Of a stretch of 64,000 bases of DNA, positions 1-64,000 are shown piece by piece (the stretch's first letter is position 1; each line of letters begins with the position of its first letter). The stretch is taken from positions 806,001 to 870,000 of the forward strand of contig NZ_JAYDCJ010000003.1 in assembly GCF_034555935.1 (NCBI RefSeq), read 5' to 3'. A model generated the notes under the pieces. It was given only the letters and a program-made list of their open reading frames with translations, was not told the DNA's origin and made no database searches. A program made the translations under genes and the position numbers. The stretch is from Marinobacter qingdaonensis. Its GTDB lineage: Bacteria > Pseudomonadota > Gammaproteobacteria > Pseudomonadales > Oleiphilaceae.

Positions 1-98
1 TCAACACTGTTCGGGTCAAATTGATAGACCACGCAGCCGGGCAGCGCACCGATCAGCGTCAGGGTGAGTAGTTTGCAGGCGGTGTGCCATACCGACAT
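1..98 (-). CDS. N-terminus of a lipoprotein, cut by left window edge
   Basis: Only the first 32 codons lie in the window; the gene continues to the left. Reading leftward from the ATG at 98, the peptide has a short hydrophobic signal segment followed by Leu-Pro-Gly-Cys, a plausible lipobox with the lipidated Cys near residue 22. This suggests an outer- or inner-membrane lipoprotein. The ribosome site is weak and nothing of the mature domain is visible, so no function can be given. The frame was chosen because it is the only one here that gives a signal sequence plus lipobox. Confidence 0.5.
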   Translation of the reverse strand, partial: MSVWHTACKLLTLTLIGALPGCVVYQFDPNSV

Positions 99-411
99 CT
101 TGCGCTCTGTCGCAGTGCTAGAGAGACCTCTCCACGTCATCGTCTTGTACCCTGTCCATTTGGCTCGAAAGAATCCGGGGCCGCGATCCACCGGCTTGAG
201 GTTCATGGTTATAAACAAAATTTAATCTGGAGGGCAGGCAGAACAGGCCAATGGTCGGGGCGCGGGCCGTGGAACAGGGCGCGTGGGACTTCGCGTGGCT
301 GCGGTAACCCCCTAAAAAACCGAGCAGTTTCTTTGGGGGGCCGCGCTAAGAGGGGAAATGCAAAACTTTGTAAAATATTGCTCGGGAAATCACCGGGCGG
401 GGTGAGGGCAA
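99..411. other. Intergenic stretch, no gene recognised
   Basis: About 310 bases between the partial lipoprotein gene and the small acidic protein gene. It is less GC-rich around 205-225 and 355-385 than the flanks and may hold the promoter of the leftward lipoprotein gene, but no convincing -35/-10 pair, RNA gene or repeat could be identified. The open reading frame that runs through it on the plus strand has no codon or homology support. Confidence 0.4.
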
Positions 412-615
412 TCAGGTTTCTTCGTCGTCTTCGACCTCGTCCGGGTGTTCACGCTTGTAACGTTCCCACTCTTCCCAGTCGTGGGGCGTGCCGGCGTGAG
501 GGCGACGCAGGTGCTTGGCGTGCTCCATGGCGTTATGGCGCAAGCTGTGGTCGCGTTCTTCCTCTTCCTTGTCGAAGCCGTACTTTTTCAGGAATTCGTC
601 GGGTGTGATGGGCAT
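412..615 (-). CDS. Small acidic conserved hypothetical protein (67 aa)
   Basis: A 67-residue, strongly charged protein rich in Glu, Asp, Arg and His, with no membrane segment or signal peptide. The ATG at 615 is chosen over an upstream start because a strong AGGGAGGT ribosome site lies at 621-628. It sits 61 bases downstream of the RNase II gene on the same strand and could be cotranscribed with it. I do not recognise the family. Residues around 30-60 look helical and cytoplasmic, and the tail ends in a run of acidic residues. Confidence 0.7.
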   Translation of the reverse strand: MPITPDEFLKKYGFDKEEEERDHSLRHNAMEHAKHLRRPHAGTPHDWEEWERYKREHPDEVEDDEET

Positions 616-676
616 GGCGCACCTCCCTAAGACAATCACTTGCCTCTAGTTACGATGCGCCTGCCGTGCTGGTTTT

Positions 677-2665
677 TCAACCGTTGCCGACGGCCTGCTC
701 GGGCACCGGAATCTCCTCGGCCTCCACCAGGCTGAAGTTGATCTGGCGCCGTTCCTCATCCACCCCGGCCAGACGTACCGTGACCGCCTGTTCGAGCTGG
801 AAAATCCGACCGTTCTTGTTGTGGATCAGGCGCAGGGTCACCGGGTCAAAACTGTATTTGCCGTCCAGATCCTTGCAGCTGACGAAGCCTTCCAGGCCAT
901 TGCTGTCGAGCCGGACGAAGAAACCGGCCGGCACCGTGCGGCTGATGACGCCGGTCATGGCGTCGTCGCCCAGGGTCTTGGCAAAGTCGCTCTTGAGCCA
1001 GGCTTCCAGGCTGTTGGCGGCCTGGCGGGCGCGGATCTGGGCCTGCTGCAGCTGCTCCAGCTGGTCCCGGGTCAGCGCCTGCATGGCGTGGTCCCAGAGC
1101 GCGGCCTTGATCAGTCGGTGCACGTAGAAGTCCGAGAACTTGCGCAGCGGCGAGGTAAAGGTGGTGTAGGCCGCCAGGCCCATGCCCTGGTGCGGAGCGG
1201 CCTCGAAGCCGAGTTCAGCCCGGGCCAGCTGGCGCGAGATGATGGCCTTGACCGGCACCTCGGCGTCCAGGGCCTCGGTCTCCCGCATCAGTTGCCGGAA
1301 GCCTTCCGCGCTGTTGGCGTCCACCGCCGCCAGGTGCGGGGCGTGGTTTTCCAGCAGAGTGCGGATGTTGTCCACGCGGTCGTCGCGCAGGCCCGGGTGC
1401 TGGATGAACAGGCCCCCGGCCTGGCCGCTCAGGAAATCCGCGGCGCAGCGGTTGGCGGCCACCATGCATTCTTCCACCAGCCGATGGGCCTCGTTCTGGA
1501 CCGAGGGCTCGATCTGGCGGATGCGCCGGTTCTCGTCCAGGCGCAGGCGGAATTCCGGCCGGTCACCGGCCAGTAGGGCGTGCTCGTTGCGCCATTTGCG
1601 CAGTGCGGTGGCCACCTGGTGCAGCTGGTCGAGGCTGTTGGCCACGGCGTCGGGCAGGGCCTTGATGTCGTCGTCCTCGCGGCCCTCGATCAGGTTGGCC
1701 ACCAGGTCGTAGCTGAGCTTGCCCTGGGACTGGATCACCGCCTGGTGGAAGCTGTAGTCGCCCAGGCTGCCGTCGTTGTTGACCTGCAGGTCGCAGACCA
1801 GGGCCAGGCGTTTGACCTCGGGCATGAGCGAGCACAGCCGGGTGCTGATGCCATCGGGCAGCATGGGCAGGGGTTCGCCCGGGAAATAGATGGCGGTGGC
1901 GCGCTGGAAGGCTTCCTGCTCGGCGGCGCTGCCCGACGCGATCATTGCGGTCGGGTCGGCGATGGCGATCGAGAGTTTCCAGCCGGTGGCGTTGGGTTCG
2001 GCCAGCAGGGCGTCGTCCATGTCCTGGGTGCCCGGGCTGTCGATGGTGACGTAGGGCTGGTCGGTGCGGTCTTCCCGGTCGGTCTCACGGGCCGCAATGT
2101 CCGGTTCGCCCAGCTGCTCGGCTTGGGCCTGCACCGGCTCCGGCCAGTCGTCGGTCAGATCGAAGGTGGCCAGGGTCAGCGCCCGCTCGATGCCGGGCTC
2201 GCCGGCCTTGCCAATCACCTTCAGGATTCGGGCCTGGCCTTTGCCATCGCGGATGGGGTGCTTGTGGATCTCGCAGTAGATGTAGTCGTCCGGCTGCGCA
2301 TTCATGCGCGCCTTGGGCGGAATGAAGATCCACCGGTTGATGCCTGGCGTCTCGGGCACCACGAAATGGCCCTTGCCCTTGACCAGGTAGCGGCCGACAA
2401 AGGTGGTCAGGCGGGATTCCAGCAGCTCGTCCACCACGCCCTGGGTCTTGCCCTTTTCCACCTCTTGTTCGGTGACGGTAATGCGATCGCCCGGCAGGAC
2501 CTTCTGCATTTCCTCCGGGGGCAGGAACACGTCGCGTCCCTCATCCAGGGCCACAAACCCGAACCGACCGTTGGTGGCTTTGACGGTGCCGGGAAAGACC
2601 ACCTTGTTGTCCTTGATATCGGTTTTCAGCTGGCGCAACTGGCTGAGAGCGTCGGCATTGAGCAT
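677..2665 (-). CDS. rnb: Exoribonuclease II (RNB family)
   Basis: A 662-residue 3'-to-5' exoribonuclease that degrades single-stranded RNA to small fragments in the cytoplasm. The N-terminus (about residues 20-150) holds cold-shock-type RNA-binding domains. The RNB catalytic domain starts near residue 205, where the motif TIDSPGTQDMDDA supplies the Mg-binding aspartates. A C-terminal S1 domain (about 560-650) carries the pattern GVISRTVPAGFFVRL. The length is close to E. coli RNase II (644 aa) and shorter than RNase R, which supports RNase II. The gene is followed by a small acidic protein gene. Confidence 0.93.
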   Translation of the reverse strand: MLNADALSQLRQLKTDIKDNKVVFPGTVKATNGRFGFVALDEGRDVFLPPEEMQKVLPGDRITVTEQEVEKGKTQGVVDELLESRLTTFVGRYLVKGKGHFVVPETPGINRWIFIPPKARMNAQPDDYIYCEIHKHPIRDGKGQARILKVIGKAGEPGIERALTLATFDLTDDWPEPVQAQAEQLGEPDIAARETDREDRTDQPYVTIDSPGTQDMDDALLAEPNATGWKLSIAIADPTAMIASGSAAEQEAFQRATAIYFPGEPLPMLPDGISTRLCSLMPEVKRLALVCDLQVNNDGSLGDYSFHQAVIQSQGKLSYDLVANLIEGREDDDIKALPDAVANSLDQLHQVATALRKWRNEHALLAGDRPEFRLRLDENRRIRQIEPSVQNEAHRLVEECMVAANRCAADFLSGQAGGLFIQHPGLRDDRVDNIRTLLENHAPHLAAVDANSAEGFRQLMRETEALDAEVPVKAIISRQLARAELGFEAAPHQGMGLAAYTTFTSPLRKFSDFYVHRLIKAALWDHAMQALTRDQLEQLQQAQIRARQAANSLEAWLKSDFAKTLGDDAMTGVISRTVPAGFFVRLDSNGLEGFVSCKDLDGKYSFDPVTLRLIHNKNGRIFQLEQAVTVRLAGVDEERRQINFSLVEAEEIPVPEQAVGNG

Positions 2666-2704
2666 GAACGAACCTGGCTGATGAAAGATGAATGATGGGG
2701 CGGA

Positions 2705-2733
2705 GTATAACGGTTATGGCCCCATGCGTCAGA
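2705..2733 (-). promoter_or_regulatory. Possible sigma70 promoter for rnb
   Basis: On the minus strand TCTGAC (2733-2728), a 17-base spacer and TTATAC (2710-2705) lie about 40 bases upstream of the rnb start. The -10 box is good and the -35 box weak. The spacing fits, but this is a sequence match only. Confidence 0.35.
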
Positions 2734-2749
2734 TAGCGGACATCCCAAA

Positions 2750-3424
2750 TCAGATTTCGGCCCAAAACCGCTGCAGATTGGCCAGGGACTTGGTCAGCAG
2801 ATCAAACTCGGCGGACTTGCCGTCGCGCTCAAACAGCTGGCGGCGTGCGGTGTCCAGGTCAAACAGCACCTCGCGCTGGGCCGGATCGCGGATCGTGCTC
2901 TGGATCCAGCCGATGGCGACCCGGCGCTGGCCCCGGCTGACCGGCTCGACCCGATGCAGGGTGGAGGACGGGTAGAGCACCGCCGAACCCGCGGGCAGTT
3001 TGTAGCTCTGTTCCCCGGCGGTGGTGTCGGTGACCAGTTCACCGCCGTCGTAGCTGTCCGGGTCGTCCAGGAACAGGGTGAACGACAGGTCTGTGCGCAA
3101 TCGGCCCGGGCCACGGCCCATGACCGGGTCATCGACGTGGTTGCCGTAGGTCATGCCGTCGCGGTAGCGGCTGAACATCAGCGGCGTCATTTTCGCCGGC
3201 CGGGCCGCCATCTGGAACAGCGGGTGGCTGGTCAGGGCCTTTTCCACTTCTGCGCGCAGGGCCTTGGCGGCGTCGTCGCCCATCTGCATCTGTTCGTTGT
3301 TCTTGACGAGGCGGGCGTGCCAGCCGGCGGTTTTCCGGCCGTCGTCAAAGGCGCCTTTGTCCAGGGCGGCACGCACGCGCTTGAGCTGGTCGCCGCTCAG
3401 GATCTCGCCGATGCATAGAATCAT
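2750..3424 (-). CDS. piuC: PKHD-type Fe(II)/2-oxoglutarate hydroxylase, PiuC/YbiX family
   Basis: A 224-residue soluble dioxygenase. The double-stranded beta-helix iron site is complete: His96 and Asp98 (GNHVDDP) and His157 (STLHRVEP), with Arg167/Arg168 placed to bind 2-oxoglutarate. The length matches the PiuC/YbiX family (about 225 aa). In other bacteria these genes often sit next to iron or siderophore receptor genes, and their substrate is not firmly known. Here no TonB receptor is adjacent; the divergent neighbour is the Gly-Gly-Glu/His-His repeat lipoprotein. The start at 3424 was chosen over a longer reading frame because homologues begin with MILCIxxIL-like sequence. Confidence 0.88.
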   Translation of the reverse strand: MILCIGEILSGDQLKRVRAALDKGAFDDGRKTAGWHARLVKNNEQMQMGDDAAKALRAEVEKALTSHPLFQMAARPAKMTPLMFSRYRDGMTYGNHVDDPVMGRGPGRLRTDLSFTLFLDDPDSYDGGELVTDTTAGEQSYKLPAGSAVLYPSSTLHRVEPVSRGQRRVAIGWIQSTIRDPAQREVLFDLDTARRQLFERDGKSAEFDLLTKSLANLQRFWAEI

Positions 3425-3563
3425 GAGGTTCTCCAATTCGGAATACGAACAATTTGCAAATACGACAGGGTTTGATTCATCATGCACCACCATCAAACAG
3501 CCTTCAATATGGCCGCCGTCGACTCGTGCGATTGGGTGGCGCTTCAACAACAGGAGAATCAGG

Positions 3564-4736
3564 ATGAACAACCAGAAACTCAAACTGTGGACCGGTATTG
3601 GCATGGCCACCGTACTGGCCGGTTGCGGCACCCTCGGTGGAGAAGGTGGCGAAGGCGGTGAGCACCACGACGACAGCCTGCTTGCGTCCGCCCACGGTGG
3701 CGAAGGCGGTGAAGGCGGCGAGCACCACGGCGGTGAAGGTGGCGAAGGCGGCGAACACCACGGCGGCGAAGGTGGTGAGGGCGGCGAACACCACGGCGGC
3801 GAAGGTGGTGAGGGCGGCGAGCACCACGGCGGTGAAGGTGGTGAAGGCGGCGAACACCACGGCGGTGAAGGTGGTGAGGGCGGCGAACACCACGGCGGCG
3901 AAGGTGGTGAAGGCGGCGAGCACCATGGCGGTGAAGGTGGCGAAGGCGGTGAACACCATGGCGGTGAAGCCGGCGCGGCCTTCAGTTACTTTGCGGCCGG
4001 TGGTGAAGGCGGCGAAGGTGGCGAAGGTGGCGAAGGCGGAGAAGGCGGAGAAGGCGGAGAAGGCGGAGAAGGCGGAGAAGGCGGCAGCGCCGTCTCGGCC
4101 GTGGACTCCGACGGCGCCTATGTCGCCATGCTGCAGATGATGCAGGGCCACCTGATGGCAGCGCGCGAACTGATTCAGGCCGGCGATGTGGCCGAAGGTC
4201 GTCCGCACCTGACCCACCCCTGGGTGGAAGTCTATCCGATGGTCAAGGCGGGTCTGGCGCACCGGGACCAGAAAGCCCTGGGTGAGCAGTTGCACACCCT
4301 GGCGGAAAAAGCCGGTCAGGTGGACAGCTGGGACGAGATCAGTGCCGACTTCCAGGCTGCCTGGGTCGGTATCGAGCAGGCCGTGAACACCACCGAGGGC
4401 CTGAGCGCCAGCAGCGTGTCCAAGGTCATCCTGTCGCTGACCAAGCAGGCGGTGCTGGAATACGACGAGGCCCTGGACGGTGATCAGTTCGTGGCCGAGC
4501 ACGAGTACCAGGACGGTCGCGGTTTCGTGGCGGCGGCCCGGGACTACCTGGCCGAGCATGAGGCGCACCTGGTGAAGCAGAACAAGGAAGCCTGGCGCGA
4601 CACCGGCAAGGCGCTGAACGAGCTAGCAAAGGCCTGGCCGACGCCGGTGCCACCGCAGAAGCCGGTGGTGTCCACGTCCAACCTGTACGCGGCCCAGGCC
4701 CGTCTGGAACTGGCGCTGGCGCCTTACCTCTACTGA
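3564..4736 (+). CDS. Lipoprotein with GGEGGEGGEHH tandem repeats and a helical C-terminal domain
   Basis: A 390-residue predicted lipoprotein: signal segment 1-20 and lipobox LAGC with Cys21. One GGEGGEGGEHH unit lies at residues 25-35. Eight perfect 11-residue units follow at 45-132. After a short linker containing Phe-Ser-Tyr-Phe, nine GGE triplets run at 146-172. Residues about 180-390 form a non-repetitive, mostly helical domain rich in His, Glu and aromatic residues (for example HPWVEVYP, LEYDEAL, AEHEYQDG). The start has an AGGAG site at 3552-3556. The repeated His-His and Glu residues could bind metal ions or carry surface charge; that is inference. The C-terminal part vaguely recalls imelysin/EfeO-type helical bundles, but I could not confirm a family. 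It is divergent from piuC and convergent with the copper operon. Confidence 0.85.
   Translation: MNNQKLKLWTGIGMATVLAGCGTLGGEGGEGGEHHDDSLLASAHGGEGGEGGEHHGGEGGEGGEHHGGEGGEGGEHHGGEGGEGGEHHGGEGGEGGEHHGGEGGEGGEHHGGEGGEGGEHHGGEGGEGGEHHGGEAGAAFSYFAAGGEGGEGGEGGEGGEGGEGGEGGEGGEGGSAVSAVDSDGAYVAMLQMMQGHLMAARELIQAGDVAEGRPHLTHPWVEVYPMVKAGLAHRDQKALGEQLHTLAEKAGQVDSWDEISADFQAAWVGIEQAVNTTEGLSASSVSKVILSLTKQAVLEYDEALDGDQFVAEHEYQDGRGFVAAARDYLAEHEAHLVKQNKEAWRDTGKALNELAKAWPTPVPPQKPVVSTSNLYAAQARLELALAPYLY
3696..3959 (+). repeat. Eight tandem 33-bp units encoding GGEGGEGGEHH
   Basis: Eight in-frame 33-base units with identical protein sequence but differing third-codon positions (ggc/ggt, gaa/gag, cac/cat). The scatter of silent changes shows that the protein repeat is conserved while the DNA has diverged. 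Because the unit is a multiple of three, copy-number change would not break the frame. Confidence 0.97.
3999..4079 (+). repeat. Nine tandem 9-bp units encoding GGE
   Basis: Nine Gly-Gly-Glu codons triplets in the same gene. The last five units are identical at DNA level (ggcggagaa), unlike the first four, which suggests recent slippage expansion. This makes the array a likely length-variable site between strains. Confidence 0.95.
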
Positions 4737-4808
4737 GCCGAATAGGCGACCGGGGCCCTGGTGGTCCCGGTTGTCAGTACTGGATCAGCAGATCCGGCGG
4801 TTCCGCCA

Positions 4809-5261
4809 TCACTGATGATGGGCCGAGAACACCCGGGTCTGTCCTGCCTCGTTGAACAGCAACACCTGGTACGGATCCTTGCGATCCCCCATCTCCATGC
4901 CCGGTGAACCCACCGGCATACCCGGTACACTGAGCCCACGAGCCTTGGGCGCATCGGCGATCAGTCGATGGATATCACTGGCCGGCACATGTCCCTCGAT
5001 CACGTAATCCCCGACAAAGGCGGTGTGGCAGCTGGCCAGGGCAGGCGTCAGTCCGGCTTCCAGCTTGATTGGGTTGAGGTTCTCGGTTTCGGTCACCTTC
5101 ACCTCAAAGCCGTTGGCTTCCAGATGCTTGACCCAGTCGGTGCAGCAGCCGCAGGTGGGCGACTTGTACACGTGAATGTTTTGGGGCGCGCCGCCCGCCA
5201 GCAGCGGGGTGCTGAAGCCCAGAGCGGCGGTCAGGGCCAGGCCCAGAACCGGATGTTTCAT
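4809..5261 (-). CDS. Periplasmic DUF411 metal-binding protein
   Basis: A 150-residue exported protein with a signal peptide (about 1-22, cleavage near Leu-Leu-Ala-Gly-Gly). The DUF411 core begins with YKSPTCGCC (Cys37, Cys39, Cys40), followed by Cys78-His79 and His91, and ends with a Met-rich GMPVGSPGMEMG segment and a His-His pair. Members of this family are repeatedly found with copper resistance genes and are thought to bind copper in the periplasm. It is the last gene of the regulator-copA-38aa-DUF411 operon, 37 bases after the small ORF, which supports a copper role. Confidence 0.88.
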   Translation of the reverse strand: MKHPVLGLALTAALGFSTPLLAGGAPQNIHVYKSPTCGCCTDWVKHLEANGFEVKVTETENLNPIKLEAGLTPALASCHTAFVGDYVIEGHVPASDIHRLIADAPKARGLSVPGMPVGSPGMEMGDRKDPYQVLLFNEAGQTRVFSAHHQ

Positions 5262-5298
5262 GGCAATGTCCTCGTATTCAGAGCGGTTGTGGCGTTAT

Positions 5299-5415
5299 TC
5301 AGTGGTGCTGGTGGTCCTGATCCGGGCTTGTGCCACCGGACGGTGCCAGCCAGAACCACCAGACAATGGCGGCCATGAGCACCAGGCCTCCAGCGTTGAC
5401 CAGAAAGCTTGTCAT
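5299..5415 (-). CDS. 38-residue membrane peptide with His-rich tail, overlapping copA
   Basis: A short gene between copA and the DUF411 gene. Its ATG (5415-5413) shares a base with the copA stop codon (TGATG), the arrangement expected for translational coupling. The peptide has one hydrophobic segment (about residues 4-23, containing two adjacent Trp) and a tail ending in HQHH. A membrane anchor with a metal-binding tail is plausible. It resembles the small open frames often found beside copper ATPase genes, but no named family could be assigned. Confidence 0.65.
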   Translation of the reverse strand: MTSFLVNAGGLVLMAAIVWWFWLAPSGGTSPDQDHQHH

Positions 5416-8024
5416 CAGTTCCGTGCCTCCTGCGGGTCGGCTTGTAAGGAAGAGGGCCCGGCGCGGTTAGCCGTCTTGAACAGCCGCAGCCGGTTGGCGT
5501 TGGTCACCACGGTCACCGACGACAGCGACATGGCCGCGCCAGCCAGAATCGGGCTCATCAGGATGCCCCAGACCGGGTAGAGCAGGCCGGCGGCGACCGG
5601 AATGCCCAGGGTGTTGTAGATAAACGCCCCGAACAGGTTCTGGTGGATGTTCTTCACCGTGGCCCGGGACACCTCGATGGCGTCTGGCACCCCGTGCAGG
5701 GAGCCGCGCATCAGGGTGATGCCGGCGCTTTCAATGGCCACGTCGGTACCGGTGCCAATGGCAAAGCCCACGTCGGCGGCGGCCAGCGCGGGCGCATCGT
5801 TAATGCCGTCGCCGACCATGGCGACCGTGTAGCCCTTGCCGCGCATGGCACTGACGACCTCGGCCTTGTCCTCGGGCAGGACCTCGGCGCGGTACTCGTC
5901 GATGCCGAGACGGGTGGCAATGGCTTTGGCGGTGGCGTCGATGTCGCCGGTCACCATCATCACCCGGATGCCGGCATCGTGCAGACGGTCGATCGCGGCC
6001 TGGGAGTCCGGCTTGATGGCGTCGGCCACACCGATGACACCAATCACCTCATTGCCCAGGGCCAGATACAGGGGCGTACCGGCCTCGCCGGTAATGCGGT
6101 CGGTGTCTGCATCCAGGTCGCGCACCGCCAGGCCTTCGGCTTCCAGCCAGCGCCGGTTACCCAGGCGCACCGTCTGGCCTTGATAGGCACCGATCACGCC
6201 CTTGCCGTTGAGGGCATGAAACTGGTCCACCGCGGCCGGTTCCAGGCCATCGGCTGCCGCCCGGGCCAGAATGGCCTCCGCCAGCGGGTGCTCGGAGTGC
6301 TTCTCCAGACCGGCCGCCAGCGCCAGCAAACGCGGTTCGTCCTGATCCAGCGCCGACACCCGGGTAACCGTCGGGTGGCCCTCGGTGATGGTGCCGGTCT
6401 TGTCCAGAATCACCAGATCCAGCTGGCCGGCGGTCTGCAGGGCCTCGCCCTGGCGGATCAGGGCGCCGTATTCGGCGGCCTTGCCGACGCCCACCATCAC
6501 CGACATGGGCGTGGCCAGGCCCAGGGCACAGGGACAGGCGATGATCAGCACCGTGGTGGCGGCCACCATCATGTGTACCACCGCCGGCTCCGGCCCGAGG
6601 TTGTACCAGGCCAGGGCGGACACCACGGCGATCAGCATCACCGTGGGCACGAAGACCGCGGAAATCCGGTCGGCCAGCCGACCGATGGCGGGCTTGGAGC
6701 CCTGGGCTTTCTTTACCAGCTTGATGATCTGCGCCAGAGCGGTGTCGCTGCCGACCCGGGTCGCCTCGTACACGATCGAGCCGTGGGTGTTCAGGGTGCC
6801 CGCGGAGACCTCATCGCCCTCGCCTTTGCTGACCGGCATGGGCTCCCCGGTGAGCATACTCTCGTCAATCCGGGTGGTGCCCTCCCGGATGATCCCGTCC
6901 ACCGGCAGCTTCTCCCCGGGGCGCACCCGGATGTGGTCGCCCTTGACCACCTGCTCGACCGGAATGTCCTGCTCGCGGCCGTCGCGCAGCACCCGGGCGG
7001 TCTTGGCCCGCAGGTCCAGCAGCCGCCGCACCGCCTCCGAGGTCTTGCCCTTGGCCCGCAGTTCCAGGGCCTGGCCCAGGTTGATCAGGCCGATGATCAT
7101 GGCCGAGGCCTCGAAGTACACGTGCCGGGCCATCTCCGGCAAGGCCCCGGGCAGGCTGGCCACCACCATGGAATACAGCCAGGCGGTGCCGGTGCCCAGG
7201 GCAATCAGGGTGTCCATGTTGGCGTTGTGGTGGCGAAAGGCCTTCCAGGCCCCGGTAAAGAAATGGCCGCCGGTGGCGGCCATGACCACCAGGGTCAGCA
7301 GGCCGAGACCGAGCCAGGTGGCCTGGTTGCCCTCGGTCACCATCATGGTGCCAAAGCCCATGCCCCAGACCATCAGCCCCACCCCCAGAGACAGGCTGAC
7401 GGCCATCTTGACCAGCAGCGTCCGGTACTGGGCGCGATCCTGCGCCTGGCGGCGGTCGTCGGCCGCGTCCTCGTCCTCAATCAAGCTGGCGCCATAGCCC
7501 GCGCTTTCGATGGCGGCAATCAGCGCCTGTGGGTCGGCGCGCCCGGTGGCGGTGGCGGTGTTGTCCGCCAGGTTCATGTGGGCGTGACTGACACCCGGTA
7601 CCGAGCGCAGCGCTTTCTCGATGGTATTTACGCAAGAGGCACAGGTGGCGCCGGTCACAGCCAGGGCCAGCTGATCACTGGCGCCGGCTGTCGCGGAGCC
7701 GTGCCACGGGCCGGCGTCGTTCTGGGCCTGGGCCTCAGCAACCTCAGATTTACTCTCAGAGGGCGTGTCCGTGGCGCAGCAGGAGGCGCTGGTGGTGGAC
7801 TGGTCGATGGGTTCGGCCGGATACCCGGCCTCGGTCACTCGGCGGGCGGCGTCGGCCCGATCGACATCGGCGGGCAGGGCCACCGTCTGCCGGTCCAGAT
7901 CGACGGTGACCAGATCCCCATCGCCGGTCAGCGGCTCCAGGGCGGCCCGGATTTTCTTCACGCAGCCCTGGCAGGACGCGCCGGAAATGGCGAGGGCGGT
8001 CTGTAGGTATTCTTTATCGGCCAT
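5415..8024 (-). CDS. copA: Cu(I)-exporting P1B-type ATPase
   Basis: An 869-residue inner-membrane ATPase that pumps Cu(I) out of the cytoplasm. Two N-terminal heavy-metal domains carry CxxC motifs: GASCQGC (Cys18/Cys21) and GATCASC (Cys128/Cys131), joined by a linker with a Cys82-Cys83 pair. The actuator TGEP is at 392-395, the transmembrane copper motif CPC at 497-499, the phosphorylated Asp541 in DKTGT, a Ser-Glu-His-Pro nucleotide-binding motif near 585 and GDGINDAP in the hinge. All catalytic residues are present. The gene follows the MerR-type regulator by 6 bases and overlaps the 38-aa gene at its end. Confidence 0.96.
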
Positions 8025-8030
8025 GGCCTG

Positions 8031-8462
8031 TTACTCCTTGCCATTCAGCTGGATGGATTCATCGTCCCAGTTTTCGATCAACCTGCAGATGGTGTGGCCG
8101 TCGGGGGTGCCGTCGGGCATGGTCTGCCAGGCCCTGAGCGCGCTGGTCATTCGCTGGCGGAGCTGCTGGAGCTCTTCAATCTCCCGCACCACCTCAGCCA
8201 GCCGCTGCTCGAACACTTCCCGCACCATGGGGCAGGGGGAATGGTGATCGTCGGCCTGATCGAGAATGGCCCGGATCTCCGGCAGCGAGAAACCCAGCTG
8301 CCGGGCCTTGCGCGCAAAGCGCAGGCGACGCAGATCGTCGGTGTCGAACTGCTGGTAGTTGTTGTCGGGGTTGCGGCTGGGGTTGAGCAAGCCTTCCCGG
8401 GTGTAAAACCGCACCGTATCGGGATTGACGGCGGCGGCGACCGCCAGTTCTTTTACTTTCAT
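8031..8462 (-). CDS. MerR-family metal-responsive regulator of the copper operon
   Basis: A 143-residue activator of the CueR/CadR/ZntR type. The winged helix-turn-helix occupies residues 2-70 (VRFYTREGLL is the typical wing start) and a long dimerisation helix follows (about 82-112). Cysteines are Cys77 and Cys126 only; the close Cys pair of E. coli CueR is missing, so metal ligation may differ although the target operon is for copper. The ATG at 8462 is preferred to one at 8477 because a GAGGG site precedes it by about ten bases. It is first in its own operon and probably autoregulated through the operator at 8640-8660. Confidence 0.88.
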   Translation of the reverse strand: MKVKELAVAAAVNPDTVRFYTREGLLNPSRNPDNNYQQFDTDDLRRLRFARKARQLGFSLPEIRAILDQADDHHSPCPMVREVFEQRLAEVVREIEELQQLRQRMTSALRAWQTMPDGTPDGHTICRLIENWDDESIQLNGKE

Positions 8463-8492
8463 GAGGCTGGCCCTCATCAGAAGTTCAGTCGA

Positions 8493-8600
8493 GTGTCGCG
8501 CGGGAGCCCTTTCCGAAACTGTGCGGAGCCAAGGATGGCGGAGCTCAAGCGCCCCAGGGAGGGGCTTGAGCGGGTTTCGGAAAGGGCTTCTGCGCGGCAC
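8493..8600. repeat. Palindromic intergenic element in the copper operon leader
   Basis: A roughly 108-base structure of nested inverted repeats. The outer arms contain a perfect 15-bp match (8505-8519 with 8574-8588; AGCCCTTTCCGAAAC and its complement), extended outward with mismatches. An inner pair, GCTCAAGC and GCTTGAGC, encloses a C/G-rich loop near 8541-8560. It carries no open frame or transposase and lies between the promoter and the regulator start, so it would be transcribed as a long hairpin. It looks like a dispersed REP- or MITE-like element; only one copy was noticed in this window. Confidence 0.7.
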
Positions 8601-8631
8601 GGCAGCACCCGTGATAGTGCCACTAAAGAAT

Positions 8632-8663
8632 AGCCTAAAACCTGTGAGTAACTCACAGGTCAA
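8632..8663 (-). promoter_or_regulatory. MerR/CueR-type operator and promoter
   Basis: A perfect 21-bp dyad (8640-8660; arms ACCTGTGAG and CTCACAGGT around TAA) lies between TTGACC (8663-8658, -35) and TAGGCT (8637-8632, -10) on the minus strand. The spacer is about 20 bases, longer than the usual 17, as is typical for promoters twisted by MerR-family activators. The arrangement closely parallels the E. coli copA promoter, where TTGACC also overlaps the dyad. It should drive the regulator-copA operon leftward. Confidence 0.8.
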
Positions 8664-8686
8664 AGGTTTTCAGGAAGGAAAAAAGA

Positions 8687-9001
8687 CTATTCGCCGCGGG
8701 CGCGCAGAAAAGTCCCGCAGGTCTTGCACTGGTCCGGGGCCATCAGCTTGGCCTGCCAGCCGATCTTGTGACCGCAGGCGGGACAGGCAAGGCGTAGCTG
8801 CAGCACGATGATCGGCAGAACGATCAGGGCGATCAGCACGCCCAGCGGGCCCCAGCTCTGGCCGCTGGACAGACCGAGCTGGCTGCTGAACACCAGGATG
8901 ATGGTCAGCGCCACGAAGGCCAAAATGAAATAATTGCGGTTCCAACGCTCCCAGCGCCGGATAACACCGTCCTGCTCCGGTGTCAGGTACTTTGCGGCCA
9001 T
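8687..9001 (-). CDS. Small membrane protein with C-terminal zinc ribbon
   Basis: A 104-residue protein. Two hydrophobic segments (about 23-40 and 52-70) are followed by a Cys4 zinc-ribbon pattern, CPACG and CKTCG, near the C-terminus. I do not recognise a named family. The ATG at 9001 has a GGGTGA site upstream; a longer frame to 9040 is less likely. It lies upstream of, and is oriented like, the copper operon, but is separated from it by the operator region and probably belongs to a different unit. Confidence 0.7.
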   Translation of the reverse strand: MAAKYLTPEQDGVIRRWERWNRNYFILAFVALTIILVFSSQLGLSSGQSWGPLGVLIALIVLPIIVLQLRLACPACGHKIGWQAKLMAPDQCKTCGTFLRARGE

Positions 9002-9051
9002 AAGATTCACCCGAAAAAATGTGGCTGAATGGTGGGGCAAGCGACCCGGGA

Positions 9052-11376
9052 TTACAATTCCGAGTGCGACATGGCTGGGGCCACCAGCCGACCCTTGCCC
9101 AGTGCCTCTTCCAATCCTACGGCGGGGATCGGCCGACTGATCAGGTAGCCCTGGGCCAGGTTGCAGTGATGGTGCCTGAGGAAATCCAGCTGCGCCTCGG
9201 CCTCGACACCTTCCGCCACCACCCGGATGCCGAGATTGTGCGCCAGATTGATCACGGCATGGGTGATCACCGCGTCGTCGTGACGTTCGGTCACCTCGGT
9301 GATGAACGAGCGGTCAATTTTCACCAGATCGACCGGGAAATCCCGCAGGTAGCCGAGCGACGAGTAGCCCACGCCGAAATCGTCGATGGCCAGGTGCACG
9401 CCCAGTTGCCGCAGCCGTGACAGCTGCTCGCGGTTGCGTTCGATGTTCTGGATGAAGATCTCCTCGGTCAACTCCACCTCCAGACGCTCCGGCGGCACCT
9501 GCTCGGATTCCAGGGCCTCCCGGATGTGGTCCACCAGCGCGTCGTCGTCCAGCTCCCGGCCGGACAGGTTGACCGCGACCCGCAGGTGCTCGAAGGGGGT
9601 GCCCTGCCAGGCGGCCAGTTGCCGACAGGCGGCCATCACCACCCAGCGTCCGATGTCGGTAATCCGACCGCTTTCCTCCGCCAGCGGGATGAAATCCCCC
9701 GGCGGTAGCAGCCCGCGTCGTGGATGCTGCCAGCGGATCAGCGCCTCGACGCTGTTGATGCGGCCGGTGTCCAGGTCCAGCTGCGGCTGGAAATACAGGA
9801 CAAACTCGTTGTTGGTCAGGGCCTGATTCAGGTCCTTGTCCAGTTCCAGGCGCATGACCTCCCGCTCCTGCATGCCCTCGGTGTAGAACTGGTAGGTGTT
9901 GCGGCCCTGGTCCTTGGCCCGGTACAGGGCGATGTCGGCGTTGCGCAGCAGGGTGTCGGCGTCCAGACCGCTCTGTGGGTATACCGCCACGCCGATGGTG
10001 GCAGTCACCCGCTGGGCCTGGCCCTGAACCTCGAAGGGATCCTCGAAGCATTGTTTCACCTGGCCCAGCAGGTGAATGACGTCATCGACCTTGTCGACCT
10101 GCTGCTGGCACAGCATGAACTCATCGCCCCCGGAGTAGGCGACCAGGATCTTTTCGTCACCCAGCCGGTTCAGGCGATCGGACACCTTGATCAGCAATTC
10201 GTCCCCGAACTGGTGCCCGAGGGAGTCGTTGAGCATCTGGAACCGGTCCAGATCCAGCAGGATCAGCGCCACTTGTCGCATCTGCCGGTCGGCAAGCTGA
10301 AGGGTATGAACCAGGTCCTCCATGAAGAACCGCCGATTGGCCAGGCCGGTCAAGGTGTCGGTGGACTCCAGCAACGCCAGGTCCTGTTGTACCGCTTTGC
10401 GCTGGTCAATTTCCCGATCCAGCTCCCGACGAGTCTTCAGCAATGCCCGGTTACGCTTCAGGATCAGTTGCACCAGCAGGGTGGTCAGACTGGTTAATAC
10501 CCCCATCAGTAGCAGGGTGGCGAAGGTCAGGGTCGGCCAGTCGCTGCGCTGGTTCTGTACCCAGGCCCGAGTCGGGTGCAGGGTGAAGGACCAGTTCAGG
10601 GTTGGCAGATTGACCGGTTCGGTGTGTTCGAACATCGAACTGATGCTGCCGGATTCGTTCAGTCGGTAACTCAGCTCACCGTCATTGAGTAGATCAATGC
10701 TGAAGGATGCCTGCACCCGGTCGGTCAACAGCTGCTCCGCCAGGGTCGCCATCCGGAACACGCCAGCGGCAAAGCCGTTGTTGTCGGCGCCGGTGCCGAC
10801 CGGGGCGTAGATCACCAGGCCATCGCCGCCCTGTTTCAGCTTGATGACCCCGGAAATATCGAAATTACCGGTGGTGCGGGCGGTTTCCAGGGCCGCCCGG
10901 CGCTGGTCGGAGAAGGCCACGTTGAAGCCGATGACGTCCTCGTTGCCGCTGATCGGTTCCAGCCAGCGGATGATGAAATCCCGGTCGATCCATTCGATGG
11001 CCTGGTACACGCCAAAGTGGTCCAGGTACTGACGGGCATCCTGACGCCAGGTTGCTTCGGAGGTGTCGGGCGAGGTCTCCAGGCGCTTGGCCATCCGCTC
11101 GATGGCCTGGGCATGGACGGTGAATTCCCGTTCCAGGGTGTTGGCCATGGCCCGGGCTTCGTTGGCCAGGTTGGCGGTGATCTGGCTGTTGTCCTGCTCG
11201 ATCAGGCCGTGGCGCAGGCCGGTGGCCAGGAACAGGAAGACCAGGAAAATGAGGATCGGGAACGCGGGCGTGAGCAGGACCCGAGCCAGCAGGTTGCTGG
11301 CTGGCAGCGATCTCTCGTCGCGGTCGGCCCGGGCGTTGGCGGTAGTGCTGGTGCTGGAACTGCGTGTGGGCCTCAT
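9052..11376 (-). CDS. CHASE-GGDEF-EAL c-di-GMP signalling protein
   Basis: A 774-residue inner-membrane protein. It has a transmembrane helix (about 34-52), a periplasmic CHASE-type sensor region (to about 300), a second helix (about 305-325), a GGDEF domain with an intact SGGDEF motif near 415, and an EAL domain with EALIRW near 543 and DDFGVGYSSL further on. Both diguanylate cyclase and phosphodiesterase signatures look complete, so it may make or break c-di-GMP depending on the signal. Start chosen at 11376 although the ribosome site is weak; an upstream start at 11466 would add 30 residues without signal features. Confidence 0.88.
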   Translation of the reverse strand: MRPTRSSSTSTTANARADRDERSLPASNLLARVLLTPAFPILIFLVFLFLATGLRHGLIEQDNSQITANLANEARAMANTLEREFTVHAQAIERMAKRLETSPDTSEATWRQDARQYLDHFGVYQAIEWIDRDFIIRWLEPISGNEDVIGFNVAFSDQRRAALETARTTGNFDISGVIKLKQGGDGLVIYAPVGTGADNNGFAAGVFRMATLAEQLLTDRVQASFSIDLLNDGELSYRLNESGSISSMFEHTEPVNLPTLNWSFTLHPTRAWVQNQRSDWPTLTFATLLLMGVLTSLTTLLVQLILKRNRALLKTRRELDREIDQRKAVQQDLALLESTDTLTGLANRRFFMEDLVHTLQLADRQMRQVALILLDLDRFQMLNDSLGHQFGDELLIKVSDRLNRLGDEKILVAYSGGDEFMLCQQQVDKVDDVIHLLGQVKQCFEDPFEVQGQAQRVTATIGVAVYPQSGLDADTLLRNADIALYRAKDQGRNTYQFYTEGMQEREVMRLELDKDLNQALTNNEFVLYFQPQLDLDTGRINSVEALIRWQHPRRGLLPPGDFIPLAEESGRITDIGRWVVMAACRQLAAWQGTPFEHLRVAVNLSGRELDDDALVDHIREALESEQVPPERLEVELTEEIFIQNIERNREQLSRLRQLGVHLAIDDFGVGYSSLGYLRDFPVDLVKIDRSFITEVTERHDDAVITHAVINLAHNLGIRVVAEGVEAEAQLDFLRHHHCNLAQGYLISRPIPAVGLEEALGKGRLVAPAMSHSEL

Positions 11377-11475
11377 GGCTCTGCCAAGCTTATCGTTGTT
11401 TTTTGCGATTATGACAGACCTTGGCGGGGAGTCATACACGGCCCGGAAAAAGGTGAACCGTGTCACAAAACCGAA

Positions 11476-11913
11476 TCAGACGCGGGCAGAAACCGGTCCA
11501 ATACCCAGGCGTGGGATCTCCTGTTTGGGGCAGCGGTCCATCACGGTGGTCAGGCCGGCGGCCTCGGCGCGGGCGACCCCGGCATCGTTAATCACGCCAA
11601 TCTGCAACCAGAGCACCGGAATGCCCGCGGCAATGGCCTGATCGATCACCGCATCGGTGCGCGCCGGCGCCAGGAACAGGTCCGCCATGTCGACCGGCTC
11701 GGGCAGGGACGCCAGGTCCGGGTACACGGTCTCGGACAGCAGCTGTTGCCCGGCCAGCCGGGGGTTGACCGGGATCACCCGGTAGCCCTGTCGTTGCAGG
11801 AACACCATGACCTCGTGCGACGGCCGGTTGGGCTTTTCGCTGGCGCCGACCAGGGCGATGGTGCGGACCCGGTTGAGGATGGCCCGGATCTGTTCAGGAG
11901 ACTCGCTCGGCAC
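11476..11913 (-). CDS. CoA-binding (YccU-type Rossmann) protein
   Basis: A 145-residue single-domain protein with the CoA-binding fold: IALVGASEKPNRPSHEVMVFL near the N-terminus, VIPVNPRLAGQ, and the C-terminal DRCPKQEIPRL seen in this family. The E. coli relative is YccU; the exact function is unknown. The start is a GTG at 11913, nine bases after a GGGAG site; a longer frame would overlap folX. It lies 20 bases downstream of folX on the same strand. Confidence 0.82.
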   Translation of the reverse strand: MPSESPEQIRAILNRVRTIALVGASEKPNRPSHEVMVFLQRQGYRVIPVNPRLAGQQLLSETVYPDLASLPEPVDMADLFLAPARTDAVIDQAIAAGIPVLWLQIGVINDAGVARAEAAGLTTVMDRCPKQEIPRLGIGPVSARV

Positions 11914-11933
11914 GGACAACAACTCCCTATGGC

Positions 11934-12308
11934 TTACCGGTGCGCCTCGAGGCACACCGAGACGGATTCGGCGTAACGAAGGGCGTGCGGCTTGTCGATC
12001 TCCACCTGCGCCCACTGCACCGCCTGGTGTTCCATCACGATGCTGAGCACCTCGTGGGTCAGGCGTTCCAGCAGCGCGAACCGGTTGCCATCGACGTGGT
12101 GGATAATCTGTTTGGTGATGGTCCGGTAGTTCAACGCCGCCGAGATCTCGTTCTCGTTGATGGCGTCGGTGGCGTCGTAGGTCAGGGCGACATTGATCAG
12201 CACGTCCTGCTGATTGTTGATCTCCTCTTCCTTGATGCCAATGTAGGCCCGCAGCAGCAGGTCCTTGATCCGGACCCGGGCCTGGTGGTTGCCGGTTACG
12301 TCTGTCAT
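11934..12308 (-). CDS. folX: Dihydroneopterin triphosphate 2'-epimerase
   Basis: A 124-residue member of the FolB/FolX tunnel-fold family. The segments [24 protein letters not shown] and [11 protein letters not shown] match FolX rather than FolB closely. FolX epimerises dihydroneopterin triphosphate to the monapterin series, linked to tetrahydromonapterin synthesis. A GGAGG ribosome site precedes the ATG at 12308. The gene lies 22 bases after folE on the same strand, an arrangement also known in Pseudomonas. Confidence 0.92.
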
Positions 12309-12330
12309 TGCGCCTCCGTGGTCCGGGGGA

Positions 12331-12900
12331 TCAGCGATTGTTGCCAATGAGGTTGAGGAACTCGGTCCGGGTGGCCTGGGACTTGCGGAACTGGCCCAGC
12401 ATCATCGAAGTCTTCATGCGCGAGTTCTGTTTTTCCACGCCCCGCATCATCATGCACATGTGCTGGGCTTCGATCACCACGGCCACGCCCTTGGCGTTGG
12501 TAACGCTTTCGATGGCTTCGGCAATCTCGCGCGTCAGGTTCTCCTGAATCTGCAGCCGACGGGCGTACATGTCCACGATACGGGCGAATTTCGACAGTCC
12601 CAGCACCCGGCCCTGGGGCAGGTAGGCGATGTGACACTTGCCGATGAACGGCAGCATGTGGTGCTCGCACATGCTGTAGAGCTCAATGTCCTGCACCACA
12701 ACCATTTCGTCCATGGTCGATTCGAACACGGCGTTGTTCACCAGTTCATCCAGGCTCTGCCGGTAGCCCTGGGTCAGGAACTGCATGGCCTTGGCGGCGC
12801 GCATGGGGGTGTCCTGCAGACCTTCGCGGCCGGTATCTTCACCGAGTCCGTTGATAATGGCGCTGTAATGGCCCGCGAGGTCGTCTAGGAGTTTGGTCAT
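12331..12900 (-). CDS. folE: GTP cyclohydrolase I
   Basis: A 189-residue enzyme that opens GTP to dihydroneopterin triphosphate, the first step to folate and pterins. Zinc ligands are visible in [10 protein letters not shown] and in the C-terminal HMCMMMRGV segment; the substrate-binding loop includes [18 protein letters not shown]. The length fits the type I family. It heads a folE-folX-CoA-binding gene unit. The ATG at 12900 was preferred because homologues begin close to it; an in-frame start at 12936 is possible. Confidence 0.95.
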
Positions 12901-13095
12901 AATCAAGTCCGGTCTGCTGTATCGTTCGAGGGCCAAAGCTTAAGGGAATTTGCCCGTCATCTCTACGCTTTACGAGCCGGCTCCGACAAAAGACCACTCC
13001 CGGCCTAAACCGGTTGCCGGACTGCCCCTTGGGCTATGGCGAGCGGACGCGGATTGTTTTAGAGTCGGGGGTGGAATTGTTGTCGGGGAAAGAGC

Positions 13096-14013
13096 ATGGA
13101 TGAAGTGATCGCCGATGCCCGTCGCGCCGCATCAGCGGGTCGTGAACCGGGCACCCTTGAGGGCTGGCAGCACGGAGGCAAATGGTTCAGCTACGAAGGG
13201 CATGCGATCTTCAGCCGGATGGCGGGTCAGGGCGAGCCGCTGGTACTGATTCACGGCTTCCCCACCGCCAGTTGGGACTGGAACCGGCTCTGGCCCATGC
13301 TGACCCAGCAGTACAGTGTGCTGACCCTGGACATGCTGGGCTTTGGCTTCTCCGACAAGCCGGTGACCTACCGCTACAGCATCGAAGACCAGGCTGACCT
13401 GTTCCAGGGCTGGATCGAGGGCCTCGGGCTGCAATCGGTGCACCTGTTTGCCCATGATTACGGCTGCAGCGTCGCCCAGGAACTGATGGCCCGGGACCAG
13501 GAGGGCAGCCTGCCTTTTGCCATCACCAGCGTCTGCTTCCTGAACGGTGCCCTGTTCCCGGAGGTGCACAACCCCCTGTTGATCCAGAAGCTCCTGCGCA
13601 GCCCCCTCGGTGGCCTGATCAGTCGGGGCCTGACCCGTGGCGCCTTCGAACGCAACTTCCGGCGCCTGTTCGGCAACCAGAATCCGCCCGACCATCAGGA
13701 CATGGACGATTTCTGGCACCTGCTCACCTACAACAATGGCCGCGGCATTCTGCATCACCTGATCCAGTTCATGGAGGAGCGTCGCTGCCATCGCAACCGT
13801 TGGGTGGGCGCCCTGCAACAGGCGCAGCAACCCATGCGGCTGATTTCCGGCACCGCCGACCCGATTTCCGGCGCCAGCATGGCGCGCCGGTTCCGGGAGC
13901 TGGTTGCCAACCCGGATGTGGTGGCCCTGCGCAATGTTGGTCACTACCCCCATCTGGAGTGCCCCTGGGAGGTGTTCAGCGCCTACCGCGAATTTCGCAA
14001 GCGGGTGACTTAA
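13096..14013 (+). CDS. Alpha/beta hydrolase, MEST/haloalkane-dehalogenase-like
   Basis: A 305-residue alpha/beta hydrolase. The oxyanion region is HGFPTASWDW, the nucleophile elbow is AHDYGCS with Asp rather than Ser, and the catalytic His is in GHYPHLE. An Asp nucleophile is typical of haloalkane dehalogenases, epoxide hydrolases and MEST proteins; the GFGFSDKP and NGALFPE-like segments point to the MEST-like branch, whose substrate is unknown. The gene runs towards the diguanylate cyclase gene, and the two stop codons overlap by four bases. Confidence 0.85.
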   Translation: MDEVIADARRAASAGREPGTLEGWQHGGKWFSYEGHAIFSRMAGQGEPLVLIHGFPTASWDWNRLWPMLTQQYSVLTLDMLGFGFSDKPVTYRYSIEDQADLFQGWIEGLGLQSVHLFAHDYGCSVAQELMARDQEGSLPFAITSVCFLNGALFPEVHNPLLIQKLLRSPLGGLISRGLTRGAFERNFRRLFGNQNPPDHQDMDDFWHLLTYNNGRGILHHLIQFMEERRCHRNRWVGALQQAQQPMRLISGTADPISGASMARRFRELVANPDVVALRNVGHYPHLECPWEVFSAYREFRKRVT

Positions 14014-15065
14014 CCCGGCGTGGACGTGGGTGTACCGGAGCCGCCCTGGCTTGGGCGCCGGGCATCCACTACCTGATTGCGGCCCTGGGATTTGGCCTGG
14101 TACAGGGCCTGATCGGCGCGATTCAGCCACACCGACCAGGTCTCGCCCTGGCTGACCTCGGCAACGCTGGCGCTGGCGGTGACCTTGATGTCGTCCAGGA
14201 ACGGCTGGCTGCTGATGCTGGTGAGCAGCTGCTGCGCCAGGGTGTCGGCGTCCCTCTCGCGGGTTTCCGGCAACACCAGCATGAACTCCTCGCCGCCAAT
14301 GCGGAACAGCTGATCCGTGTCCCGAAGCCGCTTGCGCAGCCGCACAGCCAGCTCCTTCAGGACCCGGTCCCCGGTCTGGTGCCCCCACCGGTCGTTGAGG
14401 GTCTTGAAGTGGTCGAGATCGAGCAGCACCAGGCTTGAAACCCGTTCGTACCTTTCCCGCATCTGGATCTGGCTGTTGAGGATATCGGCCAGCTGGGACC
14501 GGTTCAGGCAGCCGGTGAGAGGATCGGTAGTGGCCAACCGCGTCAGTTCCTGCTGGAGTTTGCCCACCAGCCAGGCGAACACCATGGCAAAGACGCAGGT
14601 CAGGCCCAGGGACACTGCGATGCGCCAGAACTCCGACTCCGGAAAGGTGTGGTAGGACACCACCGCCATGACCGTCAGGAACACCAGGTTGCTGACGATG
14701 GCCTCGCCCAGGGGCAGCAGGAAAAACAGCGCGGTGGCCGCGGGGTAGGCCCAATACAGGCCGGTGTGGCCATTGATGCTGGTGGAGTAGGCAGCCGCCA
14801 CCATGGCCAGCAGCGGAAACAGGCGACCCTGGAGAAAGTAGGTGTCGCGGAATCGCAGGCAGGCAATCACCAGCAGGGCGTTCAGGCAGAACAGGATCAG
14901 AAGCACGGACAACAGTCGGTGCTCTTCCTGCCACTGGATCAGGATCAGCGGCGCGATGGCGACGAAGGCCCAAAAGTGCAGGTGATAAATCAGTTGTCGC
15001 TTGAATCCCAGAACCGCGAGTGTCGGGTTGGTGATTAAGGGATCCGAAGGGGGACGAACATTCAC
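14010..15065 (-). CDS. Membrane diguanylate cyclase (GGEEF)
   Basis: A 351-residue protein with about six hydrophobic helices in the first 180 residues (no periplasmic domain of note) and a C-terminal GGDEF domain from about 190. The active-site motif is GGEEF near residue 258, expected to be active; an RxxD inhibitory site upstream is matched by Arg-Asp-Thr-Asp. It makes c-di-GMP from GTP. The start is a GTG at 15065 with a GGGAG site six bases before it; a start at 15185 would add 40 unlikely residues. Confidence 0.88.
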   Translation of the reverse strand: MNVRPPSDPLITNPTLAVLGFKRQLIYHLHFWAFVAIAPLILIQWQEEHRLLSVLLILFCLNALLVIACLRFRDTYFLQGRLFPLLAMVAAAYSTSINGHTGLYWAYPAATALFFLLPLGEAIVSNLVFLTVMAVVSYHTFPESEFWRIAVSLGLTCVFAMVFAWLVGKLQQELTRLATTDPLTGCLNRSQLADILNSQIQMRERYERVSSLVLLDLDHFKTLNDRWGHQTGDRVLKELAVRLRKRLRDTDQLFRIGGEEFMLVLPETRERDADTLAQQLLTSISSQPFLDDIKVTASASVAEVSQGETWSVWLNRADQALYQAKSQGRNQVVDARRPSQGGSGTPTSTPG

Positions 15066-15086
15066 ACCCAGCTCCCGCTGTAAAAA

Positions 15087-15122
15087 TAGGTATATTTTCT
15101 GTACATAACTGACAGCAATTTT
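15087..15122 (-). promoter_or_regulatory. Possible promoter for the GGEEF cyclase
   Basis: On the minus strand a TTGCTG box, an 18-base spacer and TATACC lie about 25-55 bases upstream of the GTG start, in a local AT-rich patch. It supports the shorter gene start. This is a match to the sigma70 consensus only. Confidence 0.4.
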
Positions 15123-15241
15123 AGCACGAACCGCCCGACAAGCGAGATCCCGGGGCGGGCCAAATCCGTGATAGCTTTTCTTCAATTGGCCGCACTGAAG
15201 CGCTTCGTTACACTCCGCGCATCCATGACAGGGAGTTCACT

Positions 15242-16324
15242 ATGACTGCTATTCACACCCGGGCGCCCGCGCTGACCATCCGCGCCGGACGCCGGGCGCT
15301 GCAACGCCTGAAGGACAAGCCATTTGGGCCCGACGACGTGCACGTGATCCCGGGCGCGGCCGGTGGCCCCAAGGCGCTGGGCATCAGCGGCCTCGACAAA
15401 GCCATCTTCGGCGATTGGTTGCCGCGGGTAAACCAGGAACGTTCGCTGATTGGCTCGTCCATCGGCAGCTGGCGGTTCGCCGCCGTGGCCTCGTCCGACG
15501 ATCCGAAAGCCCAGCTGGCCAAGCTGGCCGAGCTTTACACCTCCCAGCGTTTCGCCAAGGGGGTGAGCGCCGCCGAAGTCAGCCGCAAGAGTGTGCTGTT
15601 CCTGGAAGAGCTGCTCGGGGGCTGCGAGCAGCACATCCTCGACCACCCCTGGTATCGACTGAACGTGGTGGTGGTGCGCAGCCTGGGCCTGCTGGAACAC
15701 GACACCCGGGGCCGACTGAGTCTGGGGCTGATGAACGCCATCAGCGCCAACATGGTCAGTCGACGCCACCTGGGCCGGTTCATGGAGCGCGGTATCCTGC
15801 ACGATGCCCGGCTGAAAGCGCCGGTGTCGAAACTGGTGGACTTCCCCAGTCATGAGGTCGCCCTGACCCGGGACAACCTGCTGCCGGCGTTGCTGGCCTC
15901 AGCGTCCATTCCGATGGTGATGTCCGGCGTCCGCAACATTCCCGGCGCCCCCGAGGGCGTGTATCGCGACGGCGGGCTGCTGGATTACCACCTGGACCTG
16001 CCCTACGAGCAGCCGGGCGTCATTCTGTACCCCCATTTCACCGATCGGGTGGTGCCGGGCTGGTTCGACAAGACCCTGCCCTGGCGCCGGGGCGATGCCA
16101 CCCGCCTGCAGGACGTGCTGTTGGTGGCGCCGTCCCGGGAGTACCTGGCCAGCCTGCCGGATCGCAAGTTGCCGGACCGCAAGGATTTCGAGAAATACGT
16201 CAACGACGATGCGGGCCGGGAGCGGGCCTGGCAGCGGGCCATTGCCGAGAGTGACCGCCTGGGCGATGAATTCCTGGAGCTGGTCGATTCGGGCAAGCTG
16301 ACCGAGGTGGTACGGCCCCTGTAA
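15242..16324 (+). CDS. Patatin-like phospholipase
   Basis: A 360-residue patatin-family lipid hydrolase. The glycine-rich oxyanion loop GAAGGPK lies at residues 39-44. The nucleophile motif is GSSIG with Ser73. The catalytic Asp is in YRDGGLLD near residue 244, giving the Ser-Asp dyad. No signal peptide or membrane helix is evident, so it is probably cytoplasmic. Substrate could be phospholipid or another acyl ester. It stands alone, followed by a CDGSH gene 62 bases later on the same strand. Confidence 0.88.
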   Translation: MTAIHTRAPALTIRAGRRALQRLKDKPFGPDDVHVIPGAAGGPKALGISGLDKAIFGDWLPRVNQERSLIGSSIGSWRFAAVASSDDPKAQLAKLAELYTSQRFAKGVSAAEVSRKSVLFLEELLGGCEQHILDHPWYRLNVVVVRSLGLLEHDTRGRLSLGLMNAISANMVSRRHLGRFMERGILHDARLKAPVSKLVDFPSHEVALTRDNLLPALLASASIPMVMSGVRNIPGAPEGVYRDGGLLDYHLDLPYEQPGVILYPHFTDRVVPGWFDKTLPWRRGDATRLQDVLLVAPSREYLASLPDRKLPDRKDFEKYVNDDAGRERAWQRAIAESDRLGDEFLELVDSGKLTEVVRPL

Positions 16325-16386
16325 GGCGCCGCGAGGGGATTGTCTATACTGCCTCTGAGAGTTCTGGATCGACGATCGGAGGCACG

Positions 16387-16635
16387 ATGAGCGACGACAA
16401 ACCCCAGGTGGCCAGCACGACGCCCTATTCGGTGCTGGTCGAGGCCGGCAAAACCTACCTCTGGTGCGCCTGTGGCCGTAGCCAAAACCAGCCGTTTTGC
16501 GATGGATCCCACAAGGGCACCGGGTTCACACCGGTGAAGTACAGCGCCGAGAAAAAGGAGTGGGTCTGGTTCTGTGGCTGCAAGCAGACCGGGTCACCGC
16601 CCCTGTGCGACGGCACCCACAAGACCCTGACCTGA
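16387..16635 (+). CDS. CDGSH iron-sulfur domain protein (double)
   Basis: An 82-residue protein with two CDGSH-type sites. Site 1 has Cys27, Cys29, Cys38 and His42 (CACGRSQNQPFCDGSH); site 2 has Cys63, Cys65, Cys74 and His78 (CGCKQTGSPPLCDGTH). Each should hold a labile [2Fe-2S] cluster of mitoNEET type. Bacterial forms are soluble, and their roles in iron-sulfur or redox homeostasis are poorly defined. A good ribosome site (GGAGG) precedes the ATG. Confidence 0.92.
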   Translation: MSDDKPQVASTTPYSVLVEAGKTYLWCACGRSQNQPFCDGSHKGTGFTPVKYSAEKKEWVWFCGCKQTGSPPLCDGTHKTLT

Positions 16636-16648
16636 CGCCCGGATGGCG

Positions 16649-17659
16649 TTAGAGGCCGGTGTGGGGTAGCGCGCTCAGGCGGTAGCCGATCAGGCCGTGT
16701 ACCGGGTCCTGCAAGGCGCGAATTCTCAGGGCCACGTCGACGGTGGTTTCGCCGTCCCGGTGCAGCAGCGGCAGGTCGATGCGTTCGGTGGACTGCTCGG
16801 CCCGGGTCGCGGCCAGGGCCCGTCGGAAATTCTCCCGGGCTGAAGACTCGATCAGTTGTTCGAACGGCAGGCCGGCCTGGTCCGCCGGTGCCCGCTCAAG
16901 CAGCTCCGCCAGTTGCGGCGAGACAAAGCCGATGCAGGCGGCCTCGTCCAGTTCGCCGATGATACCGCCGGACAGCGCCACCAGATCCCGGCTGCGTCGT
17001 TCACTGTCATCCAGCGCCTGGCGCAGAATCGTTTTCTCCACCTGCAGATTGGTGATCTGCTGATCGGCGCCGGTCTCCCGATGTTCCAGCTCGCGGATCT
17101 GCAGGGTTTGCCGCTGCAGGCGCCGGCACAGCAGCAACGCCAGGGCCGAGGCTATTGCTGACAGCAGCCCCCCGGCCAGCCACACGTTGCGCGTGGCCTG
17201 GCCCGCGGCGCCCTCCAAGAGCGAACGGGCCGGTACCGTGGTCAGCATCCAGCTGAAATCGCCGGACCGGATTTCGGTGCGCAGGGTCAGGGTGGGGTCG
17301 ATGGAGCCTTCCGAGCGGATCTGCAAAATCGGGCGTTTGGTGTGGCGTGCCAGGGTGTCGACCCTTACCCCCATATTGGGTGGCAGGGCGTCATTGAACA
17401 CCGACTGCAGCCAGTCCTGGGTGGAGGGCTGGGCCGGGACGTTGGAACCAGTGCGGGAGGTGGCCCGTGCCAGCAGCAGGTTGACCAGCGCCTGGTGCTG
17501 GGCGTGGTAGTGGGCCTCGGCCAGGTCCCGGGCGCGGCTGGATTCGAGATGGGCGGTGGTGGCGGTGGCGGTCAAGCCGGCAATCAGGATCACCAGCGGC
17601 ACCCACAGGCCCGGCCAGAGCCCCGATGACCGCATTGAATTGGGATAAGAGCTGTCCAT
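16649..17659 (-). CDS. Membrane-anchored PAS protein without output domain
   Basis: A 336-residue protein: transmembrane helix about 13-33, a periplasmic region to about 150, a second helix about 160-178, a coiled coil (about 180-225) and a PAS-like domain (about 225-330, with FVSPQLAELL and LLHRDGETTVDVALR). There is no kinase, GGDEF, EAL or methyl-accepting domain, so it must act through a partner or be a truncated receptor. The architecture resembles the sensory half of histidine kinases. The start at 17659 is uncertain; 17683 is in frame. Confidence 0.7.
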   Translation of the reverse strand: MDSSYPNSMRSSGLWPGLWVPLVILIAGLTATATTAHLESSRARDLAEAHYHAQHQALVNLLLARATSRTGSNVPAQPSTQDWLQSVFNDALPPNMGVRVDTLARHTKRPILQIRSEGSIDPTLTLRTEIRSGDFSWMLTTVPARSLLEGAAGQATRNVWLAGGLLSAIASALALLLCRRLQRQTLQIRELEHRETGADQQITNLQVEKTILRQALDDSERRSRDLVALSGGIIGELDEAACIGFVSPQLAELLERAPADQAGLPFEQLIESSARENFRRALAATRAEQSTERIDLPLLHRDGETTVDVALRIRALQDPVHGLIGYRLSALPHTGL

Positions 17660-17748
17660 GGCGCCGTCCCGAGTCCGCATCAACCGGTGCCGGACTCTGT
17701 CAAAGATGTCCCTTCACTGTAGACCAGCCGGCGGAAGCAGGGAAGCCT

Positions 17749-18561
17749 TTACGCCCGGGCCCGGCCAGCGAGCCCGTACACCGCCAGGAAGGTCAGGAAC
17801 GCAGTCACCACGGCCGAGGGCCCGGCCGGTGTGTCCAGGTGCCAGGACAGACTCAGGCCGCCGGTCACCGCCACGGCTCCGAACGCCATGGCCAGGCCGA
17901 CCATGTGCTCCGGGTTGTGGGCCAGACGCCGGGCCGTGGCGGCCGGAATGATCAGCAGCGCGGTGATCAGCAGCACCCCGACAATCTTCATGGCCACGGC
18001 AATCACCACCGAGAACATCAGCACCAGTACCAGGCGCAGCCGTTCCACCGGCAGCCCCTCCACCTGCGCCAGTTCCGGATGAATGGTGCTCATCAGCAGG
18101 CCCTGCCACAGGCTCGTCAGCAGAATCAGGATCAACGCGGCGCCGCCGTAGATCCACACCAGGTCTTCCCGGCTCATGGCCAGCAGGTCGCCGAACAGCA
18201 GGCCGGTCAGATCAACCCGGACATCGGGCATGAAACTCAGGGTCACCAGGCCTATGGCCAGGGCGCTGTGAGACAGGATACCCAGCAGGGTGTCGGTGGC
18301 CAGGGCGCGAATTCGGGAGAACAGTACCAGCGCCACGGACAGGACGACGCAGGTGATGACCACGCCGGCGTGCAGGGGCACGCTGATCAGGAAGCTCAGG
18401 GCGATGCCGAGCAGGGCGGAATGGGCGAGGGTGTCACCGAAATAGGCCATCCGGCGCCAGACCACGAAGCAACCGAGTGGACCGGCCACCAGGGCGACGC
18501 CGAGACCACCGATCAGGGCCCGCCAGAAAAAATCGTCGAGCAGGGCATCAATGATGGGCAT
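17749..18561 (-). CDS. znuB: Zinc ABC transporter permease
   Basis: A 270-residue ABC-3 family permease with about eight membrane helices. The segment GPLGCFVVWRRMAYFGDTLAHSALLGIAL is characteristic of ZnuB and related Zn/Mn importers. With ZnuC it would move zinc across the inner membrane, supplied by a ZnuA binding protein that is not in this window. The start codon lies within the end of znuC (14-base overlap), indicating coupled translation. Confidence 0.93.
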   Translation of the reverse strand: MPIIDALLDDFFWRALIGGLGVALVAGPLGCFVVWRRMAYFGDTLAHSALLGIALSFLISVPLHAGVVITCVVLSVALVLFSRIRALATDTLLGILSHSALAIGLVTLSFMPDVRVDLTGLLFGDLLAMSREDLVWIYGGAALILILLTSLWQGLLMSTIHPELAQVEGLPVERLRLVLVLMFSVVIAVAMKIVGVLLITALLIIPAATARRLAHNPEHMVGLAMAFGAVAVTGGLSLSWHLDTPAGPSAVVTAFLTFLAVYGLAGRARA

Positions 18562-19339
18562 GGCCGGAGCACTCCTGGTGGTCGGTGTCAGCCAGTGCCT
18601 GGCCGCTGTCCACGACATCGCCGTGCAGGTCGTGGCGATGGTTGTGATGGTGGTGATACACCGCCAGGGACTCGGCCACCTGATGACCGAAGGTGTCGAT
18701 GAACGCCGGGTCGTGGGAAATGTCGGCCGGGTGGCCGCTGCAGCAGATGTGCTGGTTCAGGCAGATGACCTTGTCGGTGGCGGCCATCACCAGGTGCAGG
18801 TCGTGGGAAATCATGATCACGCCGCAGTTCAGCTCATCCCGCAGGCGGCGAATCAGTTCGTACAGCGCCGCCTGGCCATTGATGTCCACCCCCTGGGCCG
18901 GCTCGTCGAGCACCAGCAGGTCCGGTTCACGGACCAGGGCCCGGGCCAGCAGCAGCCGCTGCGTTTCGCCCCCGGACAGATGATGCACCGAGGCTTCGAG
19001 CAGGTGGCCGACCCCGGTTTTGGCCAAGGCAGCCTGGCAGGCCGACAGCGACCGCCCGGTCAGCATCATGAACCGTTTCACGCTCAGGGGCAGGGTGGCT
19101 TCCAGCGCCAGGTGCTGCGGTACGTAGCCCACCACCAGGCCGCGGGCCAGGGAAACGCGCCCGCTGGAAACTTTCTGCAAACCGAGCACCGACTTGATCA
19201 GGGTGGTCTTGCCGGCGCCATTGGGGCCGATGATGGTGATGATGTCGCCCCGATGCACGCTCAGGTTGACGCGATCGACCACCGGCCGTTCGTCAAATTC
19301 CACGGTCAGTTTGTCCAGGGTGACCAACGCGTCAGTCAT
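18548..19339 (-). CDS. znuC: Zinc ABC transporter ATPase
   Basis: A 263-residue ABC ATPase. Walker A GPNGAGKT is at 38-45, the signature LSGGE at 121-125 and Walker B LLVLDEP at 141-147. The C-terminal tail after about residue 225 is rich in His (for example a four-His run), as is usual in ZnuC and suggests zinc binding. It overlaps zur by eight bases and znuB by 14, so zur-znuC-znuB form one leftward operon under Zur control. Confidence 0.94.
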   Translation of the reverse strand: MTDALVTLDKLTVEFDERPVVDRVNLSVHRGDIITIIGPNGAGKTTLIKSVLGLQKVSSGRVSLARGLVVGYVPQHLALEATLPLSVKRFMMLTGRSLSACQAALAKTGVGHLLEASVHHLSGGETQRLLLARALVREPDLLVLDEPAQGVDINGQAALYELIRRLRDELNCGVIMISHDLHLVMAATDKVICLNQHICCSGHPADISHDPAFIDTFGHQVAESLAVYHHHHNHRHDLHGDVVDSGQALADTDHQECSGHAHH

Positions 19340-19823
19340 CGCCGGTTTCCTTGCTGCAGCGTGGGCACAGGCCGGCGATCTCCAGGGTGATGTCGTCCAG
19401 GTGGAAGGCCTCCGCTTCCGCCGCCGCCTGCACCGCCCCGGATACTGCCGGCGCGGTCAGTTCCAGGACGTTGCCGCAGGCGCGGCAGATCAGAAACATG
19501 CCGGTGTGGTGCTGGCCGGCGTGGGTGCAGCCGATGAACGCATTGAGCGAGGCGATCCGGTGCACCAGGCCGTTCTGCTGCAGGAAATCCAGGGCCCGGT
19601 AGACCGTCGGGGGCGCGGCGTTGTGGCCATCCTCGGAGAGCTGGGCCAGAACGTCGTAGGCACCCAGGGGTTTGTGGGACTGCCAGATCAGCTCCAGCAC
19701 CCGTTCCCGGGTTGGGGTCAGGCGGGTACCGTGGTCCTGGCAGATGCTGCGGGCATCGGCCAGGGCCTGGGTGACACAGGCGTCGTGGTTATGGGGGCGA
19801 TAGGGTAGTGCGCGGGTGGCCAT
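19332..19823 (-). CDS. zur: Zinc uptake regulator, Fur family
   Basis: A 163-residue Fur-family repressor. The DNA-binding part contains LTPTRERVLELI and the recognition segment PPTVYRALDFL. The structural zinc Cys4 site is Cys113/Cys116 and Cys153/Cys156, and the regulatory zinc ligands include His101, His105 and His106 in THAGQHH. It represses zinc uptake genes when zinc is sufficient. It is the first gene of the zur-znuCB operon and has a Zur-box-like palindrome just upstream, pointing to autoregulation. Confidence 0.92.
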   Translation of the reverse strand: MATRALPYRPHNHDACVTQALADARSICQDHGTRLTPTRERVLELIWQSHKPLGAYDVLAQLSEDGHNAAPPTVYRALDFLQQNGLVHRIASLNAFIGCTHAGQHHTGMFLICRACGNVLELTAPAVSGAVQAAAEAEAFHLDDITLEIAGLCPRCSKETGDD

Positions 19824-19842
19824 GGCCGGTTTCCTGCAAAAT

Positions 19843-19866
19843 TTGAAACATTATAACATTTGCAGG
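19843..19866 (-). promoter_or_regulatory. Zur box upstream of zur
   Basis: The AT-rich sequence GAAACATTATAACATTTGC (19845-19863) is an imperfect palindrome close to the known proteobacterial Zur box, whose core is a dyad of ATGTTATA-type half sites. It lies about 20-40 bases upstream of the zur start in an otherwise GC-rich region, where it would cover the promoter of zur-znuC-znuB. Confidence 0.7.
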
Positions 19867-19889
19867 GCGCCGTGCCATGGGCGTGGCGG

Positions 19890-20351
19890 TTACGGACGGG
19901 ACTGGTTGGCCAGGGACTCCAGGTATTCCAGGTTGGGAATCCAGGCGCTGTCGCCTTCCACTTCCACCTGCATCAGGTCGGCCGGGCCGGTGCTACCGTC
20001 CAGGCGCTTGATCTGGCTCTCGGTCAGGCGGGTCTGGCTGGGAATGCCCTGGGTGACCAGCGCCATGAACGGCACCTGCTGATGGTGCTCACCGATGGTG
20101 TTCAGCACCACGATGCGGCCGCGATTGGCCCCAGGCACCGTGAGGTTGCCGCCGTTGGCGGCATCGTAGGAGATCACCGGCAGGCGCAGGCCGCGCCAGT
20201 CCAGGTAGCCCACCAGCCAGTCGGCACTGTCGTTGCCGGCCTCGGCGCTGGCGTAATCCACCACCTCGGCGATGCTGACGTTGGGCAGCAACAGTTGCCG
20301 CTCGCTCATGGGAATCAAGACGCAGGAGAGAGTCTGGCTGTTGTCGTTCAT
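19890..20351 (-). CDS. chpC: CheW-like adaptor ChpC
   Basis: A 153-residue CheW-domain protein, the last gene of the Pil-Chp cluster. CheW proteins couple receptors to the histidine kinase; ChpC is regarded as a second adaptor beside PilI. Sequence features include LLLPNVSIAEVVDY and GYLDWRGLRLPVISYD, matching the CheW fold. It follows chpB by nine bases on the same strand. Confidence 0.87.
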   Translation of the reverse strand: MNDNSQTLSCVLIPMSERQLLLPNVSIAEVVDYASAEAGNDSADWLVGYLDWRGLRLPVISYDAANGGNLTVPGANRGRIVVLNTIGEHHQQVPFMALVTQGIPSQTRLTESQIKRLDGSTGPADLMQVEVEGDSAWIPNLEYLESLANQSRP

Positions 20352-20360
20352 GGTGTGTCC

Positions 20361-21413
20361 TCAGGCGGTGTCCCGTTTCTGCCGGCCCTTGAGCAGGCAG
20401 GATTCTTCAATGGTTTTGACCAGTTCCCGGGCCAGCTCCTCGGGCGTACCACTGACCGTGGAGCACCCGGTGGCGGCGACGGAATCCGGCATGGAGCTGT
20501 TGCCACAGCTGCTGCTTTCCTGCACCCAGATCCGGCTGCCGTAGGCGCGCAGCAGCGGCGCGGCAATGGCGCCATCGTTGCCCATGCCGGAGAACAGAAT
20601 AGCATGGCAACGGTCGCCGTAATGGTCGGCCACGTTCAGCAGGACCTGGTCGATGGAGGGGCCGTAGGGGCCAGGCCAGGGTGTGTTGAGCTCGGCCAGC
20701 TCGCCGGTGTCGTCGAACTTCCATTCGTGGTCGACCGGCATCAGGACCACGTCGCCGTTGCGGATCCGGTAGCCTTCCTCGGCGCGCTTCAGGGAGTAAT
20801 GGGCGTGGCGACCCAGGACCCGGGTCAGTACCCCGGTAAAGTTGTCGTCGATGTGCTGGGCGTAGACAAAACCCACCGGCAAGCCCGGCGGCAGATGATC
20901 GAGGAACGCCTTGACTGCCGCCGGACCGCCCAGGGAGGCGCCCAGGATCCAGACCTCCTCCGCCATCGAGCCCGGCGGCGCCGGCGGAATCCAGTGTGGC
21001 AGCTCCGGTGCCGAGGCACTGGCCGGCACCTCGGTGTCCAACTCCGCAAGGCTGGCTTCGGAATCGAGCTCTTCCAGGTGGCCGAGCTGCTGTTCCAGTT
21101 TGCTCAGCAGCCGTCGTTCCCAGCGGAAATAGTCGGTGCCGCCCGGTTTCGGGGCCTGGTCCAGACCGAACAGGACCGGCGCCTCGGTGTGTTCGAGCAG
21201 GTGGTCGAACAGGGCCGGGTGATCGGCCTCGTCCTCCAGGGTGATCAGCCAGAGTCCCGCGGGGGGGAATTCCGGATAGCCCAGCAGCCGGTCCGGATCG
21301 CCGGAGAAACAAACGTCGAGACCGACCTTGGCGGTGGCGGCCTGCAGGCGATGACGCTGCAACACCACGTCCGAAACGATCCCGACGCTCGGCCGGCCTC
21401 CCTGGCCGGCCAT
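20361..21413 (-). CDS. chpB: Receptor methylesterase ChpB (CheB-like)
   Basis: A 350-residue protein whose C-terminal half is a CheB methylesterase domain with the complete triad Ser160 (GASLGG), His187 (AQHIDDNF) and Asp280 (GMGNDG). It would remove methyl groups added by PilK to the receptor PilJ. The N-terminal 150 residues lack a recognisable phosphorylated Asp, as in ChpB of Pseudomonas, so activity may not be controlled by phosphorylation. The ATG shares a base with the chpA stop codon (TGATG). Confidence 0.92.
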   Translation of the reverse strand: MAGQGGRPSVGIVSDVVLQRHRLQAATAKVGLDVCFSGDPDRLLGYPEFPPAGLWLITLEDEADHPALFDHLLEHTEAPVLFGLDQAPKPGGTDYFRWERRLLSKLEQQLGHLEELDSEASLAELDTEVPASASAPELPHWIPPAPPGSMAEEVWILGASLGGPAAVKAFLDHLPPGLPVGFVYAQHIDDNFTGVLTRVLGRHAHYSLKRAEEGYRIRNGDVVLMPVDHEWKFDDTGELAELNTPWPGPYGPSIDQVLLNVADHYGDRCHAILFSGMGNDGAIAAPLLRAYGSRIWVQESSSCGNSSMPDSVAATGCSTVSGTPEELARELVKTIEESCLLKGRQKRDTA

Positions 21414-24400
21414 CACCGGTTACCGGTCAGCCGTTTGATGGTCTCGAGCAGTTCGGTTTCCTGGAACGGCTTGCCGAGGTACTCGTTGACGCCAATGGCC
21501 ATGGCCCGCTCCCGGTGCTTTTCCCCGGTCCGCGAGGTGATCATGCAGATTGGCGTATCCTTCAGGTTGTCGTCGTGGCGCACGAAACTGGCGACCTCGA
21601 ACCCGTCCATCCGGGGCATCTCGATGTCCAGCAGGATCACATCGGGCTTGTGGTCCTGGAGCTGGGCCACGGCATCGAGGCCGTCTTTGGCCAGCACCAC
21701 GTCCATGCCGTTGCGTTCCAGCAGGCGTGAGGTAACCTTGCGCACCGTGACCGAGTCGTCCACCACCATGACCGTGGTGATCTGCTCTTCGTAGCGCGCC
21801 GCCTCGCGGGCCTTGTCCAGGTTGGCCAGACGCTGGCGCTCGGACAGGATGTCAGACCGGATCATGGCCGGCAGATCGAGGATCACCACCACGTTGCCGT
21901 CACCGAGGATGGTGGCGCCGGACACGCCCCGGACCGAGCTGAATTGCGGTCCGAGGGACTTGACCACGATTTCCCGGCTGCCCATCAGGTTATCCACCTG
22001 CAGGGCCATGGGCTGCTCGGCGCCGCGCACCAGGATCACCGGCAGCGGCAGGGCCTGGCCCTGCAGCTTGGGCTGGTGGTCGCTGTTGAGCAGGCTGCCG
22101 AGGTACTGCAGGCGGTATTCCTGGCCGGCGTATTCGTACAGTGGCGCGTCCGGCTTGTAATACTCTTCCAGCTCGTAGGTGCTGACCCGCACGATGCCTT
22201 CGATGGTGTTGAGCGGGATGGCGTAGAAATCCTCGCCGGTGGACACCATCAGCGCGCGGTTGACCGAGACCGTGAACGGCAGCCGCACCGTGAAGGTGGT
22301 GCCACGGCCGAGGGCGGAGTCGATGTCCAGGCTGCCGCCGAGCTGCTTGATCTCGCTGGCGACCACGTCCATGCCGACGCCGCGGCCGGAAATCTGGGTC
22401 ACCTGCTGGGCGGTGGAGAAGCCCGGCTGCAGGATGAACTGCAGGATTTCCCGTTCCGACAGGTCCTCGTCCGCACGCATCATGCCCTGGCGGATGGCCT
22501 TGTCGCGGATCACCTCCGAGGGGATACCCTTGCCGTCGTCCATCATCCGCAGCACCACGTCACCACCCTCGCGGGTCAGGGACAGCACCACTTCGCCGGT
22601 TTCCGGCTTGCCGGCGCCCTTGCGGTCGGCGGGCGACTCGATGCCGTGGTCGAGGGCGTTCCGAAGCATGTGCTCGAGCGGCGCGATCATGCGTTCAAGG
22701 ATGTTGCGGTCCATCTCGCCTTCGGCGTTGCGCACGTCGAAGTCGACTTTCTTGCCCAGCTCGCCGCTGATCTGGCGGACAATCCGGCGCAGGCGCGGCA
22801 CCATCGAGGCGAACGGAATCATCCGGGTCTTCATCAGACCTTCCTGGAGTTCCGTGTTGATCCGGGACTGCTGCACCAGCAGGGTTTCGGTGTCCCGTAC
22901 CCGATCGGCCAGGGTCTCGCGCAGGTCGGCCAAATCCGAGGAGGATTCGGTCAGGGCCCGGGACAGCTGCTGGATGGACGAGTAGCGGTCCATCTCCAGC
23001 GGGTCGAAGTCGTCGCCGTAGTCGGGACCGTGCTCCTTCTCGGCGCTGAACAGGATCTGGGCTTCGGTCTCGATTTCCATCCGGCGCAGCTGCTCGCGCA
23101 GACGCTCGATGGTGGCGGCCATTTCATCCAGGGTGTGGCCGAAATCGCTGGTCTGGGTCTCCAGCCGGCCACGGGTAATACTGGTTTCCCCGGCCAGGTT
23201 GACCAGCTCGTCCAGCAGCGGCGCCGATACCCGAATGGTTTCCTGGGCCGTGCGCTGGCTGTCGCTGGTCTTGCGGTTGCGGGGCTTGCCGGGTGGCTTG
23301 GCCGCCGGCTTGCCGGACTCCGGTGCTGTTGGCGCAGGCACCGCCGGGGTCTCGGCCTGGGGTACTGGGTCGGTGGCCGGCTCGGGGGCCGGTGTCGGCT
23401 GGGGTGCCTCGCTCCCGCCTTCGGCCCGGCGACGAATGTCGGCGACCAGGGCGACGATGGCGTCGTGGTCGTCGGTAATGCTCTGCCACTGGCTGTCGTC
23501 CGGGGCGTTACCGCCCAGATCGATCAGTCGGGTTTCAAAGGCGTGGGCCCGGTCACCCAGCTGGCTCAGCTGGGACAGGCGCGCGCCCCCTTTGAGGGTG
23601 TGCAGGGCCCGTTGCGCTTCCTGGTTGAAGCCGTGGTTGCCGGGCTCCTTGCGCCAATCCTCGAGCAGCTGCTCGAGCTGGTCCATGATCTCGCCGGCTT
23701 CCTCCAGGAAGATCTCCAGCACTTCCGGGTCGACCGGGTCGCCGGTGGCTTCCTCGGCCTGCGCTTCGGTCGGCTGGGTATCGGCGGCCGCCGCCTCGTG
23801 GGCGGAAGTGAGGGCGTCGATCAGCTCGGGCGCGCTGGCAGGCTTGTTGCCATCCTCCAGGCTGACCAGCATGGTCTTGAGTGCCTCCAGGGCCCGGTCG
23901 CTCAGGGTGAGCAGGGCTTGCTGGTTGCTGGCGCCGGCAATCAGCGGATCGAGAGCATCGGACCAGGCTTCGGCCAGGTCGGCAATCGGATCCACGTCGG
24001 ACAGGCGGGCGCCGCCCTTGAGGGTGTGCAGTTCCTGCTGCAGTTGGGTGACCCCGGACAGCTCCTCGGGGTCGTCCCGCCACTGGGCCAGGCATTCGCT
24101 GATGGCGGCCTGAATCTCGATGCCTTCGTCCAGGAAAATGCCGATCAGGTCGTCGTCGCTGGCGGTGGCCAGCGGCTCATCCATGCCCGGCAATTCCCTG
24201 TCCGGCAACTCGCTGTCCGGCAGCTCAGCGGGCTCGAGCTCGTCCGGCGTGGCCAGGATCTCCGGCTCAGACGGTTCGGCTGCCGCCGGCACCTCGGTCG
24301 CCGGGTCTGCCGCGCCTGCGGCGTCCAGGGACTCGCCGCGCAGGATCGCTTGCACCTGAGCCACCAGCGCGTCCGCCGGTGGGCAGGGTTTCTGGGTGGC

Positions 24401-27400
24401 GACCTGTTCCACCATCTGCGCCAGTCGGTCGTGGCAGGCAAACAGCAGGTCGGTCATGTCTTGGCGGGCGTCGAGCTGGCCGTCGGCCACCTTCTCGAAC
24501 AGGTCTTCCAGCACGTGGGTCAGGTCGCCGATGGCGTCGACGCCGGCCATCCGGGCGCCGCCCTTGAGGGTGTGCACATCGCGCTGCAGTTCTGCCGCCA
24601 CGGTGCGATTGTCCGGATCTTCACTCCAGCTGTGCAGAGCGCTGCCGGTGGAATTGATGAGGTCGTAGGCTTCCTCGAGGAAAATCCCGACCAGTTCCGG
24701 GTCCAGGTGAGACAGGTCTACGCCCGCCTCTGCCGGTGCCGGTTCGTCGGCGGCGGCGATGGCTTCCGGCTCCTCGTCCAGCTCGGCCAGGGGTGGCACG
24801 CTGTCCTCGGCGGGCTCGGCTGGGACCTCGGTCACCGGCCGCGAGCCGCGGGCGCTGTCCATGTAGGCCTGGATTTCGCCGATCAGGTCCGGGGCCGGTC
24901 GCGGCGTTTCCTGGCTCTCGAGCGCGTCCACCATGCCGGCCAAGCGGTCGTGGGCGCGGAACAGCAGGTCCGAGAGCTCGTCGGTAATGGCCAGGCGCTG
25001 CTCGGTCAGGCCCTCGAACAGGGTCTCCAGCTCGTGGGACAGGTCGCCGACCGAGGGAATGTCAGCCAGTCGGGCGCCGCCCTTGAGGGTGTGCAGGTCG
25101 CGCTGCAGCAGCCGCAGCAGTTCCAGGTCTTGGGGGTTCTCGCTCCAGTTCTGGAGTGCGTCGGCGGTGCTGTCGATCAGGTCCCGGGCTTCCTCCAGGA
25201 AGATCTCGGCCAGCTCCTGATCCATGCCGTCATCGTCGGCCCCGGTTTCCGGCAGCGCAGACGTAGCCGGTGCCGGCGCTTCCGGTTCGGCCGGCTCCAT
25301 GTCGTTCATGTCGAAGCTGAGGTCGATGGCCTCCAGGTCTTCGGTGAACTCCTGCTCGAAGGCGTCCGGTTCCTCCGGCTCCGCCGGGGCCTGGAGGTCG
25401 GTCAGTGCCTCCAGCCGGGTCAGGAGGTCGTCGCTGGCCTCGGTGGCCAGACCGGCGGCGACCTGATCCATCATGTTGATCAACTGGTCGTGGCCGTCCC
25501 GCAGGGTCTGCAGGAATGGCTCGTCCGGGGTGTCCGGGGCGGTGGCGGCGACGTCGTAGGCCGCCTTGAGGCGACCGGCGAGGGCCGAGACGTCGGCCAG
25601 ACCGGCGTCGCCGGCGGCCTCGGTGAGTCGATCCAGTTCGGCCCGCAAGGTGTCCAGGGCACCGGTTTCCTGGGGGCGCTCGGACCACTGGGCCAGGATG
25701 TCGTCGGCGTCCAGCACCACATCCAGGCCTTCGTTCAGGAACAGCTGGACCAGCTGGGACGGTGCCTCCTGTTTAGGCTCGTCGCTGTCCGGCTCGCGAT
25801 GCCCGTGCAGGGTCGCTTCGGCGATCCGGTCCAGTTTCTCCAGGTAGGCATCGGTGCCAGGCAGCGGTGCCTGGGGATTCTGGCGGATCTGGGCCAGTCC
25901 CTCGGTCAGGAAGTTGCAGGCGTCCGCGAGGCAGGACAGAACCTCCCGGTCGGCGCGCTTGTTCTGGGCCCGGGATTCCTTGACGAAGCGCTCCAGCGGC
26001 GTAATGACGGCGGCAATCGGAGCGATGCCTGCGGTGTGGGCGCTGCCCTTGAGCGTGTGCAGGGCCCGGGACAGGTCGTCGGTGTAGCTGGCAGAGGTCT
26101 TCTCGCCGGCAGCCGCCAGGTAATCGTTCAGGGTCTGCAGGTGGGTTTCGGTTTCGCTCTCGAAAATGTCCAGCAGGACCGGGTCGACGTCGCCATCGTC
26201 CGCGCTGTCCGGCGCCGATTCGGCCGGCTCAGGGTCGCTGTCCGCGGCCGGCATGCTGTTGGCGTCGGGGATTTCGCCACTGGCCAGGGCGTTGGCGCGG
26301 GCTTCCAGGGCGGCGGTGTCGACGCTGGGACCGCGGCGCTGCTGGAAGTCTTCCACCAGCACCGGCAGTTGCGCAGTGACGTCCTCCAGCAACGAGGCAA
26401 TGTCGTCGTTCATGAACACGCTGCCGTCGATCACCCGGTTTAGCAGGTTTTCCACCGACCACGCCAATTCCCCCACCACTAGGGCACCGACCATACGGCC
26501 ACTGCCCTTCAGGGTGTGGAAGGCGCGCCGGACTTCCGACAGCGCGCTGCGGTCGTCGTGCTGGCGCAGCAGCATCGGCAGGTATTCCCGGATGGTCTCC
26601 AGCACCTCGCCGGCTTCCTCGATGAAGATTTCGAGGATTTCGTCGTCAATCAGGTCATCGTCGTCGAAATCGGCGGCCGGGATGACGGTCGGAGCGATCG
26701 GCTCCTGGGTCGGGGCGTCCGGAGCGGTCTCCGGCGTGCTGTCGGCCGGGCTGGCCTCGGTCGCACTGTCGGCGGTGGAGGTCTCGGGAGCCGCCGTGTC
26801 CGGGGCCTCGTCTTCCGTGCGCCGGGTGGTGGCCATGGCTTCGGCGCGCTCGATTAGCGCGCTGACATCGCCGCCGGCCTGGCCGTCACGGAATTCCCGG
26901 ATCAGGGACGGAATGCGGGTGTTGACCTCGTCCACCAGGGTGAACAGGTCTTCGTTGGGTTTGATGGTCTGGTCGATCACCCGGTTCAGCAGGTTTTCCA
27001 CCGACCACGCCAGTTCACCGAGGCTGGTGGCACCCACCAGGCGGCCACTGCCCTTGAGGGTGTGGAAGGCCCGACGGACTTCGGTCAGGGCGGCCCGGTC
27101 ATCGTGGTGTTGGCGCAGCTGCGGGTAGAACTTGTGGATGGTTTCCAGGACTTCCTCGGCTTCCTCGACGAAGATGCCCAGAATTTCATCGTCCAGCAGC
27201 TCCTGGTCCGAGCCTTTGGCGGTGTCGGGGGCGCTGGCGGCGGGCTCGTCGGCGGTGGCCTCCACCACCGGAATCTCGGCCTCGGCGCTGTCCTGGCTCC
27301 AGGTCGGTTCGGCCCCGACCGGGAAACCGAGCGACGCCAGGCTGTCCTCGGCCACCGCCAGGATGCTGTCGTTGTCGCTGATGCCTTCGGCCAGGCGCTC

Positions 27401-29014
27401 CAGGTAATACTCGATGCTGGTCACGGCATCGGCCAGGGTATCCAGCTGTTTCCAGTCCGGTACCTGCTTGCCCCCCAGCAGCACGTCGGTGATGTAGCGT
27501 TCGGCGGAAGCCAGCATATCGGCGACCCGGTCCAGGGGAATCAGGCCCAGTCCCCCGCGAATGCTGTACAACAGGCCCGGGACGTGTTCGATCTCGCGGG
27601 TGTCCCACTGGGAGGCGATGAAATTGACGATCGCGCTCTTGACCTGTTCCAGGGTGTTCCGTGATTCCCGCAGCAGGGCGCCATTGGCTTCGCCCAATTC
27701 CCGGGAACCGAGGTTGACCGGCTGATCGGCCTCGGGGTCGGCGCGCTCCTCGGGCTGGCCGTCCTGATCGAGTCCGGCCAGGCTGGCTTCGATGTAGAGC
27801 AGGGCGCCGGCGATGTCCATCATGGTGCCGTCGTCGACCTGATCGGTCTGCCGGCTCAGTTTCTCGACCAGTTCCACCTGCTCGGTCACGACCTTGCGCG
27901 GTATGCCCAGGCCGAGCACCGCCAGGGTGTTGGCAACCTGGCGCAGGCCCGGCAGCAGCTCTTCAAGTTCGCTGTTCTGGCGCAGTTCGGCGCGTACGAA
28001 CAGGTCGAGCTGGTCCTTCAGTTTGGCCAATTCCTCGTTGAGGGCGCTGACCACCGAGTGGATGGCCTCACGGCCGGGGCCGGTGACCCGAGTGCGGGCG
28101 GCGTCGACGTCGTCGTCCGAGGGCAGGGCCTGGTCCAGCTGGTAGTCGGCGCGCAGGCTGTTGATTTGGGGCGCATCCAGATCGCGGGCCCGGGCGACGT
28201 AGTAGAGCAGATGCTTGAACAGGGCTTCCGGCGCCGGCTGCTGCAGGATATCGGCGTGCTCGTCGGTGAGCCGGCGGATTTCGCTGTCCAGTTCGCGCAG
28301 CAGGGATTTGACCGCGGCGTTGACCGGGTTCACGTGCGCCTGCAGGGTCTCGACGAAGGCGCTGGCCGCTTTCCACAGCTCGCCCCGTGGGGTGGTCTGG
28401 CACAGGCGGATCAGGCGCAGAAGGACCTTCTGCATGTAATCGAAATGCGCGGCCAGGTCTTCCTCGCGGATCACGCCGGCGAGGGCAAACTGGTACATCT
28501 GGCGTAGCTTGCGGATGTGACCCAGCACCTTCGGATCCTGCAGGCGTTGGGACACCTTGCCGGACACCCGGATGCGGGATCGGGTCAGATCCGGCTTGAA
28601 CAGGGAGGTATCGGAAAGCAGGGCTTCGCCCCGGGCCGCGCGCAGGTCGTTCAGCAGCGGCAGCAATACCATGGGGAAGTCGTCCCGGCTGCTGGCCAGA
28701 TGCTCCAGGTACTGGGGCAGTTGCAGGATCGCCTGCATCAGCACTTCGACGGCTTCGTCGACATTGGCAACGGTGTCGTTCAGGACCGCCTGGGTGAGCT
28801 TCTCCATCTCTTCGGTCAGCAGGGCGGCGCCGTAGAGTTCGACCATCTGCAGGGTGCCGTGCACCTGATGGAGGTAATTCAGGCAGAAGCGCAGGCGCGC
28901 GGTGTCGTCACGGTTCTCGACATACGCCTCCAGTGCATGCTGACCCTGGGTCAGCGTGTCCTGTATCTCACCCCGAACCCAATCGAGGGCGATGCTGTCA
29001 TGGTGATTGCCCAT
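21413..29014 (-). CDS. chpA: Giant hybrid histidine kinase ChpA of the Pil-Chp system
   Basis: A 2533-residue CheA-type kinase. An Hpt-like site lies near the N-terminus (VHGTL, His52). Seven canonical HTLKG phosphotransfer sites follow at His 651, 833, 986, 1308, 1481, 1663 and 1805, and one degenerate module has Asp at 1121 (LDTLRAEL). A Pro/Ala-rich linker leads to the dimerisation and ATPase core (N box HMLRNALDHG near 2118, then DDGKGIP and GRGVGMDVV), a CheW-like domain and a receiver domain (phospho-Asp 2463). It phosphorylates PilG and PilH to control type IV pilus extension and retraction. The start at 29014 has a GGAG site five bases upstream. Pseudomonas ChpA is slightly shorter (about 2470 aa). 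Confidence 0.95.
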   Translation of the reverse strand: MGNHHDSIALDWVRGEIQDTLTQGQHALEAYVENRDDTARLRFCLNYLHQVHGTLQMVELYGAALLTEEMEKLTQAVLNDTVANVDEAVEVLMQAILQLPQYLEHLASSRDDFPMVLLPLLNDLRAARGEALLSDTSLFKPDLTRSRIRVSGKVSQRLQDPKVLGHIRKLRQMYQFALAGVIREEDLAAHFDYMQKVLLRLIRLCQTTPRGELWKAASAFVETLQAHVNPVNAAVKSLLRELDSEIRRLTDEHADILQQPAPEALFKHLLYYVARARDLDAPQINSLRADYQLDQALPSDDDVDAARTRVTGPGREAIHSVVSALNEELAKLKDQLDLFVRAELRQNSELEELLPGLRQVANTLAVLGLGIPRKVVTEQVELVEKLSRQTDQVDDGTMMDIAGALLYIEASLAGLDQDGQPEERADPEADQPVNLGSRELGEANGALLRESRNTLEQVKSAIVNFIASQWDTREIEHVPGLLYSIRGGLGLIPLDRVADMLASAERYITDVLLGGKQVPDWKQLDTLADAVTSIEYYLERLAEGISDNDSILAVAEDSLASLGFPVGAEPTWSQDSAEAEIPVVEATADEPAASAPDTAKGSDQELLDDEILGIFVEEAEEVLETIHKFYPQLRQHHDDRAALTEVRRAFHTLKGSGRLVGATSLGELAWSVENLLNRVIDQTIKPNEDLFTLVDEVNTRIPSLIREFRDGQAGGDVSALIERAEAMATTRRTEDEAPDTAAPETSTADSATEASPADSTPETAPDAPTQEPIAPTVIPAADFDDDDLIDDEILEIFIEEAGEVLETIREYLPMLLRQHDDRSALSEVRRAFHTLKGSGRMVGALVVGELAWSVENLLNRVIDGSVFMNDDIASLLEDVTAQLPVLVEDFQQRRGPSVDTAALEARANALASGEIPDANSMPAADSDPEPAESAPDSADDGDVDPVLLDIFESETETHLQTLNDYLAAAGEKTSASYTDDLSRALHTLKGSAHTAGIAPIAAVITPLERFVKESRAQNKRADREVLSCLADACNFLTEGLAQIRQNPQAPLPGTDAYLEKLDRIAEATLHGHREPDSDEPKQEAPSQLVQLFLNEGLDVVLDADDILAQWSERPQETGALDTLRAELDRLTEAAGDAGLADVSALAGRLKAAYDVAATAPDTPDEPFLQTLRDGHDQLINMMDQVAAGLATEASDDLLTRLEALTDLQAPAEPEEPDAFEQEFTEDLEAIDLSFDMNDMEPAEPEAPAPATSALPETGADDDGMDQELAEIFLEEARDLIDSTADALQNWSENPQDLELLRLLQRDLHTLKGGARLADIPSVGDLSHELETLFEGLTEQRLAITDELSDLLFRAHDRLAGMVDALESQETPRPAPDLIGEIQAYMDSARGSRPVTEVPAEPAEDSVPPLAELDEEPEAIAAADEPAPAEAGVDLSHLDPELVGIFLEEAYDLINSTGSALHSWSEDPDNRTVAAELQRDVHTLKGGARMAGVDAIGDLTHVLEDLFEKVADGQLDARQDMTDLLFACHDRLAQMVEQVATQKPCPPADALVAQVQAILRGESLDAAGAADPATEVPAAAEPSEPEILATPDELEPAELPDSELPDRELPGMDEPLATASDDDLIGIFLDEGIEIQAAISECLAQWRDDPEELSGVTQLQQELHTLKGGARLSDVDPIADLAEAWSDALDPLIAGASNQQALLTLSDRALEALKTMLVSLEDGNKPASAPELIDALTSAHEAAAADTQPTEAQAEEATGDPVDPEVLEIFLEEAGEIMDQLEQLLEDWRKEPGNHGFNQEAQRALHTLKGGARLSQLSQLGDRAHAFETRLIDLGGNAPDDSQWQSITDDHDAIVALVADIRRRAEGGSEAPQPTPAPEPATDPVPQAETPAVPAPTAPESGKPAAKPPGKPRNRKTSDSQRTAQETIRVSAPLLDELVNLAGETSITRGRLETQTSDFGHTLDEMAATIERLREQLRRMEIETEAQILFSAEKEHGPDYGDDFDPLEMDRYSSIQQLSRALTESSSDLADLRETLADRVRDTETLLVQQSRINTELQEGLMKTRMIPFASMVPRLRRIVRQISGELGKKVDFDVRNAEGEMDRNILERMIAPLEHMLRNALDHGIESPADRKGAGKPETGEVVLSLTREGGDVVLRMMDDGKGIPSEVIRDKAIRQGMMRADEDLSEREILQFILQPGFSTAQQVTQISGRGVGMDVVASEIKQLGGSLDIDSALGRGTTFTVRLPFTVSVNRALMVSTGEDFYAIPLNTIEGIVRVSTYELEEYYKPDAPLYEYAGQEYRLQYLGSLLNSDHQPKLQGQALPLPVILVRGAEQPMALQVDNLMGSREIVVKSLGPQFSSVRGVSGATILGDGNVVVILDLPAMIRSDILSERQRLANLDKAREAARYEEQITTVMVVDDSVTVRKVTSRLLERNGMDVVLAKDGLDAVAQLQDHKPDVILLDIEMPRMDGFEVASFVRHDDNLKDTPICMITSRTGEKHRERAMAIGVNEYLGKPFQETELLETIKRLTGNR

Positions 29015-29025
29015 AACCACTCCGG

Positions 29026-29925
29026 TTATTCTTCGTCAGCCTGGCGCTTGATCCACGCCAGTACATGTTCCGAGGGTACCCTCTGCAGGCCCGGTGGCTG
29101 CCAATCGGTCAGCTCACCCTGGCCCAGCACCAGCAACCCCCCGGGCGCCAGCCGCTCTGCAAGTCGCTTGACAATTTCCCGCCGGCGCCAGCGGCGGAAA
29201 TAGATCAGCAGGTTCTGGCAGAAGATAATGTTCATTCCGTGCATGGGGGCCTTGTCCAAGTCCAAGACGTTGAGCTTGGTAAAGCACACCCGGTCCCGGA
29301 TGCTGTCCACTATTTCCACGGTGTTCCGCTCGGCCGGGCGGAAGTACCGGGTTTTCAGGTCGTCGTCCATGCCCATCAGCTTGCGCGGGTTGAACTGGCC
29401 GATGCGGGCCCGCTCGATCGCCGGTTTGCTGATGTCGGAGCCGGTGATGCCGAACAGCGGCTGGAGCTCCAGCTGGCCCATGCACTCGTTGAGCAGCATG
29501 GCCAGGGTGTAAGGCTCTTCGCCGCTGGAGCAGCCGACGCTCCAGGCTTCCAATGGACGCTTGCGCAGCTGTTCCCGGGGCCGCGTCAGCACATAGTCGG
29601 CGACCAGGCGAAAGGCGTCAGGATCCCGGAAGAACCGGGTCTCCTGCACCGTCAGCCGGTCGACCAGGGTCGCCCACTCCCGGATGGCATCGGGCCCGGA
29701 TACGATCTGCTCGTAATAGGCCTGGTAACTGCTGCAACCGATTTCCCGCATCCGGATTCCCAGGTTGGTCTCCAGAAACGAGCGGCGATCGGCCGACAGG
29801 GTGATGCCGGTACGATGCTCCAGTAGGGTCTGCCACTGGTGGAACTGCGCCTCGTCCATGGTCGGGAGTCGGCGCAGCGACCAGATGCCGTCGGCGGGTG
29901 ACAGGTTGTTATGCAAGTGCGCCAT
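29026..29925 (-). CDS. pilK: Receptor methyltransferase PilK (CheR-like)
   Basis: A 299-residue CheR-family methyltransferase. The SAM-binding motif is AWSVGCSSGEEPYTLAM, with the CheR N-terminal helices before it and NIIFCQNLLIYF further on. It transfers methyl groups from SAM to glutamates of PilJ and is balanced by ChpB. It lies between pilJ and chpA, in the order known from Pseudomonas. The ribosome site is weak; an internal ATG at Met23 is an alternative. Confidence 0.93.
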   Translation of the reverse strand: MAHLHNNLSPADGIWSLRRLPTMDEAQFHQWQTLLEHRTGITLSADRRSFLETNLGIRMREIGCSSYQAYYEQIVSGPDAIREWATLVDRLTVQETRFFRDPDAFRLVADYVLTRPREQLRKRPLEAWSVGCSSGEEPYTLAMLLNECMGQLELQPLFGITGSDISKPAIERARIGQFNPRKLMGMDDDLKTRYFRPAERNTVEIVDSIRDRVCFTKLNVLDLDKAPMHGMNIIFCQNLLIYFRRWRRREIVKRLAERLAPGGLLVLGQGELTDWQPPGLQRVPSEHVLAWIKRQADEE

Positions 29926-29952
29926 AAACCGTCAACTGCCCCGGGCCGGAGT

Positions 29953-32028
29953 TCAGCCCACCACCGGTACGTCGGAATCTTCCTCTTCTTCCTGGTCGGC
30001 CACGTCTTCTTCCGGCAGGGTGAAGCCGGCAACGGAGGAGCGCAGCTCGGACGCCATTTCGGCCAGGTTCCCGATCGACTTCGCGGTGGCGTTGGTACCG
30101 GACGAGGTCTGCGAGGTGATTTCCTGGATGACGTTCATGGTGTTGGAGATGTGCGCCGCCGAAGACGACTGCTGGCGCGCGGCGTTGGAGATGTTCTGGA
30201 TCAGTTCCGCCAGGGACATGGATACGTTCTCGATTTCCTCGAGCGCGATACCCGCGTCCTGGGCCAGGCGGGCACCCCGGACCACCTCGGCGGTGGTGTG
30301 TTCCATGGAGATAACGGCTTCGTTGGTGTCCGACTGGATCGTCTTAACCAGCGCCTCGATCTGCTTGGTCGCCGCGGACGAACGTTCCGCCAGGCGCTGT
30401 ACTTCGTCCGCAACCACCGCGAAGCCTCGGCCCGCGTCACCGGCCATGGAGGCCTGGATCGCAGCGTTCAGGGACAGGATGTTGGTCTGGTCGGCGATGT
30501 CGTTGATCAGGGATACGATGTCACCGATTTCCTGGGACGACTCACCCAGACGCTTGATCCGCTTGGAGGTTTCCTGGATCTGCTCACGAATGTTGTCCAT
30601 GCCGCGGATGGTGTTCTGTACCACTTCCGCGCCTTTCTTCGCGATCGCAACCGACCGCTCAGCAACCGCGGAGGATTCGGCGGCGTTGGAGGATACCTGG
30701 TCGATGGACACCGCCATCTCGTTCACGGCGGCGGACGCACCGGCAATTTCCTGGGCCTGGTGCTCGGAGGCGTCGGCCAGGTGCATGGCGGTTGCCTGGG
30801 TTTCCTGGGCGGCCGAGGATACCCGGACCGCGGTACCCCGGATCGACTGTACCAGACCACGCATCTGGTCGATCGCGTAGTTGATGGAGTCGGCGATGGC
30901 GCCGGTGAAGTCCTCGGTAACCGTGGCCTCGGTGGTCAGGTCACCGTCAGCCAGGTCGGCCAGTTCGTCCAGCAGTCGCAGGATCGCGTTCTGGTTCTGC
31001 TCATTCTGCTCCTGGGTGGTGGACAGGCGTGCCTGGGCTTCCCGGTACAGGGCCAGACCGATGAAGACCACGATGGCGACCATGGCCGCCAGGATGATGA
31101 AGGCCAGGGTCGGGCTGACCACGCGGGAACCGGACTGGTTACGGAAGCCATCGGCCAGGACCGACAGCTCGGACAGCAGGAGCTCGGAATTCTGGAAGAT
31201 GTCGCTGGCGGCAGTACGTACCTTGAAGAGGTCGGGAGAAGCTTCAAGGATGGCGTCTACGTTCTGTGACACGAATTCGAACAGCTCGTCGACGGCTTCC
31301 AGGCCGTAGATGGCGTCCTCGTCGTTAACCTTGGAAATGCCCATGGCGGCGTTGCCGTTGAGCTGACCTTCCAGAACTCGGCCGAACAGGCTGGCGTCGC
31401 GGCCAAACCGGTCGGCGGCAATGACCGCGTCTTCGTCACCAGACAGTACGTTGTTGACCGAGCGCACGATCCGCTCGGCGAGCAGGGACTGGCGCTGGGC
31501 CAGGGCGATCTGCTCGGCCGGGGCGTCGTTGTCGAGCAGGATCTGTACGATGTCGTCGTATTCCACCTGCAGCTGCGGGATGGTTTCGTTCAGGGTCCGG
31601 GCGACCTCGTGCAGGCCAAGCACCGCGTCCTGGGTGGACAGGATGCTGTCGGCGTTTTCCCGCACGGTGTTCCAGTTTTCCTGAACCCCGCTCTGCTGGG
31701 CCAGTTCACTCGGTGGCAGGCCGGTTTCCGGGTTGCCCTCGGTTACATTGCTCCAGAGTTGCTGGAACTCATCCCGGGACCGCCGGAGCTGGTTGAAGGC
31801 CTCGGCGGTACCGCCAGCGGCTTCCGTGGCGTTTTTCGCAATGGCCTGCGACAGCACCCGCAGCTCAGCGGTGTTGGCAATGTATTCCTGGTCGTTCTGG
31901 CTGTCCTTGTTAATGATGAACAGGACCACAACGAGCAGGACGGTGAGTGCAATCAGCGCGGCGATCAGACTGGCAACGAGCTTGTTGCCTCCCTGTCCCA
32001 TACTGAATCTTCCGGCTCTGTTTTTCAT
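29953..32028 (-). CDS. pilJ: Type IV pilus chemoreceptor PilJ
   Basis: A 691-residue methyl-accepting protein. Transmembrane helix 1 is at about 16-40, a helical periplasmic sensor runs to about 300, and helix 2 at about 302-324 leads into a HAMP-like region and a long coiled coil. The signalling tip near 505-545 reads INDIADQTNILSLNAAIQASMAGDAGRGFAVVADEV. It reports to PilI and ChpA. The length is close to Pseudomonas PilJ (682 aa). A GGGAG site precedes the start. Confidence 0.95.
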   Translation of the reverse strand: MKNRAGRFSMGQGGNKLVASLIAALIALTVLLVVVLFIINKDSQNDQEYIANTAELRVLSQAIAKNATEAAGGTAEAFNQLRRSRDEFQQLWSNVTEGNPETGLPPSELAQQSGVQENWNTVRENADSILSTQDAVLGLHEVARTLNETIPQLQVEYDDIVQILLDNDAPAEQIALAQRQSLLAERIVRSVNNVLSGDEDAVIAADRFGRDASLFGRVLEGQLNGNAAMGISKVNDEDAIYGLEAVDELFEFVSQNVDAILEASPDLFKVRTAASDIFQNSELLLSELSVLADGFRNQSGSRVVSPTLAFIILAAMVAIVVFIGLALYREAQARLSTTQEQNEQNQNAILRLLDELADLADGDLTTEATVTEDFTGAIADSINYAIDQMRGLVQSIRGTAVRVSSAAQETQATAMHLADASEHQAQEIAGASAAVNEMAVSIDQVSSNAAESSAVAERSVAIAKKGAEVVQNTIRGMDNIREQIQETSKRIKRLGESSQEIGDIVSLINDIADQTNILSLNAAIQASMAGDAGRGFAVVADEVQRLAERSSAATKQIEALVKTIQSDTNEAVISMEHTTAEVVRGARLAQDAGIALEEIENVSMSLAELIQNISNAARQQSSSAAHISNTMNVIQEITSQTSSGTNATAKSIGNLAEMASELRSSVAGFTLPEEDVADQEEEEDSDVPVVG

Positions 32029-32116
32029 TTTCTGGCTCCCGGCCTCTTCAAAAGATTGGCAAGTTTGTTATGCGGGTATCAGGCGGTCAGGGTGCTGTTC
32101 CTGCCAGTTCACACCC

Positions 32117-32662
32117 TTACCACTGTGCGACGTCCAGAAACCGTTCGTCATCGAGCAGGTCGACGGCGGAAAACACTTTCCAGACTTCCTCGTTGCGCTC
32201 GTAACCGCCTGTCACAAACGGCCGAACGTTTTCAGGTACACCTTCCGGTGACTCCTTGAAACTGTCTGCTGCGAAATACTGCATGCCCAGTACGCTGTCG
32301 ACCACCAGGCCACTGAAGATGTCGCCTTCTTCCACCACCAATACCCGCCGTTCACGCAGACTGCGCGATGAGCGGGGGATGTCGAAGAAATTGGCGAGAT
32401 CGACCAGGGGCAGGAGGCGACCACGGACGTTGGCGGCGCCCAGAAGGAACGGGCGAACCCCCGGAATGTGCGTGAAGCGGGGGACATGGAGGATTTCAGT
32501 GACCTCGCCCATGGGCGCCACATAGCGCTCACCGGCCAGAACGAACCCGATGCCGTTCCAGAGTTCGACGGCTTCCTGTTGCTCCGGCAAGCCGGCGGCC
32601 ATAGACCGGCTGCGCTGGGCGATATCCGTCAGAACGGCGAAGGGGGCGGTCTGGGCGGACAT
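32117..32662 (-). CDS. pilI: CheW-like adaptor PilI
   Basis: A 181-residue CheW-domain protein coupling PilJ to ChpA. Features include GERYVAPMGEVTEILHV and RGRLLPLVDLANFF, typical of the CheW beta barrels. It lies between pilH and pilJ on the same strand, with a GGAG-type ribosome site at 32666-32673. Confidence 0.92.
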   Translation of the reverse strand: MSAQTAPFAVLTDIAQRSRSMAAGLPEQQEAVELWNGIGFVLAGERYVAPMGEVTEILHVPRFTHIPGVRPFLLGAANVRGRLLPLVDLANFFDIPRSSRSLRERRVLVVEEGDIFSGLVVDSVLGMQYFAADSFKESPEGVPENVRPFVTGGYERNEEVWKVFSAVDLLDDERFLDVAQW

Positions 32663-32682
32663 GCTTACTCCACGGTTGGGGA

Positions 32683-33045
32683 TCAGGCAATCAGGTTGTT
32701 GATTGTTTTGATCAGATCGTCTTCGTTAACCGGCTTGACCAGGTACCCTTTGGCACCCTGGCGTGTCCCCCAGACCCGATCGGTTTCCTGGTCCTTGGTG
32801 GTCACGATCACCACCGGAATGGACGCGGTCTCCGGCGCACGGGTCAGCTGGCGGGTGGCCTGGAAGCCGTTCAGGCCGGGCATGACGACGTCCATCAGCA
32901 CCAGATCCGGGGTTTCGGCACGGGCTTTGGCGACACCGTCCGCGCCGTTATCGGCGGTCAGGACTTCGTGCTGGTGCTTTTCCAGGATGGTGGAGATCTT
33001 CTTCACCTCGGTGGGGGAGTCGTCAACAATGAGAATGCGAGCCAT
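32683..33045 (-). CDS. pilH: CheY-like response regulator PilH
   Basis: A 120-residue single receiver domain: acidic pocket Asp8-Asp9, phospho-acceptor Asp52 (LVLMDVVMPG), Thr86-Lys88 region and Lys104 in LVKPV. PilH receives phosphate from ChpA and in Pseudomonas favours pilus retraction through PilT-type motors or acts as a phosphate sink. It lies 32 bases downstream of pilG. Confidence 0.94.
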   Translation of the reverse strand: MARILIVDDSPTEVKKISTILEKHQHEVLTADNGADGVAKARAETPDLVLMDVVMPGLNGFQATRQLTRAPETASIPVVIVTTKDQETDRVWGTRQGAKGYLVKPVNEDDLIKTINNLIA

Positions 33046-33077
33046 GGGTTCCTCGATGGTTCAGGGTTTCAGCAGGT

Positions 33078-33470
33078 TTACTGTTCCGCTTGGGGAACGT
33101 ACTGGCGGATGGTGTTGAGCAGTTCGTCCTTACTGAACGGTTTGGTCAGGTACTGGTCGGAGCCGACAATCCGGCCCTTGGCCTTGTCGAACAGTCCATC
33201 CTTGCTGGACAGCATGATGACCGGCGTCTTCTTGAAGGAGGAGTTGTTCTTGATCAGAGCGCAGGTTTGGTAACCGTCCAGGCGGGGCATCATGATGTCG
33301 ACAAAGATGATGTCCGGCTGGGAATCGGCGATCTTGGCCAAAGCGTCAAAGCCGTCAGTTGCGGTGATGACCTCACAGCCGACTTTTTTCAGAAGGGTTT
33401 CCGCGGTGCGACGAATGGTCTTACTGTCGTCGATCACCATGATCTTCAGATTCTCGAAGTTGTCATCCAT
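33078..33470 (-). CDS. pilG: CheY-like response regulator PilG
   Basis: A 130-residue receiver-only protein and first gene of the Pil-Chp operon. Asp14-Asp15 and the phospho-acceptor Asp58 (DIIFVDIMMPRLDG) are intact, with Ser-Lys and TKPF motifs downstream. PilG promotes pilus extension and, in Pseudomonas, activates cAMP synthesis. The region upstream (33540-33600) is AT-rich and should hold the operon promoter. Confidence 0.94.
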   Translation of the reverse strand: MDDNFENLKIMVIDDSKTIRRTAETLLKKVGCEVITATDGFDALAKIADSQPDIIFVDIMMPRLDGYQTCALIKNNSSFKKTPVIMLSSKDGLFDKAKGRIVGSDQYLTKPFSKDELLNTIRQYVPQAEQ

Positions 33471-33767
33471 TGTGCAACTGCCTTGCGCTCAGCGACTGTC
33501 ATTATTTTCAAACGAGGGTTTTAACACAAACCTGTAAGGGCGTTCTATAAACCCCGATCATTTATAGATTATCAATGGCTGGATAAAAAGCATTACTTTG
33601 TGACCAAATGTACTTCTGCCTGTGCTTTCACGTAATCGCTTGAGGATATCTGCGGATGCAATAAAGGCTCGGGTACAATACCATTCGATGTCTCAGCATA
33701 GCACTTATCATCCGGTCTACTCTGTTGACCGGTTCGTGTTTTCAAACCCTGGAGCCCAATAGACGCT
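33471..33767. promoter_or_regulatory. Divergent intergenic region between pilG and gshB
   Basis: Nearly 300 bases separate the leftward pil-chp operon from rightward gshB. An AT-rich patch at 33540-33600 contains several TATAAA/TTATAG-like hexamers on the minus strand, suitable for pilG. On the plus side, TACAAT near 33675 may be a -10 box for gshB. No -35 box is convincing, and no small gene or RNA was recognised. Confidence 0.4.
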
Positions 33768-34730
33768 ATGACAGTCCGACTCGGGATCGTGATGGATCCA
33801 ATTGAGGATATCCATTTCAAGAAAGACAGCTCTCTGGCGATGTTGCTGGCGGCGCAAAAGCGTGGCTGGGATATCGAATACATGGAGCTGCCGGACATGT
33901 ACCTAGACGGCGGCAAAGCCATGGCCCACACCCGGGATCTGACCGTGCACAATGATCCGGAGAACTGGTTCAGTTTTGCTGGCAGCCAGGACCGGGCGCT
34001 CGGGGAGCTGGACGTGATCCTGATGCGCAAGGATCCGCCGGTGGATCGGGAGTTCCTGATGGCCACCTACATCCTGGAAGCGGCCGAGCAGCAGGGCGCG
34101 CTGGTGGTGAATCCGGCGGCGACCCTGCGGGACTGCAACGAGAAGCTGTTTGCGGCCCAGTTCGAGGATCTGACGCCACCACTGATGGTGAGCCGCTCGT
34201 CCACCCGGTTCCGGGACTTCTACGCCCGCCACGGCGACATCATCATGAAGCCGGTGGACGGCATGGGTGGCCATTCGATCTTTCGGGTCCGGGAGAACGA
34301 CTTCAACCTGGGCGTGATCATCGAGACGCTGACCAACTATGGCGAGCACCAGGCCATGGCCCAGAAGTACATCCCGGAAATCAGCGACGGCGACAAACGC
34401 ATCCTGCTGATCGAGGGTGAGCCGGTTCCCTACGCGCTTGCGCGCATCCCGTCCCAGGGGGAAAATCGCGGCAACCTGGCCGCCGGTGGCCGTGGCGAGG
34501 GCCGGGAGCTGACCGACCGCGACCGGGAGATCTGTGCCCGGGTGGCACCGGTGATCAAGGAAAAGGGCCTGATGTTCGTCGGGCTGGATGTGATTGGGGA
34601 CTACCTCACCGAGATCAACGTGACCAGTCCCACCTGCATCCGGGAACTGGACGCCGCGTTCGGCATCGACATCGCCGGTCTGCTGATGGACGCGGTCGCC
34701 AAGCGTCTGCAGGCCCGGTCTCGGGGCTGA
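33768..34730 (+). CDS. gshB: Glutathione synthetase
   Basis: A 320-residue ATP-grasp enzyme joining gamma-glutamylcysteine and glycine. The N-terminus reads VRLGIVMDPIEDIHFKKDSSLAM; the ATP site includes IMKPVDGMGGHSIF, and the C-terminus has GLDVIGDYLTEINVTSPTCIRE, all characteristic of proteobacterial GshB. It starts a rightward run with tonB, yqgE, yqgF, pyrR, pyrB and pyrC', divergent from pilG, as in Pseudomonas. Confidence 0.96.
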   Translation: MTVRLGIVMDPIEDIHFKKDSSLAMLLAAQKRGWDIEYMELPDMYLDGGKAMAHTRDLTVHNDPENWFSFAGSQDRALGELDVILMRKDPPVDREFLMATYILEAAEQQGALVVNPAATLRDCNEKLFAAQFEDLTPPLMVSRSSTRFRDFYARHGDIIMKPVDGMGGHSIFRVRENDFNLGVIIETLTNYGEHQAMAQKYIPEISDGDKRILLIEGEPVPYALARIPSQGENRGNLAAGGRGEGRELTDRDREICARVAPVIKEKGLMFVGLDVIGDYLTEINVTSPTCIRELDAAFGIDIAGLLMDAVAKRLQARSRG

Positions 34731-34767
34731 GCCGGGTAACGGGCTCACGAGTTAACCAGGAACAGGC

Positions 34768-35628
34768 ATGGCAGTTCAGGTAAGCGATTTCGACCGGTTT
34801 TCCTTCACCCTTTTCATGGCGCTGGCTGTCCACGCCATGGTGGTGCTTGGGATTACCTTTGCCCCGGAACCGCCCCGATCCTCGGCCCAGACCATGGAAA
34901 TCACCCTGTCCCAGTTCGAGGACGAGCAGGAGCCCGAGAAGGCGGATTTCCTGGCCCAGACCAGCCAGCAGGGCAGTGGCACCGAAGACGAGCCCCAGGA
35001 GATGACCACGCCCCAGCCGGCGGAGGTCAGTCAGCCGGAGGTGGCCCAGGTCCAGTTGGAGCCGCCGTCCCAGCCGGAACCGGAAGTACAGCAGGCGGAG
35101 CCGGTGGTCCAGACCCAGGCCCGCGCCAGCCGGCAGGTGGAGACGCCGGAGGAGCGGATCGAGCCGGTCGAGCAACCGGTGCGCAAGAAGAAAAGCCTGA
35201 TGGAGCGCAGCCTGGAAATTGCCAGCCTCGAGGCGCGCCTCGATGCCCAGCAGCGGGCCTACGCCCGCAAGCCCCGGGTGATGCGGGTCACAGCGGCCTC
35301 GACCCTGAAGTCCACCAACGCCTGGTACGTGCAGAACTGGGTGACCAAGGTGACCCGCGTGGGCAACATCAACTACCCCACCGAGGCGCGGCGCGCGGGT
35401 ATCTACGGAACCCTGCGGATGCTGGTTTCGCTCAAGAAAGATGGCACAATCAAGGAAGTCGCGGTCCTGCAATCCTCCGGCAGTACGGTGCTTGACGACG
35501 CCGCGATCCGAATTGTCCGCATGGCCGCGCCGTTCGCGCCCTTCCCGGATGAAATGCGGGAAAATGTGGACGAACTGGAAATCATACGAACCTGGTCCTT
35601 CCAGCGACGGGGGCTGACATCCGGATGA
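34768..35628 (+). CDS. tonB: TonB energy transducer (TonB3-like)
   Basis: A 286-residue TonB protein: one N-terminal membrane helix (about 12-32), a long Pro/Glu/Gln-rich periplasmic spacer (about 45-150), a charged helix (about 155-185), and the TonB C-terminal domain (about 200-286, with INYPTEARRAGIYGTLRMLVSL). It would pass proton-motive energy to outer-membrane receptors. No exbB or exbD gene is nearby. In Pseudomonas the gene at this place, tonB3, is required for twitching, which fits the adjacent Pil-Chp genes. It overlaps yqgE by four bases. Confidence 0.9.
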   Translation: MAVQVSDFDRFSFTLFMALAVHAMVVLGITFAPEPPRSSAQTMEITLSQFEDEQEPEKADFLAQTSQQGSGTEDEPQEMTTPQPAEVSQPEVAQVQLEPPSQPEPEVQQAEPVVQTQARASRQVETPEERIEPVEQPVRKKKSLMERSLEIASLEARLDAQQRAYARKPRVMRVTAASTLKSTNAWYVQNWVTKVTRVGNINYPTEARRAGIYGTLRMLVSLKKDGTIKEVAVLQSSGSTVLDDAAIRIVRMAAPFAPFPDEMRENVDELEIIRTWSFQRRGLTSG

Positions 35629-36191
35629 CCGCATCAAAGCACTCTCCCCACAGCCTGCGACACCACTTCCTGGTGGCGTCGCCCTACCTCGCCGACCCAC
35701 GCTTTCATGGCGCCGTCATCTACCTGTGTGAACACTCCGACGACGGCGCCCTGGGCTTGATGATCAATCAGCCCCTGGATATTCACCTGGGCGAGATTCT
35801 TGAGCAGCTCGACATGCACGGTGGCGAACTGGACCTGCCGGTCTACAGTGGCGGGCCGGTCGAGCCGGAGCGGGGCTTTGTCCTGCACCCACCTGGAACC
35901 AACTGGCAGAACACCGCCCGGGTTCACGATGAGGTGCTGCTGACCACCTCCCGGGATGTCCTGGCCGGCATCGGCAAGAACCAGGGGCCGGAGGAATTCC
36001 TGGTGGCCCTGGGCTATTCCGGCTGGAGCGAGGGTCAACTCGAGGAGGAGCTGGGCAGCAACTCCTGGCTGACCTGCCCGGCCTCCACCGACATCCTGTT
36101 CCGGACTCCCTGGGAGGACCGTTACCAGGCGGTGCTCAAGTTGATCGGCATTGACCTGAACCAGCTCAGCGAATCCATCGGCCATGCCTGA
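35625..36191 (+). CDS. yqgE: UPF0301 family protein YqgE
   Basis: A 188-residue member of the UPF0301/DUF179 (AlgH) family. The conserved parts FLVASPYLADPRFHGAVIYLCEH, GLMINQP and VYSGGPV are all present. The biochemical role is unknown; in Pseudomonas AlgH affects alginate regulation. It overlaps tonB by four bases and yqgF by eight, so it is cotranscribed with both. Confidence 0.92.
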   Translation: MTASKHSPHSLRHHFLVASPYLADPRFHGAVIYLCEHSDDGALGLMINQPLDIHLGEILEQLDMHGGELDLPVYSGGPVEPERGFVLHPPGTNWQNTARVHDEVLLTTSRDVLAGIGKNQGPEEFLVALGYSGWSEGQLEEELGSNSWLTCPASTDILFRTPWEDRYQAVLKLIGIDLNQLSESIGHA

Positions 36192-36627
36192 AGTGGGGAA
36201 TCGCCGGGTCCTGGCGTTTGATTTCGGCACCCGCAGGATCGGTGTGGCCAGCGGTCAGGAGCTGCTGGGTAGCGGTCAGCCGGTGGCCATGCTGCCCGCC
36301 CGGGACGGCATTCCCGACTGGCAGCAGCTGGCGCACCTGCTCGAGGAGTGGCGCCCGGACCTGGTGGTGGTGGGACTGCCACTGAACATGGACGACACCG
36401 AAAACGAGATGTGCGCCCGCGCCCGCAAGTTCGGCAAGCGTATCCACGGGCGCTTTCATCTGCCGGTCGAGATGGTGGATGAGCGGCTCACCAGCTTCGA
36501 GGCCAAGGGCGAGGTCATGGCGGCCGGTGGCAGCCGGGATTTTGGTCGTCACGGGGTCGACGACCGGGCCGCGGTGCTGATTCTGGAAACCTGGTTTGGC
36601 CTTCAGCGGGAGCGCGCCGGGGAATGA
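36184..36627 (+). CDS. yqgF: RuvX/YqgF family 16S rRNA pre-processing nuclease
   Basis: A 147-residue RNase H-fold protein. Catalytic acids are Asp14 ([12 protein letters not shown]), Glu near 101 (DERLTS) and Asp near 125 ([12 protein letters not shown]). The family was first called a putative Holliday junction resolvase; YqgF is now known to help mature the 16S rRNA 5' end. It overlaps yqgE and is followed 31 bases later by pyrR. Confidence 0.92.
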
Positions 36628-36658
36628 CCCGGGCGACCCACACAACAGCGAGGATGTA

Positions 36659-37168
36659 ATGACCGCATTGCTTGATATCGATCAGTTACTGACGGAACTG
36701 GAATCCGGATTGCGCGAGGTACTCGACGAGCGGGGCGTGAAGGCGCCGGTGCTGATCGGTATCCGCACCGGCGGGGTCTGGCTGGCGGACGCCCTGAGCA
36801 AGCGTCTGGGCCTGGATGAGCCGTTCGGCGAACTGGACATTTCCTTCTACCGCGACGACTTCAGTCGCATCGGCCTGAACCCCCGGGTCAAACCCTCGAG
36901 CCTGCCCTTCGACACCGAGGGTCGGGACATTATCCTGATCGACGACGTCATCATGAGTGGCCGGACCATTCGCGCCGCGATGAACGAAATTTTCGATTAT
37001 GGCCGCCCAGCCAGTATCATACTGGCCACCCTGATTGATCTGGGGGCCCGGGAGCTGCCCATCCAACCCGACGTAGTCGGCCGCACGCTGGCGCTGGAAT
37101 CCCACCAGCGGGTCAAGCTGCGCGGGCCGGACCCCTTGCACATTGAGCTCCAGGAAGCCGGGCGCTGA
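36659..37168 (+). CDS. pyrR: PyrR-type bifunctional regulator/uracil phosphoribosyltransferase
   Basis: A 169-residue phosphoribosyltransferase-fold protein with the PRPP-binding motif [17 protein letters not shown]. In Gram-positives PyrR binds pyr mRNA; in Pseudomonas-like bacteria it lies before pyrB and its regulatory role is uncertain. The ATG at 36659 is preceded by GAGGATG; a longer frame overlapping yqgF is unlikely. pyrB follows after 53 bases. Confidence 0.92.
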
Positions 37169-37221
37169 GCCGGCAGGATCTTACCGGCGTCCAACACTCC
37201 AGAACCGCACACAGGCGACTC

Positions 37222-38235
37222 ATGACCGCACACGACTCCTCCCCGCACCACTTGCAGCTGACCCGGGAGGGTCAGTTGCGGCATTTTCTGACCCTCGATG
37301 GCCTCGACCGCGATCTGCTGACCGACATCCTCGACACCGCCGACTCGTTCATCGAAGTGGGCGAGCGCACCATCAAGAAGGTGCCGCTGCTGCGCGGCCG
37401 GACGGTGGTCAACCTGTTTTTCGAGTCCAGCACCCGCACCCGCAGCACCTTCGAGCTGGCGGCCAAGCGGCTGTCCGCCGACGTGCTGAACCTGGACATC
37501 AGCACCTCCGCCACCTCCAAGGGTGAATCCCTGTCGGATACCCTGCTGAACCTCGAGGCCATGGCCAGCGACATGTTCGTGGTCCGGCATTCCCAGAGCG
37601 GCGCGCCCCACTTCATCGCCGAGAGCGTGACCCCCGGGGTGGCGATCATCAACGCCGGCGACGGCCGCCATGCCCACCCGACCCAGGCCATGCTGGACAT
37701 GCTCACCATCCGCCAGCATAAGGGCCGTTTTGAGGGCCTGAAGGTGGCGATTGTCGGCGACGTGCTGCACTCGCGCGTGGCCCGGTCCCAGATCCGGGCG
37801 CTGAACGTGCTTGGCGCCGAGGAAGTGCGGGTGATTGCGCCGGGTACGCTGCTGCCCAAGGACGTGGAGAGCCTGGGCTGCACCGTGGAGTACGACATGG
37901 CCAGGGGCATGAAGGATCTGGACGTGGTGATCATGCTGCGCCTGCAGAAAGAGCGGATGGAAGGGGCGCTGCTGCCGAGCGAGCGGGAATTCTACCGGCT
38001 CTACGGCCTGAATCAGGACAAGCTGGCGCTGGCCCAGCCCGACTGCATCGTGATGCACCCGGGCCCGATCAACCGCGGGGTCGAGATCGAGTCGGCGGTG
38101 GCGGACGGGCCCCAGTCGGTGATCCTGAATCAGGTCACCAACGGCATCGCCATCCGCATGGCGGTGATGTCCATGGCCATGGGCGGTCAACTCGCCGAGC
38201 GTCAACAGAAACTGAGTCAGGGAGCCCAGGCATGA
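37222..38235 (+). CDS. pyrB: Aspartate carbamoyltransferase catalytic chain
   Basis: A 337-residue enzyme of pyrimidine synthesis joining carbamoyl phosphate and aspartate. The carbamoyl-phosphate loop [18 protein letters not shown] and the later [16 protein letters not shown] are present, as is [12 protein letters not shown]. It overlaps the pyrC' gene by four bases. In Pseudomonas, PyrB assembles with the inactive PyrC' into a dodecamer, and no pyrI-type regulatory chain is expected. Confidence 0.96.
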
Positions 38236-39539
38236 GCGAAGCAGAGACCACAAACGGCGCCAGCCTGAAAATCCTGGGTGGCCAGTTGCTCGATGGCGAC
38301 GGCCAGAGCGTCGACAACCTGGCGCTGCTGATTCGCGACGGTCGCATCGCGGCCACCGGCAAGGCGGCGCAGCAGGCCGAGGCCGATCGCACCTGGTCCG
38401 CCGAAGGCAGTCTGATCACGCCCGGTTTCGTCGACCTGCACTGCAACCTGCGCGAGCCGGGCAACGGCCAGAAGGGCAACATCGCCTCGGAAACCCGGGC
38501 GGCGGCCCACGGCGGCTTCACCACCGTCTGTGCCTCACCGGAAACCTCGCCGGTGAACGACTCCGGCGCGGTGACCCATCTGATCCGGGACGTGGCGGCC
38601 ACCCGCTCCCCCATCCATGTGCTGCCGGTGGGTGCCATAACCCGCGGCCTGGAAGGGGACCTGCTCAGTGACATGGCCGGCCTGGCCGCGGCCGGCTGCG
38701 TGGCCGTCGGTAATGGCGCCCGGGGTGTGCGCAATGCCCGGATCCTGCGCCGGTGCATGGCCTACGCCCAGACCTTTGGCCTGACCGTGATGTTCAGCCC
38801 GGAGAATCAGGCCCTGGCGGCCGACGGCTACGCCCACGATGGCCTGGTGACGTCCCGGCTTGGCCTGCTGGGCATTCCCGAGGTGGCGGAAACCACCGCG
38901 GTGATGGAGATGCTGCTGCTGGCGGAAGAGACCGGGGTGCGCCTGCATCTGAGCCAGCTCTCTTGCGCCCGCAGTGTCGAGATGCTGGCCGACGCCCGGA
39001 GTCGCGGCATTGCCGTGACGGCGGACGTCGCCATGCACCAGCTGCTCTTTACCGAGGACGCCCTGGCCGGATTCGACAGCCGTTTCCACGTCCGTCCGCC
39101 GCTGCGCAGCGAGCGCGACCGGCAGGCGCTGCTGGCCGGTGTCCGTGACGGCGTCATCGACGCCATCGTCAGCCAGCACCAACCCCATGACTCGGCGGCC
39201 AAACAGGCGCCACTGGCGGCCACGGAACCGGGGTTGTCGACCGTCGAGACGGTGCTGTCCCTGGGGCTGGAGCTGGTTCGCCGCGCCGAGCTGAGCCTGC
39301 CGGTGCTGGTGCGTGCCCTGACCGCGGGGCCGGCGTCGGTGCTGGCGCGCCGGGCGAGCCTGGCGGAAGGCGAAGTGGCCGATCTGTGCGTGTTCGACCC
39401 CAATCAGTCCTGGGTCCCGGGCGACGACACCCTGGTGTCCGTGGGACGTCACGCCCCGATCACCGGCCGGGCCCTGCCGGGCGTGGTTCAACTGACCCTC
39501 GCCGCGGGCAAGGTTGCCTGGCAGCAGCCGGCGCGCTGA
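38232..39539 (+). CDS. pyrC': Non-catalytic dihydroorotase-like PyrC'
   Basis: A 435-residue amidohydrolase-fold protein. The metal motif normally written DxHxHxR is DLHCNLR here (His70, Asn72, Arg74), so the second metal-binding His is Asn. Later metal histidines are also not clear. This fits PyrC', the inactive dihydroorotase homologue that stabilises PyrB in Pseudomonas; a working dihydroorotase should be elsewhere in the genome. Its start overlaps the pyrB stop (ATGA). Confidence 0.88.
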
Positions 39540-39747
39540 CCGCGGGCCCCGGAAAATGCGGCAGAGGTGGCCTCGCCTCTGTCGACGCCATCACAGAATC
39601 CTGTCCTTTTGCTGAAAAGCCCTTGCTGACCGCCACCTGTGCCAACGTATTCTTACCGGTGCCGGCCTAACGTCGGTCAAGGAAAGCGGGGTTATCGGTG
39701 CCAACGGACGGGCCGGAACCCGACAACAATAAGGCAGGAGTCATCCC

Positions 39748-40767
39748 GTGAAATCAGTACACTTCCCGCGTCGGGTCGCCGTGGCGGCCGCCCTGTGCGC
39801 CAGTCTATGGTTGCCCGCCCTGGGCCAGGCCCAGACCCAAGCCCTGGAACGCAGTTTCTGCGTTTTTGATCCGGTCGGTGCCAACGGTCCGCTGTTCGCC
39901 ATCACCAAGACCTTCCAGCCGGTGGCCCTGAAGCAGGGCATCAAGCTGAACCTGCGCGCCTACACCGACGAAAAAGTGGCCGCCGAGGACTTCAAGGCCG
40001 GGCAGTGTGACGCGGTGCTGCTCACCGGTACCCGGGCCCGGGAGTTCAACAAGTTCACCGGCAGTCTCGAGGCCATGGGCGCGGTCCCGGGCGAGGCGGA
40101 AATGCGCCTGCTGTACAACACCCTGAGTCAGCCCAAGGCCCGGCCCTTCCTGATTGATGGCCCCTACGAAGTGGCGGGCGTGTTCCCCGGCGGCGCCATC
40201 TACCTGCACACCCGGGACCGCAGCATCGATTCGGTGGAGAAGCTGCAGGGCAAGCGCATTGCCACCCTGGACTACGACCAAGCCTCGGTGCGCATGGTGC
40301 GTCATGTCGGCGCCTCGGTCGTGGGTGCCAACTCGGCCAACTTCGCGGGCAAGTTCAACAACGGCAGTGTCGATCTGGCCTACGCGCCTGCGGTGGCCTA
40401 CACCCCGCTGGAGCTGTACAAGGGCGTTGAGCCCGACGGTGCGGTGGTCAAGTATGCCTTGGGCTACATGAACTTCCAGGTGATCATCCGGCGCGACCGG
40501 TTCCCGGACGCCGCCGGCCAGATGGTGCGGGACGAGTCGATCAAGCGCATCGACCAGGCCTACGAGATCATTGCCCAGGCGGAAGCGGAAATTCCCAAGC
40601 AGGTCTGGATGACCCTGCCGCAAGAGGACACCGCCGAATACGACAAGATGCTGCGCAAGGTGCGGCTGTCGCTGTTGGATGATGGGGTCTTCGATGAGCG
40701 GGCGATCAAGCTGATGAAGGCGATTCGCTGTCGGGTCGATGGCACCCGGTCGGAGTGTGCGTCCTGA
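39748..40767 (+). CDS. Periplasmic solute-binding protein of a TRAP-like system
   Basis: A 339-residue exported protein with a signal peptide cut near residue 28 (ALGQAQ). The fold resembles periplasmic binding proteins, with RSFCVFDPVGANGPLF, the GGAIYLHTRD region and TLDYDQASVRMVR. It seems closest to the AdeT1/2-type family of putative TRAP-associated binding proteins. It is separated from the permease by an opposite HU gene and the lipoprotein gene, which together suggest one uptake system. The substrate is unknown. A clear GGAG-type site precedes the ATG. Confidence 0.72.
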   Translation: MKSVHFPRRVAVAAALCASLWLPALGQAQTQALERSFCVFDPVGANGPLFAITKTFQPVALKQGIKLNLRAYTDEKVAAEDFKAGQCDAVLLTGTRAREFNKFTGSLEAMGAVPGEAEMRLLYNTLSQPKARPFLIDGPYEVAGVFPGGAIYLHTRDRSIDSVEKLQGKRIATLDYDQASVRMVRHVGASVVGANSANFAGKFNNGSVDLAYAPAVAYTPLELYKGVEPDGAVVKYALGYMNFQVIIRRDRFPDAAGQMVRDESIKRIDQAYEIIAQAEAEIPKQVWMTLPQEDTAEYDKMLRKVRLSLLDDGVFDERAIKLMKAIRCRVDGTRSECAS

Positions 40768-40806
40768 GGTGAGTCGGTGACGGGGCCCGGGCGGGCCCCG
40801 GCGGGC

Positions 40807-41079
40807 TCAGCCGATCTGATCCTTGAGTGCCTTGCCGGCCTTGAAGCCGATGGTTTTACTGGCCGGAATGCGGATGGTTGCGCCGGTTTGCGGGTTACGG
40901 CCGTCGCGGGCGTCCCGGGACCGGATGTTGAAGGTACCGAAGCCGATCAGGGTGGTGTCCTCGCCCCGGGCGGCGGCGGCCGACACCTGATCGGTAAAGG
41001 CGGTAATCACCTCGCTGGCCTTCTCGCGGGTCAGTCCGGTTTGATCGGCAATTGCCGCAGCAAGTTCGGGTTTGCGCAT
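40807..41079 (-). CDS. HU-family DNA-binding protein
   Basis: A 90-residue histone-like protein with the HU signature GFGTFNIRSRDARDGRNPQTGATIRIPAS and the flexible arm in that segment. It bends DNA and compacts the nucleoid. A strong AAGGAG site lies before the ATG, and a near-consensus promoter lies at 41147-41175. It is convergent with the solute-binding gene upstream in coordinates. Confidence 0.95.
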   Translation of the reverse strand: MRKPELAAAIADQTGLTREKASEVITAFTDQVSAAAARGEDTTLIGFGTFNIRSRDARDGRNPQTGATIRIPASKTIGFKAGKALKDQIG

Positions 41080-41146
41080 TGAGTACTCCTTTTATTATTC
41101 CTGTTATCAGTCTGGCCGCAGGCCCGAAGGCTGACGGTTGATTCCA

Positions 41147-41175
41147 TCTATAGTGGGTTGGCGGCCAATGTGCAA
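41147..41175 (-). promoter_or_regulatory. Promoter of the HU gene
   Basis: On the minus strand, TTGCAC (41175-41170), a 17-base spacer and TATAGA (41152-41147), about 70 bases upstream of the HU start. Both boxes and the spacing fit sigma70 well. This is one of the clearest promoters in the window. Confidence 0.65.
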
Positions 41176-41310
41176 ACCCGAGCGCCGGCGGGGCCTGCCG
41201 CCGGTGGCGCCAATTGCGGCGTCGGTCTCATAAAAACAGGTGCTTGTACGCCATAATGCCCGTCTGGTTACGGTCTGTAACAGAACAAAAATGCCAAAGG
41301 TGACGCAGCT

Positions 41311-42378
41311 ATGAGCCATTCTTTCTCTTCCTACCTGACCACGTCCCCGGTCCGTTGGTCCCGGCTGAAAGGCGCGGTGGTGGCGCTGGCGGCCGCGTCC
41401 GTGCTCAGTGGCTGCGGCGCGGTCAATAACATGATCTACAAGACCACCGGCGACGTCATGCAGGGCTTCTCCCGGGATCACACCGTGCCTTACCTGATGG
41501 CCAGCAACGATCTGGCCATGGGCTGTTCCATGAGCGAGGCCACCGCGCCGCTGCTGATGTCCTTTGGCCGGGTCACCACCGAGCCGGACCAGTTGGCGGT
41601 CATGCTGTACCTCTCTGCCGGCGGCTGCGCCGAGGAGCAGGCCCGGGAATTCGAGCTGGACGCGCTGGCGGCCATGAACGCCATGAACGCCAACGCCGCC
41701 GAAGACGCCATGATTCGCCAGAAGCGGGCCTACGTCCTGGCCTCCGAGCGTTACTTCAAGGGCTGGCAGCACCACGAGGCCCACTACGGCGAGGCCGGCA
41801 CCGGAGAGTGTCCGGATTTCTCCAACGACCTGGACGAGTTCATGTACCTGGCCGGCCTGTTGTCGGGACTGCAGGCCCTGAACGCCCAGATCCAGTCCAC
41901 GTCGTCCATCGGCGTGCCGGCCAACATTGGTTCGGTGGTCGCCCGCGCCTCCGGTTGTCTGGAAAACGACAAGTGGTGGGGCGCCCCCATGGCCCTGCGT
42001 GCCACGGTCTGGGCCATGATTCCGGGCGCCGAGCCCGAGGGTGAGGACGCCTTCGAACGACTGAACATGGCCGACGAGCAGGGTGAAGCGGCCGGGGTTC
42101 GGCTGCCGCACGTGTTTCACGCCATTGCCGCCAGCAACAAGGGCGACCAGGCGCTGCTGAAGGACGTGATCCGGGAGCACGCCGAGTCCCTGGAGCAGAC
42201 CCCGGCCAACCCCGACTGGCGCTTCGTCGATGCCATGGCCACCAACATGATCGTCGCGCTGTCCGACCGGCTCTGGGTTGAACACACCGGCCACCGTACG
42301 CCCCTGGGCCAGCTCGGCACCTTTTGGGACGACCCGCGGGAAGAAGTAGAAACCATGAACCTGGATGACCTGTTGTAA
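41311..42378 (+). CDS. Lipoprotein, probable TAtT-type partner of a TRAP transporter
   Basis: A 355-residue predicted lipoprotein: signal segment and lipobox LSGC (Cys35). The mature part is mostly helical, with repeated short helices and several Cys, resembling the TRAP-associated T component (TatT) of spirochaete and proteobacterial systems. It sits six bases before the large permease gene, on the same strand. An AAAGGTGA site precedes the ATG. Family assignment is tentative, but the link to the permease is strong from gene order. Confidence 0.65.
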   Translation: MSHSFSSYLTTSPVRWSRLKGAVVALAAASVLSGCGAVNNMIYKTTGDVMQGFSRDHTVPYLMASNDLAMGCSMSEATAPLLMSFGRVTTEPDQLAVMLYLSAGGCAEEQAREFELDALAAMNAMNANAAEDAMIRQKRAYVLASERYFKGWQHHEAHYGEAGTGECPDFSNDLDEFMYLAGLLSGLQALNAQIQSTSSIGVPANIGSVVARASGCLENDKWWGAPMALRATVWAMIPGAEPEGEDAFERLNMADEQGEAAGVRLPHVFHAIAASNKGDQALLKDVIREHAESLEQTPANPDWRFVDAMATNMIVALSDRLWVEHTGHRTPLGQLGTFWDDPREEVETMNLDDLL

Positions 42379-42384
42379 CCCGCC

Positions 42385-44466
42385 ATGTCCGAGAATCTAA
42401 CGCTTTCCAGGGTCAGCTTCCGCCGCAGCGGGCTCGAGTGGTTTTCCTCCCTGCCGGCGTGCCTGCTGTTGCTGTCGGTGGTGCTGTTTTCCACCAGCAG
42501 CGACATCCACAACCAAATGCTCAAGGGCGGGGAGCACCTGTGGAGTGGCTATTACAAGCTGCGCATGGACCCGGTGGCGCCCACCTGCAATCCCAACCGG
42601 GACGTGGATGCCGCGGTGGCCGCCGAGTTGGCGCAAACCCCGGCGGAGGACGACCCGATGGCGGCCCTGCTCGGCGCCGAGGAGAAGGACCCGGCCGAGG
42701 TCCGCGTCGCCATCGAACGGGCCCTGGCCGACTGTCGCCAGGCCTTCCAGAGTTACGACCAGATCCAGGACCAGCTGACCCCGGGGGTCAAAGCCTACCG
42801 CGCGGTCGAGCTGTTCGTCGCCGACCTGATTGCCTTCGGGCTCTCGTCCCAGCGCTACATCCTGATTATTTTGGTGATGCTGTGCGCGGTCACGGCAACC
42901 CTGACCCGGCACCACATCGCCATGCGGGCCATGGAAACCCGTCTGGACTACACCGTCTCCCACACCCTGCAGACCATCGCCAACGCCATGCTGCTGGGCT
43001 CCAGTGTCATCTTCCGCCAATCCACCCTCGGCTCCGAGACCTCGGTCTCGTCCGAGGAGCTGCTGCTGCACAACTTCTGGATTACCGGTTTCGCCTGCCT
43101 GACCCTGGCCAGCCTGTACCGGCTGCTGCGGGTGCCCGAGGACCTGGCCGCCGGTGGCAACCTCAACAAGGCGTTTCTGGCGGTGCCCCTGTACACCGTG
43201 ATGTGCCTGATTTCCGGCACCTACTTCGGGCTCATCGGTCACGCCTCCGGCATTGGCATCTACCTGGGCAAGATGATGGAACTGTCGGACATGTTCCTGA
43301 ACGTCGCCCTGTACGTCTGGGTCGGCATGATGCTGAAGCAGACGCGGCTGGCCACCCTGGTGTTCAATGTGTTCCGGCCCTGGCGCATGCCGCCGGAACT
43401 GCTGGCGGTGGTGGCGGTGCTGGTGGCCGCCATCCCCACCGCCTACACCGGGGCTTCCGGCATCTTCGTGATCGCCGCCGGCGCCGTCATCTACAACGAG
43501 CTGCGGGCCGCGGGCGCCCGTCGCCAGCTGGCGCTGGCGGCCACCGCCATGTCCGGCTCCATGGGCGTGGTGCTGCGGCCGTGCCTGCTGGTGGTGGTGA
43601 TCGCCTACCTGAACCGTGAGGTGACCACGGACGAACTGTTCGGCTGGGGCATCTGGGTGTTCGTGCTGACGGCCACCCTGTTCACGCTGGTGGCCCTGAC
43701 GGTCAATCGGCAAAGCCGGTTCGAGCTGGCGCCCGCCTCCGTCGCCACGCCTGCCATGGTTCAGGCCCTGAAGCCGCTGCTGCCCTACGTGCTGGTGATC
43801 GCGGGCGTGGTGCTGCTGTACCGCTATGCGCTGGATGTCGGCATGGACGAGTTCTCCGCGCCGCGCCTGCTGCCGGTGATCCTGCTGGCGATTCTCGGTT
43901 ACGAGCACCTGTGCCTGAAGACCGGCGGGCAGGCCGATGATGCGGATAGCCACCCGGGCTTGGAGCGGAGCCTGCGCGGTGCCACCAACGACACCACCGC
44001 GGAAATCGGCGCCTTGCTGTTGCTGCTGGGCCTGTCGGTCAGCATTGGCGGCGTGATCGAGCGCTCCCACATCATGCAGAGTTTTCCACAGGCCTTTGAC
44101 AGCGCCTGGTCGGCGATGGCGTTGATGGTGGTGATTCTGGTGGTCCTGGGCATGATCATGGACGCCTTCGGTGCCGTGATCCTGGTGACCGCGACGGTCG
44201 CCACCATCGCCTACGCCAGTGGCATTCACCCGGTGCATTTCTGGATGGTCACCCTGGTGGCCTTCGAGTTGGGCTATCTCAGCCCGCCGGTGGCCCTGAA
44301 CCATCTGCTGACCCGTCAGGTCGTGGGTGAGGCGGAAGTGACCGCGGCCCAGCAGGAATCCGGAACCTTCTACCAGCGCCATGAGCGCATCATCATGCCG
44401 CTGATCGCTATGGGCATTGCCCTGGTCCTGGTGGCGTTCGTGCCCCTGGCGTTCTACGCCACCTAG
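42385..44466 (+). CDS. TRAP transporter large permease with fused N-terminal domain
   Basis: A 693-residue membrane protein with about 14 or more helices. The C-terminal half has DctM-type features, such as AAIPTAYTGASGIFVIAAG and LGMIMDAFGAVILVTATVA. The N-terminal half has a first helix, then a charged periplasmic stretch (about 50-130) with two Cys near 69 and 114, and several further helices that may replace a separate small Q subunit. It probably imports an organic acid or other small metabolite with the binding protein and lipoprotein nearby; the substrate is not visible. Confidence 0.82.
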   Translation: MSENLTLSRVSFRRSGLEWFSSLPACLLLLSVVLFSTSSDIHNQMLKGGEHLWSGYYKLRMDPVAPTCNPNRDVDAAVAAELAQTPAEDDPMAALLGAEEKDPAEVRVAIERALADCRQAFQSYDQIQDQLTPGVKAYRAVELFVADLIAFGLSSQRYILIILVMLCAVTATLTRHHIAMRAMETRLDYTVSHTLQTIANAMLLGSSVIFRQSTLGSETSVSSEELLLHNFWITGFACLTLASLYRLLRVPEDLAAGGNLNKAFLAVPLYTVMCLISGTYFGLIGHASGIGIYLGKMMELSDMFLNVALYVWVGMMLKQTRLATLVFNVFRPWRMPPELLAVVAVLVAAIPTAYTGASGIFVIAAGAVIYNELRAAGARRQLALAATAMSGSMGVVLRPCLLVVVIAYLNREVTTDELFGWGIWVFVLTATLFTLVALTVNRQSRFELAPASVATPAMVQALKPLLPYVLVIAGVVLLYRYALDVGMDEFSAPRLLPVILLAILGYEHLCLKTGGQADDADSHPGLERSLRGATNDTTAEIGALLLLLGLSVSIGGVIERSHIMQSFPQAFDSAWSAMALMVVILVVLGMIMDAFGAVILVTATVATIAYASGIHPVHFWMVTLVAFELGYLSPPVALNHLLTRQVVGEAEVTAAQQESGTFYQRHERIIMPLIAMGIALVLVAFVPLAFYAT

Positions 44467-44504
44467 GCCATCTAGGCCAACACCAGAACTGGCCTAGCCA
44501 ACCT

Positions 44505-44538
44505 AAAACGCCCGAAGCGTCAGCCTCGGGCGTTTTTC
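44505..44538 (+). terminator. Rho-independent terminator after the TRAP permease
   Basis: Stem AACGCCCGA/TCGGGCGTT (around 44507-44534) with a ten-base loop and a run of Ts. A separate inverted repeat, CTAGGCCA/TGGCCTAG, lies just before it. Ends the rightward permease transcript. Confidence 0.85.
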
Positions 44539-44572
44539 GTGGCACTGCTAATGGGGCTTGCAGAAGGAGGCA

Positions 44573-44857
44573 TCAGTCGCCGCGCTTGCCCCACAGCCGG
44601 GACACCGCCGCATCGGTTCCCAGCATGCCGACAACCAGCGACAGCCCGCCAATGACAGAGAACACCAGGATCGGGATCAGCGCACCGGGCTCACCGGTGT
44701 ACACCAGGGCACCCAGGGAGACGCTGGCCAGCACAAGAAACAGGAGTCCGACCACGTTCAGGACGGTTCGGTGGGACGCCCGGTAATGCGGGCTGGGTTC
44801 GCCCGCTTCCAGCGGGTTCAGAATGGGCGAGAACAGTTTGCGCAGTGCCTGTTTCAT
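44573..44857 (-). CDS. Small two-helix membrane protein, unknown
   Basis: A 94-residue protein with two hydrophobic helices (about 32-53 and 60-82) separated by a short loop and a basic C-terminus. No conserved domain recognised. The start at 44857 gives a normal cytoplasmic N-terminus; a longer frame to 45004 overlaps the pckA terminator and end and is unlikely. It lies downstream of pckA on the same strand but after a terminator, so it may have its own promoter. Confidence 0.65.
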   Translation of the reverse strand: MKQALRKLFSPILNPLEAGEPSPHYRASHRTVLNVVGLLFLVLASVSLGALVYTGEPGALIPILVFSVIGGLSLVVGMLGTDAAVSRLWGKRGD

Positions 44858-44886
44858 GGAGCAGTCCTGATGCGGGGCCTGGACAC

Positions 44887-44923
44887 AAAAAAAGCGCCGT
44901 GCCGGAGCAGGACGCTTTCTTGT
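44887..44923 (-). terminator. Rho-independent terminator of pckA
   Basis: On the minus strand, just after the pckA stop codon, an AAAGCG...CGCTTT stem is followed by a run of seven Ts. It should end pckA transcription before the small membrane protein gene. Confidence 0.75.
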
Positions 44924-44930
44924 CACTGGC

Positions 44931-46463
44931 CTAGAGTTTCGGGCCGGCCTCGACGATGGCCTCGGAGACGTCGAACTTCTTGAAGTTGTCGACGAATTGG
45001 GCAATCAGCTCCTGGGCCTTGCCGTCGTAGTACTCGGGGCTGGTCCAGGTGTTGCGCGGATTCAGCAGCGACGAGTCAACGCCCGGGATGTAGGTCGGCA
45101 CATCCAGGTTCAGGGTGTCCAGGTGCTCGGTTTCCACATCGTCCAGATCGCCGTTCTGGATGGCGGCGATGATGGCACGGGTGGTCGGGATGCTGAAACG
45201 CTGGCCTTCACCGTAAGGACCGCCGGTCCAGCCAGTGTTGACCAGGAACACCTTGCTGCCGAACTCTTCCATCCGCTTCATCAGCAGCTCGGCGTAGACG
45301 CCGGCCGGACGCGGGAAGAAGGGGGCGCCGAAGCAGGTGGAGAAGGTTGACTTCAGCTTGGAAGACGAGCCCATCTCGGTGGAGCCCACCAGCGCGGTGT
45401 AACCGCTCAGGAAGTGGTACGCTGCCGCTTCCTTGGACAGGATGGACACCGGCGGCAGCACGCCGGTCATGTCGCAAGTCAGGAACACGATGTGGGACGG
45501 CTCGCCGGCCCGGTTCTCGAGGACCCGCTTCTCAACGTGCTCAAGCGGGTAGGCGCAGCGGGAGTTCTCGGTCAGCGAGGTGTCGGTGTAGTCCGGCACC
45601 CGGGTTTCCGGGTCGATGGTGACGTTCTCGACGATCGCGCCGAAGCGGATCGCGTCCCAGATGATCGGTTCGTTCTTCTGGGACAGATCGATGCACTTGG
45701 CGTAGCAGCCACCTTCGATGTTGAAGACGGTGCCCGGGCCCCAGCCGTGCTCGTCGTCACCGATCAGGAACCGGTTCGGATCGGCTGACAGGGTGGTCTT
45801 GCCGGTGCCGGACAGGCCGAAGAACAGGCAGGTCTGGCCGTCTTCGCCGACGTTGGCCGAGCAGTGCATCGGCAGGACGTCTTTCTCTGGCAGCAGGAAG
45901 TTCTGCACCGAGAACATCGCCTTCTTCATTTCGCCGGCGTAGTGCATGCCCGCCAGCAGCACCTTGCGCTTGGCAAAGTTGATCATGACGCAGCCGTTGC
46001 TGTTGGTGCCGTCACGCTCGGGATCGCACTCGAAGTTGGCGGCGTTCAGGATCTGCCACTCCTGCTTGTCGGCCGGGTTGTAGCTGTCCGGACGGATGAA
46101 CAGGTTACGGCCGAACAGGTTCTGCCAGGCGGTTTCGGTGGTCATCTTCACCGGCAGGTAGTGCTCGGGGTCGGAGCCGACGTGGACGTGGGACACGAAC
46201 TGTTCTTTCTCGGCGATGTAGGCCTCAACGCGATCCCAGAGAGCGTCGAACTTTTCGGCGTCAAACGGACGGTTGATCGGACCCCAGTGGATATCGTCGG
46301 CGGTGCTTGGTTCCTCGACGATGAAGCGGTCCATGGGAGACCGGCCCGTGCGCTCACCGGTCTTCACGACCAGTGAACCGTTCGCAGCCAGCTGGCCCTC
46401 GTTTCGTGCCAATGCCAGCTCGACCAGCTGTGCTGTACTCAGATCATTATAAGTGTTGCTCAC
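44931..46463 (-). CDS. pckA: Phosphoenolpyruvate carboxykinase (ATP)
   Basis: A 510-residue gluconeogenic enzyme converting oxaloacetate and ATP to phosphoenolpyruvate. The P-loop motif is [11 protein letters not shown], preceded by [13 protein letters not shown], with [15 protein letters not shown] downstream, as in ATP-type PEPCK. The start is a GTG at 46463, five bases after GAGG; the frame continues 18 codons upstream without support. It leads the same block (pckA, hslO, hslR, yrfG) as in E. coli and ends at a terminator. Confidence 0.95.
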
Positions 46464-46637
46464 TTCGACCTCGCCCTCGGGATGTCTTCGTGATTGCCCA
46501 GGCCGCCCCGGCAACAATTGGCGGATTTCTGAGCAATCGGGTCAATTCAGGCGCGCTATTATGCCAGAGACGCCGGCAAAAAACGACTGCCCGCAAAGCC
46601 GCGTCAGCACTGGCTTTGGGGCGAATCTGAAAAGTCT

Positions 46638-47492
46638 TCAGTGTAAGGTATGGCCGGTGAAAAGATGATCAATATCATTTCTATCGAAGCGATAGTGTGC
46701 GTGGCAGAACTGGCAGTCCATCTCGATCTGGCCCTGCTCCTCCAGGATCTGGTAGCACTCGTCCCGGCCGATCGCCTCCAGGGCGCCGAGGGTGCGTTCC
46801 CGCGAGCAGCTGCAGCGGAACGCCACCGCCTCGGCGTCGAACAGCCGCACCGTTTCCTCGTGGAACAGGCGGTGCAGGACCGTCTCGCTGTCCAGCTCGA
46901 GCAGTTCGGCGGCCTCGACCGTGCGCGCCAGGTGATTGACCCGCTCCCACAGCTCGTTGTCTTCGTCGGTGGCCCCGGGCAGGCGCTGCAGCAGCAGCCC
47001 GGCGGCGGCGCCTTCATCGGCGAACAGGATCAGGCTGGTGGAAATCTGTTCAGAACGCTCGAAATACTCCTCCAGGCAGCCGGCCAGGCTGTCCGCCTCC
47101 CGGGGCACCACGCCCTGGTAGCGATTGCCCCGGTTCGGGGTGATGGTGATGGCCATGCGACCCTCGCCCAGCATGTCGTGGAAGCTCTCTTCGCTGACGG
47201 CGTGCTCGTCAAAGCGGGCCAGGCCGCGAATGAACCGGTCATGGCTGCACTCCGCCATCAGCGTGCGCAGGGGGCCTTCCCCCTGAGCCTGCAACGAGAG
47301 GGTGCCCTCGAACTTGAGGGTACTGCTCATCAGCACGCTGGCAACCAGGGCTTCGCCCAGCAGGCTGCGTACCGAGTCGGGGTAGGGGGCCTGGGTGCCG
47401 ATTTCACGGAAACTCTCGCCCAGCTGTACCCAGGCGCCCCGGACCTGACTGTCCTCAAAGATAAAGCGCTGGAATTGGTCGCGGGATGCCAT
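46638..47492 (-). CDS. hslO: Redox-regulated chaperone Hsp33
   Basis: A 284-residue holdase chaperone activated by oxidative unfolding. The zinc centre is Cys227-x-Cys229 and Cys260-x-x-Cys263 near the C-terminus, intact for redox sensing. N-terminal segments VQLGESFREI and LLGEALVASVLMSSTLKFEG match the family. A GGAG site precedes the start. It is 174 bases from pckA and follows hslR. Confidence 0.94.
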   Translation of the reverse strand: MASRDQFQRFIFEDSQVRGAWVQLGESFREIGTQAPYPDSVRSLLGEALVASVLMSSTLKFEGTLSLQAQGEGPLRTLMAECSHDRFIRGLARFDEHAVSEESFHDMLGEGRMAITITPNRGNRYQGVVPREADSLAGCLEEYFERSEQISTSLILFADEGAAAGLLLQRLPGATDEDNELWERVNHLARTVEAAELLELDSETVLHRLFHEETVRLFDAEAVAFRCSCSRERTLGALEAIGRDECYQILEEQGQIEMDCQFCHAHYRFDRNDIDHLFTGHTLH

Positions 47493-47533
47493 GGTGTATC
47501 TCCTGAAACTGTTCGGTTGAATTCGGGTTGCGG

Positions 47534-47571
47534 ACCCGGACTGGTGCGCCGGCAGGGTGACCAGTCCGGGT
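47534..47571. other. Strong intergenic hairpin between hslR and hslO
   Basis: Perfect 12-bp inverted repeat (ACCCGGACTGGT, 47534-47545, with its complement 47560-47571) with a 14-base loop, one base after the hslR stop codon. There is no T-run on either strand, so it is not a classical terminator; it may protect the hslR mRNA end, set a processing site or attenuate hslO expression. Confidence 0.6.
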
Positions 47572-47979
47572 TCAGATGTTGTTCTGCTCTCGGAATCGCT
47601 GGATGTCGCGGCGATCTTTCTTGGAGGGCCGGCGAGCTGGCGGGAGCTGCGCGGCTTGCATGGTCTTGCGCTGCCAGGCCAGGTCTTCCCGCTTTTTTAC
47701 GCTGTCGGCGGTTTCGTGGTAGAGCTTCTGGGCCTCGGGCGCGCCGCGGCGTCGGTCGCTGATGTCATCGATGATCACCACCTTTTCCTGCCAGCCCAGA
47801 CGGAGCGTCACGGTTGCTCCGGGTTCGACCACCTTGCCCGGTTTGCAGCGCTGGCTGTTGTAGTGGACCTTGCCGCCTTCGATGGCTTCCTTGGCGAGGC
47901 TGCGGGTCTTGTAGAACCGTGCCGCCCAGAGCCATTTGTCGAGTCTTACACGTTGTTCGTCAGCAGTGGATGCCGTCAT
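47572..47979 (-). CDS. hslR: Heat shock protein Hsp15, ribosome-associated S4 protein
   Basis: A 135-residue S4-domain protein (VRLDKWLWAARFYKTRSLAKEAIEGGKV) with a basic C-terminal tail. Hsp15 binds 50S subunits carrying stalled nascent chains and helps recycle them. A GGAG site precedes the start. The order yrfG-hslR-hslO on one strand is the same as in E. coli. Confidence 0.93.
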   Translation of the reverse strand: MTASTADEQRVRLDKWLWAARFYKTRSLAKEAIEGGKVHYNSQRCKPGKVVEPGATVTLRLGWQEKVVIIDDISDRRRGAPEAQKLYHETADSVKKREDLAWQRKTMQAAQLPPARRPSKKDRRDIQRFREQNNI

Positions 47980-48020
47980 GTCTCCTCACCTGATGAGCGT
48001 CTGACCAGATTATAACCCGC

Positions 48021-48710
48021 TCATCGGGGCGATGGCACAGCCTGGCGTTGGCGCAGCGCCGGCAGGATCTCGTCGAAATGGTGGATGCCGGGAATGTCCG
48101 GATGCCGCTCGCGCGCGGCTTGTTGGCTGTCCGGGGCCAGCACCGCCAGGCATTGGGCAATGCCCGCCGCCCGGGCACTTTCCAGCACCGGGAAGCTGTC
48201 GTCCACCATGAGGGTGGCGCCGGCGTCGTAGGGGGTCAGCTGCTGCAGGTCACGCCAGAATTGCGGATCCTCTTTGGCCTTGCCGAGTTGGTGGCTGGAG
48301 ACAATGGCGTCGACCCGCTGGTCCAGGCCGGTGCGCTCAAGCTTGAGTTTGAGCGGGTCCGGGTGACAGTTGGTGACAATCACCGACCGCAGGCCCGATT
48401 GCCGGAGCGCATCCAGAAACTCGGTCACGTGGGGGCGATAGCCGATCCGGTCGCCCACCTCGGCTTTCAGGCCGGTGATGTCCAGCGCCAGCCGGTCGCT
48501 CCAGTAGTCGGTGCAGTACCAGTTCAGGGAGCCGCGCTCGGCCATGATCATCGGGATCAGTTCGTCCTTGGCCGCCTGGTGGGCCAGGTTGTTGCGCTCG
48601 CCGTAGCGCAGGGGCAGGTGTTCGAGCCAGAAATGGTTGTCGAAGTGCAAATCCAGCAGCGTTCCATCCATGTCCAGGAACACCGTTTCAAGAGAGGACC
48701 AGTTCACCAT
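48021..48710 (-). CDS. yrfG: HAD-family nucleotidase YrfG
   Basis: A 229-residue HAD hydrolase. Motif I is FLDMDGTLLD (Asp13 nucleophile, Asp15), motif II IVTNCHP, motif III includes Lys near 148 and motif IV MVDDSFPV. YrfG in E. coli is a GMP/IMP nucleotidase, and the gene order supports this. The ATG at 48710 is unusual: it follows directly after a strong terminator hairpin and has no visible Shine-Dalgarno site, so translation of this gene is either inefficient or starts by another route. Confidence 0.87.
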   Translation of the reverse strand: MVNWSSLETVFLDMDGTLLDLHFDNHFWLEHLPLRYGERNNLAHQAAKDELIPMIMAERGSLNWYCTDYWSDRLALDITGLKAEVGDRIGYRPHVTEFLDALRQSGLRSVIVTNCHPDPLKLKLERTGLDQRVDAIVSSHQLGKAKEDPQFWRDLQQLTPYDAGATLMVDDSFPVLESARAAGIAQCLAVLAPDSQQAARERHPDIPGIHHFDEILPALRQRQAVPSPR

Positions 48711-48712
48711 AA

Positions 48713-48745
48713 ACAAAAACAGCCTGAAGGATTTTCTTCAGGCTG
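48713..48745 (-). terminator. Terminator directly upstream of the yrfG start codon
   Basis: Perfect 10-bp stem (CAGCCTGAAG/CTTCAGGCTG, 48720-48729 with 48736-48745), loop of six, then a T-rich tract on the minus strand whose end touches the yrfG start. It should end transcription of the gene at 48797-49129. Either yrfG relies on readthrough or the hairpin controls its expression. Confidence 0.75.
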
Positions 48746-48796
48746 CCGGAGATGCCCGGCCTTGGCAAGCCGGGATACTACGGACGCGGGCGGGGC

Positions 48797-49129
48797 TCAG
48801 TCCGCGCTTTGCTCCACGGTTTCGGGCTTGCGACCGATCCGGGTGCAGCCAAGGCAGCGCACGAAAGTGGCCTTGGCCGGCCCCATCACCAGGACCTCGC
48901 CGGCTTCACCGGCGTTGCCGCCGAGCAGGGAAAAGGGCAGGGACACCAGGTACACGGCGCTGCCAACGATGGTGGTGGCGAACAATACCGGGCGGGCAAA
49001 CAGGGCGTCCCCGGTCATGGCCAGCGCTGACGGTGTCTCGTCGACGGCCCGGGCGTGGCCCAAGGACGAAAATGCCAGCAGGCAGGCGGCCAGGGTGGCC
49101 ATCAGTGTGCGGGAAATCTTGCGGGTCAT
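48797..49129 (-). CDS. Small exported conserved protein, unknown
   Basis: A 110-residue protein with a signal peptide (cut near Gly-His-Ala-Arg-Ala) and one hydrophobic stretch (about 48-68, ARPVLFATTIVGSAVYLVSLPF). A C-terminal pair of cysteines, CLGC, may bind metal or form a disulfide. Similar proteins exist in Pseudomonas and Marinobacter and are often mislabelled as transporter proteins. A GGAG site precedes the ATG. Function unknown. Confidence 0.7.
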   Translation of the reverse strand: MTRKISRTLMATLAACLLAFSSLGHARAVDETPSALAMTGDALFARPVLFATTIVGSAVYLVSLPFSLLGGNAGEAGEVLVMGPAKATFVRCLGCTRIGRKPETVEQSAD

Positions 49130-49288
49130 TGTACTGTCTCCTGAACTTATCGGCCCTTTCAGCTCCGGTCTGAGCACTGAATATGCCGCCCCAGTTTAAA
49201 CCAAGGGCATGATTTCTCTGTTAACTATGAATCATATTTGCGCATTTTCAAACGATTTTTCGTTGCAAAATGTGCGCCTGTGTCGGCT

Positions 49289-50101
49289 CTAGCGCTGACA
49301 CCGGGAGCAGTACACGGTGGCGCGGTTGTTCATGCGGATTTCCTTGAGCGGGCGTTCGCAGTCGGGGCAGGGTTGCCCGGTCCGGCCGTAGACCAACAGG
49401 GATTGGGCAAAATAGCCGGGTTTGCCATCGCTGTTGACGAAGTCGCGCAGGGTGGTGCCGCCCATGAGGATGGCGGCACTCAGGGTTTCCCGAATGGCCT
49501 CGGCCAGCCGGTGGTAGCGGTCCGCGCTGATTCGCCCGGCCTTGCGCCTGGGGTGGATGCCGGCCTTGAACAGGGCCTCGTTGGCGTAAATGTTGCCCAC
49601 GCCCACCACCACGTGATTGTCCATGATGAACGACTTTACCGGCGTCTGCTTGCCGCGGGATGCCCGAAACAGCAGCCCGCCGTTGAATTCCGGGGACAGG
49701 GGCTCCGGCCCCAGGCTGGCAATCAGCGGGTGCTCGGTGGCGCGGTCGGCCCAGAGCCAGCAGCCGAAACGCCGGGGGTCGTTGAAGCGCAGGGTGGCGC
49801 CCGATTGCAGCTGGAGGTCGATGTGGTCGTGGGTCATCGGCGGGCTGTCGTCGGCGATGATGCGCAGGCTGCCGGACATGCCCAGATGCACGATGACGGT
49901 GCCCCCATCCAGGTTCAGGAACAGGTACTTGGCGCGGCGGTCGACGGTGCGGATGACCTGGCCCTCCAGGCGCTGGGCCAGATCCTCGGGCACCGGCCAG
50001 CGCAGGCTGGGATTGCGCACCGTGACACCGGTGATGGTCTGCCCTTCGCAGTGGGGGGCGATGCCGCGCCGGGTGGTTTCTACTTCGGGTAATTCGGGCA
50101 C
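49289..50101 (-). CDS. mutM: Formamidopyrimidine-DNA glycosylase (Fpg)
   Basis: A 270-residue base-excision repair enzyme removing 8-oxoguanine. Mature Pro2 and Glu3 (PELPEVE) form the catalytic N-terminus. The Cys4 zinc finger at the C-terminus is CPDC...CSRC. The start is a GTG at 50101, seven bases after GGAG; the frame continues upstream but Pro2 fixes the true start. It is divergent from the desaturase gene. Confidence 0.95.
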
Positions 50102-50316
50102 TGGGTCACTCCGGGATTGACAGGGCGCAGCTTGGTCGGCGGCCACAAGAACGGAAACAGAGCAAGTGTAATCAGTAACAAATTTGCAGCCAAATGCGGT
50201 TGTGACGGCGAACAGCTGTACGCTAAAGTGGCACCCTTGGCTCAATGCCCCCTACAAAGGTCGGATGCAACACCGAACGAGGGGGCGAGGCTGGTGAATT
50301 GATTTGAGGATTTTCT

Positions 50317-51495
50317 ATGTGGTTTAACGGTCTTCTTGACCTGTCGGTGATGCAACTGATCCTGGTTGCCCTGGGCATGACCCACATCACCATTATCAGC
50401 GTGACGCTCTACCTGCACCGCCATTCGGCCCACAACTCGCTGGATCTGCACCCGGTCCTCAAGCATTTTTTCCGGTTCTGGCTGTGGCTGACCACCGCCC
50501 AGAACACCAAGGAGTGGACCGCGATCCACCGCAAGCACCACGCCAAGTGTGAAACCGAGGACGACCCCCACAGTCCGGTGGTGCTGGGTATCAAGAAGGT
50601 GCTGCTTGAAGGCGCCGAGCTGTACGCGTCCGCCGCGACCCCGGAAACCCTCGAGCGCTACGGTCAGCGCACCCCGGAAGACTGGATCGAGCGCAACGTC
50701 TACAGCCGTTACAAGGTCCTGGGCATCACCCTGATGGCGGTGATCGACCTGGCGCTGTTCGGGGTGCACGGCATCTGGATCTGGGCGCTGCAGATGATGT
50801 GGATCCCGGTTTGGGCCGCCGGCGTGGTCAACGGTATCGGCCATTGGTTCGGCTACCGCAACTTCGAGTGCACCGACAACGCCCGCAACATTTCGCCCCT
50901 GGGCCTCCTGATTGGCGGCGAAGAGCTGCACAACAATCACCATACCTACCCGAACTCCTCCAAGCTGTCCCGGCGCTGGTACGAGGTGGACATCGGTTGG
51001 GGCTACATCCGCCTGTTCCAGCTGTTTGGCCTGGCCACGCCCAAGGGGTACCGGCCCATTGCCCACCATGTGCCGGGCAAGCAGGAAGTTGATGTGGAGA
51101 CGGTGCAGGCCATCGCCAACAACCGGTTCGACATCATGCGTCAGTACCGCAAACGGGTCATGGAGCCGGCGCTGCGTCAGCAGAAGCTGCTGATGGACGA
51201 TGAAATCCGGCCCCGGTACCGCAAGCTCAAGCAGCTGCTGTCGCGGGAAGTGACCCTGATCAAGCCGAAGGAACAGGAAACCCTGGAGTCGGTGCTGGAG
51301 CGGCACGCGGTTCTGCGTCAGCTCTACGATAAGAGTCATGAGCTGCAGGCGCTCTGGCGGCAGCGTGGCCTGAAGCCGCAGGAAAAGCTGAACGCGCTCA
51401 TGGAATGGTGCAAGGAGGCAGAAGCCAGCGGCATCCGGTATCTGGAAGACTTTGCCGAGCACCTGCGCGCCTACTCGCTCCGGCCCGCAGGCTGA
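50317..51495 (+). CDS. Fatty acid delta-9-type desaturase
   Basis: A 392-residue membrane di-iron desaturase. Histidine boxes are HRHSAH (34-39), HRKHH (71-75) and HNNHH (about 206-210); hydrophobic segments lie at about 8-32, 48-62, 134-170. It introduces a double bond into saturated acyl chains, adjusting membrane fluidity. The C-terminal 150 residues are charged and helical, longer than the minimal catalytic core. It ends at a strong terminator. Confidence 0.9.
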   Translation: MWFNGLLDLSVMQLILVALGMTHITIISVTLYLHRHSAHNSLDLHPVLKHFFRFWLWLTTAQNTKEWTAIHRKHHAKCETEDDPHSPVVLGIKKVLLEGAELYASAATPETLERYGQRTPEDWIERNVYSRYKVLGITLMAVIDLALFGVHGIWIWALQMMWIPVWAAGVVNGIGHWFGYRNFECTDNARNISPLGLLIGGEELHNNHHTYPNSSKLSRRWYEVDIGWGYIRLFQLFGLATPKGYRPIAHHVPGKQEVDVETVQAIANNRFDIMRQYRKRVMEPALRQQKLLMDDEIRPRYRKLKQLLSREVTLIKPKEQETLESVLERHAVLRQLYDKSHELQALWRQRGLKPQEKLNALMEWCKEAEASGIRYLEDFAEHLRAYSLRPAG

Positions 51496-51499
51496 CGCC

Positions 51500-51527
51500 A
51501 AAAACCCCGCTCCGGCGGGGTTTTTTG
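51500..51527. terminator. Bidirectional terminator between the desaturase gene and rsmD
   Basis: Stem CCCCGC/GCGGGG with an A-run before and a T-run after, located between two convergent genes. It can serve both strands. Confidence 0.85.
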
Positions 51528-51537
51528 TGGGCGCAGA

Positions 51538-52194
51538 TCAGGACGGCGCGACCGGGGCGATGGCGTCGGTGGTTGCCGTTCGGAACAGGCAGTAACTGAC
51601 CTGGCCCGCGGTTTTCTGCCGGTGCAGGTGCCAGTGGGCGGGCACTGTCGGCGTCGGCGAGCTGCTCTCGTGTTCCAGGTAGACCCAGCCCCCGGGCTTG
51701 ACCCAGCCCTGCTGGTCGAGCACCGGTAGAATGCGGGGTAGCCAGTCCTGATGAAAGGGCGGGTCCATGAACACAATGTCGAAGGGCGCGCGAGTGCGCT
51801 GGGCAAGGTAGGCGTCGACACTGGCGCACACCACCTCACCGGCATCGGTTTTCAGCAGGCGCAGGTTGTCGCGCAGGGCCCTGGCCAGGGCCGGGGTGTG
51901 GTCCACCAGGGTCGCGGCGCCCGCGCCCCGGGACAGGGCCTCCAGGCCGAGCGCTCCGGAGCCGGCGAACAGATCCAGGCAGTCCTTGCCGACCAGGTTG
52001 AACGACAACCAGTTGAACAGGGTTTCGCGGGTCCGGGCCGGGGTCGGGCGTACCCCGCCGGCGTCCGGAAAGCGCAGCTTGCGGCTGCGCCAGTCGCCAC
52101 CGATGATGCGCAGCTCCCCGGTGCTGCCCGCCGGTCCGCCCGCGCTCCGGTTGCTGGGTTGAGCGCGTCGCCCCGCGGGTTTTCGTCGTGCCAT
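51538..52194 (-). CDS. rsmD: 16S rRNA (guanine966-N2)-methyltransferase
   Basis: A 218-residue SAM methyltransferase acting on 16S rRNA in the 30S subunit. The SAM-binding motif is CLDLFAGSGALGLEALSRG and the catalytic motif is FMDPPF, near residue 147. An N-terminal basic extension (about 1-28) precedes the fold. It is divergent from ftsY, as is common in gammaproteobacteria. Confidence 0.93.
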   Translation of the reverse strand: MARRKPAGRRAQPSNRSAGGPAGSTGELRIIGGDWRSRKLRFPDAGGVRPTPARTRETLFNWLSFNLVGKDCLDLFAGSGALGLEALSRGAGAATLVDHTPALARALRDNLRLLKTDAGEVVCASVDAYLAQRTRAPFDIVFMDPPFHQDWLPRILPVLDQQGWVKPGGWVYLEHESSSPTPTVPAHWHLHRQKTAGQVSYCLFRTATTDAIAPVAPS

Positions 52195-52354
52195 CTGTCT
52201 TGCTCCAGCCGCCAGCTCGTTCGCGTGTGTTTGGCTCGCATCTTAGCGGAAACCGGCGTCGCCGGATAACCGAAGTCCCCCTCACTTCACTGGGGCAGTC
52301 TGCTAGAATGTCGGCTTTATTTCTCCCGCCCATTCAGATTGATGGTATGACTTT

Positions 52355-53566
52355 ATGACGGCAGAGTGGATTTCAATCGGCCTACTGGCCCTTCTTGTGC
52401 TCGTTTTTGTGCTGGATCTGGCCAGCAAGCGCAGCCGGGTTCCGCGTCCGCAACCGGTGCCCCAGCGCAAACCGGACGTGGCCAAGGGGCCGGCTCCGGC
52501 GGAACCGGAGCCACAAGAGGCGGCGCCGTCACCGGCGCTGGAGGCCGAGCCCGTCGCCGTTGAGCCGGAGCAGCCAGTTGCCGAGGCGCCGACGGCGGTC
52601 GAGCCGGCGCCAGAGCCGCAGCCGGAGCCCGAACCGGAACCCGAGTCCCAGCTCAGTGTGTTCGAACGCATCAAGCAGGGCCTGGGTAAGACCCGGGCCA
52701 GCCTGAGTGGCGGCCTGGCCGACCTGTTTTCCGTCGGCAAGAACATCGATGAGGACCTGCTCGAGGAAATCGAGACCACGCTGCTGATGGCCGATGTGGG
52801 CGTGACCGCCACGTCTGAAATCATCGATTCCCTGACCGACAAGCTGGAGCGCAATCAGCTCAAGGACGGCGAAGCCCTGCGCAAGGCCCTGCGCGAGGAG
52901 CTGCGCGGACTGCTGAAGGATGTGACCGAGCCGCTGAGCATCGATACCGGCAAGCAGCCCTACGTCATCCTCATGGTGGGTGTAAATGGGGTCGGCAAGA
53001 CCACCACCATCGGCAAACTGACCAAGCAGTTCCAGAGCCAGGGTAAGTCGGTGATGCTGGCGGCCGGCGATACCTTCCGCGCCGCGGCGGTCGAGCAGCT
53101 GCAGGTCTGGGGGGAACGCAACAACGTGCCGGTGGTGGCCCAGCACACCGGTGCCGACAGCGCCTCGGTCATTTTCGACGCGATTCAGTCCGCCAAATCC
53201 CGTGAGGTGGATGTGGTCATTGCCGATACCGCCGGCCGGCTCCAGAACAAGGACAACCTGATGAACGAGCTGGAAAAGGTGGTCCGGGTGATGAAGAAGC
53301 TCGACGAGTCGGCGCCGCACGAGGTCATGCTGGTGCTGGACGCCGGCACCGGCCAGAACGCCCTGAGCCAGGCCCAGGTGTTCCAGCAGGCCGTGGGGGT
53401 CAGTGGCATCACCCTGACCAAGCTGGACGGCACCGCCAAGGGTGGCATCGTCTTCGCGATTGCGCGCCAGCTGCAACTGCCGATCCGGTACATTGGTGTC
53501 GGCGAGCAGGTCGATGACCTGCGTAGCTTCGACGCCGAAACCTTTGTCGACGCCCTGTTCGACTGA
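52355..53566 (+). CDS. ftsY: Signal recognition particle receptor FtsY
   Basis: A 403-residue SRP GTPase that docks ribosome-SRP complexes at the inner membrane. After a short hydrophobic start and an acidic A domain rich in Pro/Glu (about 30-100) follow the N domain and the G domain, with GVNGVGKTTTIGKL near 209, DTFRAAAVEQL, DTAGR and TKLDGTAKGG. It is cotranscribed with ftsE and ftsX; ftsE starts 28 bases later. Confidence 0.95.
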   Translation: MTAEWISIGLLALLVLVFVLDLASKRSRVPRPQPVPQRKPDVAKGPAPAEPEPQEAAPSPALEAEPVAVEPEQPVAEAPTAVEPAPEPQPEPEPEPESQLSVFERIKQGLGKTRASLSGGLADLFSVGKNIDEDLLEEIETTLLMADVGVTATSEIIDSLTDKLERNQLKDGEALRKALREELRGLLKDVTEPLSIDTGKQPYVILMVGVNGVGKTTTIGKLTKQFQSQGKSVMLAAGDTFRAAAVEQLQVWGERNNVPVVAQHTGADSASVIFDAIQSAKSREVDVVIADTAGRLQNKDNLMNELEKVVRVMKKLDESAPHEVMLVLDAGTGQNALSQAQVFQQAVGVSGITLTKLDGTAKGGIVFAIARQLQLPIRYIGVGEQVDDLRSFDAETFVDALFD

Positions 53567-53594
53567 GCGCCGTCCGGCACCAGGCCCGCTGCCC

Positions 53595-54284
53595 ATGATT
53601 GAGTTTCGTCAGGTTACCAAACGCTACGACAGCGACCACACCGCCCTGCGCCAGGTGAATTTCAGCCTGCACCGGGGCGAGCTGGCGTTTCTGACCGGCC
53701 ACTCCGGTGCCGGCAAGAGTACCCTGCTCAAGCTCATCATGGTGATGGAGCGCCCCAGCGCCGGCGAGCTGATCGTCGGTGGCCAGGTGCTCAACAGTCT
53801 GCCCCGCCGCCAGATTCCCTACCTCCGTCGCCACATTGGCGTGGTCTTCCAGAACCACCAGTTGCTGTTCGATCGCACCGTGTTCGACAACGTCGCCATG
53901 CCGCTCGAGGTGATGGGGGCGTCGCCCAATGACATCGGCCGCCGGGTGCGGGCCGCGCTCGACAAGGTTGGCTTGCTCAGCAAGGAGAAAATGAACCCGA
54001 TGCAGTTGTCGGGCGGTGAGCAGCAGCGGGTCGGCATTGCCCGGGCGGTGGTCAACAAGCCCCCGGTGCTGCTGGCGGATGAGCCTACCGGTAACCTGGA
54101 CCCGGAGTTGTCGGCGGACATCATGGATCTGTTCGGCCAGTTCAGTCAGGTGGGGGTGACCGTGCTGATTGCGACCCACGACATTGCCCTGATCAACCAG
54201 CTCGACCGGCGCACCCTGACGCTCGACCATGGTCGACTGATTGCCGGCGGATCGCCGCTGGTAGGGGGTGTGAGTGGCCACTGA
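53595..54284 (+). CDS. ftsE: Cell-division ABC ATPase FtsE
   Basis: A 229-residue ABC ATPase. Walker A is GHSGAGKST (35-43), signature LSGGEQQRVGIARAV, Walker B LLADEPTGNLD. FtsEX activates peptidoglycan hydrolases at the septum. The ATG at 53595 is chosen by homology. It overlaps ftsX by 11 bases. Confidence 0.95.
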   Translation: MIEFRQVTKRYDSDHTALRQVNFSLHRGELAFLTGHSGAGKSTLLKLIMVMERPSAGELIVGGQVLNSLPRRQIPYLRRHIGVVFQNHQLLFDRTVFDNVAMPLEVMGASPNDIGRRVRAALDKVGLLSKEKMNPMQLSGGEQQRVGIARAVVNKPPVLLADEPTGNLDPELSADIMDLFGQFSQVGVTVLIATHDIALINQLDRRTLTLDHGRLIAGGSPLVGGVSGH

Positions 54285-55278
54285 CCCCCGTCGCAAGACC
54301 GAGTCCGCGCGCGGCGCCGGCACCGTGAAGGCGCCGTGGCGCCAGCAACTGGCCAGCTATGTCGATCATCACCGCAAGGTGGCCCGGGACAGCGCCCAGC
54401 GGCTGTGGCGCACCCCGGTTGCCAGTGTCATGACCTGGACCGTCATGGGCGTGGCGCTGGCGTTGCCGGTCGCGCTCTTGCTGCTGTTGACCAGCGTGCA
54501 GGGTGTGAGTGCCGGTTGGGAAAGCAGTGCCCGCCTGACTGCCTACCTCAGCCTGGACACCTCGCTGGACGCCGCCCAGGGGTTGCGGGCGGAGCTCGCC
54601 GGTGACAGCCGGGTGGCGGAGGTGGAGCTGGTCAGCCGGGATCAGGCATTGGCGGAGTTCAAGAATGCCTCCGGTCTGGCCGAGGCCCTGGACTATCTGG
54701 ATGAAAACCCGCTGCCGCACACGCTGCTGATCACGCCCGAGGAGGCGGTGCGCACCCAATCGGGGGTGCAGAGCCTGTCGCAGTTCGTGGGCGGCATGGA
54801 GGACATCGACCGAGTGCAGGTGGATCTGGGCTGGCTGCAGCGGCTGAACGCCTTGACCGATCTGCTGGCGCGGGCAGTCTGGGCGTTGTCGTTGCTGTTG
54901 GCCGCCGCCGTGGTGCTGGTGATCGGCAACACCGTGCGGCTGGCGATTGAGAATCGTCGCGACGAAATTTTGGTGGCCAAGCTGGTTGGCGGCACCGACG
55001 CCTTCGTGCGCCGGCCGTTCCTGTACACGGGGGCCTGGTTCGGCCTGGGGGGTGGTATCGTGGCCTGGACCCTGCTGCAGATTTCGCTCTGGTGGCTCAG
55101 TGGGCCGATCGAGACACTGGCAGGCTTGTACCGCAGCGATTTTTCGCTGCAGGGGCTCAGCATTGATGGCGCCTTGGCGTTGATTCTTGTGGCCATGCTG
55201 CTAGGCTGGCTGGGCGCCTGGGTCGCGGTAAAGCGCCATCTGGACGACATTGAACCCGGTGAAATTGCCGGCGGATGA
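54274..55278 (+). CDS. ftsX: Cell-division membrane protein FtsX
   Basis: A 334-residue permease-like protein with four membrane helices (about 50-72, 205-227, 258-280, 303-325) and a periplasmic domain (about 75-200) that contacts murein-hydrolase activators. It starts with GTG within the end of ftsE, eight bases after AGGGGG. A weak hairpin (55310-55324) lies after the stop codon. Confidence 0.94.
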   Translation: MATDPRRKTESARGAGTVKAPWRQQLASYVDHHRKVARDSAQRLWRTPVASVMTWTVMGVALALPVALLLLLTSVQGVSAGWESSARLTAYLSLDTSLDAAQGLRAELAGDSRVAEVELVSRDQALAEFKNASGLAEALDYLDENPLPHTLLITPEEAVRTQSGVQSLSQFVGGMEDIDRVQVDLGWLQRLNALTDLLARAVWALSLLLAAAVVLVIGNTVRLAIENRRDEILVAKLVGGTDAFVRRPFLYTGAWFGLGGGIVAWTLLQISLWWLSGPIETLAGLYRSDFSLQGLSIDGALALILVAMLLGWLGAWVAVKRHLDDIEPGEIAGG

Positions 55279-55413
55279 TCCGGATTGCGGGAAAACCGTA
55301 TTGAAAGGGCGACAGGCCCTGTCGTAATTTCAAGAGCGAAGAAAATCAAGGTGAATTTTCCAGGGTGTTGATTTAGAACGGTTTACTGGATGATTCGGGA
55401 ATTTTTCAGGTTC

Positions 55414-55442
55414 TTGGCGGTCGAAGCATCAGTTGCTATATT
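55414..55442 (+). promoter_or_regulatory. Promoter of rpoH
   Basis: TTGGCG (55414-55419), a 17-base spacer and TATATT (55437-55442), 30 bases before the rpoH ATG. Good sigma70-type match; rpoH in other bacteria has several promoters, and the others were not identified here. Confidence 0.6.
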
Positions 55443-55471
55443 TAATGGCTGTCAGGTTCGGAGGTTAAAGC

Positions 55472-56332
55472 ATGGGTACGAGTTTACAGCTGGTTGACAG
55501 ACTGGTTCCGGGTGGCAATCTCGAGTCGTACATTCAGGCCGCCAGCCGCATTCCGGTGCTGACCGCGGACGAAGAGCGGGAGCTGGCCGAGAAGCTGCAT
55601 TACGACGGTGACGTGGAAGCGGCCCGCCAACTGGTGCTGTCCCACCTGCGCTTCGTGATTCATATCGCCCGAAGCTATTCCGGTTATGGACTGGCCCAGG
55701 CGGATCTTATCCAGGAAGGCAACGTTGGCCTGATGAAGGCGGTCAAGCGCTTCAACCCGGAATACGGGGTGCGCCTGGTCTCGTTCGCCGTGCACTGGAT
55801 CAAGGCCGAGATTCACGAATTCATCCTGCGCAACTGGCGCATCGTCAAAGTGGCCACCACCAAGGCCCAGCGCAAGCTGTTCTTCAATCTGCGCAGTCAG
55901 AAGAAGCGTCTGGCGTGGCTCAATCACGACGAGCTGCAGGCGGTCGCCGCCGATCTGGGGGTCGAACCCAAGGTGGTTCGCGACATGGAAGGCCGTCTCG
56001 CGTCCCAGGACACTGCCTTCGACGGCCCGATGGACGATGACGACGACAACGCCTACCAGGCTCCGGCCTACTACCTGGAGGACCGCCGCAGCGACCCGGC
56101 GACCCAGCTGGAAAACGCGGACTGGACCGAAGATTCCAACGGCCGCTTGATGGAGGCCCTGGGCAATCTGGACGAGCGCAGTCAGGATATCCTGCGTGAG
56201 CGCTGGCTGTCGGACAGCAAGTCCACCTTGCACGAATTGGCCGACAAGTATGGCGTTTCCGCCGAACGGATTCGCCAGCTTGAGAAAAACGCCATGAAGA
56301 AGATCCGCAACCAGATGGCGGAAGTCGCCTGA
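55472..56332 (+). CDS. rpoH: RNA polymerase heat-shock sigma factor sigma-32
   Basis: A 286-residue sigma factor. Region 2 contains [25 protein letters not shown]; the RpoH box QRKLFFNLR is intact; region 4 ends with [17 protein letters not shown]. It directs transcription of chaperone and protease genes. It lies after ftsX, the usual gammaproteobacterial position, and ends at a strong terminator. Confidence 0.96.
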
Positions 56333-56365
56333 TCTTGAGTCGCGGTCGTTCTGCGCTAAGCTCTG

Positions 56366-56402
56366 AAAACGCCACCACCGTTCCGGTTGGTGGCGTTTTT
56401 GT
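56366..56402 (+). terminator. Rho-independent terminator of rpoH
   Basis: Stem AACGCCACCA/TGGTGGCGTT followed by a T-run. Ends rpoH before the reductase gene. Confidence 0.87.
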
Positions 56403-56456
56403 TTGTATAATCGGTCGCTTTCACGCTACGTCGAACAACCACAGGGATTGCCGGCA

Positions 56457-57368
56457 ATGACCACAGAACAACCGCAGATCGCCTTCCTGGGCATTGGCCT
56501 GATGGGGGCGCCCATGGCCAGCAACCTGCTGGCCGCGGGGTTTCCGCTGACCGTATGGAATCGGACCGCCAGCAAGTGTGAGCCGTTCTCCGGACAGGCC
56601 ACCCTTGCCGGTTCCCCCGCCGAGGCGGTGCGTCACGCCGATGTCGTCATCACCATGCTGGAAAACGGGGACGCGGTGGAGCAGGTGCTGGTGGCCCAGG
56701 GGGTGATCGACGCGCTCAAGCCCAAGGCCCTGGTGATCGACATGAGCTCGGTGCAACCTGAGGTGGCGCGCCGCCACGCCGCCCTGGCAGCGGAGCAGGG
56801 CGCCGGTTATGTCGACGCCCCGGTGTCCGGCGGCACCCTGGGCGCGGCCGAGGCCCGCCTGAGCATCATGGCCGGCGGCGAGCCGGCCGACCTGGACCGC
56901 GCCGAGCCGGTGTTCGCTGCCCTGGGGCGCTGCACCCGCATCGGCCCGGTAGGAGCGGGGCAGCTGGCCAAGCTGGCGAACCAGGCCATCGTCGGCATCA
57001 CCATCGGTGCGGTGTCCGAGGCGCTGTTGCTGGCGGCCAAGGGCGGCGCCGATCCGGCCGCCGTGCGGGAGGCGCTGCTCGGTGGTTTTGCCGGGTCCCG
57101 GATCCTGGAGCTGCACGGCCAGCGCATGCTGGACCGGGATTTCGCCCCGGGTGCACCGGCCCGCATCCAGCTCAAGGACATGCGCATGATTCTCGACGAG
57201 GCGCGTAACGAGGGGCTGACCCTGCCGCTGGCCCAGCAAGTGCACAATGAATACCTGTCCCTGGTGGCCAACGGCCACAGCGACGTCGATCACAGCGGCC
57301 TGCTGCTGGAGCTGGAGCACCTCAACGGTGCCCTGCTTGGCTCAGTCGGTCGCGGTCCGAAGGAGTAA
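56457..57368 (+). CDS. NAD(P)-dependent beta-hydroxyacid dehydrogenase (tartronate semialdehyde reductase type)
   Basis: A 303-residue reductase with the nucleotide-binding motif FLGIGLMGAPMASNL, DAPVSGGTLGAAE and the catalytic Lys in GAGQLAKLANQ. The family includes GlxR/GarR, which reduces tartronate semialdehyde to glycerate. The adjacent hyi gene (four bases later) supports a glyoxylate or hydroxypyruvate role; no glyoxylate carboligase is in the window. Confidence 0.88.
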   Translation: MTTEQPQIAFLGIGLMGAPMASNLLAAGFPLTVWNRTASKCEPFSGQATLAGSPAEAVRHADVVITMLENGDAVEQVLVAQGVIDALKPKALVIDMSSVQPEVARRHAALAAEQGAGYVDAPVSGGTLGAAEARLSIMAGGEPADLDRAEPVFAALGRCTRIGPVGAGQLAKLANQAIVGITIGAVSEALLLAAKGGADPAAVREALLGGFAGSRILELHGQRMLDRDFAPGAPARIQLKDMRMILDEARNEGLTLPLAQQVHNEYLSLVANGHSDVDHSGLLLELEHLNGALLGSVGRGPKE

Positions 57369-57372
57369 GGTC

Positions 57373-58152
57373 ATGCCCCGGTTCGCCGCCAACCTGTCCA
57401 TGCTGTTCACCGAAGCGCCCTTCCTGGAGCGGTTTGCCCTGGCCCGGGCCGCCGGTTTTGACGGTGTGGAGTTCCTGTTCCCCTATGCCTATGCCAAGGA
57501 CCAGTTGCAGCAAGCGCTGGCCCAGAACCATTTGACCCAGGTGCTGTTCAACCTGCCTCCGGGCGATTGGGATGCCGGCGAGCGCGGCATTGCCTGCCTG
57601 CCGGACCGGGTGGCCGAGTTCCGCGCTGGCGTCGACCAGGCCCTGGACTACGCCCAGGCGCTTGGCTGCCGGCAAGTGAACTGCCTGGCCGGCCTGCGCC
57701 CGGCCACCGTGACCGAGGACGAAGCCTGGCAGACACTGGTGGCCAATGTCGGCTACGCGGCCGAAAAGCTGGCCGGGCAGGGCATCACCCTGTGCCTGGA
57801 GGCGATTAACTCCCGGGTGGACATGCCCGGGTTTGCCCTAGACACCAGCGGCAAGGTGCTGGCCCTGATCGAGCAGGTGGATGCCGACAACGTGCGGCTG
57901 CAGTACGATGTCTATCACATGCAGATTATGGAGGGCGATCTGGTCCGGTCCATGGAGTGCCTGTTGCCCTGGATCGGTCATATCCAGTTCGCCGACAACC
58001 CCGGTCGCCATGAACCGGGCACCGGGGAGATTAACTTTTCGAATGTTTTCGGGGCGATAGACCGAATGGGCTACGACGGCTGGGTGAGCGCGGAATACCG
58101 GCCTTCCGGGAAGACCGCCGACAGTCTGAGCTGGCTTCCAAGGGGTGCGTGA
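57373..58152 (+). CDS. hyi: Hydroxypyruvate isomerase
   Basis: A 259-residue TIM-barrel isomerase interconverting hydroxypyruvate and tartronate semialdehyde. Conserved segments include ANLSMLFTE, CLEAINSRVDMPGF, YDVYHMQIMEG and IQFADNPGRHEPGTGEI. It follows the reductase gene with a GGAG-type site between them. Confidence 0.9.
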   Translation: MPRFAANLSMLFTEAPFLERFALARAAGFDGVEFLFPYAYAKDQLQQALAQNHLTQVLFNLPPGDWDAGERGIACLPDRVAEFRAGVDQALDYAQALGCRQVNCLAGLRPATVTEDEAWQTLVANVGYAAEKLAGQGITLCLEAINSRVDMPGFALDTSGKVLALIEQVDADNVRLQYDVYHMQIMEGDLVRSMECLLPWIGHIQFADNPGRHEPGTGEINFSNVFGAIDRMGYDGWVSAEYRPSGKTADSLSWLPRGA

Positions 58153-58259
58153 CCGTCGCCATAGGCGACACCCTCTTACAAGATCGTAACTGGCCGGTCA
58201 GATAAGTTATTCGTACCCTTAGCGCTAAACACTGTAATCCGTTATCGGGAGGAAAGCCG

Positions 58260-58940
58260 GTGAAAGCACTGGTAATCGAAGACGATCAGGATGTAGCGAA
58301 TTATCTGGTGAAGGGACTTCGAGAGTCCGATTTCGTTGTGGATCATGCCGCCGATGGCAAGGAAGGCATGTTGATGGCGGCCGGTGAAGAATACGACATC
58401 ATGATCGTGGATCGCATGCTCCCGGGCATGGATGGCCTGTCCATCATCAAAACCGTGCGGGCCACGGGCAATCAGGTGCCGGTGCTGATCCTCAGTGCCC
58501 TGGGCGACGTCGACGACCGGGTCGAAGGCCTTCGTGGCGGCGGCGATGATTACCTGACCAAGCCGTTCTCGTTCACCGAGCTGCTGGCCCGAATCGAATC
58601 CCTGGTGCGCCGGAACCGGCAGACCGCGGAGACCGAAACGGTGCTGCGGGTGGCGGATTTGGAAATGGACCTGTTAGCCCGGACCGTCAAGCGCGCCGGC
58701 CAGAACATCGACGTTCAGCCGCGGGAATTCCGACTGCTGGAATACCTGATGCGCAACGCCGGCCAGGTCGTGACCCGGACCATGTTGCTGGAGAAAGTGT
58801 GGGACTACCACTTCGATCCCCAGACCAACGTGATCGACGTGCACATCAGCCGCCTGCGGGCGAAAATCGATAAGGAATTCGAAACACCCCTGCTGCAGAC
58901 CATCCGGGGTGCAGGGTACATGCTGCGTGAAACTGCTTAG
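58260..58940 (+). CDS. OmpR/PhoB-family response regulator
   Basis: A 226-residue regulator with a receiver domain (Asp8-Asp9, phospho-Asp51, Lys near 101 in TKPF) and a winged-helix DNA-binding domain (about 130-222, ending NVIDVHISRLRAKID). The start is a GTG at 58260 after GGGAGG. It overlaps the histidine kinase gene by 14 bases. Its target genes and signal are not visible. Confidence 0.92.
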   Translation: MKALVIEDDQDVANYLVKGLRESDFVVDHAADGKEGMLMAAGEEYDIMIVDRMLPGMDGLSIIKTVRATGNQVPVLILSALGDVDDRVEGLRGGGDDYLTKPFSFTELLARIESLVRRNRQTAETETVLRVADLEMDLLARTVKRAGQNIDVQPREFRLLEYLMRNAGQVVTRTMLLEKVWDYHFDPQTNVIDVHISRLRAKIDKEFETPLLQTIRGAGYMLRETA

Positions 58941-60408
58941 TCAGCTCAGAACATCTTCTTTTCAGCTCGCCCTGCTGTACATGGTGGTGTTTGCCACCTC
59001 GGTATTTCTCTTACTGGCCTTTATCTACTGGCGTACAGCGGGCTTCATGACCGCCCAGACCGACGAGACCATCGAGGCGGAAATCGCCGGCCTGGCGGAG
59101 CAGTATCGGGGTCGTGGGGTCAACGGCCTGATCACCATCATCCGTGAGCGGGTCGCGCGCGATCCCAACGCCAAGTCCATCTACCTGCTGACAACCGACG
59201 ATTTCCTCAAGCTGGCCGGCAACATCGAATCCTGGCCCAAGGGCACCCGCTCTGACAGCGGCTGGATCAACTTCACCCTGGACGAAACCGTGGGCTGGAA
59301 CGGGCCCAAGCGCCTGGCCCGGGCCCGGATCTTTGAAGTCCAGGGCGGTCTGCGCCTGCTGGTGGGGCGTGACGTCGACGAGCTCACCAATCTCAAGCGG
59401 GTTATCGAAACCGCCATCAACTGGGGTATGGGGATCACCCTCGGGCTCGCGCTGTTGGGCGGGTTCCTCATGAGCCGCAGCACCACCCGACGTATTGAGG
59501 TTATCAATAACACGTCCCGGCGCATCATGAACGGGCACCTGTCCCTGCGGATCCCGACCCGGGGCACCGACGACGATTTCGACCAGTTGGCGGACAACCT
59601 GAATCAGATGCTCGACCGCATCGTGTACCTGATGGAAGGTATCCGCCATGTCTCCGACAGCATCGCCCACGACCTGAGAACCCCGCTTACCCGGCTGCGC
59701 AACCAGCTGGAGAACACCCTGATGTCGGTAGACAACGACGAGGCCCGCGAGCAGGCCGGTCGTGCCGTCGCGGAGGCGGACCAGTTGCTGGCCACCTTTA
59801 ATGCCCTGTTGCGGATCGCCCGGCTGGAAACCCGGGGCAATGCCGCGGACATGAAGCCGGTGTCGCTGGGCGAGCTGGTCAGCGACGCCTGCGAACTCTA
59901 CGAGGCGCTGGCCGAAGACAAAGAGCAGAGCTTCGAGCAGAATCTCGACACGGCGGTGCAGATTGAGGGGGACCGAGACTTGCTGTTCCAGATGGTCAGC
60001 AACCTGATTGATAACGCCATCAAGTACACCCCGGAGCAGGGGGTGATTGGGGTGGCCGTGCGGCGCGACGGCGTCGATGCGGTGTTCGAGGTTCGAGACA
60101 GTGGTATCGGCATACCCGACGACGAGAAAGAGCAGGTGTTCCAGCGGTTCTATCGGGTGGGCAAGAGTCGGTCCCTGCCGGGGAATGGTCTGGGGCTGAG
60201 TCTGGTGAGTGCGGTGGCCGAGATCCACCAGGGCCGCATCGTCCTCAGCGATACCTATCCGGGCGAGTCGGCGCCGGGCCTGACGGTTTCCGTGTTCATG
60301 CCGGCCTTCACCGGCGTGCAGAAGCGCATCAAGGCGACGCAGGCGGAGCTACCGTCGTCGGGCGGCGGAGACGATACCCGCAGCCCGACGGAAACCAGCG
60401 ATGCCTGA
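58927..60408 (+). CDS. Sensor histidine kinase partner of the OmpR-type regulator
   Basis: A 493-residue membrane kinase. Helix 1 is about 13-35, the periplasmic region to about 160, helix 2 about 167-187, followed by HAMP, the phospho-acceptor His in IAHDLRTPLTRL near residue 249, N box NLIDNAIKYTP, G1 DSGIGIPDDE and G2 GNGLGLSL. The start is a GTG at 58927 inside the regulator gene. Signal unknown. Confidence 0.9.
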   Translation: MKLLSQLRTSSFQLALLYMVVFATSVFLLLAFIYWRTAGFMTAQTDETIEAEIAGLAEQYRGRGVNGLITIIRERVARDPNAKSIYLLTTDDFLKLAGNIESWPKGTRSDSGWINFTLDETVGWNGPKRLARARIFEVQGGLRLLVGRDVDELTNLKRVIETAINWGMGITLGLALLGGFLMSRSTTRRIEVINNTSRRIMNGHLSLRIPTRGTDDDFDQLADNLNQMLDRIVYLMEGIRHVSDSIAHDLRTPLTRLRNQLENTLMSVDNDEAREQAGRAVAEADQLLATFNALLRIARLETRGNAADMKPVSLGELVSDACELYEALAEDKEQSFEQNLDTAVQIEGDRDLLFQMVSNLIDNAIKYTPEQGVIGVAVRRDGVDAVFEVRDSGIGIPDDEKEQVFQRFYRVGKSRSLPGNGLGLSLVSAVAEIHQGRIVLSDTYPGESAPGLTVSVFMPAFTGVQKRIKATQAELPSSGGGDDTRSPTETSDA

Positions 60409-60410
60409 GT

Positions 60411-60692
60411 TTACTGGCTGGCGCGGAACCGGTTTACGCGCGCCAGCACCGGGCCGACCAGGGCGTCGGCGCGGCTTTCCAGGGCGTGGCCCAGGCGCTC
60501 AAGCTGGGACCGGCGGCGGTACACCTTGGCCTGCACGCTGTCCCATTCCCCTTCCAGGTATTTTTGCTCGGCCATCAGGTAGGCCGCGATGTTGTGGCGG
60601 TTGACCTTGCCGGTAATGCCCAGCTGGTCCAGGCGGTAACCAACCGTATCGATGCCCTCGAGGGCAATGTTCAGCAGCTTCTGGGTGTTCAT
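60411..60692 (-). CDS. Small conserved hypothetical protein (93 aa)
   Basis: A 93-residue, helical, basic protein without signal or membrane segment. Sequence includes EGIDTVGYRLDQLGITGKVNRHN and LERLGHALESRADALVGPVLARVN, with amphipathic helices reminiscent of phasin-like or regulatory proteins, but I could not assign a family. It is convergent with the kinase gene (2-base gap) and faces the candidate small RNA across a 160-base gap. Confidence 0.65.
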   Translation of the reverse strand: MNTQKLLNIALEGIDTVGYRLDQLGITGKVNRHNIAAYLMAEQKYLEGEWDSVQAKVYRRRSQLERLGHALESRADALVGPVLARVNRFRASQ

Positions 60693-60856
60693 AAGACGGG
60701 CTCCATGGCCAAAGTCGTGAATGGAATCTGGCCAAAAAACTAGTGCGAATGCCTAGAGTGTGCAACCTAATTTCGAGTCGTTGGGCGAGTGAAAAGCCTG
60801 TCCGAAAGGTAATTTTCCGGCCACGGCCGTGTAACCCGGTCTGTGCATAATGGAAA

Positions 60857-60943
60857 CTGTAGTTATTGAAGCAGGTTGCCACCGCGATCTGCTTCTCCCT
60901 CCAGCACAGCGCTAGCCTTAGCCCCGTTTTTGCGGGGCTTTTT
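60857..60943 (+). ncRNA. Candidate Hfq-type small RNA with C-rich seed
   Basis: A short plus-strand region ends in a strong orphan terminator (AGCCCCG/CGGGGCT stem, 60920-60926 with 60933-60939, then Ts). Upstream lie a 7-bp hairpin (GAAGCAG 60868-60874, CTGCTTC 60889-60895) and an unpaired UCUCCCUCC tract, which could pair with Shine-Dalgarno sequences. A CATAAT -10-like box is at 60846-60851; no clear -35. No protein gene on this strand ends here (greB is on the minus strand), so a small RNA is the simplest explanation. Confidence 0.5.
60919..60943 (+). terminator. Orphan Rho-independent terminator
   Basis: Stem AGCCCCG/CGGGGCT, loop of six, T-run of six on the plus strand. Five bases from the greB stop codon on the opposite strand; A-rich on the minus strand side, so it may also help end greB. 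Confidence 0.85.
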
Positions 60944-60947
60944 TCGT

Positions 60948-61430
60948 TCAGGCCTGCCCGCCCTCGTACCAGATCCGTTCGATGTACCAGGTTTTTTCGG
61001 CAACCGGGGTACGCACCAGCACTTCCTCGCCGGGTTCCTTCTTCAGGCACGCCCGGGCGATGGGTGCGTCGATGGAAACACAGTCCTTGCGTTCGTAGAT
61101 TTCGTCCGGCCCGACAATCCGGAAAGTCAGCTCGGTGTCGTCCTCGTCCACCAGGGTGACCCAGGCGCCGAAAAACACCCGACCCTCCTGGCTTTCGGCG
61201 TAGTCGACAATGCGCACGCTTTCCAGACGCTTGCGCAGGTAGCGGACCCGACGGTCGATTTCCCGCAGGCGCTTCTTGTTGTACTGGTAATCCGCGTTTT
61301 CCGAGCGGTCCCCGAGGCTGGCGGCCCAGGTAACCTTGCGGGTGACTTCCGGGCGCTCGGTGCGCCAGAGAAAATCCAGCTCCTGTTGCAGCTGGTCGAA
61401 ACCTTCACGGGTGATCAGATTGGTTTTCAT
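60948..61430 (-). CDS. greB: Transcription elongation factor GreB
   Basis: A 160-residue Gre factor that stimulates RNA cleavage by backtracked polymerase. The N-terminal coiled coil includes LITREGFDQLQQELDFL and the acidic tip SLGDRSENADYQYNKKRLREID; the C-terminal FKBP-like domain includes IVGPDEIYERKDCVSIDAPIARACL. The DxxSExxE-like tip supports GreB/GreA; the 160-residue length and Lys-Lys-Arg segment favour GreB. Confidence 0.92.
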   Translation of the reverse strand: MKTNLITREGFDQLQQELDFLWRTERPEVTRKVTWAASLGDRSENADYQYNKKRLREIDRRVRYLRKRLESVRIVDYAESQEGRVFFGAWVTLVDEDDTELTFRIVGPDEIYERKDCVSIDAPIARACLKKEPGEEVLVRTPVAEKTWYIERIWYEGGQA

Positions 61431-61733
61431 AAAATGGGAGCGTTTCCAAAGCAATGTGGCGCCATCTTGATATAGAATCCCAGAACAGGCCGAGTTCCGC
61501 CAGCGCAGACCATCCCAGACACATTGATTTACGATCTGGTTATTGACGCGACAGGAGGCAATGCTAACCTTCGGCTAAAGACAATCTGCTAAGGGCTCGC
61601 GCAGATTCGCAAACCGGCGCGCTTTTTCAGGTGTGATTACGTCAACACTCCGGGCTAGCTTACCGGGCGCATGTCAGAATCCGCCCTCAGTGGTAAGAGT
61701 TCGAAACTATGGATGGCCGGGGGTTACCCTTAG
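61431..61733. other. Intergenic region upstream of the YfiR gene
   Basis: About 300 bases between divergent greB and the YfiR gene. A possible plus-strand promoter is TTGACG (61543-61548) with TAACCT (61565-61570), 16-base spacer. A GC hairpin with short T-run lies near 61598-61627. No gene recognised; the sequence may be a leader region. Confidence 0.35.
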
Positions 61734-62252
61734 GTGTTTTTGAAATTCCTCATCGCATTGGTGCTGTGGTCAGCGATCGGATCTTCCAATGCGTCTGTGC
61801 GCTCGGAGTACGAGGTCAAGGCGGCCTTCCTGTACAACTTTACGCGCTTCATCACCTGGTCCGAGCCGGTCGCTGACGCCGAGGATCTGAAGATCTGCGT
61901 CTTCGGCCGCGATCCGTTCGGCGATGTCCTGCAGCAGCTTGATGGCCGCATGTCCCAGGGCAAGGCGCTGACCCTGGCCTATCCCCAAACCCTCATCGAC
62001 GCCGAGAATTGCCAGGTGCTGTTCGTGGGCAGTGCCAAGAGCCGGGATCTGCCGTCCATCACCCGCTACGCCGAAGAGCGTCGAATGCTCACCATCAGTG
62101 AGATCCCCGAATTTGTCGACGAGGGCGGCATCATCGGTTACGTGAAGGAAGGCAACGTGATCCGGTTCGAGATCAATCTGCAGGCCGCCCAGCGCGCGGG
62201 GCTGCAGATCAACTCCCGGTTGCTGGAGCTGGCCTTGAGGGTGATCCGATGA
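61734..62252 (+). CDS. YfiR-family periplasmic protein
   Basis: A 172-residue exported protein of the YfiR/DUF4154 family: signal peptide (about 1-20), then EYEVKAAFLYNFTRFITW, KICVFGRDPFG, CQVLFVGSAK and the C-terminal INLQAAQRAGLQINSRLLELA. In Pseudomonas, YfiR inhibits the diguanylate cyclase YfiN from the periplasm. Here the partner gene, overlapping by four bases, encodes a histidine kinase instead. The GTG start at 61734 has a weak ribosome site. Confidence 0.85.
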   Translation: MFLKFLIALVLWSAIGSSNASVRSEYEVKAAFLYNFTRFITWSEPVADAEDLKICVFGRDPFGDVLQQLDGRMSQGKALTLAYPQTLIDAENCQVLFVGSAKSRDLPSITRYAEERRMLTISEIPEFVDEGGIIGYVKEGNVIRFEINLQAAQRAGLQINSRLLELALRVIR

Positions 62253-63706
62253 GCAATCGCTGGCGTTGGCAATACTGGCCACTGAAAGCCAAGCTCGTCT
62301 TTTTGACCCTCTCAATCAGCACCCTGGGCATCCTGCTGGTGTGTACCAGTCTGATCGTGGTGGAAAACCGCACCTACGAGGAGCAGCTGGAATCGGAGCT
62401 GATGGTGCTGTCGGGGATCCTGGCGGAACAGTCGGCCGCGGCGCTGCTGTTCGAAGACAGTCAGCAGCTTGCCACCATCATCTCGAGCCTGCGCAAGATC
62501 GAAACCATCGAACAGGTCTGCGTGTACAACACGGCGGGCGATGTCATGGCGGAGCTGAACAGTGCCACCAGTGCCACCTGTCCCAATCTGGCAACCCCGC
62601 CTGAAGTCGGGTTTGTCGGCGATTACTACCGCCTGCTGGAGCCGGTGACCCTGGACGGCGACACCGTGGGCCAGTTGTACCTCATGTCGCGACTGGAAGT
62701 GCTGCGGGAGCACATCCGCACCTTCATTCTCATGGCCTTTACCATCGGCCTGACCATCCAGGTGGCCCTGGTCTGGGTGGCGTTCCGGCTCCAGCGCCTG
62801 GTGTCCGAGCCGATTTCCGAACTGTCGTCCGCGGCCGAACAGATTGCCGTCAACCACGACTATTCCATCCGGGTGCCGGTCTATGGCAAGGACGAACTGG
62901 GTCGACTGGGCAACGCCTTCAACGAAATGATCGGCACCATCGAGCACCAGAACCGGAAAATCCTGGCCAGTCGCGATGAGCTGGAACGCACCGTTGCGGA
63001 CCGAACCTCGGAGCTGAGCCTGGCCAACCGGGAGCTGGAAGCGTTCAGCTTTTCCGTCTCCCACGACCTGCGCCAGCCCCTTCGTGCCATCGAGGGCTTT
63101 GGTCAGGCCCTGGAGGAGGATTGCCGAGGCCAGCTGAACGACACCGGGCTGGATTACCTGTCGAGAATTCGCGCCGCCACCGTCCGGATGGGTGGCCTGA
63201 TTGACGGCCTGCTGGTGCTGTCCCGGGTCAGTCGTCAGGCCATGGAAATCCAGAAACACGACCTGAGCGCCATCCTTGAGGAAATTGTCGAGGAGCTCCA
63301 CGCCACCAGTGACGATCGGCCCACCGAGGTGACCATCCAGCCGGGTATTGAGGTGGTCGGCGATGGCCGGATGTTGCGCATTGCTTTCCAGAATTTGCTG
63401 GCCAATGCCTGGAAGTACTCCTCCAAGGCCGACATACGCAAGATTGATGTGTCAGCCTGTGAATCCCACGGCAGTATTACCGTGGCCATTCGCGACAATG
63501 GGGTGGGCTTCGACATGAAATATGTGGATAAGTTGTTCGTCGCCTTCAATCGTCTGCACACGCCCGCGGAGTTCAGTGGTACCGGGCTGGGGCTGGCGAC
63601 CGTGGACCGTGTGGTCCGCCGGCACTTCGGCGAGGTCTACGCCGAATCGTCAGTCGACAACGGAGCGTGCTTCTATGTAAAGTTCCCGGCCTCCGTGCAG
63701 AAGTAG
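62249..63706 (+). CDS. Histidine kinase with YfiN-like periplasmic sensor
   Basis: A 485-residue membrane kinase. Helix 1 is about 15-37, a CHASE8-like periplasmic domain (about 38-155) as in YfiN, helix 2 about 160-180, HAMP about 182-235, a coiled coil, HisKA with SVSHDLRQPLRAI (His near 272) and an ATPase domain (ANAWKYSS, IRDNGVGFD, GTGLGLATV). There is no GGDEF domain, so the output is phosphorylation, probably of the response regulator encoded next. Overlaps the YfiR gene (ATGA). Confidence 0.87.
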   Translation: MSNRWRWQYWPLKAKLVFLTLSISTLGILLVCTSLIVVENRTYEEQLESELMVLSGILAEQSAAALLFEDSQQLATIISSLRKIETIEQVCVYNTAGDVMAELNSATSATCPNLATPPEVGFVGDYYRLLEPVTLDGDTVGQLYLMSRLEVLREHIRTFILMAFTIGLTIQVALVWVAFRLQRLVSEPISELSSAAEQIAVNHDYSIRVPVYGKDELGRLGNAFNEMIGTIEHQNRKILASRDELERTVADRTSELSLANRELEAFSFSVSHDLRQPLRAIEGFGQALEEDCRGQLNDTGLDYLSRIRAATVRMGGLIDGLLVLSRVSRQAMEIQKHDLSAILEEIVEELHATSDDRPTEVTIQPGIEVVGDGRMLRIAFQNLLANAWKYSSKADIRKIDVSACESHGSITVAIRDNGVGFDMKYVDKLFVAFNRLHTPAEFSGTGLGLATVDRVVRRHFGEVYAESSVDNGACFYVKFPASVQK

Positions 63707-63801
63707 AGGCCAGGGCTCTGGCGCGCTGCCGGCCAGTAAAATCAGGGCTATCCTGTGAAGGAAACCCCGCAATCGGGCAGTGAAAGGGAAGTGGAGCGTT
63801 T

Positions 63802-64000
63802 ATGGGAATGGAACACTATTCGATTCTGGTGGTTGAGGATAACCCGGACGATCAGATTCTGACGATGCGTGCGCTCCGGAACGCGAGCCCCGATAGCACC
63901 ATCATCCTGAAAGAGGATGGCCAGGCTGCACTGGACTTCCTGTTTGGCAATGACGCCAGCCCCCGCTCTGCGCAACTGGATTCCCTGGGTGTGATCCTCC
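63802..64000 (+). CDS. Rcp1-like response regulator, cut by right window edge
   Basis: The first 66 codons of a receiver-domain protein: ILVVEDNPDDQILTMRALRNA is typical of the Rcp1-type, receiver-only regulators that partner phytochrome-like kinases. The phospho-Asp lies beyond the edge. Ribosome site GGAG before the ATG at 63802. It probably takes phosphate from the preceding kinase. Confidence 0.82.
   Translation, partial: MGMEHYSILVVEDNPDDQILTMRALRNASPDSTIILKEDGQAALDFLFGNDASPRSAQLDSLGVIL

Follow-up and report, generated by a model that had tools for sequence, protein, structure and literature searches.

In the closest described systems, CciT-CciO of Caulobacter, PiuA-PiuC of Pseudomonas, and Fiu-YbiX of Escherichia coli, a PiuC-type dioxygenase is encoded in an operon with its partner, a TonB-dependent receptor, and the pair serves iron acquisition. 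CciO, a PiuC homolog, is required for CciT-dependent iron acquisition, and a possibly cell-associated, iron-binding substrate of the enzyme is modeled in the accessible part of that study (PMC12004947). According to the portion available of a second study, CciO is not required for the transport of iron or copper itself (PMC12004943). As far as the accessible portions of both papers go, they leave the function of CciO open, and the question of what PiuC, CciO, and YbiX do in iron uptake bears on the uptake of siderophore-antibiotics. In the part of PMC3751524 available to us, the Caulobacter gene CC_0027 (cciO) was upregulated by a factor of 15.65 when iron was limiting and by a factor of 26.39 when fur was mutated.

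The locus described here, from Marinobacter qingdaonensis, resembles these systems in placing the same dioxygenase family beside a candidate envelope iron protein. It differs from them in that the partner is a divergently transcribed, exported helical lipoprotein and in that the dioxygenase belongs to another part of the family tree. Genome comparison establishes that this pairing of a predicted exported helical protein with a particular kind of PiuC, in an iron context, is recurrent. The window, by which we mean the whole stretch of 64,000 nucleotides that was analyzed, holds the following features:

2750..3424, minus strand: gene for a PiuC-type Fe(II)/2-oxoglutarate dioxygenase, the divergent partner (NF003974, PF13640, PF18331)
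3442..3460, minus strand: Fur-box-like site TTTGCAAATTGTTCGTATT in the gap that separates the divergent pair (de novo motif and held-out model)
3564..4736, plus strand: gene for the exported lipoprotein with a GGE-rich arm, 390 amino acids, ATG start (open reading frame and translation)
3564..3626, plus strand: signal peptide with a KLKLW motif and the lipobox LAGC ending in Cys21 (by reading)
3636..3668, plus strand: isolated GGEGGEGGEHH unit, from residue 25
3696..3959, plus strand: eight tandem GGEGGEGGEHH units of 33 bases each (TRF and sequence)
3999..4079, plus strand: second arm of nine GGE triplets (TRF and sequence)
4110..4733, plus strand: helical domain, residues 183-390, with conserved H196, H215, H218, E222, E299, E314, and D317
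4809-5261, minus strand: DUF411 gene (Pfam)
5415-8024, minus strand: CopA gene (named by reading; order conserved in relatives)

Our identification of the divergent partner as a PiuC is secure by family model. It scores 290.6 bits against NF003974, where the cutoff is 143, which places it in the PiuC/CciO/YbiX family (PRK05467), and H96, D98, H157, and R167, which we take to be the Fe/2OG ligand residues, are invariant in all 71 aligned PiuC proteins. The neighbor that a sequence-only reading of the window had named PiuC is thus confirmed by both Pfam and NCBIfam. That reading had further linked the lipoprotein to PiuC and placed it in a metal context, and both claims stood: homologs adjoin metal genes, and the two genes are adjacent and codistributed across genomes. 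Among 61 lipoprotein loci, some of which are one place fetched twice, PiuC lies within the fetched stretch of 48 and is divergent in 47 of these, with a same-strand PiuC in L089 as the exception. Counted by genus label, PiuC accompanies the lipoprotein locus in 20 of 28; five genus labels with a lipoprotein member, mostly a remoter one, have none. In a phylum-wide sample of 398 genomes, PiuC was found in 101, comprising 11 of the 12 with the lipoprotein versus 90 of the 386 without it (Fisher 1.7e-6; this and the other statistics given here ignore shared ancestry), and it was adjacent in 9 of the 12. The association is sharper within Marinobacter (n = 79), where PiuC occurs in 19 genomes, that is, in 18/18 with the lipoprotein versus 1/61 without, and the sole PiuC without a lipoprotein (genome G121) sits beside a TonB-dependent receptor. 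Pairwise distances of the two proteins are also correlated (r of 0.72 for 32 pairs and 0.52 for 25 pairs with a single Marinobacter). On a tree of the helical domain, which has long branches and an unsure deep order, PiuC adjacency clustered no more strongly than in shuffles (90 of 500 were as low), and in a nearest-partner check of nonadjacent pairs the two genes did not point to the same host.

The PiuC proteins that accompany the lipoprotein are of a different kind from those that accompany receptors. For comparison, 40 PiuC loci not beside the lipoprotein were hand-picked from 103 in the phylum sample. With two queries, a CciT-like TonB-dependent receptor was found in 36 of these 40 versus 0 of the 61 lipoprotein loci, the latter including the window's own 4.2-kb stretch, so that no lipoprotein locus holds a gene pair of the CciT-CciO type; with seven receptor queries, the counts were 38/40 versus 6/61. 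When 74 PiuC proteins were placed in a tree, one clade with support of 100/99 took in 36 of the 40 hand-picked proteins and three further copies, and all 28 lipoprotein-adjacent PiuC proteins fell outside it, together with L165, L166, L139, and L140, whose genomes carry the lipoprotein gene elsewhere, and L143, L174, and L185. The proteins outside do not form one clade. Seven positions have diverged between 32 outside and 39 receptor-type proteins, namely, S85/N, Y93/F, M102/R, T155/S, A170/S, G172/F, and K212/G (window numbering, outside residue first; L143, L174, and L185 omitted).

Regulation brings the two kinds of locus back together. A Gibbs search of 31 nonsimilar PiuC-lipoprotein intergenic regions, chosen from 43, returned the consensus ATTGCAAATTATTCGCATT with 16.9 bits, versus 8.9 to 9.4 bits in six shuffled sets. 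A scoring model was built from 27 of the 31 sites, with L085, L090, L113, and L135 dropped as lacking the motif, and with it positions 3442-3460 are the only site of at least 12 bits in the window. A held-out model, trained on 12 sites that all lie outside the window's genus and family, put the same site at the top of 127964 positions (17.5 bits; runner-up, 12.3 bits), and for each of 10 further loci scanned from the window's family, its best site was at the corresponding intergenic position. The motif resembles a Fur box: the classic Fur palindrome scores 19.4 bits with the 27-site model, and another register of the palindrome scores 6.5. As in the receptor systems, where sites of at least 12 bits precede 28 of 36 receptor genes that neighbor PiuC (versus 1.25% of shuffles and none of the 36 within-gene controls) and E. 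coli fiu has a 12.3-bit site roughly 100 bases upstream, the predicted operator stands in the promoter region, and by this sequence motif the window's pair would belong to a Fur-type regulon and is probably coregulated. A direct search with the E. coli Fur consensus, by which the window reached only 11/19 at best (p of 0.43 to 0.47), was replaced by the de novo motif, and the regulatory case rests on the family's own motif; the E. coli consensus is clear in some relatives (15/19 in L005). Members away from PiuC have an upstream site in L087, L129, L133, and L134 (14.2 to 22.1 bits) and in L059 (10.0 bits), and the 27-site model found none upstream of L086, L088, L131, and L132 or of L089, with its same-strand PiuC. 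Sites of at least 12 bits are not unique to these promoters, given the 27 matches in 11 whole loci totaling 189 kb.

Iron transporters occupy a further part of this context. An FbpA-like gene lies no more than 4 kb away in 6 of the 61 loci (L083, L107, L108, L110, L127, and L088), representing 4 of 28 genus labels, and this is the likeness of the system to the FbpABC/FutABC ferric-iron ABC importers. The L088 genome lacks PiuC; there the lipoprotein frame directly adjoins, or overlaps, the end of the FbpA gene. For L083 and L088, the FbpA-like products have matches to iron-binding proteins of solved structure (best E values of 1.5e-109 and 1.4e-113); the label "ferric" rests on these PDB sequence matches, because the NCBIfam scores of the transporter proteins, among the matches listed, are below curated cutoffs. 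The genome of the window has its own FbpA-like gene (39% identity) at G000:C3:2917651, far from the lipoprotein gene, with a 15.0-bit site 82 bases before its assumed start, and sites of 15 to 16 bits precede FbpA in L083 and L108. The lipoprotein differs from the ferric-binding proteins of such importers in that its model is all helical rather than of the mixed FbpA-type fold, and PDB sequence searches of its domain returned no substrate-binding protein among the matches.

That domain holds a set of conserved residues. AlphaFold2 modeled residues 174-390 (217 residues, 112 sequences) as nine helices with a mean pLDDT of 97.3 and a pTM of 0.93, in agreement with the helical C-terminal domain that had been called from the sequence. 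In the family alignment of 112 rows, which comprises the window protein plus 111 of 129 that the searches had yielded, H215, H218, E222, E299, E314, and D317 are present in 112/112, H196 in 111/111, and H313 in 110/112. On the model, these residues fall on helix 1 (H196), helix 2 (H215, H218, and E222), helix 5 (E299), and helix 6 (H313, E314, and D317). The full set of candidate ligands is not universal, because in a remoter grade from genomes outside the window's class (L085-L087, L090-L092, L109, L111-L113, L130, and L136) H215 is replaced by Met, E299 is replaced by Gln or Met, and E314 is lost, all together, while H196, H218, E222, and D317 are retained; this joint loss would fit the loss of one of two metal sites. 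Most of the conserved set is missing in L061, L062, L093, and L137. Separately, L131 and L132, from genomes without PiuC, have His for E222 and Gly for E314, a possible change of ligand set.

We found no described family that accounts for this protein. It had no match in Pfam or NCBIfam, and PDB sequence searches with the protein and its domain gave nothing significant, which agrees with the earlier statement that no described family with this architecture is known to the reader and gives no sequence match of the C-terminal domain to any well-known family, nonmetal families included. The best PDB profile match of the domain was a designed helical protein (E value of 0.0033), and a structural second look at the model listed common helical bundles. 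Scanning 112 members gave scattered weak Pfam and NCBIfam matches only, among the 25 listed of 68 weak families. We did not take as membership the weak matches to the KxYKxGKxW signal peptide model (9/112 members; best, 7.8e-5) or to sll1863 (11/112; best, 8.7e-4), nor the others, some below 1e-5, which look compositional. The first of these echoes the KLW motif of the signal peptides. EfeO and other imelysin (M75) proteins are exported helical proteins with His/Glu iron ligands that are found in iron-uptake loci. The window protein is likewise a predicted exported helical protein in an iron context; it has no Pfam match, PF09375 included, and the bundles listed for its model are of common kinds. 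Literature searches, with most subscription journals outside their coverage, found no paper on the lipoprotein among the records listed.

Between the lipid anchor and the domain lies the arm. The ATG at 3564 opens the frame used here, which extends back as an open frame to 3264, and by reading the signal peptide is MNNQKLKLWTGIGMATVLAGC, with the lipobox LAGC at residues 18-21 marking the product as a putative lipoprotein. The lipobox Cys21 of a 390-residue product, the nine exact GGEGGEGGEHH units (one isolated and eight in tandem), and the nine further GGE triplets that the sequence-only reading had reported were all found again on recounting. The tandem units start at residues 45, 56, 67, 78, 89, 100, 111, and 122, and the 37 GGE triplets are distributed as 27 within units, one at residue 133, and nine from residue 146; TRF places an array with a 33-base period at 3692-3969 and one with a 9-base period at 4005-4084. 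The DNA of the nine units varies at 8 of 33 columns, all of them third codon positions, and 9 of 9 distinct changes are synonymous, where the synonymous share of possible changes is 23/99. The protein repeat therefore looks selected, beyond the repeat in the DNA alone. An antisense open frame of 354 codons (window positions 3504-4568, minus strand) with AFTTFAAVV-type repeats probably arose as a side effect of the 33-base array. Across the family, a lipobox-like pattern is present in 80 of 110 proteins of at least 240 amino acids. By reading, a lipobox Cys occurs in 3 of 23 Marinobacteraceae starts (L001, which is the window, L004, and L007), the others having a plain signal peptide, and a narrower scripted pattern recovered 1 among those 23; on these starts, a lipobox is untypical of Marinobacter. 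At least four GE pairs occur within the first 200 residues in 74/110 family proteins and at least two His-His pairs in just 6/110, five of them Marinobacter-type, so that Gly/Glu richness is general and the His-His pairs are special. Many close homologs have few or no such pairs, which are mainly a feature of Marinobacteraceae.

Taken together, these results make it reasonably probable, in our judgment, that the lipoprotein is a member of an unnamed exported, often lipid-anchored family and forms with a non-receptor-type PiuC a two-gene, Fur-type-regulated unit of iron acquisition that captures iron and passes it on. Iron binding by the helical domain, hand-over, the function of the arm, and the role of PiuC are the inferred parts of this picture. 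On this account, iron shortage would derepress both divergent genes from one operator. The lipoprotein would sit on a membrane of the envelope, where its helical domain could bind iron through the conserved cluster of His, Glu, and Asp. The Gly/Glu(/His) arm may serve as a flexible acidic tether that loosely collects cations and lets the domain reach. Iron would then be passed to the periplasmic carrier that serves a ferric ABC importer of the Fbp/Fut type, encoded beside the lipoprotein gene in some relatives and at another place on the chromosome here. In the cytoplasm, PiuC may act on an iron ligand or on a partner of the same route; we rank processing of the ligand best, with hydroxylation of the lipoprotein as the alternative. 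Metal buffering or relay, as the sequence-only reading had proposed, would still describe the lipoprotein, with iron as the better-supported metal.

That reading had drawn its metal context partly from copper, and the neighbors it named are there: DUF411 is confirmed by Pfam and CopA by reading, with a MerR-type regulator, likewise named by reading, in an order beside CopA that is conserved in relatives. A copper-buffering lipoprotein belonging to the DUF411/CopA operon, with the His-His pairs as copper ligands, would fit the 21 of 61 loci in which DUF411 is adjacent, usually with CopA and a MerR-type regulator, and it would fit the frequency of such pairs among Marinobacteraceae, the CopA-like ATPase (31%) that adjoins a homolog in L110, and the support that CciT and CciO give to iron-dependent copper resistance in Caulobacter, as reported in the accessible part of PMC12004943. 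Yet all 21 loci are Marinobacter-type, a CopA-like ATPase occurs in only one of the other 40 loci, that of L110, and 39 of 61 match neither DUF411 nor CopA; of these 39, L009, L016, L057, L058, L060, and L083 are examples that keep PiuC. The Fur-box-like site lies between PiuC and the lipoprotein gene, and the His-His pairs are rare outside Marinobacter-type members. We accordingly gave up copper as the main link and regard a copper protein as highly improbable. A very unlikely reading, in our view, is one in which the arm is a mere flexible spacer, the domain is a structural or scaffolding bundle, and the link to iron is through coregulation only. Arm length and composition do vary widely between close relatives (69 to at least 180 residues, with 5 to 37 GGE), and the structural second look listed common helical bundles; against this, conservation among polar residues is highest for His, Glu, and Asp, which are spaced like ligands on helices, and the Gly/Glu richness recurs.

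A different alternative concerns what PiuC does. The cytoplasmic enzyme could hydroxylate the lipoprotein precursor, in its arm or its domain, before Sec export and so make it a better iron ligand, much as MNIO enzymes modify exported peptides, with KLW as the recognition mark. Most PiuC-associated members carry a basic stretch and LW, IW, or RW ahead of the hydrophobic part of the signal peptide, a pattern suggestive of a precursor that is recognized in the cytoplasm. The W precedes the hydrophobic stretch in 20 of 28 genus-level rows, all 20 with PiuC in the genome, and the 8 rows without it divide into 5 without and 3 with PiuC (Fisher 5.7e-4). In this table, g482 (L113, with the W in another spacing) was left out, g452 was counted twice owing to the lack of W in L110, rows were assigned by reading, and start codons were picked by a script. 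For nine genomes, with predictions formed after the survey of the 61 loci, presence of the W predicted presence or absence of PiuC in 8, and the miss (G1095, no W) has a receptor-type PiuC only. The distinct kind of PiuC that accompanies the lipoprotein, seen in the tree and at the seven positions, also favors hydroxylation, as does the substrate of CciO being left open in the available part of PMC12004947. However, PiuC elsewhere acts beside TonB receptors with no such protein, the arm is poorly conserved in sequence, L091/L092 and L110 have an adjacent PiuC and no W, and the table is small, with scripted starts and with PiuC-less members that are mostly remoter. We consider hydroxylation unlikely on balance, though not far-fetched. 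In its fullest form, the lipoprotein would be the substrate of its own kind of PiuC, read by KLW on the nascent precursor, hydroxylated, and exported as a cell-bound iron ligand, in effect a ribosomally made, membrane-tethered counterpart of a siderophore, and this we think quite unlikely. Bufferins and other MNIO-modified exported peptides offer, at most, the likeness of a cytoplasmic iron enzyme with an exported, metal-handling product, judging from the accessible part of that literature. Here the enzyme is instead a 2-oxoglutarate dioxygenase (PF13640/PF18331), which sets the pair apart from the MNIO class of RiPPs, and the product has a folded domain of about 200 residues.

Our favored reading, an iron-acquisition unit with PiuC acting on a ligand, gives PiuC a second and separate partner that would be an exported protein, not a receptor. 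It also offers a likely function for a family for which we found no Pfam or NCBIfam model. Furthermore, the lipoprotein is a small, single-protein candidate for a PiuC substrate or client. The substrate question becomes directly testable because the candidate is a single protein whose presence or absence varies between species of a marine genus. If PiuC does hydroxylate it, the lipoprotein would represent the first substrate class for PiuC enzymes, and iron would have a second route, one with no TonB receptor gene as partner.

The family, for which DOM was our working label, is one of Pseudomonadota on the basis of profile matches, with members also in Myxococcota bins. Within the window's family, the domain profile matched in 30 of 163 genomes (that of the window among them), and it also matched in 12 of 398 of the phylum sample after removal of one spurious match, and in 13 of 181 from a sample of another class, and a protein collection yielded 235 family proteins at an E value of no more than 0.01, 120 of which were listed. 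Outside Marinobacter, the matches listed include Arenicella, Teredinibacter, Thalassocella, Pseudohongiella, Pseudidiomarina, a Sphingomonadales bin, and two Myxococcota bins. We excluded L054-L056, long frames that by eye are ribonucleotide-reductase-like, and L082, a 70-residue match in a 709-residue frame.

Several loci carry features of their own. The usual Marinobacter order is an RNase-R-like gene, PiuC, the lipoprotein gene, DUF411, CopA, and MerR, with all names but PiuC and DUF411 given by eye. It recurs in bins labeled Rhodopirellula (L011) and Halomonas (L008), labels that are probably wrong for these Marinobacter-type contigs. In L008, CopA has shrunk to a 31-residue match (L008:7437-7529) between DUF411 and the MerR gene, through a broken gene or a misassembly. 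A GGDEF-type gene, absent from this place in the window, stands between the lipoprotein gene and DUF411 in L005, L006, L007, L010-L015, L017, L018, and L068, with 34 to 37% identity to the window's GGDEF/EAL-like protein. Cation-efflux (CDF) genes lie near homologs in L058 and L138. The P-type ATPase of L110 (L110:8819-11149, minus strand) has a Cys-rich start, is of the CcoI/FixI kind by eye, and lies beside the homolog, PiuC, and FbpA. In L129 (6288-8433, minus strand), a di-haem peroxidase of the MauG type, whose end is cupredoxin-like, comes 20 bases downstream of the homolog, and the genome has another copy (L130) that adjoins PiuC. Finally, a protein of 137 amino acids from a Marinobacter MAG (P0027) joins a stretch of PiuC straight to the helical domain, with neither intergenic region nor repeats, as the product of a deletion or a misassembly.
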